A stretch of 23,351 nucleotides of DNA from a virus. Positions 1-23,351 of this stretch are shown here, piece after piece (positions within the stretch are counted from its first letter, which is position 1; each line of letters starts with the position of its first letter). Under the pieces are notes generated by a model that saw nothing but the letters and a program-made list of their open reading frames with translations, did not search any database and had not been told where the DNA came from. The DNA lies in IMG/VR virus record IMGVR_UViG_3300006641_000188, positions 1-23,351 of that record, one strand, 5' to 3'. The translations under genes and the position numbers were made by a program.

Positions 1-184
1 AGTTTCCTTTATGCGGGACGAGATCGGTGGCGAATTTCAGAATGATCTGGTCGAGGGCGGTGAGGATTGCGATAGTGTGCGGCGACTCGACTTGGGATTC
101 TTCACCGAGGGCCGTGCGAAAGGCGACGAGGGTGTCGATGCCGATCTGGGTCGAGTGCTGTGGGGGTATGGGGATGTCTGCCAT
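1..184 (-). CDS. Unknown phage protein, N-terminal part only (cut by window start)
   Basis: An open frame starts at the ATG on the minus strand at 184 and runs off the window, giving at least 61 residues beginning MADIPIPPQHSTQIGID. The start lies one base after the stop of the upstream ATPase gene, whose last codons (GAGAAAG) supply an SD-like site, so the two are probably translationally coupled. The visible part looks like a soluble protein with a helical segment (VAFRTALGEE, then TIAILTALDQIILKFATDL). I do not recognise the family. Position after a recombination ATPase suggests the same early operon. Confidence 0.6.
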   Translation of the reverse strand, partial: MADIPIPPQHSTQIGIDTLVAFRTALGEESQVESPHTIAILTALDQIILKFATDLVPHKGN

Positions 185-185
185 T

Positions 186-1034
186 TTACTTTCTCACTAG
201 AGTTACGGACGTAGGCCTTTCGGCTTTCTTCGGGGGCTGTCCGCGGAGCGCCTCGAAGAATTCGGCGAGCCCGGTTTCGATCGGGAGGGTCTTGCCCTCG
301 AATGCGCCGGGGTTGGTATTGGCGAGATCGATCATCGGGTCGGAGGTAAGTTGGATTGTGCGCTTGCCGGCGGTGTTGCGGTAGCGGATGTAATTTGGGA
401 AGTATTGCGGGATCTTCGGGGATAGCTTTTGCCCGACGCCCTGCGGGAAGATCTTTTGGGTGCCGTCGGGGAGATCCATGTAGATGCCGTGGGCGATCAC
501 GATTAGGTTGGTCGCGAAGGTGGGGGAGGTGAGCATGGCGAGGACTTTTTCCACGTCGTCTTGGGCGTTGCCGTAGACCGCGCGGCCGTCGAACTTGCCG
601 CCGGCACCGCCGGGGATGATGGACTCGTGGAAGTCGTAGGCCGCGTCGCAGAGACGGGAGAGGGAGTCGATGACGAGGATGGTGTCGTCGCCCCAGAGCG
701 CGGGCTTGCCGAGGTCAACGTCGTCATAGCGCCAGTTGTCGAGCATTTTGATGGCGTTGATCCATGCCTGGGGCTTGCCGTCGATGACTGTGCCAGCCGG
801 GCCGGTTTTGTAGCGGTCGCGGATCGAGCGGAACTCGACGTTGGCGATGCGGTCGGGGCAGATTTCGAGGACTTTGTATTTCAGGATGTCGAGGAGGTTG
901 TCGAGGTCGAGGATGCGGAGCTTGTAGCCGGCGGCCACGAGGGAAACGAGGGAACCGGTTTTGCCGGACTTGGCGTCGCCCAAGAGCAAAAGTTTCGTGA
1001 ATGAGTTGGACTGGTGATCAGCGAGGCTGGGCAT
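186..1034 (-). CDS. RecA-like phage ATPase (Sak4-type / AAA_24 nucleotide-binding protein)
   Basis: 282 residues. A Walker A motif GDAKSGKT is at residues 19-26, a Walker B strand TILVIDS at about 118-124, and a sensor-like strand NLIVIAH at about 176-182, the order found in the RecA-core phage ATPases often annotated AAA_24 or Sak4. Known Sak4 proteins are single-strand annealing or recombination ATPases that act with phage nucleases and SSB. The Cas4/AddB-type nuclease and UvrD-type helicase in the same operon support a DNA recombination or repair role. The ATG at 1034 has AAGGA eight bases upstream and overlaps the upstream gene by 17 bp. Assignment to the ATPase fold is firm; the annealing role is inference. 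Confidence 0.8.
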   Translation of the reverse strand: MPSLADHQSNSFTKLLLLGDAKSGKTGSLVSLVAAGYKLRILDLDNLLDILKYKVLEICPDRIANVEFRSIRDRYKTGPAGTVIDGKPQAWINAIKMLDNWRYDDVDLGKPALWGDDTILVIDSLSRLCDAAYDFHESIIPGGAGGKFDGRAVYGNAQDDVEKVLAMLTSPTFATNLIVIAHGIYMDLPDGTQKIFPQGVGQKLSPKIPQYFPNYIRYRNTAGKRTIQLTSDPMIDLANTNPGAFEGKTLPIETGLAEFFEALRGQPPKKAERPTSVTLVRK

Positions 1035-1242
1035 TGGAATTGTCCTTGACTAAAACTTCGGTGTAGAGGGTGAGGACATCGCCGACGATGACTTCGGAAG
1101 AGTTTGGGGCGGTGGTGCGGAGGAAGAGATTCCCGCCGACATCGAGGATGATGGTTTGGTGCAGTGGGCCGGGGGTGACTTCAATCACTGGGGCCTTGCT
1201 GAGGATTAGGCGATGGCGGAAGCGGCTGCGGAGGTCGGACAT
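1018..1242 (-). CDS. Small unknown phage protein, 74 aa
   Basis: Begins MSDLRSRFRHRLILSKAPV and contains alternating hydrophobic stretches (TIILDVGGNLFLRTT, VIVGDVLTLYTEVLV) that look like a small beta-strand-rich domain. It overlaps the downstream ATPase start by 17 bp and the end of the upstream small gene by 62 bp. The SD is weak (TTGGAAT). No family recognised. The frame is kept because it fills the operon between two supported genes with normal spacing, but the long overlap upstream lowers certainty. Confidence 0.5.
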   Translation of the reverse strand: MSDLRSRFRHRLILSKAPVIEVTPGPLHQTIILDVGGNLFLRTTAPNSSEVIVGDVLTLYTEVLVKDNSNAQPR

Positions 1243-1381
1243 AGGCGGATTCCAATTTGTCTGCGAGGGAGGTTAGGGTTTTCACAACAGCGACGCGCTC
1301 GCGGTATGGGATTTCGGAAAGGTTGATTAGCCGAGCTGTCTCGCGGATGTCGTGGATCATCTGCTGCGTAAGGGGTTCCAT
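1181..1381 (-). CDS. Small unknown phage protein, 66 aa
   Basis: Starts at the ATG at 1381 with a strong SD (GGAGGA, 7 bases from the ATG) lying inside the end of the nuclease gene, which it overlaps by 25 bp. The first 47 residues look helical and charged (IHDIRETARLINL, VAVVKTLTSLADKLESAYV); the last 20 are proline-rich and are read through the overlap with the next gene. No recognised domain. Strong SD and operon position make translation likely. Confidence 0.55.
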   Translation of the reverse strand: MEPLTQQMIHDIRETARLINLSEIPYRERVAVVKTLTSLADKLESAYVRPPQPLPPSPNPQQGPSD

Positions 1382-2334
1382 CGTTCGTCCTCCGAGAGTT
1401 TGGTGAAGTCCGCGGAAAGGAAACGCTCACGGACGGCGGGGGATTTGGAGCAGATCTCGCGGAAGCGGCAGCCGCCGAACTTGTCGCAAGCGGTGTCGTT
1501 CATGGGCCAGTATCCGGCTTCGGCGTAGGATTCGGCGTTGTTAAGGTGGAGGCGCAGGTCGAGAAGCCATTCGTCGATCTGGTCTTGGGTGCGATAGGTG
1601 AAGCCTTGGACGAAGCGGTTGGGCTCGGTGAGGAGGATTTGGCCCGCGCGGATGATGACGCCTTTGACTGGGGCGTCGAGGATGACCTGCCCGGCGAGGG
1701 TGTAGAGGGACATCTGGTTGTGGGGTTCGTATTGGGCGAAGTAGTGCGAGGAAGGGGTGGTGGTGGTGGTTTTGTGATCCATGACGAAGAGCGCGTCGTT
1801 GAAGCGGACAACGCGGTCGAGGTGGCCGCAGAGGATGAACGGATGGTCTTCGGCGGAAGTCGGCCCCCAGTCGAGTTCGAAGCGGAAGGAAAGCTCTACC
1901 GCTGGGTCGCCATCGGTCATGATGTAGGTTTCGCACGGATCATCAATAAAATGATCAAGGTAGTCGACCACAACCCCAACGAGACTCTCACGGTTTTTGT
2001 ATTTGCCAGCCTTTGTGGTTCGATCCACAACCCAATCTGCCGTCCTAAGGAGTATCTCTCGGACCGTATCGTGAATGGCATCTTCATGGCGGACACCGGC
2101 GGCGCGGGAATGTTCGTAGGCTTCGATGGCGTGGTGGTATTCGATGCCGAAGCGGAGGTGGATGGACTCGCCGCGAGGGGCCCAGCCTTCGATCATGTGG
2201 AGTTGGTAGAGGCGCGGGCAGGTTTTGAGATAGCCGATGGAGGTGCTGTCCCATGCGAATTGGATCTGGGTGCCGGGGAGGAATGGGGAGGTTGCGCCGG
2301 TGGTGAGGTGGGCTGGGTCGATGGTGTCGGTCAT
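1357..2334 (-). CDS. PD-(D/E)XK nuclease, Cas4/AddB-like with probable Fe-S cluster
   Basis: 325 residues of the PDDEXK_1 (RecB/Cas4/AddB) type. Visible in order: TCPRLYQ with Cys39; FGIEYHHAIEAYE at 63-75 with the catalytic-region histidine; CGHLDRVV with Asp173; MDHKTT with Asp186 and Lys188; a QMSLY motif near 207; and three clustered cysteines at 283, 289 and 295 (CDKFGGCRFREIC). Cys39 plus this cluster is the four-cysteine arrangement that holds a 4Fe-4S cluster in Cas4 and AddB. In the family this domain is a DNA exonuclease. With the Sak4-type ATPase it probably forms the phage recombination pair. The stop of the upstream gene overlaps its ATG (ATGA). Confidence 0.85.
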   Translation of the reverse strand: MTDTIDPAHLTTGATSPFLPGTQIQFAWDSTSIGYLKTCPRLYQLHMIEGWAPRGESIHLRFGIEYHHAIEAYEHSRAAGVRHEDAIHDTVREILLRTADWVVDRTTKAGKYKNRESLVGVVVDYLDHFIDDPCETYIMTDGDPAVELSFRFELDWGPTSAEDHPFILCGHLDRVVRFNDALFVMDHKTTTTTPSSHYFAQYEPHNQMSLYTLAGQVILDAPVKGVIIRAGQILLTEPNRFVQGFTYRTQDQIDEWLLDLRLHLNNAESYAEAGYWPMNDTACDKFGGCRFREICSKSPAVRERFLSADFTKLSEDERWNPLRSR

Positions 2335-2540
2335 GGTTGATCTCGCAGCATGAGGTATTCGTAAAGGACAGAATCATCTTTGATTAATTCGCGGAGTTTG
2401 TTTTTGCACATTCGTCTGGCATCGGCTCGTCGGTAGAAATAGCCACCTCCTATATGCTTATTGCCTACGTTGAAATCAAAATACCAGTTGTTTTTACTGC
2501 CTTTTATGAGAGTGTTGATTATTCGATCGAGATCGGTCAC
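2331..2540 (-). CDS. Small unknown phage protein, 69 aa, GTG start
   Basis: Starts at GTG (2540), preceded by GGAGGATCTAGCC, where GGAGGATC is also the end of the upstream gene. The protein is rich in aromatic and basic residues (NNWYFDFNVGNKHIGGGYFYRR, shown here only in part: NWYFDFNVG, GGGYFYRRADARR) and ends with an acidic helix (LRELIKDDSVLYEYLML). It resembles a small beta-hairpin plus helix. No family recognised. It is AT-richer than its neighbours. Its stop overlaps the nuclease start by four bases. Confidence 0.6.
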   Translation of the reverse strand: MTDLDRIINTLIKGSKNNWYFDFNVGNKHIGGGYFYRRADARRMCKNKLRELIKDDSVLYEYLMLRDQP

Positions 2541-2542
2541 GG

Positions 2543-2758
2543 CTAGATCCTCCGTTTGATGGTGACTTGTGGCTTCATGGTTTCGACGAGGCGGGTGGTG
2601 AGGGCAGAGATGTCGATGGATGCGGATGCGGGTTTGGTGGGTTTTTCGCCGGCTGCGCGGCGGGCTCGTTGCTGGCGGTGGTAGGCGATGATGGTGTCGA
2701 TGTCTTGCGCGGATAGTTCGAGCGGGTCTCTACTCATCAAGTCATCAAGATCAGACAT
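2543..2758 (-). CDS. Small unknown phage protein, 71 aa
   Basis: The ATG at 2758 (MSDLDDLMSRDPLELSAQDI) is preferred over an upstream codon at 2797 because it gives a normal 8-bp overlap with the previous gene. The N-terminal half is acidic and typical of short phage proteins of the form 'DLMSRDPLELSAQDIDTIIAYHR'-like helices, followed by a basic Arg/Ala stretch and a C-terminal KRRI. The last codons encode the SD (GGAGGATC) of the next gene. Function unknown. Confidence 0.6.
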   Translation of the reverse strand: MSDLDDLMSRDPLELSAQDIDTIIAYHRQQRARRAAGEKPTKPASASIDISALTTRLVETMKPQVTIKRRI

Positions 2759-3002
2759 CGGGCAGGTCTCCTTCGGAAGCACCGGAAAGCTCGTCAAGGG
2801 AAACGGATTTCTTGACGAGCATCAGGGTGTTTGGGGTAGATGGGACGGTGATCTCTAGGCAGGCGAACTTCTCGACGCCCTTGGTGAATTCGTGGAGGAT
2901 CATGGACAGCCGGCGAGGGTTGCGGGTGGAGACGACAAGGCCAAGTTCCTCGGTGAGGGCGCGGTTGAGGAGTTCGATGTAGAGGTCGCCGCGGGAGGTC
3001 AT
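2751..3002 (-). CDS. Small unknown phage protein, 83 aa
   Basis: The ATG at 3002 overlaps the stop of the preceding gene as ATGA, so it is chosen over an upstream start at 3095. The protein starts MTSRGDLYIELLNRALTEEL and continues with a mixed alpha/beta pattern (VVSTRNPRRLSMILHEFTKG, then KFACLEITVPSTPNTLMLV). It looks like a small soluble globular protein. No family recognised. Co-transcription with the recombination genes is the only functional clue. Confidence 0.6.
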   Translation of the reverse strand: MTSRGDLYIELLNRALTEELGLVVSTRNPRRLSMILHEFTKGVEKFACLEITVPSTPNTLMLVKKSVSLDELSGASEGDLPDV

Positions 3003-3319
3003 TCTAGTTCCTCGAAGCCGAGGTTGTCGGATTTCCATGGTTCGATGTAGACCCAGAAGCGGCCGTCGAGTTCGGCGGTTGGGCGCACGGCGCACTTGAG
3101 GGAATCGAATTCGGACTTGCCGTAGGCCGGATCGGTGCGGGCGTAGATGCGCATGGCTTCGCGGCGCTGGATGACGCGGGCCATGTTCATGCGCATACGG
3201 AACATGCCCGCGTCGCGCTCGTTGTCGAAGAGCACGCGGATGCCTTTGGGGGAAGCCTTGGCGCGCTCGTAGTAGTCGTAGCAGTCTTCGTAGGCGGAAG
3301 GTTGTTCAGGTAGAGCCAC
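2999..3319 (-). CDS. Unknown phage protein, 106 aa, GTG start
   Basis: The GTG at 3319 has a good SD (GGAGG, followed by ATTAACCCC) formed by the end of the HNH gene. An in-frame ATG at 3376 would overlap the HNH gene by 53 bp and is less likely. The protein (VALPEQPSAYEDCYDYYERA...) carries an N-terminal Tyr-rich helix, then GIRVLFDNERDAGMFRMRMN and a long basic helix with RVIQRREAMRIYAR, and ends acidic. The pattern suggests a compact nucleic-acid- or protein-binding domain, but no family is recognised. Confidence 0.6.
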   Translation of the reverse strand: MALPEQPSAYEDCYDYYERAKASPKGIRVLFDNERDAGMFRMRMNMARVIQRREAMRIYARTDPAYGKSEFDSLKCAVRPTAELDGRFWVYIEPWKSDNLGFEELE

Positions 3320-3323
3320 GGGG

Positions 3324-3677
3324 TTAATCCTCCAGAGCTTCCATGCGACGATGCAAGAGTTGATGATACTCTTCATCAGGGCAGATTACTAATTTTCCAA
3401 AACCGTGGTTATCCCAGCGTTCACCCATGTGGTGGATTCTGGCACCTTTTGGCAATGGTTTACCTAGAGCCTTTTCAGCGAGGTATCTGTGTTCGTATAT
3501 GCGCTTGCCATTTATCGACAACAAGATATAACCCTCGTGTGTCATTCCACCAGAACCAGCCGGCATTTTTAGTTTTGGCTCGTTAGCACCGCCAGCACGG
3601 CGCCATTTTTGATAATGTGCGCCACACATTCTACGCGAAGAAACTTTATTTTCACAGTTTTCTACCTTGCACTTCAT
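3324..3677 (-). CDS. HNH homing endonuclease with N-terminal zinc-binding motif
   Basis: 117 residues. The ATG at 3677 follows GGAGATTGAAC, an SD that overlaps the helicase stop; a TTG two codons earlier is less likely. The N-terminus has a probable zinc knuckle (CKVENCENK, then MCGAHYQKWRR). The nuclease core shows the HNH pattern: YEHRYLAEKALGKPLPKG, ARIHHMGERWDNHG, and a final LVICPDEEYHQLLHRRM. Free-standing HNH genes of this kind are mobile and cut DNA to copy themselves into homologous loci. It sits between two replication genes and is visibly AT-richer than them, as expected for an intron-less homing insertion. Confidence 0.85.
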   Translation of the reverse strand: MKCKVENCENKVSSRRMCGAHYQKWRRAGGANEPKLKMPAGSGGMTHEGYILLSINGKRIYEHRYLAEKALGKPLPKGARIHHMGERWDNHGFGKLVICPDEEYHQLLHRRMEALED

Positions 3678-3679
3678 GT

Positions 3680-5089
3680 TCAATCTCCGATGTAGGTGAG
3701 GCGTTCCCGCGCTCTTGTATCAACAACGTAATGGATGTTTTGTTCTTGCCCGCCTTGTTTAATTCCGCTGCGGTTGAGATGATAGACATGAGGGAACTCA
3801 AGGCCCTTGGCGCGGTGGCCGGACATGAAGCGGATTGCGTCTTCGGCTGGGGTGGCTTCGAAGATCCGCCGGGCGTAGGCGATGGCGAGGCCGAGGGATG
3901 GCGTGGCGCGGACAAAGACACGGAGGCAGGCGGCGGTGTCTGCGGCGGTTTTGGAATCGAGAGAGTTGCGTTCGGCTTCCCAGTCATCAATGGCCGCTAG
4001 AGTTTGAGATCTTGGTTGGGACTCATCGCCGAGCTTCCCAAGGATTTTGATAACGCGCGCGCCGATGTCGATGCCGGCGACATCAACGCGGCTTCCGCTT
4101 GCAAATAGGTTAAACGCCATGTGAAGTAGAGGAGCATTATATCGGCAGATGACAGCGGAGCCGGGGAGTGGTCGAGCTTCGGGAAGTTCCTCAACGATGC
4201 CGCCGCTGCGGAAAGATTGAATATCGGGAACATGCCAATGAACATTGCTGGTGATTGCCGAAGGACAGCGGAAAGAGACGGAGAGAGGGAGGACTGCCAT
4301 CTCAAACTCGTTGATTGCTCGCGGCATTGCCATTGCGTCGGCGCCGCGGAATTCGTATATTGCTTGAGCTTCATCGCCTACTCCGATCTGGCGAGAGGAA
4401 CGGCAGAGCTTTGCGACAAGGGCGCGGTTGATTGGGGAGAGGTCTTGATATTCGTCGACGAGGACGGTTGGAAAGGTGGGGAAGATGCCGCCGAATAGTG
4501 CAGGCATGTAGCACTGGTCGTTGAAGTCGACGGTGCCGGCAAAAGCAAGTCTGATGGATTCGGTGAGGACGCGATCAACGAGGCCATGGATTTCTGGAGT
4601 TGGAGTTGCATCGAGTAAATGCTCGAGCTGCCGAAAAGAATAGAGACTTCGATCTGCTCTTGCATGAGTTGCTGGAATATAACCCGTCGCACGAGCCATG
4701 TCTGTTGCTTCTTTAACAGCATCCCAAAGAGTCCAAAGGTGTTTGCGTTCGGCGCGGTCGGCGTCATCGACGATGGCGCGGTAGATGTCGAGGATCTTGG
4801 TTTTGGAAAGGGTCAGCTCGCGGCGGGAGAACTCGGCCCAGATGGAATGGCCGATGGAATTCATGGTTTTGATCTGGGTGGCGGAACGGAAGGATTTGGA
4901 TTTGCGCGCTTCGTCGGCGATGGATTTGTTGAAGCAGATGACGAGGGCGGCGGAGGATGGCGGGAGAGTTGCGTCGATGAGCTTGAGGGTGGAGGTCTTG
5001 CCGCAACCAGCGCGGGCGCGAAGCATTAGGTTGGCGCGGGAGGTGCGGACGAAGTCGAGGATGGCGAGTTGTTCAGGGGTGGGGTTCAT
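3680..5089 (-). CDS. UvrD/REP superfamily 1 DNA helicase
   Basis: 469 residues from the ATG at 5089. Motifs in order: Walker A ARAGCGKT (about 25-32), motif II VLVDEYQDLSPI (DEYQD at about 212-216), motif III GDEAQAIYEFRGA (about 238-250), motif IV region LSVSFRCP, motif V SGHRAKGLEF (about 423-432) and motif VI DTRARERLTYI at the very end. These define an ATP-driven 3'-5' SF1A helicase. It likely serves phage replication or recombination with the ATPase and nuclease downstream. An alternative ATG at 5131 lies in the loop of a stable hairpin, and family N-termini begin near PTPEQLAIL, so 5089 is preferred. Compared with UvrD it lacks the large 1B/2B insertions. Confidence 0.9.
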   Translation of the reverse strand: MNPTPEQLAILDFVRTSRANLMLRARAGCGKTSTLKLIDATLPPSSAALVICFNKSIADEARKSKSFRSATQIKTMNSIGHSIWAEFSRRELTLSKTKILDIYRAIVDDADRAERKHLWTLWDAVKEATDMARATGYIPATHARADRSLYSFRQLEHLLDATPTPEIHGLVDRVLTESIRLAFAGTVDFNDQCYMPALFGGIFPTFPTVLVDEYQDLSPINRALVAKLCRSSRQIGVGDEAQAIYEFRGADAMAMPRAINEFEMAVLPLSVSFRCPSAITSNVHWHVPDIQSFRSGGIVEELPEARPLPGSAVICRYNAPLLHMAFNLFASGSRVDVAGIDIGARVIKILGKLGDESQPRSQTLAAIDDWEAERNSLDSKTAADTAACLRVFVRATPSLGLAIAYARRIFEATPAEDAIRFMSGHRAKGLEFPHVYHLNRSGIKQGGQEQNIHYVVDTRARERLTYIGD

Positions 5090-5110
5090 GGATCTGGCTT
5101 TCGGTTGGTT

Positions 5111-5146
5111 GCTGGGGGCAGTGGGTCCCATACCGCCGCCCCCAGC
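5111..5146 (-). other. Hairpin in the leader of the helicase gene
   Basis: GCTGGGGGC (5111-5119) pairs perfectly with GCCCCCAGC (5138-5146), leaving an 18-nt loop. The loop contains the alternative ATG at 5131, and the stem ends 21 bases before the chosen ATG. It could modulate ribosome access or mRNA stability. There is no U-tract, so it is not an intrinsic terminator. Confidence 0.5.
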
Positions 5147-5186
5147 GGGCTCTTGCGTAATCCTCGAGACCTTCGAGGGAGGATCG

Positions 5187-5208
5187 CCTAGCGCTGCGAC
5201 ACGCTAGG
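5187..5208 (-). other. Short hairpin across the stop codon of the 57-aa gene
   Basis: CCTAGCG (5187-5193) pairs with CGCTAGG (5202-5208) with an 8-nt loop, covering the stop codon at 5204-5206. A second small inverted repeat, CCTCG/CGAGG, is at 5162-5178. No U-run follows on the minus strand, so this may protect a transcript end rather than terminate transcription. Confidence 0.35.
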
Positions 5209-5377
5209 GATGCGGGGAGAGGCAGCCGAAGTAGAGGATGCCTTCGGCGTCGGGGATGCGGAGGGAATTGAGGTGGTTAGCTTCGAGGCGGCATTCGGTG
5301 ACGGTGGCGAATTCCGCGATAGGGTTGTGGATGTAGATGTTAGGGGTGGAGAGCCAGAGGACGAGGAAGGTTTTCAT
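5204..5377 (-). CDS. Small unknown phage protein, 57 aa
   Basis: An ATG at 5377 with SD TTTTGGAG eight bases upstream opens a 57-residue frame beginning MKTFLVLWLSTPNIYIH and ending GILYFGCLSPHP. The N-terminus is hydrophobic but short, then follow AEFATVTECRLEANHL and a tyrosine/phenylalanine end. It reads like a small alpha/beta domain rather than a membrane protein. No family recognised. It lies downstream of a long structured leader (5378-5613), which may control it. Confidence 0.6.
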   Translation of the reverse strand: MKTFLVLWLSTPNIYIHNPIAEFATVTECRLEANHLNSLRIPDAEGILYFGCLSPHP

Positions 5378-5396
5378 TGGAGAAGCTCCAAAAGTG

Positions 5397-5433
5397 GCCG
5401 GGGGAGCGAAGAGTTGCGGATCGCTCCCCCGGC
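5397..5433. repeat. 13-bp perfect inverted repeat
   Basis: GCCGGGGGAGCGA (5397-5409) and TCGCTCCCCCGGC (5421-5433) form a perfect stem with an 11-nt loop. On the minus strand it is followed by CACTTTTGGAG, so it sits just upstream of the SD of the 57-aa gene. It could be an operator or an attenuator-like hairpin. Confidence 0.6.
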
Positions 5434-5547
5434 GGGCCGGGTCACTTAGACGATAACACGTCGCCGAATTCGCAGGAACTTAAGCGGGATGCTGGCACCA
5501 CGAGATTGGCGCGGCGTTATCGGGGAGGCAGGTGCACGAGACCTGTA

Positions 5548-5570
5548 AGCCCCGGCTGCCGGGGTTATTT
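5548..5570 (+). terminator. Terminator-like hairpin facing rightward
   Basis: AGCCCCGG, loop CTG, CCGGGGTT (5548-5566, one G-U pair), then ATTTT on the plus strand. This has the form of a rho-independent terminator reading rightward, opposite to all neighbouring genes. It might end a plus-strand antisense or regulatory RNA from 5378-5547. The T-run is short, so confidence is modest. Confidence 0.4.
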
Positions 5571-5605
5571 TGCCACTAACCGGCTGGGCGAAGGGAAGGA
5601 TCATT

Positions 5606-5628
5606 GATCGCTGTTATTGATCGCTGGG
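5606..5628 (-). promoter_or_regulatory. GATC-repeat pair (stoperator-like site)
   Basis: Two copies of GATCGCTG separated by TTATT, preceded by a third half-site GATCATT (5599-5605). In transcript sense it reads CAGCGATCAATA. The same 23-bp composite recurs at 7878-7900 with one difference and, less exactly, at 8870-8897. The leftward copy also encodes the last residues (SDQ) and stop of the 72-aa gene. Confidence 0.5.
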
Positions 5629-5832
5629 CAAGTTCCAAAGGTCGATGCGCTCGCGGAGGCAGGTGGAGTAGGCGGTCATGACCCAAAGCTGACGCTTCAT
5701 GAGGTCTTGCTGGAGGGGCTGGAGCCGCGGGAAGGCTGCGTTGTGGTCGATGAAACCTTTCAGGCGGAGAATGCGTGCGTCGAGTTCGGATTTCTCGTCG
5801 ATGACGCGGGCTTGGTATGGGGCGATGGGCAT
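5614..5832 (-). CDS. crAss001_48-like small phage protein, 72 aa
   Basis: The ATG at 5832 has SD AGGAG and is the first gene after a strong promoter. The protein (MPIAPYQARVIDEKSELDAR, then LKGFIDHN, PLQQDLMKRQLWVMTAYS and LRERI) matches the pattern 'HQ.RVVDEK.ELD.K...L..F....F..L....Q..L..Q...M..YS..L..RI' that I associate with phage proteins annotated crAss001_48-related. It is probably a helical hairpin. Function of the family is unknown to me; its first-in-operon position and dedicated promoter suggest early, high expression. The last residues derive from the GATC repeat. Confidence 0.65.
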   Translation of the reverse strand: MPIAPYQARVIDEKSELDARILRLKGFIDHNAAFPRLQPLQQDLMKRQLWVMTAYSTCLRERIDLWNLPSDQ

Positions 5833-5857
5833 TGGGGCTGTCTCCTATTGTTCTCTG

Positions 5858-5885
5858 ATTATACCAGATGCCTTGGATAAAACAA
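5858..5885 (-). promoter_or_regulatory. Sigma70-type promoter, leftward
   Basis: On the minus strand TTGTTT (5880-5885), a 16-bp spacer ending in TGG, and a consensus TATAAT (5858-5863). Transcription would start near 5851 and read into the 72-aa gene. The TGG before the -10 resembles an extended -10. A 16-bp word including the -10 is identical to that of the promoter at 10058-10085. Confidence 0.75.
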
Positions 5886-5893
5886 GGGGAAAA

Positions 5894-6166
5894 TTATTCG
5901 GCGGAGGAAGAATTTTGTTCGAGAGCGGCGAGTAGGGAGCGCCATATTTTCCTATTCGTATCCAACAAATGCTCGTATGCCGTTGACCCTTTTATAAACT
6001 CAAACGGTGTTGTCGATACGAGCATCGATTCAGTAGGCTCAACTGGCACAAGCTGCCAGCCGTTGGCTTTGAGGGAGGAGGCAAACGCCACATTCCACTT
6101 GCGCCAATCTCGACGCTCACCCCACGCGTCATTATAGGCAATGTTCATCGCCTGCTCTCTCGTCAT
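5894..6166 (-). CDS. Unknown phage protein with GWQLVPVEPTESM motif, 90 aa
   Basis: Starts at the ATG at 6166 that overlaps the previous stop (ATGA). Residues about 36-48 read GWQLVPVEPTESM, a signature seen in many small phage proteins of unknown function ('GW.LVPVEPT.EM'), usually followed by a helical domain; here WNVAFASSLKANG precedes it and a helix with YEHLLDTNRKIWRSLLAAL follows. Soluble; no catalytic residues obvious. It ends just downstream of a promoter, suggesting it is the last gene of its transcript. Confidence 0.65.
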   Translation of the reverse strand: MTREQAMNIAYNDAWGERRDWRKWNVAFASSLKANGWQLVPVEPTESMLVSTTPFEFIKGSTAYEHLLDTNRKIWRSLLAALEQNSSSAE

Positions 6167-6381
6167 TTCTCTTGCTCCTGGTGGAGGGCGGCGCGGGCAA
6201 TGCGTCTAACTCTTGTCGCTAATATTTCCGCACTTGCGACATTTGAAGAGTTTCCGTCACACAAGGATAGTGTTTCTAGCACCTCCCGCAGCCGCTCGTT
6301 CTCGGCGCGGAGGCGGGTGAGTTCGTCTTCTGCTGTGTCAATCATTGCGACTAACTCGTTTAATGGGTGGAATTCTTTCAT
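6163..6381 (-). CDS. Coiled-coil small phage protein, 72 aa
   Basis: ATG at 6381 with GGAAAGGG upstream. A heptad-rich segment covers about residues 10-40 (MIDTAEDELTRLRAENERLR), followed by a linker with DGNSSNVASAE and a basic end RRIARAALHQEQEK. This Leu-zipper plus 'IARAAL' ending is frequent in phage early proteins of unknown function. Likely a dimer or an adaptor. Overlaps the next gene by four bases, indicating coupling. Confidence 0.6.
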   Translation of the reverse strand: MKEFHPLNELVAMIDTAEDELTRLRAENERLREVLETLSLCDGNSSNVASAEILATRVRRIARAALHQEQEK

Positions 6382-6399
6382 GACCCTTTCCTATGTAGG

Positions 6400-6636
6400 T
6401 TATTGGAACTTGTTCATTGCGAGCTTGGTAATCTGGGCGATCATTCGCAGGAGAAGTTCGTGGATGCCAAGCCAGCCCTTGGCGACGAGTTGGTCCATGT
6501 GGTTATCTTCGGTGTTGTGGAGGTGGGAGAGCATTGCGGCGAAGTCGGCGGCTTCTCGTAAATGAAACATCAATTGAGAATAAGCCTCTCCACGTGTAAA
6601 GTTGCCGCCCACGGTGCTGTATTTTCCAGAGGTCAT
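6400..6636 (-). CDS. Unknown helical phage protein, 78 aa
   Basis: The ATG at 6636 is chosen because GGAG lies six bases upstream; longer upstream extensions in this frame are shadows of the zinc-ribbon gene. The protein (MTSGKYSTVGGNFTRGEAYS...) has a predicted helix with EAADFAAMLSHLHNTEDNH and another with GWLGIHELLLRMIAQITKLA. It looks like a small helical bundle. Function unknown. Its ATG overlaps the stop of a 22-residue frame. Confidence 0.6.
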   Translation of the reverse strand: MTSGKYSTVGGNFTRGEAYSQLMFHLREAADFAAMLSHLHNTEDNHMDQLVAKGWLGIHELLLRMIAQITKLAMNKFQ

Positions 6637-6701
6637 ATGCATCTCCAATTGCGTCCGAGGCCGATGAGCCTCACGGTTTCTAAGAATCGTTGGTCGACCA
6701 T
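6633..6701 (-). CDS. Possible 22-residue microprotein
   Basis: An ATG at 6701 lies five bases after the stop of the zinc-ribbon gene, with AAAGGATG as SD, and the frame (starting MVDQRFLETVRLIGL) ends in a TGA that overlaps the ATG of the next gene. Exact fit into the gap with ATGA coupling argues for translation, perhaps only to couple its neighbours. No function can be suggested. Confidence 0.4.
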   Translation of the reverse strand: MVDQRFLETVRLIGLGRNWRCI

Positions 6702-6706
6702 TGGTA

Positions 6707-6934
6707 TCATCCTTTCGGTTCGAAGAATCTGCCTTCTCTGCCGCAATCAAAAGGCTGGGTTGCTGGCAGCGATCGGTGTGAGTCACAGTATTCGTAACCG
6801 ATTTGTGGTTTGCCTGTGACAAGGTCGGGGCCGCGGTGGTTTTGCGGCGCGATGCAGCGGAGGCTTCCGGTTTTGATGAAGAATATTCGGGATTGCTTTG
6901 ACCATTTGCAGGCTGCGCAGATTCGGTCAACCAT
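6707..6934 (-). CDS. Small cysteine-rich (zinc-ribbon-like) phage protein, 75 aa
   Basis: ATG at 6934 with AAGGA upstream, overlapping the HTH gene by 8 bp. Cysteines at CAAC, RC, YC and DC positions (CAACKW at the start, CDSHRS in the middle, FDCGREGRFFEP at the end) form the pattern of a widespread phage family whose C-terminus reads CG.EGRFFEP. It probably binds zinc. Function unknown. Coded within a different frame of a longer open frame, which is rejected. Confidence 0.7.
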   Translation of the reverse strand: MVDRICAACKWSKQSRIFFIKTGSLRCIAPQNHRGPDLVTGKPQIGYEYCDSHRSLPATQPFDCGREGRFFEPKG

Positions 6935-7148
6935 TGGGAAAGTCCTTTAGGTGCAGGTCTAGCTCATAGCCTAGGGCGTCGGCCCAACGGCAGAGGGAAT
7001 CGATGGAAGGGGTGGATTTAAGTTGTTCCCAATTGGAGAGGGAAGCAGGCATGACCGTGGCGGAATTGGCAACGGTCTCTTGGGTGAGGTGGCGTTCCTT
7101 GCGGATCTTGCACAGTTCTGAAAGGAGGACGACGGTGTTTGGGTGCAT
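6927..7148 (-). CDS. HTH (XRE/Cro-like) transcription regulator, 73 aa
   Basis: A compact lambda-repressor-like domain: helix KIRKERHLTQETVANSA (about residues 13-29) and recognition region MPASLSNWEQLKSTPSIDSL, followed by CRWADALGYELDLHL. The pattern 'LTQE.VA......S..S.WE....P....L..WA.ALG' is the XRE family. It is small, without an oligomerisation domain, like Cro or Aca proteins. The ATG at 7148 is preceded by GGAGGATCTAACCCC, the recurrent junction motif. It is a candidate regulator of the leftward operon. Confidence 0.85.
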   Translation of the reverse strand: MHPNTVVLLSELCKIRKERHLTQETVANSATVMPASLSNWEQLKSTPSIDSLCRWADALGYELDLHLKDFPNG

Positions 7149-7152
7149 GGGG

Positions 7153-7464
7153 TTAGATCCTCCGGTTGATCTGGGTGGGCCGCAGGTTTAGGATCGCCCG
7201 CAGGTCTATCGCAGGTTCATCGTAGGCGATGATCTCGCGGGGGATTTCGATTTCGGCGCGGTCCATGCGGTCGATGGCGTAGGCAAGGGCGTCGGCGCAG
7301 GTTTGGCCAGTGGCGAAGGCGATAAGCGCAGGTGGGCCGGGGAAGCGGAGAGTGCATTCCCAGCGATGGTGCGCGGGGCGGGCGTCGCTGTTTTGGTGGA
7401 GGGAATAGACAGACCAGCCGCGGGAGGTTAGTTCGGCGAGAAGGTCTTCGATTGGGCGGGTCAT
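7153..7464 (-). CDS. Unknown phage protein, 103 aa
   Basis: The ATG at 7464 overlaps the previous stop (ATGA) and has AAAGG upstream; longer upstream frame is a shadow. The protein starts MTRPIEDLLAELTSRGWSVY and has a beta-rich middle (RWECTLRFPGPPALIAFATG) and a helix (CADALAYAIDRMDRAEIE). The layout 'GW.V......W.......P.....A.G.T..EAL..A' resembles small phage proteins of unknown function. The last codons encode the SD of the HTH gene. Confidence 0.6.
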   Translation of the reverse strand: MTRPIEDLLAELTSRGWSVYSLHQNSDARPAHHRWECTLRFPGPPALIAFATGQTCADALAYAIDRMDRAEIEIPREIIAYDEPAIDLRAILNLRPTQINRRI

Positions 7465-7751
7465 TTCAGGATACCTTTCTCGCGAAGGATGGCTTCGGCA
7501 AGGGCGTGCTGGGTGGGTGTGCCGATGAATTGCTTGCGCGGGGTGGATGGGGTGAGGGGTGCGCCGGCATGGTCGGCGGAACCGTAGAGGAGGGCGATGA
7601 GGTCCGCGAAGCCACGGGTTGTGCGGGAGTAGGAAAGGATGCAAGGCTCGCCGCCGGGCTTGCGGGGAAGTTCGGCGTAGAGGTAGCGGGAGTCCGCCCA
7701 GACGCGGAGGGCATTAGGTGGGGCAAAGGTGGGGGTGCGGGAGGCGGACAT
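7461..7751 (-). CDS. Unknown phage protein, 96 aa
   Basis: ATG at 7751, with GAGG nine bases upstream that overlaps the stop of the 32-residue membrane peptide gene. It begins MSASRTPTFAPPNALRVWAD, then a beta hairpin (SRYLYAELPRKPGGEPCILS), a helix TTRGFADLIALLYG and a C-terminal helix ALAEAILREKGIL. No family recognised. An upstream TTG start is possible but has no better SD. Confidence 0.55.
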   Translation of the reverse strand: MSASRTPTFAPPNALRVWADSRYLYAELPRKPGGEPCILSYSRTTRGFADLIALLYGSADHAGAPLTPSTPRKQFIGTPTQHALAEAILREKGILK

Positions 7752-7762
7752 GGGGGTAAGCC

Positions 7763-7861
7763 TCAAAGGTTCGCGGCGATGGTAAGTTGGATTCCGTAGA
7801 GAACAAGGGCGAAGATCGTGCCGGCGATGGCGGCGAGGATGCAGTTGAGGATTGTGGCCAT
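7763..7861 (-). CDS. 32-residue single-pass membrane peptide
   Basis: ATG at 7861 with a strong SD (CTGGAG, 7 bases upstream). The whole peptide is one hydrophobic helix, starting MATILNCILAAIAGTIF and containing ALVLYGIQLTIA. It is too short for a typical holin; it could be a small membrane modulator (for example in lysis timing, superinfection exclusion or anti-defence), but nothing proves this. The stop TGA overlaps the SD of the next gene. A frame on the same strand covering 7714-7929 is a shadow. Confidence 0.55.
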   Translation of the reverse strand: MATILNCILAAIAGTIFALVLYGIQLTIAANL

Positions 7862-7877
7862 GGGAATGCTCCAGTTG

Positions 7878-7900
7878 GATCGCTGTTATGGATCGCTGGG
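7878..7900 (-). promoter_or_regulatory. GATC-repeat pair (stoperator-like site)
   Basis: A 23-bp composite of two GATCGCTG units with TTATG between, 22/23 identical to 5606-5628. It lies between the HTH gene and the start of the membrane peptide gene, directly upstream of the SD. In transcript sense each unit reads CAGCGATC. Confidence 0.5.
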
Positions 7901-7929
7901 GTGGGCAGGGGACATGGACCCCTGCCCAC
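7901..7929. repeat. Perfect 11-bp inverted repeat after the HTH gene
   Basis: GTGGGCAGGGG (7901-7911), 7-nt loop, CCCCTGCCCAC (7919-7929). It lies nine bases downstream of the HTH gene stop. No U-tract follows on the minus strand. The stem core GGGCAGGGG is repeated in the hairpin at 8233-8255 on the other side of the same gene. Confidence 0.6.
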
Positions 7930-7937
7930 GGAAGGAC

Positions 7938-8213
7938 TTAGGCGCGGAGTTTAGTTATGCGGGCTTTGGGATGGACGTAGATGAAATCCCCGCCTAGGGC
8001 ACGGGCTATGGCCATGACTGTGGAGAAGCGGGGGCGTAGGGTATCGCCTTGGAACCAGTTATAGATGGTGGAAGGGGAAACGCCAGCAGCGGCGGCGATT
8101 TCTTTCCAGTGCCTGCCATCGAGTTCGCAGGCTGTGCGGAGTTGATCTATGACTGGATCTTTGTCGCGGAAGGAATAGGTGATATAGCCGAAGACTTTAG
8201 CGCGGCGAGCCAT
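7938..8213 (-). CDS. HTH (XRE-like) DNA-binding protein, 91 aa
   Basis: Residues about 20-70 form a helix-turn-helix: DQLRTACELDGRHWKEIAAA, AGVSPSTIYNWFQGDTLRP, then STVMAIARALGGDFIYVHP. The 'I...AGVS.STI.NW..G.T..P...T......ALG' pattern is typical of phage XRE repressors. N-terminus has ten extra residues before it (MARRAKVFGYIT). SD GGAG lies seven bases before the ATG at 8213. It is flanked by two matching GC hairpins and close to GATC repeats, so it is a candidate repressor for them; this link is inference. Confidence 0.85.
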   Translation of the reverse strand: MARRAKVFGYITYSFRDKDPVIDQLRTACELDGRHWKEIAAAAGVSPSTIYNWFQGDTLRPRFSTVMAIARALGGDFIYVHPKARITKLRA

Positions 8214-8232
8214 GACTTTTCTCCGTTGGGTT

Positions 8233-8255
8233 GGGCAGGGGAAGACCCCCTGCCC
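8233..8255. repeat. 9-bp inverted repeat upstream of the HTH gene
   Basis: GGGCAGGGG (8233-8241) and CCCCTGCCC (8247-8255) with a 5-nt loop. It sits between the coiled-coil gene stop (8267) and the HTH SD. The arms match the core of the hairpin at 7901-7929. Confidence 0.55.
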
Positions 8256-8266
8256 GGAAGTGGGGA

Positions 8267-8845
8267 TTAGAAGCGGTTGAAGGGGTTGTAATCAGCAGCG
8301 ATGGTTACAGGTTCCAAATCCATTTCCACGTTAGCGGAAGTAGGCGCAGGGTTGTCAAGGTTGCGGTCCTGATCCAAAGGAAAGGTCTGGGCCGCTACCT
8401 CCAAAGCGGCTGGGGCAGAGCGAACAAGGGAAGCCTTGAGCCGATCGGCCATGGAAGTGAAGTCGGAAAGGCGAGCGTGGAGTGCGGCCTTGTCGGCTTC
8501 GAGGAGGGAAATCATAGTATCACGGGCATCGATATCGATAGAGAGATCGTTGATCTTGGCCTGAGCGGCGTCATCGACGATGGTGAGTTCATAGACCTTT
8601 GTTTCGAGGGAAGCGTTGCGGTCACGTTCAGCGGAGAGGGAACCGTTAAGATATTCGTTATCTAGCTCCAGCATCTTGATGCGCTCGCGCTGCTGGGTGA
8701 TGGTTGTCTGGTATTCGGCGGCTTCAAGCTGGGCGAAGGCCAAATCCTCCTCCAGCTTGCGAATGCGGGCTTCGAGTTCGGGGATACGGTCGAAAGCTTC
8801 AGTGGCGGCGCGGAGGGCGTTGAGAGTGTCGTGGATGGAAGACAT
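8267..8845 (-). CDS. Coiled-coil phage protein, 192 aa
   Basis: Residues about 15-135 are almost continuous coiled coil (for example ELEARIRKLEEDLAFAQLEA, QQRERIKMLELDNEYLNGSL, RDTMISLLEADKAALHARLS). The last 50 residues are Ala/Pro/Asp-rich and probably flexible, ending YNPFNRF. No enzymatic motif. It might be a scaffold-like or DNA-segregation accessory protein, but I do not recognise a family. SD AGGAG is seven bases from the ATG at 8845; three GATC repeats lie upstream. Confidence 0.65.
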   Translation of the reverse strand: MSSIHDTLNALRAATEAFDRIPELEARIRKLEEDLAFAQLEAAEYQTTITQQRERIKMLELDNEYLNGSLSAERDRNASLETKVYELTIVDDAAQAKINDLSIDIDARDTMISLLEADKAALHARLSDFTSMADRLKASLVRSAPAALEVAAQTFPLDQDRNLDNPAPTSANVEMDLEPVTIAADYNPFNRF

Positions 8846-8869
8846 TTGCTAACTCCTATCAGAGCCTAG

Positions 8870-8897
8870 GATCATTGATCGCTGTCATTGATCGTTG
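8870..8897 (-). promoter_or_regulatory. GATC-repeat triplet (stoperator-like site)
   Basis: GATCATTGATCGCTG followed by TCATTGATCGTTG. It matches 5599-5626 at 26 of 28 positions by eye. It lies 25 bases upstream of the coiled-coil gene start. A further copy, GATCATTGATCATTGCTG, is at 8995-9012. Confidence 0.5.
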
Positions 8898-9019
8898 CTC
8901 TGGTCTTTGGTTGCGTAGTCTGGGAGAGGAAAGCGGCGGCTTGGTTCACCGCTTCCCTCGAAGCATAAGTGACTGGTCATTGCTGGCAAGCAGAGATCAT
9001 TGATCATTGCTGCGGCCAT
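8885..9019 (-). CDS. Possible 44-residue ORF (low confidence)
   Basis: An ATG at 9019 with AAGG five bases upstream opens a 44-residue frame, starting MAAAMINDLCLPAMTSHLC and ending in SNDQ. It spans the gap between two genes, but part of it is dictated by the GATC repeats and part by an imperfect 11-bp inverted repeat (8926-8936 with 8949-8959). It may simply be spacer. No family recognised. Confidence 0.25.
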   Translation of the reverse strand: MAAAMINDLCLPAMTSHLCFEGSGEPSRRFPLPDYATKDQSNDQ

Positions 9020-9043
9020 CCTGACCTTGTGTTATGCTTAGAG

Positions 9044-9069
9044 CCAACTGGAGGAGATGCTCCAGTTGG
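9044..9069. repeat. Perfect 10-bp hairpin downstream of the 207-aa gene
   Basis: CCAACTGGAG (9044-9053), loop GAGATG, CTCCAGTTGG (9060-9069), 16 bases beyond the stop of the 207-residue gene. No U-tract. Its right part, ATGCTCCAGTTGGATCG (9057-9073), is identical to 7866-7882, where it carries the SD of the membrane peptide gene. Confidence 0.55.
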
Positions 9070-9084
9070 ATCGTTGCTTGGCCC

Positions 9085-9708
9085 TTAGGCGTTAGGCTGC
9101 TGGGCCTTACGCGGGGCGACCTTGCCTGCCTGGGTCTTGGAAAGCTGGGTCTTGCGCTCGGCAGCGGCAGCTTCCGCCTTGGCGACGAGCGTCGGGCTTT
9201 CGTGGATCAGCGAAGCGATGCTGATGGCCGAGGTCTTGGCCGTGCGGGCTTCGATGTTAGCCGTGGCCTGCTCAATGAAGCTGGGGTCGGCTTCGATCAA
9301 GGCATTCGCGGCCTTGGTGATGTCCGAGGCGAGGACGTGGGAGATTTTCATCCCCGCGGCCTTGATTTCGTTCTTGACCACCTCCTTGGCAAGGCGGCGG
9401 GCTTCGGTCATGACAATGCCGGAGATTTTCTTGCCATCGGCGGAAGCCGGGGCACGACCACGGGTGATCTTGCCGGCCTTGAGCTTGGTGAAGTTTTCCT
9501 CGGCCTTGGCCATGGCAGCGGCCTGCGCATCGGCAAGGGCTTCGCCTTCAAGGCCCTTGGTCGTGATCTTGCTCATGCCTTTGTTGAGGAGGACTTTCAG
9601 CCCCTCTTCAAGCGCGAGCTGATACATCGCATCGGGGATATCGGTGTCGGTATTGACTTCGAGCGGGCGATTGCCTGCCTTGGTAACGGGGATTTTCAGA
9701 ATGGCCAT
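9085..9708 (-). CDS. Unknown Ala/Lys-rich phage protein, 207 aa
   Basis: ATG at 9708 (MAILKIPVTKAGNRPLEVN) is preferred to a TTG three codons earlier. The protein is basic and alanine-rich: an N-terminal beta-like segment, then helices with LADAQAAAMAKAEENFTKLK, RGRAPASADGKK, EARRLAKEVVKNEIKAAGMK and a basic C-terminal tail KTQAGKVAPRKAQQPNA. The composition fits a nucleic-acid-binding protein. No family recognised. It is preceded by a 350-bp leader holding a promoter, a structured RNA candidate and a repeat cluster, which suggests strongly regulated and perhaps abundant expression. Confidence 0.65.
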   Translation of the reverse strand: MAILKIPVTKAGNRPLEVNTDTDIPDAMYQLALEEGLKVLLNKGMSKITTKGLEGEALADAQAAAMAKAEENFTKLKAGKITRGRAPASADGKKISGIVMTEARRLAKEVVKNEIKAAGMKISHVLASDITKAANALIEADPSFIEQATANIEARTAKTSAISIASLIHESPTLVAKAEAAAAERKTQLSKTQAGKVAPRKAQQPNA

Positions 9709-9730
9709 GGTTGCCAAACTCTCTAGGTTG

Positions 9731-9774
9731 GATCATTGATCAATGATCTAGGATCAATGATCTTTGATCGCTGG
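9731..9774 (-). promoter_or_regulatory. Dense GATC-repeat cluster with an 18-bp palindrome
   Basis: GATCATTGATCAATGATC (9731-9748) is a perfect palindrome; it is followed by GATCAATGATC (9752-9762) and TTTGATCGCTGGGG (9763-9774). Six GATC tetramers occur in 44 bp. It sits directly upstream of the 207-residue gene and is the densest site of the family, so it is the best candidate main operator. Confidence 0.55.
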
Positions 9775-9854
9775 GGTGGTAGACTATCACAGACAGCGGC
9801 GCGGTTTTGGGTCCGGGGACTTACTGGGCGCGCTTGAACGTGATCTATGCTACC

Positions 9855-9976
9855 GGGTTCGAGCGGGATTGCTCGAAAAGACAATGCCACAGTCAGTGCG
9901 GTTAATCACAACCGGCAGCGGACAAAGATGCTGCATTCACAAGAGTTAACCGAATTCATCTTGCGAATTGGCATTG
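9855..9976 (-). ncRNA. Nested multi-stem RNA candidate
   Basis: Nested inverted repeats: CAATGCC/GGCATTG (9882-9888 with 9970-9976), inside it CGGTTAA/TTAACCG (9899-9905 with 9946-9952), inside it GCAGC/GCTGC (9915-9919 with 9930-9934), plus an alternative CGGTT/AACCG (9899-9914). Beside this, TTCGAGC/GCTCGAA (9858-9864 with 9871-9877) forms a separate hairpin. No convincing ORF. A strong leftward promoter at 10058-10085 would transcribe it about 75 bases after the start. It may be a small RNA or a regulatory leader of the 207-residue gene. No known RNA family recognised. Confidence 0.45.
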
Positions 9977-9996
9977 CCTTTTCCAACAATCCCCAA

Positions 9997-10036
9997 GGAG
10001 GCAGCGATTGACTAATGACCTTTGATCGCTGCCTCC
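9997..10036 (-). other. 12-bp perfect hairpin at the start of the leftward transcript
   Basis: GGAGGCAGCGAT (9997-10008) pairs perfectly with ATCGCTGCCTCC (10025-10036), loop 16 nt. Both arms carry a GATC-repeat half-site, so the hairpin seems built from two inverted copies of the repeat. It begins about 15 bases after the predicted transcription start. It could attenuate transcription or act as an operator. Confidence 0.55.
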
Positions 10037-10057
10037 GGGAATCCCCGAGTGTAGATG

Positions 10058-10085
10058 ATTATACCAGATGCGTTTGAGAAGTCAA
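10058..10085 (-). promoter_or_regulatory. Strong sigma70-type promoter, leftward
   Basis: TTGACT (10080-10085), a 16-bp spacer ending in TGG, and TATAAT (10058-10063) on the minus strand. Start expected near 10051. The segment TGATTATACCAGATGC (10056-10071, plus-strand reading) is identical to that of the promoter at 5858-5885. No gene begins close downstream: the first product would be the structured region 9855-10036. Confidence 0.8.
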
Positions 10086-10104
10086 TCGGGAATTTTCAGG
10101 AAAA

Positions 10105-10164
10105 TCAAACGCATTTCCCGATGGTGAAGCCGATGGCGAAGCAGAAGATGGCGAAGGGGATCAT
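10105..10164 (-). CDS. 19-residue hydrophobic peptide
   Basis: An ATG at 10164 overlaps the stop of the 65-residue gene (ATGA) and opens a 19-codon frame, MIPFAIFCFAIGFTIGKCV, that is one hydrophobic helix with a lysine near the end. It is similar in kind to the 32-residue peptide at 7763-7861 and the 23-residue peptide at 11943-12014. Translation is plausible through coupling; function unknown. Confidence 0.4.
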   Translation of the reverse strand: MIPFAIFCFAIGFTIGKCV

Positions 10165-10358
10165 TGGTTATTGACCTTTGCTTGCGCGGCCATGCGAATG
10201 GCTTCGGCTCTGGCGTAATAGGCGAAGGCTTCGTATTCGAGCTTGCGGGCTTGGCGGATCAGCGCGGGGATTTGCTCATGGATGCTAAGCGCTTCTTCGA
10301 GAAGCTTATCGCCCATGGCTTGGAGGTTGGAGACAGGGTCAAGAGAGGGCTTGGTCAT
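10161..10358 (-). CDS. Small helical phage protein, 65 aa
   Basis: ATG at 10358 with AAAGGA upstream. The protein begins MTKPSLDPVSNLQAMGDKL and is nearly all helix (LLEEALSIHEQIPALIRQAR, YEAFAYYARAEAIRMAAQA). It may form a helical hairpin or coiled coil. No family recognised. The SD lies right behind a GATC repeat (10375-10390) that also forms the end of the upstream gene. Confidence 0.6.
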   Translation of the reverse strand: MTKPSLDPVSNLQAMGDKLLEEALSIHEQIPALIRQARKLEYEAFAYYARAEAIRMAAQAKVNNQ

Positions 10359-10377
10359 TGCTGCGGTCCTTTGCGGA

Positions 10378-10584
10378 TTATTGATCGCTGAGGAAGTCGA
10401 AGACGAGGGAGAGGATATTATCCAGCTCAGCGATTGAGATTACCATCGACGCTGCATAGGCAATGGCGATTGCCTCGTAACGGGAGGCAGTGGCGCGGCA
10501 GGGAAAGTCATGGAAGGCTGCGGCGGCTGCGTCAAGGGATTTGGTAGAGATAGTTGCTTCGAGGGTGGCTTCGAGATTGGTCAT
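10378..10584 (-). CDS. Small helical phage protein, 68 aa
   Basis: ATG at 10584 with AAGAGG upstream (a second ATG two codons earlier is too close to the SD). It begins MTNLEATLEATISTKSLDAA and continues with a helical, alanine- and isoleucine-rich region (SRYEAIAIAYAASMVISIAE), ending FDFLSDQ. The SDQ-stop comes from the GATC repeat, as in the 72-residue gene at 5614. Function unknown. Confidence 0.6.
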   Translation of the reverse strand: MTNLEATLEATISTKSLDAAAAAFHDFPCRATASRYEAIAIAYAASMVISIAELDNILSLVFDFLSDQ

Positions 10585-10658
10585 TGGCATTGCCTCTTGG
10601 TTAGCTGGGCCTGTCCCCAGCGCCCTTGCATCCTCGCATCGATCGGGGCGGTTGTAAA

Positions 10659-10675
10659 TGCGGCATTTTGCCGCA
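10659..10675 (-). terminator. Weak terminator-like hairpin
   Basis: TGCGGC, loop ATTTT, GCCGCA. On the minus strand it is followed by TTTACAACC, a short T-run. It lies 64 bases beyond the stop of the zinc-ribbon gene at 10739 and could partly terminate or attenuate that transcript. A second hairpin, GCTGGG/CCCAGC at 10604-10621, follows. The 154-bp gap 10585-10738 otherwise holds only the repeat at 10713-10730. Confidence 0.35.
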
Positions 10676-10712
10676 CTTGGGTTAGGGGAAGGGAGGGAAC
10701 GCTGGCGGGGAT

Positions 10713-10730
10713 ATGGGACGCTGGCGCTAC
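10713..10730 (-). repeat. 18-bp dispersed repeat, copy 1
   Basis: On the minus strand this reads GTAGCGCCAGCGTCCCAT and is identical to plus-strand 13093-13110. A degenerate second copy (CGCCAGCGTTCCC in minus sense) follows within 25 bp. It lies nine bases beyond the stop of the leftward zinc-ribbon gene, so both copies are placed just after a gene end in transcript sense. Confidence 0.6.
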
Positions 10731-10738
10731 AGGTTTGG

Positions 10739-11032
10739 TTAACTTTTCTTTCGTTTAAAATGGGCATCAATCAACCATGAATAGTCTTTGCTATGCTTTA
10801 TCGGATCGCCTATAAGTTCTGCGGCCGCAGGAAAACAGACAGGGCAAACCATGCGCACCATTTTGGTTGACGTTCCGCATTTGATCTTGGGATTACATTG
10901 CGCAAATCTTGGATGCCAAGGCTTTGTGGCTTCGGTCATCCAATGCACAACGCCATATTGATCGCGGCCTACGCCTTCGGCTTCGAGCATTCTAGTCGCA
11001 ACATATCGTGATTTAACAGTAACTTCGGACAT
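10739..11032 (-). CDS. Zinc-ribbon-like unknown phage protein, 97 aa
   Basis: ATG at 11032 with SD AGGAG inside a GATC repeat; an upstream frame extension to 11119 is untranslated leader. The middle has cysteines C46 and C52 (AQCNPKIKCG) and a CPVC pair (VCPVCFPAAAEL), consistent with a single zinc site. N-terminus MSEVTVKSRYVATRMLEAEG, basic C-terminus FKRKKS. It is the first gene of the leftward transcript from the promoter at 11091-11119 and therefore a likely immediate-early product. No family recognised. AT-richer than neighbours. Confidence 0.65.
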   Translation of the reverse strand: MSEVTVKSRYVATRMLEAEGVGRDQYGVVHWMTEATKPWHPRFAQCNPKIKCGTSTKMVRMVCPVCFPAAAELIGDPIKHSKDYSWLIDAHFKRKKS

Positions 11033-11056
11033 TGGATCGCTCCTGTTGATCGTTGC
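11032..11056 (-). promoter_or_regulatory. GATC repeats in the leader of the first leftward gene
   Basis: TTGGATCGCTCC and TTGATCGTTGC lie either side of the SD, followed by a TTGC tetranucleotide run (about 11050-11068). In transcript sense this is GCAAGCAAGC then CGATCAACAGGAGCGATCC before the ATG, so protein binding here could block both transcription and initiation. Confidence 0.45.
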
Positions 11057-11090
11057 TTGCTTGCTTGCTCTCTTCCCCAGCGTATTCCTT

Positions 11091-11119
11091 ATTATACCCC
11101 CAGGCTTCGCATAAATCAA
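11091..11119 (-). promoter_or_regulatory. Strong sigma70-type promoter for the leftward operon
   Basis: TTGATT (11114-11119), a 17-bp spacer and consensus TATAAT (11091-11096) on the minus strand. Transcription would start near 11084, giving a leader of about 52 bases before the zinc-ribbon gene. It is the rightmost leftward promoter and faces away from the rightward block, so it is the probable main early promoter. Confidence 0.75.
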
Positions 11120-11236
11120 CCATAATTTACCACAATCGCGGCTGATCTTAGACCGCCTCCAAACTCTTTAGCATCTCTCTTGCATCCTCCCTGGAACCTT
11201 CCTTGATCCCAGCAATCTTCAATACCCGTCACACCA

Positions 11237-11392
11237 GTCTCCACCTCCCCCTCCACCTCCACCTCCCCCCTACTATCTACCCTACTATCTCTCTCTAATA
11301 TATATGAGACTTTTATAGGGGGGATAATGGGGGATAATGGGGGTAGGGAGGGAGAGAGGGGGAGAGGTAGGTGGGGGTGAGATGGGTTTCGA
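11237..11392. repeat. Pyrimidine/purine low-complexity block with AT core
   Basis: A pyrimidine-rich arm (CCACCTCC repeats, and CCCTACTATCT twice at 11268-11278 and 11280-11290) is followed by an AT core (TAATATATATGAG, TTTTATAG) and a purine-rich arm with GGGGGATAAT twice (11319-11328, 11329-11338) and GGGAGGGAGAGAGGGGGAG. The arms are partly complementary, so the block is a large imperfect inverted repeat about the AT core. Such sequence can melt or form unusual DNA and fits an origin-like element. Confidence 0.5.
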
Positions 11393-11545
11393 AGAAATCT
11401 GATGCCAAGGCAGGTTGCAAGAGCATTGCAGGCGAACTCCCGGGGGCTTGCAGGGGAGAGCGCAAGCAAGGGTAAGGCAACGGGCAGGCAGCGGTCCTTA
11501 ACAGCGATCAATGGCACAATGCGCCGCGCTGTGCTATGCTGCATT

Positions 11546-11604
11546 GCGCAACGTTATGTTGCGCCGCAGCGACGAATTTGTTCGCGATGTGCGCTATCGC
11601 ACAT
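11546..11604 (+). other. Two hairpins upstream of the first rightward gene
   Basis: GCGCAAC/GTTGCGC (11546-11552 with 11558-11564, loop GTTAT) and ATGTGCG/CGCACAT (11587-11593 with 11598-11604, loop CTAT). Both are perfect 7-bp stems with short loops in the leader of the 84-residue gene. They could be operators or RNA leader structures. Confidence 0.45.
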
Positions 11605-11691
11605 TTCAGCCCTTGCGCTTCGCTTCGATCAGTGCGATGTTGTTCTCGTCAACGGCGCACTTCCGCCCCGCTGCAACTGAGGGTAAACCAC

Positions 11692-11946
11692 ATGGCTATT
11701 CTTCCGAACCTGAACGAACTCTCCCGCGAAGAACTTATCGCCCAGCTCCTCGCGGCCAAGGAACAACGCACTTCTCGCCTCACTCTCAAAGTCGGCGAGA
11801 AAGGCAACGTCTGCCTCTATGGTCTTGGCCGCTTCCCGACTTCCCTCTACGCTTCCCAGTGGGAACGCCTTCTCGACCATGCCGACGCCATCCGCGCCTT
11901 CATGGATGAGAACCGCGCCAAGCTCGCAACCAAGGACAAGGCATGA
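11692..11946 (+). CDS. Conserved small phage protein with LYGLGRFP motif, 84 aa
   Basis: ATG at 11692 with GAGGG upstream; the longer upstream frame is unsupported leader. N-terminal helix LNELSREELIAQLLAAKEQ, then a beta-rich core LTLKVGEKGNVCLYGLGRF and P-TSLYASQWERLLDHA, and a helix IRAFMDENRAKLA. I know this pattern ('K.SEKG.VS.YGLGRFPVTLY..QW..LL') from many phage proteins of unknown role. The layout of a small beta sheet ending in 'QWE.LL' recalls the PC4 single-strand-binding fold, but this is a guess. It is the first rightward gene. Confidence 0.7.
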   Translation: MAILPNLNELSREELIAQLLAAKEQRTSRLTLKVGEKGNVCLYGLGRFPTSLYASQWERLLDHADAIRAFMDENRAKLATKDKA

Positions 11947-12014
11947 GCCCCGCAGCCTTCCCTCTCGCCATCGCTCTGGCGCTAGCCTTCCTCGCTACCC
12001 TGCGCTTGATCTAG
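11943..12014 (+). CDS. 23-residue hydrophobic peptide
   Basis: An ATG overlaps the stop of the 84-residue gene (ATGA) and opens a frame that is a single hydrophobic helix (begins MSPAAFPLAIALALAF, ends LRLI) with an arginine near the end. Same style as the 19- and 32-residue peptides in the leftward block. It is likely membrane-inserted if made. Function unknown. Confidence 0.4.
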   Translation: MSPAAFPLAIALALAFLATLRLI

Positions 12015-12033
12015 GTCAATCGATTTCGACCAT

Positions 12034-12056
12034 GGCCCACCCCCACCGGGTGGGCC
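12034..12056. repeat. Perfect 9-bp GC hairpin
   Basis: GGCCCACCC (12034-12042), loop CCACC, GGGTGGGCC (12048-12056), followed on the plus strand by AAAAATTT rather than T's, so it is not a rightward intrinsic terminator. It may act with the A/T repeats downstream as a regulatory element. Confidence 0.5.
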
Positions 12057-12094
12057 AAAAATTTGCGCTCGCGACGCTGCCAGAGGACTCCTCA

Positions 12095-12134
12095 GAAAAA
12101 ATTTAATTTTTGGGACGAAAAAATTTAATTTTTG
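12095..12134. promoter_or_regulatory. Two identical 18-bp A/T-rich direct repeats (UP-element or binding sites)
   Basis: GAAAAAATTTAATTTTTG occurs at 12095-12112 and 12117-12134, exactly 22 bp apart (about two helix turns), ending 21 bp before the -35 box at 12156. Phased A-tracts like these bend DNA and can bind the RNA polymerase alpha subunit (UP elements), or nucleoid proteins or a phage activator. Confidence 0.55.
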
Positions 12135-12155
12135 AAACTTAGGAATCTCACCCAC

Positions 12156-12184
12156 TTGACAAATGAATGCGTCTATGCTCTGAT
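12156..12184 (+). promoter_or_regulatory. Probable rightward promoter
   Basis: Consensus -35 TTGACA (12156-12161), 17-bp spacer, and a weak -10 TCTGAT (12179-12184). The strong -35 with upstream A/T repeats but a poor -10 suggests dependence on UP elements or an activator. It would start near 12191 and express the GIY-YIG-like gene and the terminase block. The gap 12015-12225 otherwise holds no gene. Confidence 0.55.
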
Positions 12185-12225
12185 GGTAGGTAAAGATCGA
12201 AGAGTGCGACAACTGGAGTGCGATT

Positions 12226-12549
12226 GTGGGCGCGGACAAAGGTTTGGTTGAGGGCATGACTAACGCGACGGAGCTGCTCGGCGGCGGGGTTTTTGTGTTG
12301 CTCCACCGCGGGGAAGTTGTGTTTGTGGGGAAGTCGTCTGGCCCGATGCTGGCGAAGATTGCGGCCCTGCGGTCCAGCGACCGGCCGCGGTGGTTGCCGA
12401 AGATTGCCTTCGACGAGATCCGCATTCGCTTCGTCCATCCCGACCGGCTCGCTGATGCCTACTTCGCGCTGATCGCGGAGTATTCCCCGCGCCATAACGC
12501 CCCGACGCCTGCGTCCCTCCCACCCACGATTCTTGCCAGAAGGATCTAA
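12226..12549 (+). CDS. GIY-YIG-like protein, 107 aa
   Basis: GTG start at 12226 with CTGGAG seven bases upstream. After about 20 residues comes GGVFVLLHRGEVVFVGKSS, which matches the GIY-(10)-YIG strand pair in degenerate form (GVF...VFVGKS); then KIAALR, an FDEIRIRFVHPDR strand and ALIAEYSPRHN, the usual helix with Glu and the Asn-containing end of small GIY-YIG proteins. The family has nicking or cleaving endonucleases; phage versions upstream of terminase are usual in position but not understood. The first tyrosine of each motif is replaced, so activity is uncertain. Confidence 0.65.
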   Translation: MGADKGLVEGMTNATELLGGGVFVLLHRGEVVFVGKSSGPMLAKIAALRSSDRPRWLPKIAFDEIRIRFVHPDRLADAYFALIAEYSPRHNAPTPASLPPTILARRI

Positions 12550-12554
12550 CCCCG

Positions 12555-13091
12555 ATGAACATCCAGCGCCGCGCAGACACCCCTTACATCACTGGCGTGC
12601 GGCCGATGGTCAAATCCGACATCGAGGCCCTGCGCCAGCCCTCGGCTCGCGTTCGGATTTCCAAGCTCCGCGACTCCCACCACATCATGGCGCGGCTGTT
12701 CGTAACCGGCGCAACCAATGAAGAAGTCGCGCAGGAGACCGGCTACTCCATCGCCCGCGTTAGCGTCCTTCGCAATTCCCCGGCCATGGTCGAACTCGTC
12801 GAGCGCTACCGTGGCGATGACCACAACGAATGGCGCCGGCACCGCGACGCAACCTACGAGGCCATGCATCGCAACCGCCTCAAATCCCTTGCCATGCTCG
12901 AAGACATCCTCGACAACGAGGAGGAACCGCCGCGGCCTGAGTTCGTCCTCAAGGTCTTCGATTCCATGGCCGACCGCACCGAATACCACCGCAAGACCAC
13001 GAAGGAAAACATCAATGTCAACTTCGCGGCCAAACTCGAAGCGGCGTTCGAACGATCCAAAACCGTCCGTTACATCGACCACGAAGGCTAA
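12555..13091 (+). CDS. Probable terminase small subunit
   Basis: 178 residues. ATG at 12555, with AAGGATCTAACCCCG before it. Residues about 35-80 contain a homeodomain-like HTH: SHHIMARLFVTGATNEEVAQ, ETGYSIARVSVLRNSPAMV; then a long helical region EWRRHRDATYEAMHRNRLKS, and C-terminal part with KVFDSMADRTEYHRKTTKE. The HTH ('IA.L...G.T..E.A..TG.S...VS...N.P') plus helical core is typical of phage TerS, which binds the packaging site and recruits TerL. Here TerL follows only after four other genes. Family assignment rests on motif layout and synteny. Confidence 0.7.
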   Translation: MNIQRRADTPYITGVRPMVKSDIEALRQPSARVRISKLRDSHHIMARLFVTGATNEEVAQETGYSIARVSVLRNSPAMVELVERYRGDDHNEWRRHRDATYEAMHRNRLKSLAMLEDILDNEEEPPRPEFVLKVFDSMADRTEYHRKTTKENINVNFAAKLEAAFERSKTVRYIDHEG

Positions 13092-13092
13092 G

Positions 13093-13140
13093 GTAGCGCC
13101 AGCGTCCCATGTCTGCCGACCGTCCCATGTCTGGCGCTAC
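13093..13140 (+). repeat. Hairpin with tandem CGTCCCATGTCTG and 18-bp repeat, copy 2
   Basis: GTAGCGCCAG (13093-13102) pairs perfectly with CTGGCGCTAC (13131-13140). The loop holds CGTCCCATGTCTG (13103-13115), repeated at 13121-13133, where the second copy runs into the right arm. The first 18 bases are identical to the minus-strand word at 10713-10730. It starts just after the TerS stop. Confidence 0.6.
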
Positions 13141-13217
13141 ACCATTATCAACGAGGCTGAGACTGTCCCTCTTTCCTTCTTCCGCCCTTCCTCTTAGGCC
13201 CTCCATGGCCTGAGCCG

Positions 13218-13255
13218 CCCGCGGGGAGGGTTTCTGGCTTAATCCTTCCCGCGGG
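13218..13255 (+). other. 12-bp hairpin upstream of the first signal-peptide gene
   Basis: CCCGCGGGGAGG (13218-13229) pairs with CCTTCCCGCGGG (13244-13255) with one mismatch and a T-rich loop. A smaller AGGCC/GGCCT hairpin is at 13196-13211. The structure lies 16 bases before the ATG at 13272. It may terminate partially or protect the downstream mRNA. The gap 13092-13271 has no supported gene. Confidence 0.5.
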
Positions 13256-13271
13256 AACTGGAGCGATTCAC

Positions 13272-13811
13272 ATGCGTCGAATAGTCCTTGCCTTTGCCCT
13301 GATCCTCGCGGCGCCGCCGGCCTTCGCCCAGCAAGTCATGGGCGGCCTTGGTGCGCCCGCAAGTTCCACCGGCCGCGAGGGGCAGTTCTTCCTCAACGCC
13401 AATAACGGCGCGATCTACGGCCCGAAGACCGGCGGGACTTGGGGCTCCCCAGCCACTACCTTCGCCACATGGCTCGCGGCCCAGACTTCCTTCACCGTCC
13501 CGACCAACCTTTCCGTCGCGGCGAATGTCCCGGCCGCGTCAACCTGCGGAACCTCCCCCGCCGTCACTGCCGGTTCCTCCTCCAATGCCGGCCAGTTCAC
13601 CCTCGGCACCGGCACTCCCACCGCCTGCACCATCACCTTTGCCACGGCCTTCTCCACCGCGGCATTTTGCACTGTGACCCCAGCCTCTGCTGGAGGCGCG
13701 GCAATCTCTGGCGGCTATTACCTCTCCGCCCAGTCCAAAACCGCATTCACCCTCACCATCGGCACAGGGACAGATTCTCTTGTGTTCAACTACACCTGCA
13801 TAGGAAACTGA
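13272..13811 (+). CDS. Exported phage structural-type protein (tail-fibre C-terminal-like), 179 aa
   Basis: SD CTGGAG precedes the ATG at 13272. Residues 1-20 form a Sec signal peptide: two Arg, a hydrophobic core (IVLAFALILAAP) and a cleavage site AFA|QQ. Mature part has a short fibre-like module REGQFFLNANNGAIYGPKTG, then a domain with four cysteines (STCGTSPAVTAGSS, TACTITFATAF, AAFCTVTPAS, FNYTCIGN) typical of the C-terminal domain of many phage tail fibres. Possibly disulphide-bonded in the periplasm. A virion fibre with a signal peptide is unusual, hence possibly an exported receptor-masking or surface protein. Confidence 0.65.
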   Translation: MRRIVLAFALILAAPPAFAQQVMGGLGAPASSTGREGQFFLNANNGAIYGPKTGGTWGSPATTFATWLAAQTSFTVPTNLSVAANVPAASTCGTSPAVTAGSSSNAGQFTLGTGTPTACTITFATAFSTAAFCTVTPASAGGAAISGGYYLSAQSKTAFTLTIGTGTDSLVFNYTCIGN

Positions 13812-13814
13812 TCC

Positions 13815-14348
13815 ATGCGCCGCGTAGCTCTCGCCCTTGCCTTTGCCCTTGCCGCTTCTCCCGCTTGGGCCGGCTATACCCTCACCCTCCCATCGACCAC
13901 CACCGCCTATACCGCCGGGCAGCTCATGGCCAACTCCGCGACTGGCGCATCGGTTGTGGTCCCAAGCTTCTCTCTCCAGTCCCAATACGCAACCGAAGTC
14001 GTGATCTCTCGCGGCGACATTTCCATCAACGACACAACCGCCGCGTCGTGGAACGCCAAGACCATCACCATCGACCTATGGACGGCGGCCCCAACCTTCG
14101 CCAATGGTGACCGTTCCACCTTCTCCCCCGCCACGGGCACCGCGTCCCACATTGGCTCCCTCACCTGCACCATGGGCTCCATCTACGGCGACGGTGTTTG
14201 GGGCGAATGCATCGTCGCTTATGGCAACTTCATCACCGTTCAGGTTTCCTCCGCCACCCAGATCTACTGGACCGCGACGGCCACCTCCGGCTCAGGCACC
14301 ACCGGCGCATCTAAAGTCGTCACCTTCTACCCGGAGACGCTCCATTGA
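13815..14348 (+). CDS. Exported phage protein of structural type, 177 aa
   Basis: ATG at 13815, three bases after the previous stop. Signal peptide at 1-19 (MRRVALALAFALAASPAWA, cleavage AWA|G). The mature part begins GYTLTLPSTTTAYTAGQL and continues with SVVVPSFSLQSQYATEVV, WNAKTITIDLWTAAPTFANG and a C-terminal FITVQVSSATQIYWTATA: a beta-rich domain of the 'YTAGQL.ANSAT...VVVP.....G.......L.TND..T.W....I..DLW.AAPTF.NGD' type found in phage proteins near the head module. Likely a beta-sandwich decoration or tail protein. The family function is not known to me. Confidence 0.6.
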   Translation: MRRVALALAFALAASPAWAGYTLTLPSTTTAYTAGQLMANSATGASVVVPSFSLQSQYATEVVISRGDISINDTTAASWNAKTITIDLWTAAPTFANGDRSTFSPATGTASHIGSLTCTMGSIYGDGVWGECIVAYGNFITVQVSSATQIYWTATATSGSGTTGASKVVTFYPETLH

Positions 14349-16114
14349 TCCGGCGCAACTTCCTCGTCGCGCTCTTTGCGCTGATCGCATCCGCGGCATT
14401 AGCGCTGTCGCCGTTGCAGCGCCGTGTGGTTATTGGCGGCGGCATTCTCCCCGCGTATCAGTGGTTCGCGGCGTCGGGTTTGCTTCCGTCCTGGCTGAGC
14501 CCCTCGCGCACCAGCAACGCGACGATGGTCGATAGCGCGGGTTATCTGACCTATGCGCCGAATAATCTGCTGACGTATTCGAATACGTTTAGCAATGCAA
14601 GTTGGAATCGAACGGGCGTTACAAGTGTTGTCCAAGATGCAGTTTATTATAACGGGACAACGACCGCGTGGACGATAACGCTTGACTCATTAAGCAGTCT
14701 TCATCGGCTATACGAAGGACTGGCTTCCGGCCCAAACAGAGGACTTTATATTGACGCAAAAGCTGGGTCGATCGGATTTGTTTATCTTGCATCTATGGCT
14801 GGAAGCGTTGACGGCGCTGTTTTTAATCTGAATAGCGGAGTTGTATCCTCTACGTATGGTGGTGCGACTGCAACTATAACTTCACTCGGGAACGGTTGGT
14901 ATAGGTGCTTCGTTAACACGAAGCAAACAGTAGGAAGTTTCTCGCAAGTACTCTTTGGCGACACGGATTCTAATGCACGCAACGGGTGGCTGTCTGCGGG
15001 ACAGACAATCCTTATTGCAAACGGAGTAAGCGCCGCACTAACATACGAAACCACCCCCCGCTCCGGCGACCAGGTCATCACCACCTCCGCCGCCTACTAC
15101 GGCCCCCGCATCGACTATTCGACGGGCAGCGCCGGGCTGCTGATTGAGGAGGGCCGGACGAACCTCGCGACGTATTCCAACGATACGAGCCAAAAGCCGC
15201 CGTGGGATTATAACGTCAACGGCAATCCCTCTACCGTCACGCAAAATTTCTACACATCTCCGGATGGGACAGTTAACGCAGCAAAGGTCGTAACGACCGG
15301 AACGACAGAGGGAATTTATCATCGGTCGACCACGCTACCGACCGCAAACCAGTATTACACCTTCTCCATTTATCTTTATTCTCCTGACGGCCTCGCCATT
15401 CGGATTGAGGCGGGCGCGTCTGGCGGAACGGCTTGGACGGGGACGCTATTTAAACAAATAGACACGCCGCCTGTTGGCTGGAGCAGGCAATACCTAACTG
15501 TGCAAGCAGCTTCTAGTGTAACTGCTACTTCGATCACTTTAGCAATTAAAGCGCAGGGTCGCGGTGCGGGTTCGACGTTTGGCGTTTATGGTTATCAATA
15601 CGAACTCGGCTCCTTCCCCACCTCCTACATCCCCACAGCCGGTTCCTCCGTCGCCCGCGCGGCGGATGTTGTGTCGATCACGGATGGGCCGCTGGCGGTG
15701 TTGCAGGGGGCGCAGGGAAGCGCGATTGCCGAGACATTCGCTGAGGCTGCTAGTGGGCTTTCTGCTAATGCAACCATCGTTGGCACGTCCTCGACGCAAC
15801 TTATGTATCGGACTGCCGGAGGCAATCAGCTTGCATCTTGGAATGGGTCTGTTTCGCTTACCGACGGCACGACGACATGGACAAATTCCACTCGGTCGGG
15901 CGCTGGGTTTAGTGCTAACGGGCGCTCTCTATCTCTGAACGGTGGAGCAATAACGTCTGACGCTAACTCCGTCATAATGACCGGATCGGCGTATATTGGC
16001 TCGCAAAACGGGTCCAGTAATTTTGATGGGTGGTTCAAGTCTATCGCCTTCTACCGCACCCGCCTGCCCGACGCCGTTCTCCAATCCAAATCCCGCGTAG
16101 GAGCGCCCTATTGA
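14345..16114 (+). CDS. Exported, tail-spike-like protein with two carbohydrate-binding-type modules, 589 aa
   Basis: TTG start at 14345 overlaps the previous stop (TTGA), with GGAG eight bases upstream. N-terminal signal peptide or anchor (RRNFLVALFALIASAALA). Two related jelly-roll-like modules follow: about 75-250 (LTYSNTFSNASWNRTG ... NGWYRCFVNT) and about 265-445 (EEGRTNLATYSNDTSQ ... GYQYELGSFPTSYIPTAG), typical of CBM4/9-like modules in tail spikes and fibres. A last LamG-like beta domain spans about 480-589 (ATIVGTSSTQLMYRT ... DGWFKSIAFYRTRLPDA). The inner parts are AT-richer than the ends, suggesting module exchange. Role: host-surface sugar binding is likely; export is inferred. Confidence 0.6.
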   Translation: MIRRNFLVALFALIASAALALSPLQRRVVIGGGILPAYQWFAASGLLPSWLSPSRTSNATMVDSAGYLTYAPNNLLTYSNTFSNASWNRTGVTSVVQDAVYYNGTTTAWTITLDSLSSLHRLYEGLASGPNRGLYIDAKAGSIGFVYLASMAGSVDGAVFNLNSGVVSSTYGGATATITSLGNGWYRCFVNTKQTVGSFSQVLFGDTDSNARNGWLSAGQTILIANGVSAALTYETTPRSGDQVITTSAAYYGPRIDYSTGSAGLLIEEGRTNLATYSNDTSQKPPWDYNVNGNPSTVTQNFYTSPDGTVNAAKVVTTGTTEGIYHRSTTLPTANQYYTFSIYLYSPDGLAIRIEAGASGGTAWTGTLFKQIDTPPVGWSRQYLTVQAASSVTATSITLAIKAQGRGAGSTFGVYGYQYELGSFPTSYIPTAGSSVARAADVVSITDGPLAVLQGAQGSAIAETFAEAASGLSANATIVGTSSTQLMYRTAGGNQLASWNGSVSLTDGTTTWTNSTRSGAGFSANGRSLSLNGGAITSDANSVIMTGSAYIGSQNGSSNFDGWFKSIAFYRTRLPDAVLQSKSRVGAPY

Positions 16115-16599
16115 TGTTGCGCCTCGCCCTCGCCCTCGCCCTCCTCGCCACGCCAGCCGCGGCTACGGAGATTATCGCTAACGCTTCCTCGGTCGACGTG
16201 TTCGCACAGGCCGCGCAGTCCACCGGCTTCATCGTTCCCGATGGCAAAGGCGGCGGCTCGATCAAGACCACCGGAGAGCTTGCCAATCAAAAAGGCGGCA
16301 GTTGGTTCTTCAACTACGTGGATAAGGTCGTCGACGTTCCGGCGGTCTTCGACCCGAAGTCCATGACCGTGACGACCCCGCCCACATTTCTCCCCGGAGT
16401 CTGGGCGCGCGTCCGCATCAACGGCACGCCCGACATTGATTTCGGCAACTTCCTGAAAACCGTCGCGGGCCTCGGCGTCACCATCTACCAGCAGATCCCC
16501 GATCCCAAGGGCGACGCCCCCTGCTGGTCATCCAACGGCACCACCTGCTCCACCTCCCCGACCCAAGACAAACTCAATTCCATCGGGGTGATCCTGTGA
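16114..16599 (+). CDS. Exported unknown phage protein, 161 aa
   Basis: The ATG at 16114 overlaps the stop by one base (TGATG), with AGGAG upstream; a longer frame from 16030 is excluded. Signal peptide 1-17 (MLRLALALALLATPAAA). The mature part begins TEIIANASSVDVFAQAAQST and includes GGSIKTTGELANQKGGSWFF, VWARVRINGTPDIDFGN and a cysteine pair CWSSNGTTCSTS. Pattern is beta-rich, as in tail or baseplate-associated proteins, but no family is recognised. Same exported design as its three neighbours. Its stop overlaps the GTG of the large terminase. Confidence 0.55.
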   Translation: MLRLALALALLATPAAATEIIANASSVDVFAQAAQSTGFIVPDGKGGGSIKTTGELANQKGGSWFFNYVDKVVDVPAVFDPKSMTVTTPPTFLPGVWARVRINGTPDIDFGNFLKTVAGLGVTIYQQIPDPKGDAPCWSSNGTTCSTSPTQDKLNSIGVIL

Positions 16600-18101
16600 C
16601 CCTCGACCTGTTCTCTTGGCTGGCCTCGGTCCGCGGCGATCCCTACGCCTTCGTCATGGGCGCGTTCCCATGGCGCGAGCCGGGCACTGTCCTCGCCGAT
16701 TCCGATGGCCCCGAGGACTGGGCGCGCGACCTCATGTTCCGCGTGCGCGACGGGATCATCGACACCAACACCGCGATCCAAGAGGCCGTCGCATCCGGCC
16801 ACGGCATCGCCAAATCCGCGACTGTCGCCCATCTCATCCTATGGGCCTTTTGCACCGCGCCCGACACTCGCGGCGTCATCACTGCCAACACCGAGACCCA
16901 GCTCAAAACCAAAACCTGGGCCGAACTCGGCAAGTGGTTCAACCTCTCCTTCTTCGCCCGCGAGCATTTCAACCTAACCGCCACCGCTCTCCTGTCCAAA
17001 GACCCCGACCGCGAGCGGACCTGGCGCATCGACATGATCCCGTGGTCCGAGAAAAACCCCGCGGCTTTCGCGGGCCTCCACAACAAAGGCAAACGCCTGC
17101 TCCTCGTCTTCGACGAAGCCTCCGAAATCCCCGACATCATCTGGGAAACCGCCGAGGGAGCGCTCACCGATGCCGACACAGAAATCCTTTGGTTCGCCTT
17201 CGGAAACCCCACCAGAAACTCAGGAAGATTTCGTGAGTGTTTCCCTGGAGGCAAGTTTGAACGTCAATGGCATCATCTTCAAATTGACTCCCGCACAGTT
17301 CGAATCACTAACAAGCGCCGGCTGCAGAATTGGATCGACGCGTATGGTCTCGACTCGGACTTTGTCCGCGTTCGTGTCCTTGGGCAGTTCCCGCGCAAAG
17401 GCCTGATGGAATTCTTCTCGGCCGCCGAGATCGACGAGGCAATGTCCCGCGAGGTCCATGTCGACCGCTACGACCCGCTGGCCTGCGGCGTTGACGTGGC
17501 CCGCTACGGCATGAACAACTCCGTCCTGTTCTTCCGCAAAGGCCGCGATGGCCGCACCATCGATCGCCAGAAGTTCCACGGCCTTTCCACCGTCGAACTC
17601 GCGGATAAGATAGTCCTCGCCCAAACCTCCCTCCGCCCCGACGGCATCATGATCGACGGCGGTGGTGTCGGCGGCGGTGTGGTCGACCAAGTCCGCAATC
17701 GCCGGCTCCATTGCTACGAGGTCCAATTCGGCGGCAAGGATGTAATCTACAACACCACCTGGGGCAACACCGGCGAACGCTACGCCAACAACCGCGCGGC
17801 TATGTATGGCGCATGCCGGTCGTGGCTGAAAACCGGCGCACTCCCGCTGGACCCCGAACTCAAACGCCAGATGCTGGCCATCCGCTACACCTTCAACAAC
17901 CGCGACGAGATCATCCTCGAGCGCAAAGAAGATCTCGTCGATGAAGATGGCTCCGGCATTCCCCTCGACGATCTCGATGCGTTGGTCTTGACTTTCGCCC
18001 ATCCGCTAGTTCCTAATCGCAATGCAGGTGGCGAATTTCCGCACGAGCCGGAGGTAATCTCCGAATACGATCCCTACGCTCCGGAAAGGATGTTGGTTTG
18101 A
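16596..18101 (+). CDS. Terminase large subunit (packaging ATPase-nuclease)
   Basis: 501 residues, GTG start overlapping the previous stop (GTGA). ATPase: Walker A ASGHGIAKSA (66-75), Walker B LLLVFDEAS (168-176), motif III-like FAFGNPTRNSG (200-210). RNase H-like nuclease: GVDVARYG (298-305), IMIDGGGVGGGVVD (351-364) and LDDLDALVLTFAHP with Asp461. These are the family's signatures for ATP-driven DNA packaging and genome cutting at the portal. The Walker A has Ala in GIAKS where Gly is usual. It is followed by portal and capsid genes, as expected. Confidence 0.93.
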   Translation: MTLDLFSWLASVRGDPYAFVMGAFPWREPGTVLADSDGPEDWARDLMFRVRDGIIDTNTAIQEAVASGHGIAKSATVAHLILWAFCTAPDTRGVITANTETQLKTKTWAELGKWFNLSFFAREHFNLTATALLSKDPDRERTWRIDMIPWSEKNPAAFAGLHNKGKRLLLVFDEASEIPDIIWETAEGALTDADTEILWFAFGNPTRNSGRFRECFPGGKFERQWHHLQIDSRTVRITNKRRLQNWIDAYGLDSDFVRVRVLGQFPRKGLMEFFSAAEIDEAMSREVHVDRYDPLACGVDVARYGMNNSVLFFRKGRDGRTIDRQKFHGLSTVELADKIVLAQTSLRPDGIMIDGGGVGGGVVDQVRNRRLHCYEVQFGGKDVIYNTTWGNTGERYANNRAAMYGACRSWLKTGALPLDPELKRQMLAIRYTFNNRDEIILERKEDLVDEDGSGIPLDDLDALVLTFAHPLVPNRNAGGEFPHEPEVISEYDPYAPERMLV

Positions 18102-18288
18102 ATTCCAGTCTAATCTCGGCCCTTTACTTCAGGAACCTCACCGGGATTAGGCGCGGCTCTGTGTTGAGCGCGCTGTGCTGGCTGTGCTGTGGGGCAGTGC
18201 GAGCAATGGTGCATTTGCCCCCTACCCAAGGTGCGCGAGGTTTGGAAAGTTCGGACGCACGGGTAGCCCCTCTCTTTTGGAGAATCTA
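18102..18288 (+). other. Structured intergenic segment after the large terminase
   Basis: No convincing gene. CTAATCTCGG (18110-18119) pairs with CCGGGATTAG (18141-18150, one G-U), and CTACCC plus GTGCG (18222-18227, 18231-18235) pair with CGCAC plus GGGTAG (18256-18260, 18261-18266), followed by CCCCTCTCTTTT. The second structure has terminator form and ends 22 bases before the next ATG. An open frame of 63 residues across it (TTG start at 18098) is Cys-rich and follows the hairpins, so it is probably not coding. Confidence 0.45.
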
Positions 18289-18540
18289 ATGTCTAATCCT
18301 CTCAAAGGTCTCTTCGGTGGTGGTGACGGCGGTGGCGGCAACGTCAACCCCCTCCTCCTCATGGCCATGATGCCACACCAAGCTCCTCCGCCCAACCCGC
18401 TCCAGCAGCCCATTGGCACAGCCTCCGGCACTGGACCTTCCGGCGGCGGCAAATCCTCCGGCCAGACTTCCTTCGTCTCCTCCGCTGCTCCGGCCCCTGC
18501 GCCCCAGCAGACCGCGAACAAATCCCTTCTAGGACAATAG
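18289..18540 (+). CDS. Small Gly/Pro-rich phage protein with SLLGQ C-terminus, 83 aa
   Basis: ATG at 18289 with TGGAG six bases upstream. It begins MSNPLKGLFGGGDGGGGNV, then NPLLLMAMMPHQAPPPNPLQ, a Gly/Ser-rich stretch and ends QQTANKSLLGQ. It is low-complexity and probably disordered with a short hydrophobic helix. Small proteins with a (K/N)xLLGQ end occur upstream of portal genes in many phages of this type; their role is not known to me. Position suggests a virion or assembly component. Confidence 0.65.
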   Translation: MSNPLKGLFGGGDGGGGNVNPLLLMAMMPHQAPPPNPLQQPIGTASGTGPSGGGKSSGQTSFVSSAAPAPAPQQTANKSLLGQ

Positions 18541-18544
18541 CCCC

Positions 18545-18721
18545 ATGCCCGTCGTTCCCTTCTCCCCCAAACCCGCGGCCTCCGCCCAGTCCCCGCCGCC
18601 GCCAGACCCAATCTACCTTTCTGTCGCAGCGGCCATGATCCAAAAAGAACGTAGCACCGAGAAACCCAATGCCCAACCAGCCCCTCTCCCCGCAGGACCT
18701 CGCGCTACGCCGCTACGTTGA
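18545..18721 (+). CDS. Small pre-portal phage protein, 58 aa
   Basis: ATG at 18545, four bases after the previous stop, with AGGA ten bases upstream. Begins MPVVPFSPKPAASAQSPPPP, then DPIYLSVAAAMIQKERS, and ends proline-rich. The 'DP.YL..AAA.M..E' segment recalls small phage proteins found just before the portal. It overlaps the portal gene by 53 bp in another frame. It is short, but the motif and position support it. Confidence 0.5.
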   Translation: MPVVPFSPKPAASAQSPPPPDPIYLSVAAAMIQKERSTEKPNAQPAPLPAGPRATPLR

Positions 18722-20399
18722 AGGCCGGCTCATCGCCCTTCGCGTGAACCGCTATTCTTGGTGGACCCACTGGCGCGAGCTCGCGGACTACTTCCTCCCG
18801 CGTCGCTACAAATGGCTCATCACCCCAAACCAGATGGGCCGCGGTTCCCCCATCAACCAACACATCCTCGACTCCTCTGGCTGCATCTTCGCACGTAACC
18901 TCGCCTCAGGTTTGGTAAGCGGCAAATCCTCCCCCACTTCCCTCTGGTTCCGGCTCCGCGTCGGCTACCACGACTCCACCACGACTTCCCCAATCTCCCT
19001 CTGGCTTGCCGAAGTCGAACGCATCCTCTACCTCATCTTCTCCGAGTCCAACTTCTACAATTCCATCGCCACCTTCTACTACGACCTCGTCGTCTTCGGC
19101 ACAGCCTCCATGCTGATTTACGAAGATTTCGACACCGTCATCAACTGCATCAACCCGGCCCTCGGCGAATACTACATCGACATCGACGGCAAATACCGCC
19201 CCACCGTCTTCTACCGCGAATTCACCATGACCGTCGACGCATGCGTCAAGGAATTCGGGATCGAAAACGTCTCCGCCCCTATTCGCAAACTCTATGAAGA
19301 CCCCTCCGGCGCTAACCTCACCCGCGAACTGATCGTCGCCCACTCCATCGAACCTAACACCGATGGCCGCGCCAAGACCTTCGGCATCCCCGAACGCTTC
19401 GCCTTCCGTGAATGCTACTGGGAATGGGGCGGTTCCACCTCTCCCCAAGGCGGTGCTTCCGCCCCTCCCGGCTTCCTTCGCAAGGGCGGCTACCATGAGC
19501 AGGTTGCGATCACTGGCCGCTGGGATCTGGTTTCGAACGATCCTTACGGTCGCTCTCCTGGCATGGACGGTCTCCCTGATCAAAAACAGTTACAGCTCGA
19601 ACAGCGCCGCAAGGCCCAAGCCATCGACAAGATGGTCAATCCGCCGCTTGTTGCGGATATGCAGCTCAAAAACCAACCCGCCAACCTAACCCCCGGCGGT
19701 ATCACCTTCGTCTCCGGATACGCCGCTTCCGGCAAGCCCGGCTTCGCCTCCGTCTACGACACCCGCTTCCCGGTCCAAGACATCGTCAACGACCTCACCG
19801 AAGTCCGCACCCGCCTTTCCCAAACCTTCTTCAACGATGTCCTCCGCGTGGCAAGTCAGTATGAGACCCGCTCCAACGTCACCGCCGTCGAATGGGACCT
19901 CCGCAAATCCGAATCCCTCGTTATGCTTGGCCCTGCCCTTGAACGCATCGACAATGAAGTCCTGCGCCCTGTCCTCACCCGCGTCTTCGCCATTGCCCTC
20001 CGCGCCGGAATCATCCCGCCTGCTCCGCCGGAGATCCAAGGCCACATGATGACCATCGACTTCGTCTCGATGCTCGCACAGGCCCAGCAAGCCACCCGCG
20101 CGGCTTCTATCGAGCGCGTCCTTTCCCTCGCCGGTAACATCGTCGGCGTCAAACCTGAGGCCATGGACAACATCGACATCGACTATTCCCTTGACAAATA
20201 CTCCAGCCTACTGAACAATGATCCTAAGATGATCAGAAGTCCTGAGGCAGTCGAAGCAATCCGTCAGCAGCGCGCGCAAGCCGAAGCCGCGGCGCAGCAA
20301 GCCCAGATCGCGCAGCAACTTTCCGCCGGCGCCAAGAACCTTGCAGGCGCTGACCTCGGCGGCGTCAACGCACTCCAAGCCATGGTAGGCGAGGGATGA
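18669..20399 (+). CDS. Head-tail connector (portal) protein, T7 gp8-like
   Basis: 576 residues, matching the Head-tail_con family of podoviruses in length and pattern: N-terminal VEGRLIALRVNRYSWWTHWR ELADYFLP, then DSSGCIFARNLASGLVSGKS-SPTSLWFRL, and FYNSIATFYYDLVVFGTASM; the middle has DPYGRSPGMDGLPDQKQLQ and KAQAIDKMVNPPLVADM, and the C-terminal helical part with EVRTRLSQTFFNDVLRV and a Gln/Ala-rich end. It forms the dodecameric ring through which DNA is packed and ejected. 'PYGRSPGMDGLPD' is a family signature. Start at 18669 follows within the small pre-portal gene; no strong SD seen. Confidence 0.93.
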   Translation: MPNQPLSPQDLALRRYVEGRLIALRVNRYSWWTHWRELADYFLPRRYKWLITPNQMGRGSPINQHILDSSGCIFARNLASGLVSGKSSPTSLWFRLRVGYHDSTTTSPISLWLAEVERILYLIFSESNFYNSIATFYYDLVVFGTASMLIYEDFDTVINCINPALGEYYIDIDGKYRPTVFYREFTMTVDACVKEFGIENVSAPIRKLYEDPSGANLTRELIVAHSIEPNTDGRAKTFGIPERFAFRECYWEWGGSTSPQGGASAPPGFLRKGGYHEQVAITGRWDLVSNDPYGRSPGMDGLPDQKQLQLEQRRKAQAIDKMVNPPLVADMQLKNQPANLTPGGITFVSGYAASGKPGFASVYDTRFPVQDIVNDLTEVRTRLSQTFFNDVLRVASQYETRSNVTAVEWDLRKSESLVMLGPALERIDNEVLRPVLTRVFAIALRAGIIPPAPPEIQGHMMTIDFVSMLAQAQQATRAASIERVLSLAGNIVGVKPEAMDNIDIDYSLDKYSSLLNNDPKMIRSPEAVEAIRQQRAQAEAAAQQAQIAQQLSAGAKNLAGADLGGVNALQAMVGEG

Positions 20400-20587
20400 A
20401 AACTGTGGAAATTGGCGATCGCATCGTATATCAAGGTGAAGCCTTCTTCATTACCGAGTATCTTGATATCGATCATGAGCCCATCGCCGAAGCTGAATTC
20501 GCTGAACACGTAACAGCCAAATCCGCAAAAAATACGTGGATTTGTATTCCAGTGGAGTATTTGCGGTGGAAACAATCCAATGCGTAA
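20396..20587 (+). CDS. Small unknown phage protein, 63 aa
   Basis: The ATG overlaps the portal stop (ATGA), with GGCGAGGG upstream. The protein (MKTVEIGDRIVYQGEAFFIT...) looks like a small beta-barrel-type domain: EIGDRIVYQGEAFFITEYL with later NTWICIPVEYLRW. SH3-like or RNA-binding small folds have such patterns, but no family is recognised. AT-richer than the portal and Bbp19-like gene. It overlaps the next gene by 8 bp. Confidence 0.6.
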   Translation: MKTVEIGDRIVYQGEAFFITEYLDIDHEPIAEAEFAEHVTAKSAKNTWICIPVEYLRWKQSNA

Positions 20588-20972
20588 TGCAGCCGAACGC
20601 AAAAACATCCGCAAGTTCGAGAAGCTCGCGGCTGAAGCTGACCAAGCTCGGATCAACTTCATCGTCGCGGCTATGTCCACCGCCCAAGGCCGCACCTACT
20701 TCCATGGCATCCTCTCCATTTGCAATATCTTCGACGGATCGTTCTCTTCCGATCCTCTTCTCGAAGCCTTCACCAAAGGCCAACGCAACATCGGCCTTTT
20801 AATCTACAACGACATCGTCACCCACTGCCCCGATTTCTTCGTGACGATGATGCGAGAAGCCAGCATAAAGGACCTAGCCAATGACCGACGAATCGATCCC
20901 CTCCCCGGCGACGACGGAAGCGCCGATGGCGAACTCTCCGGAGGCGAGGACGACAACTGGGGAAATCATTGA
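20580..20972 (+). CDS. Bbp19-like phage head protein, 130 aa
   Basis: Starts at 20580 (MRNAAERKNIRKFEKLAAEA). The core GRTYFHGILSICNIFDGSF (about 37-55), then GQRNIGLLIYNDIV and a proline-region THCPDFFVTMMREA correspond to the Bbp19 family pattern ('GR.f...lL..cgvf...f........EGrRnvGl.L') named after Bordetella phage BPP-1. The last 30 residues are acidic and overlap the scaffold gene by 92 bp. Its place between portal and scaffold suggests a role in head morphogenesis; the molecular function is not established. Confidence 0.7.
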   Translation: MRNAAERKNIRKFEKLAAEADQARINFIVAAMSTAQGRTYFHGILSICNIFDGSFSSDPLLEAFTKGQRNIGLLIYNDIVTHCPDFFVTMMREASIKDLANDRRIDPLPGDDGSADGELSGGEDDNWGNH

Positions 20973-21525
20973 TCAAGCCGCGCCACCGCCGGCCGAAACC
21001 ACCACGCCTGAATCCACTGGCGCCCCCGAGACCTACGCCGACTTCAAGCTCCCCGAGGGCGCGACACTCGACTCCACCGTTCTCGCCGAGGCGGCCCCGA
21101 TCTTCAAAGAGCTGAACCTCTCGCAGGACCAAGCCCAGAAGCTCGTCGACATCTACACCAAAAACTCCGCGGCGTCGCTTGAATCCGCGACCAAGGCTGT
21201 GACCAAGATGCGCACGGATTGGATCGACGCGGCCCGTGCTGACAAGGACATCGGTTCCGTCCTCGACACCAAGGTGCTCCCCTCGATTTCCAAAGCCATC
21301 GCCTCTCTCCCCGAAGCCGATGCTTCCGCCTTCCGCGAAGCCATGAACTTCACCGGCGCTGGCGACCATCCCGCCGTGATTAAGGCCCTCTATCACTTCG
21401 CACAGAAGGTGAACGAAGGCACCCACGTCACCGGCGGCAACCCCTCGCCTCATGGCCAGTCCGCGAAGGGGGCATCCTCCCGCCCCACCCTCGCAACTGC
21501 CATGTATCCGAACCTCCCTCAATGA
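20881..21525 (+). CDS. Capsid assembly scaffolding-type protein, 214 aa
   Basis: ATG at 20881 with AAGGA eight bases upstream. The first 50 residues are Thr/Pro/Glu-rich and disordered. A conserved part follows: TYADFKLPEGATLDSTVLAE, FKELNLSQDQAQKLVDIYTK, then helices with TDWIDAARADKD and ISKAIASLPEADASAF. This layout is the family pattern of phage scaffolding proteins before the major capsid gene. It is cut or displaced during maturation in known systems. It ends with AMYPNLPQ. Function by family and synteny. Confidence 0.8.
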   Translation: MTDESIPSPATTEAPMANSPEARTTTGEIIDQAAPPPAETTTPESTGAPETYADFKLPEGATLDSTVLAEAAPIFKELNLSQDQAQKLVDIYTKNSAASLESATKAVTKMRTDWIDAARADKDIGSVLDTKVLPSISKAIASLPEADASAFREAMNFTGAGDHPAVIKALYHFAQKVNEGTHVTGGNPSPHGQSAKGASSRPTLATAMYPNLPQ

Positions 21526-21533
21526 GTTAATTC

Positions 21534-22034
21534 ATGCTAACGCAGGACCTACTCATCGAAATGTTCGACTACGACCCCGAGACTGGTTGGTTTACCAATC
21601 GTTATTCTCGTGGTCGTGCTGCTTCTGGCTCTCGTGCTGGAGCAGAAACTGGCCATGGTTATCGTCGCATAATCATCGGCTATAACAAGTATTACGAACA
21701 TCATCTTGCTTGGCTTTATGTCTACGGAGTCTGGCCAGGTGAACTCGATCATGCAGATGGCAATGGTTGCAACAATCGCATTGCCAATCTTCGTGAATGT
21801 TCTCGGACTGAGAACAAATTCAATGCCCGAACGACAACTGGTCAAGCCGGCCTCTCTGGGGCGTATCTGGATCGTAGAAACTCTCAGTGGTATTCGAAGA
21901 TCCAAGTCGGTGGTCAGCAGATCTTTTTGGGTAATTTTGATTCCCCAGAAAAAGCTCACGAAGCTTATTTAGAGGCTCGTGAAATAATCGCTGGGGATTT
22001 CGCGTATCACAAACGCCCGCTGAAAAGGATCTAG
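21534..22034 (+). CDS. HNH homing endonuclease with AP2-like DNA-binding domain
   Basis: 166 residues. HNH core: HHLAWLYVYGVWPGELDH (56-73), GNGCNNRIANLREC (76-89); these hold the His, the DH pair and the Asn-His-Asn-type ligands of HNH_3. C-terminal AP2-like domain: LSGAYLDRRNSQWYSKIQ, GGQQIFLGNFDSPEKAHEAY. Such genes are selfish homing endonucleases. It is AT-richer than its neighbours and placed exactly between scaffold and capsid genes, which are normally adjacent. No good SD is seen. The last codons (AAAAGGATC) form the SD of the capsid gene. Confidence 0.9.
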   Translation: MLTQDLLIEMFDYDPETGWFTNRYSRGRAASGSRAGAETGHGYRRIIIGYNKYYEHHLAWLYVYGVWPGELDHADGNGCNNRIANLRECSRTENKFNARTTTGQAGLSGAYLDRRNSQWYSKIQVGGQQIFLGNFDSPEKAHEAYLEAREIIAGDFAYHKRPLKRI

Positions 22035-22037
22035 AAA

Positions 22038-23081
22038 ATGGCTACCATTGGTAGTGTCGCACTCACGTATAGTGATTGGGCCAAGAGGATGGATGATGGC
22101 TACAGAGTGGCCTCAATCATCGAACTCCTCTCCCAGACCAACGAGATCCTCGACGACATGCTCGTTGTCGAAGGCAACCTCCCAACCGGTCATAAGACCA
22201 CCATCCGCACCGGCCTCCCGCAGGCCACGTGGCGTCTGCTCAACGCTGGCGTCCCCAACGCGAAGTCCACGACCGCGCAGATCGTCGACACTTGCGGCAA
22301 CCTCGAAACCTACGCGGTCATCGACAAAGACATCGCCGACCTCAACGGCAATACCGCTGAGTTCCGCTTGTCCGAGGTCAAAGCCTTCCTCGAAGGTATG
22401 TCGCAGCAGGTCGCGGCTACCATCATCTACGGCAACCAGTTCACCAACCCTGAGCGTTTCACCGGCTTGGCCCCGCGGTATTCCACCAAGAATACCTCCA
22501 ACGCACAGACCGCGAATAACGTCCTTGACGGCGGTGGCACCTCCTCCACCAACACCTCGATCTGGGGCATCACCTGGGGCAGCGACACCCTCCACGGCAC
22601 CTTCCCCAAGGGCAAAATCACCGGCCTCCAGCATCGCGACATGGGTGAGTGGCCCGTTGCCGATTCCGCCGGCAACACCTACCAGGCCTACCGCGATCAC
22701 TTCAAATGGGAGATCGGCCTCGTCCTCCGCGATTGGCGCTATGCTTTCCGCATCGCCAACATCGACGTCACCCAGCTGACCGGCGTCTCCGCGGCGAACC
22801 TGATCAATCTCCTCGTCCGCGGCCTCTACCGCCTGCCCACCGCCCCCGCTTCCGCGTCCGCGATCCAGACCTCCGACACTCCGGAAGTTCGCGCGAACAT
22901 GGGCCGGGTCGTCCTCTACGCCAACCGCGTGGTTCGCACCTATCTCGACCTTCAGGCCATGAACAAGACCAACGTCCTGCTCCGGCTCGAAGAGTTCGAC
23001 GGCAAGGTCGTCACCACCTTCCGCGGCATTCCGGTGCGCACCGTGGACGCTATACTCAATAATGAGGCCCAGGTCTCTTAA
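22038..23081 (+). CDS. Major capsid protein
   Basis: 347 residues; ATG at 22038 with AAAAGGATC before it. It begins MATIGSVALTYSDWAKRMDD and continues SIIELLSQTNEILDDMLVVE, PTGHKTTIRTGLPQATWRL, KAFLEGMSQQVAATIIYGNQ and ITGLQHRDMGEWPV, ending GKVVTTFRGIPVRTVDAIL. The length, the early helix 'ELL.QTN.IL.DM...EGN....H....RTGLP' and position after scaffold agree with the major capsid protein of BPP-1-type podoviruses. The first 25 codons are AT-richer, adjoining the homing gene. Function by family and context. Confidence 0.88.
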   Translation: MATIGSVALTYSDWAKRMDDGYRVASIIELLSQTNEILDDMLVVEGNLPTGHKTTIRTGLPQATWRLLNAGVPNAKSTTAQIVDTCGNLETYAVIDKDIADLNGNTAEFRLSEVKAFLEGMSQQVAATIIYGNQFTNPERFTGLAPRYSTKNTSNAQTANNVLDGGGTSSTNTSIWGITWGSDTLHGTFPKGKITGLQHRDMGEWPVADSAGNTYQAYRDHFKWEIGLVLRDWRYAFRIANIDVTQLTGVSAANLINLLVRGLYRLPTAPASASAIQTSDTPEVRANMGRVVLYANRVVRTYLDLQAMNKTNVLLRLEEFDGKVVTTFRGIPVRTVDAILNNEAQVS

Positions 23082-23133
23082 AGTCCTGATCTACCGTTTG
23101 CCACGTTCGAAGAAGCAACCTCTGCACGAGATT

Positions 23134-23154
23134 CGGCCCTTGAAGAATGGGCCG
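23134..23154 (+). other. Small hairpin between capsid and cement genes
   Basis: CGGCCC (23134-23139), loop TTGAAGAAT, GGGCCG (23149-23154). No T-run follows. The 107-bp gap (23082-23188) contains no other gene; this stem may tune the ratio of capsid to downstream gene expression. Confidence 0.35.
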
Positions 23155-23188
23155 GTCCGTATGCAGTTAACGAGTAGGAGACCGAGAT

Positions 23189-23351
23189 ATGATTCTCGAC
23201 AACCTGTTAACTTTCACCGGCACGTCTAACGGCGCGTCGGCTGGCATCACCTCCTCGGCTTATGCCGACGCACCGACGACCGGCACTCAGGCCGCGTCCA
23301 ATGTCGTCGACCTTGGCGTAGCCTCTGGTGTTCCGTCCTCGGCCAATGGCG
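23189..23351 (+). CDS. Bbp16-like capsid cement protein, N-terminal part (cut by window end)
   Basis: ATG at 23189 with AGGAG eight bases upstream. The visible 54 residues (MILDNLLTFTGTSNGASAGI ... ASNVVDLGVASG) fit the start of the Bbp16 family, which runs 'MI.D....FS.AQA......S.NV.DLG' and was named in BPP-1. In the family it decorates or stabilises the capsid. Location directly after the capsid gene agrees. The gene continues beyond the window. Confidence 0.65.
   Translation, partial: MILDNLLTFTGTSNGASAGITSSAYADAPTTGTQAASNVVDLGVASGVPSSANG

Follow-up and report, generated by a model that had tools for sequence, protein, structure and literature searches.

Predicted exported fibre genes between the terminase genes of an epsilon15-like podovirus

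Gene organization of the terminase interval

The window analyzed here is an entire IMG/VR record of 23,351 bases, the right end of which lies just past the capsid gene. From position 12555 onward it encodes, in order, a putative small terminase (TerS), four open reading frames, the large terminase (TerL), the portal, a protease, an HNH endonuclease, and the capsid protein. The four frames between the terminase genes, all on the plus strand, constitute the cassette considered here. Gene 1 (13272–13811; 179 aa) specifies a predicted exported, fibre-like protein that ends in a four-cysteine C-terminal domain, its signal peptide spanning residues 1–19 (13272–13328). Gene 2 (13815–14348; 177 aa) encodes a predicted exported protein with a signal peptide at about residues 1–19 (13815–13871). 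Gene 3 (14345–16114; 589 aa), whose product is termed P3, starts with TTG and encodes a predicted exported fibre with domains of the RcGTA head-spike type, preceded by a signal peptide at about residues 1–20 (14345–14404). Gene 4 (16114–16599) yields a small predicted exported protein, 161 aa from its ATG, with a signal peptide at about residues 1–17 (16114–16164); a longer frame from a GTG at 16030 is an upstream extension of it. Overlaps of 1–4 nt (TTGA at 14345, TGATG at 16112, GTGA at 16596) link genes 2–4 and terL to one another, and the cassette is therefore part of the late operon. Within gene 3, the GC content drops to 0.48–0.50 (14500–15000), compared to 0.60–0.68 in the neighboring genes, which suggests a mosaic or recently acquired body.

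The flanking genes identify the phage type. To the left, the putative TerS (12555–13091, plus strand) is assigned by position and size; it is 32–51% identical to the gene preceding TerL or the cassette in relatives and has no diagnostic family match, the best being phrog_645 at an E value of 0.0098. Further upstream and outside the cassette lies a small GIY-YIG-like gene (12226–12549, plus strand) whose homologues precede TerS in several relatives. The window copy has no Pfam match, and the corresponding GIY-YIG-type gene of one relative (L092:5880–6272) matches PF01541 at 2.2e-5. To the right, the epsilon15-like TerL (16596–18101, plus strand; phrog_2, 4.7e-38) overlaps gene 4 by 4 nt and is 41–45% identical to epsilon15-type large terminases, specifically 41.6% to that of epsilon15 and 45% to that of phage PfDIW6. 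The portal or head–tail connector (18669–20399; PF12236, 4.8e-122), the capsid protease/scaffold (20881–21525; phrog_458, 8e-37), and the GP7-type major capsid protein (22038–23081; PF20911, 8.7e-132) follow on the same strand. An HNH endonuclease gene (21534–22034; PF13392, 7.6e-13) sits between the protease and capsid genes, and a similar frame occupies the same position in the related genome G014.

An epsilon15-type TerL, a PF12236 portal, and a PF20911 capsid protein together mark an epsilon15-like podovirus, and the window has all three. Salmonella phage epsilon15 (Uetakevirus) carries homologues of the TerL, the PF12236 portal, the protease, and the GP7 capsid protein in the same order. 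The two phages part ways at the terminase genes, which overlap in epsilon15 and are separated in the window by a 3.5 kb cassette; TerS adjoins TerL in PfDIW6 as well. The remark in the initial annotation that terminase genes are usually adjacent thus holds for both reference phages. The tailspike gene of epsilon15, gp20, is placed after gp17–19, and none of the 19 epsilon15 late genes tested carries a signal peptide, unlike the cassette.

Signal peptides and cysteine parity

All four cassette proteins begin with a positively charged n-region, a hydrophobic core, and an A-x-A site, the predicted anatomy of a Sec substrate cleaved by signal peptidase I. The likely cleavage sites in genes 1–4 are AFA↓QQV, AWA↓GYT, ALA↓LSP, and AAA↓TEI, respectively. 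The run of four consecutive signal-peptide genes at 13272–16599, which the initial annotation had proposed to lie between the small and large terminase, is thereby confirmed, with the small-terminase label standing by position and size only. Signal peptides were called with a home-made scorer (charge, hydrophobic core, A-x-A) and the resulting list was curated by hand. Each of the four genes was called, far above the controls: the scorer was positive in 1.7–2.7% of shuffles of the same proteins, in 0/52 late coding sequences of epsilon15, PfDIW6, and a Manatee Spring podovirus, and in 7/358 conserved packaging or virion genes of the clade, all seven being alternative-start artefacts of TerL or GIY-YIG genes. 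These shuffles and control genes rule out chance hydrophobic N-termini. Phage superinfection-exclusion lipoproteins of the T5 Llp type bear a lipobox with a cysteine at +1. No cysteine occurs at or near the predicted +1 position of any of the four proteins, and in the absence of a lipobox a lipoprotein identity was ruled out.

The same features extend to 62 curated signal-peptide proteins. Position −1 is alanine in 61/62 and position −3 in 45/62, while glutamine occupies +1 in 45/62, or 38/62 if glutamine earns no bonus in the choice of the cut; the scoring rewards alanine at −1 and −3, such that only the glutamine figure is free of that bias. Periplasmic proteins that fold with disulfides are known for even numbers of cysteines. 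The mature cysteine count is even in 45 of the 56 cysteine-containing signal-peptide proteins (p 2.7e-6). Counted by family, with families built otherwise than by single linkage, which over-merged low-complexity fibres, parity is even in 24/32 signal-peptide families (p 0.0035) versus 23/67 families without a signal peptide (Fisher 2e-4). The mature products of genes 1–4 contain 4, 2, 1, and 2 cysteines, gene 3 being the exception to evenness. Cysteines are denser in the signal-peptide proteins than in conserved virion families, but no denser than in all genes lacking a signal peptide. The parity bias probably marks disulfide folding outside the cytoplasm. Because signal-peptide anatomy, a conserved A-x-A↓Q site, and the even-cysteine bias all support export, the cassette proteins are very probably genuine Sec substrates.

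Two cassette sites among relatives

Eighty loci with 62–84% TerL identity were fetched for comparison of the terminase interval. Close relatives keep a cassette between TerS and TerL (site A) with variable content, comprising fibre-size proteins of 360–1246 aa along with small ones. Among the hand-listed site A cassette genes of relatives, 25/25 have a signal-like N-terminus, 23 of them strictly so, and L021 and L030 contribute three further signal-peptide cassette genes once the right start is used. The interval recommended for comparison by the initial annotation is thus a variable cassette that retains its signal peptides, with one clear exception, a 1322-aa protein without a signal peptide in L006 (402–4370). 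TerS adjoins TerL, with no cassette between them, in relatives further removed, L017 and L024 among them. Relatives with adjoining terminase genes instead carry signal-peptide genes between the capsid and tail-tube genes (site B; G002, G005, G006, G009, G010, and G011). At site B, small conserved families (MARWKL..., 120 aa) never have a signal peptide, while the fibre-like and the about 210-aa families do; the trait therefore goes with the protein family. Two unclassified proteins without a signal peptide also reside at site B of G011.

Two side observations concern the content of these sites. In L016 (4317–4877), the TerS–TerL interval additionally contains genes for a GH108 endolysin and for a small membrane protein, and the site therefore also takes up lysis genes. 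A site B gene of G010 (L095:7713–8576) has a Tat-like signal, SRRHLLRG, in place of a Sec signal peptide (Pfam TAT_signal, E 0.0049, below the cutoff), which suggests a possible second export route.

Sequence conservation in the exported fibres is concentrated at the N-terminus. In site B fibres, the signal peptide and about 30 residues are shared (pairwise identity 0.56 over the first 60 columns), after which identity falls to 0.12–0.27. In site A fibres the conserved part extends for about 120 columns (0.47, 0.44), with identity mostly below 0.3 thereafter. A conserved N-terminus on swapped bodies would fit the pattern of virion-anchored fibres, with the difference that the conserved part here follows the predicted signal. 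BLAST searches of the relatives' contigs detected no tailspike of the epsilon15 or PfDIW6 type, and the only fibres recognized in most near-complete clade genomes were ones bearing a signal peptide.

Relationships of the mature proteins

The mature body of gene 3 is, by homology, firmly established as a known phage fibre type. It matches the phrog_5939 tail protein (1.1e-36) and the RcGTA head spike fibre Rcc01080 (6TB9; phmmer 3.2e-9, profile 1.1e-53), and profile searches further detect a domain shared with gp45 of Pseudomonas phage E217 (8ENV), gp46 of phage Pa193 (9B45), and tail fiber gp17 (9OCC), all solved virion-type proteins (1.3e-20 to 1.8e-18). The RcGTA head spike fibre binds capsule, and the N-terminus of Rcc01080 is retained, its residues 2–10 contacting the spike base in the particle (PMC10218006). 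Gene 3 shares the receptor-binding domain homology with Rcc01080 and differs by its predicted cleavable signal peptide, which argues against a retained N-terminal anchor such as that seen in the particle.

The fibre character of gene 1 is likewise supported by its matches. Residues 21–59, directly after the signal peptide, match fibre or tail proteins over about 35–39 residues, and the four-cysteine C-terminal domain is found again in other phages, in proteins of fibre size, several of which bear signal peptides. Gene 2 has one homologue (46%), in a Mu-like phage, where it too bears a signal peptide and is third in a row of four such genes. Gene 4 clusters with the signal-peptide gene L011:6482–6943 and had no match in family searches of the Pfam and PHROG type. 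Other signal-peptide proteins of the clade contain C1q or beta-helix/tailspike domains. AlphaFold models were weak (pLDDT 64 and 54); Foldseek returned no significant match for the gene 1 model and mostly generic beta-sandwiches for that of gene 3, and neither result was given weight. The suggestion that the mature parts resemble fibre, spike, or decoration domains is thus upheld for gene 3 through its RcGTA spike and baseplate or fibre matches and has support for gene 1, without demonstrably extending to genes 2 and 4.

Homologues without hydrophobic N-termini, named in the initial annotation as counterevidence, do occur. P3 bodies lacking a signal peptide are found in ordinary phages (P0007 and about ten viral loci, L195 being a doubtful call), and P0012 is a homologue without a signal peptide of a 118-aa cassette family of relatives; P0004 had no viral homologue by pattern scan. 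Such homologues show the predicted signal to be an add-on to virion-type bodies; they do not show it to be accidental.

Occurrence beyond the clade

Beyond what the initial annotation described, the pattern runs through the clade and reaches a second site and unrelated phages. Fibre-size proteins with a signal peptide and an even cysteine count are found in the podoviruses G013 and G016, in the latter directly upstream of terL, in G018, and in the Mu-like phage G020. In G020 (L213:11100–15272), four consecutive signal-peptide genes follow an ordinary tail fibre gene without one. The isolated Synechococcus phage Yong-M4-211 (L227) encodes two even-cysteine proteins with signal peptides, UPT53193.1 and UPT53194.1, late in its tail module. 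It is a phage of another type whose signal-peptide genes are annotated as hypothetical and are not homologous to those of the window; UPT53193.1 is homologous to the fourth signal-peptide gene of G020. Similar predicted exported fibres are hence present in unrelated phages, this isolate included. Another gene of Yong-M4-211 bears the annotation GcrA. This regulator of the cell cycle is typical of Alphaproteobacteria, and its presence is odd beside the phage's stated cyanobacterial host.

Genomes of Terriglobia encode signal-peptide proteins of ~880–1420 aa that contain the gene 1 C-terminal domain (L234:4477–8328, L235:4768–9030, and L233:5233–7959), with even cysteine counts (10, 26, and 28). 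The protein from L235 shows a pectate-lyase-like fold, and its neighbors are phage-like. The profile of this domain was detected in 5/299 genomes of the class Terriglobia versus 0/385 of Alphaproteobacteria. The closest contig in a genome assembly belongs to a Terriglobia MAG (TerL 63%, major capsid protein 82%), and the best major capsid protein match among the sampled Alphaproteobacteria is 57%.

Fibres, signal peptides, and epsilon15-like phages are each known. A study of rumen phages reported 0–2 signal peptides per phage genome (PMC5723332). The open-access literature searched yielded no precedent for signal peptides on phage fibres and no description of fibre cassettes with export signals; an earlier report in subscription papers is possible.

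Possible fates of the exported fibres

Export signals on fibre genes are unexpected, given that tailed phages are generally held to complete their assembly within the cytoplasm. The explanation we favor, at close to an even prospect, is that the cassette encodes fibre or adhesin modules that are exported by Sec and whose mature forms join virions at lysis. The modules would be made late, from the operon overlapping terL, and carried out by the host Sec pathway, with signal peptidase I cutting after A-x-A. Folding and disulfide formation would follow outside the cytoplasm, and the mature fibres would stay in the periplasm until lysis, when the conserved N-terminus exposed by the cut would attach them to assembled virions. 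The host-recognition parts would so mature outside the cytoplasm. Since tailed phages assemble in the cytoplasm, attachment after lysis needs a further step. Counting against it, P3 has a single cysteine, and fibre-size proteins without a signal peptide occur beside signal-peptide genes in L006 (402–4370) and the Mu-like G020, so that the signal-peptide proteins are not always the only fibre candidates.

For that last reason, a reading in which the exported proteins never join the virion ranks close behind. Their site of action might be the surface of the infected cell or the medium, where they could mask receptors and so block superinfection, or could strip capsule or receptors in the manner of a neuraminidase so that progeny are not trapped on debris. 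We regard this as possible, if rather doubtful. Signal peptides and cysteine parity accord with it, as do the resemblance of some signal-peptide proteins to beta-helix depolymerases and the signal-peptide proteins of Terriglobia genomes that contain the gene 1 C-terminal domain. The four genes that follow an ordinary tail fibre in G020 look additional, and, according to a preprint whose title names a detachable RcGTA tailspike, biofilm is degraded by this tailspike in purified form (PMC13420450). However, no other fibre was recognized in most near-complete clade genomes, N-termini that stay conserved while the bodies diverge accord with anchoring in the virion, and P3 bodies of other phages lack a signal peptide and match virion fibres. 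Of the exported complex or structural module envisaged by the initial annotation, export is supported by signal-peptide anatomy, the A-x-A↓Q site, and even cysteines, and a fibre or spike module by the P3 matches, with host coating and receptor masking as possible alternatives to a place on the virion. Improbable, by comparison, is that the hydrophobic N-termini are membrane-inserting or trimerizing segments of fibres that stay in the cytoplasm. Cytoplasmic assembly of tailed phages and the functioning of homologous bodies without a signal peptide would suit such segments, but neither a signal peptidase I site conserved over unrelated bodies (−1 alanine in 61/62) nor a cysteine parity that differs from that of other genes is expected of a retained anchor. 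Very improbable is that the genes are host-derived adhesin passengers (morons) expressed in the lysogen to alter its surface. The C-terminal domain shared with signal-peptide proteins of Terriglobia genomes, the variable cassette content, and the lower GC inside gene 3 are compatible with morons; a lysogeny passenger is nonetheless disfavored by the overlaps of the genes with one another and with terL, which put them in the late operon, by the repetition of the pattern at two late sites, and by the lack of an integrase recognized in the window or relatives, though no profile search stands behind the latter.

Implications

Extended beyond the window, attachment at lysis would amount to a hitherto unrecognized tailed-phage strategy, put forward tentatively and at somewhat less than even confidence, in which receptor-binding fibres of several unrelated phage lineages are exported by Sec (perhaps also Tat), acquire disulfides in the periplasm, and join the virions assembled in the cytoplasm only once lysis occurs. 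On sequence evidence, fibre genes that repeatedly pair an export signal with the cysteine pattern of exported proteins would point either to such a compartment-split assembly route or to a class of secreted fibres that act at the surface of the host. In either case, the prediction of fibres and receptor-binding proteins in uncultured phages would have to be revised, and an isolated phage would allow a test.
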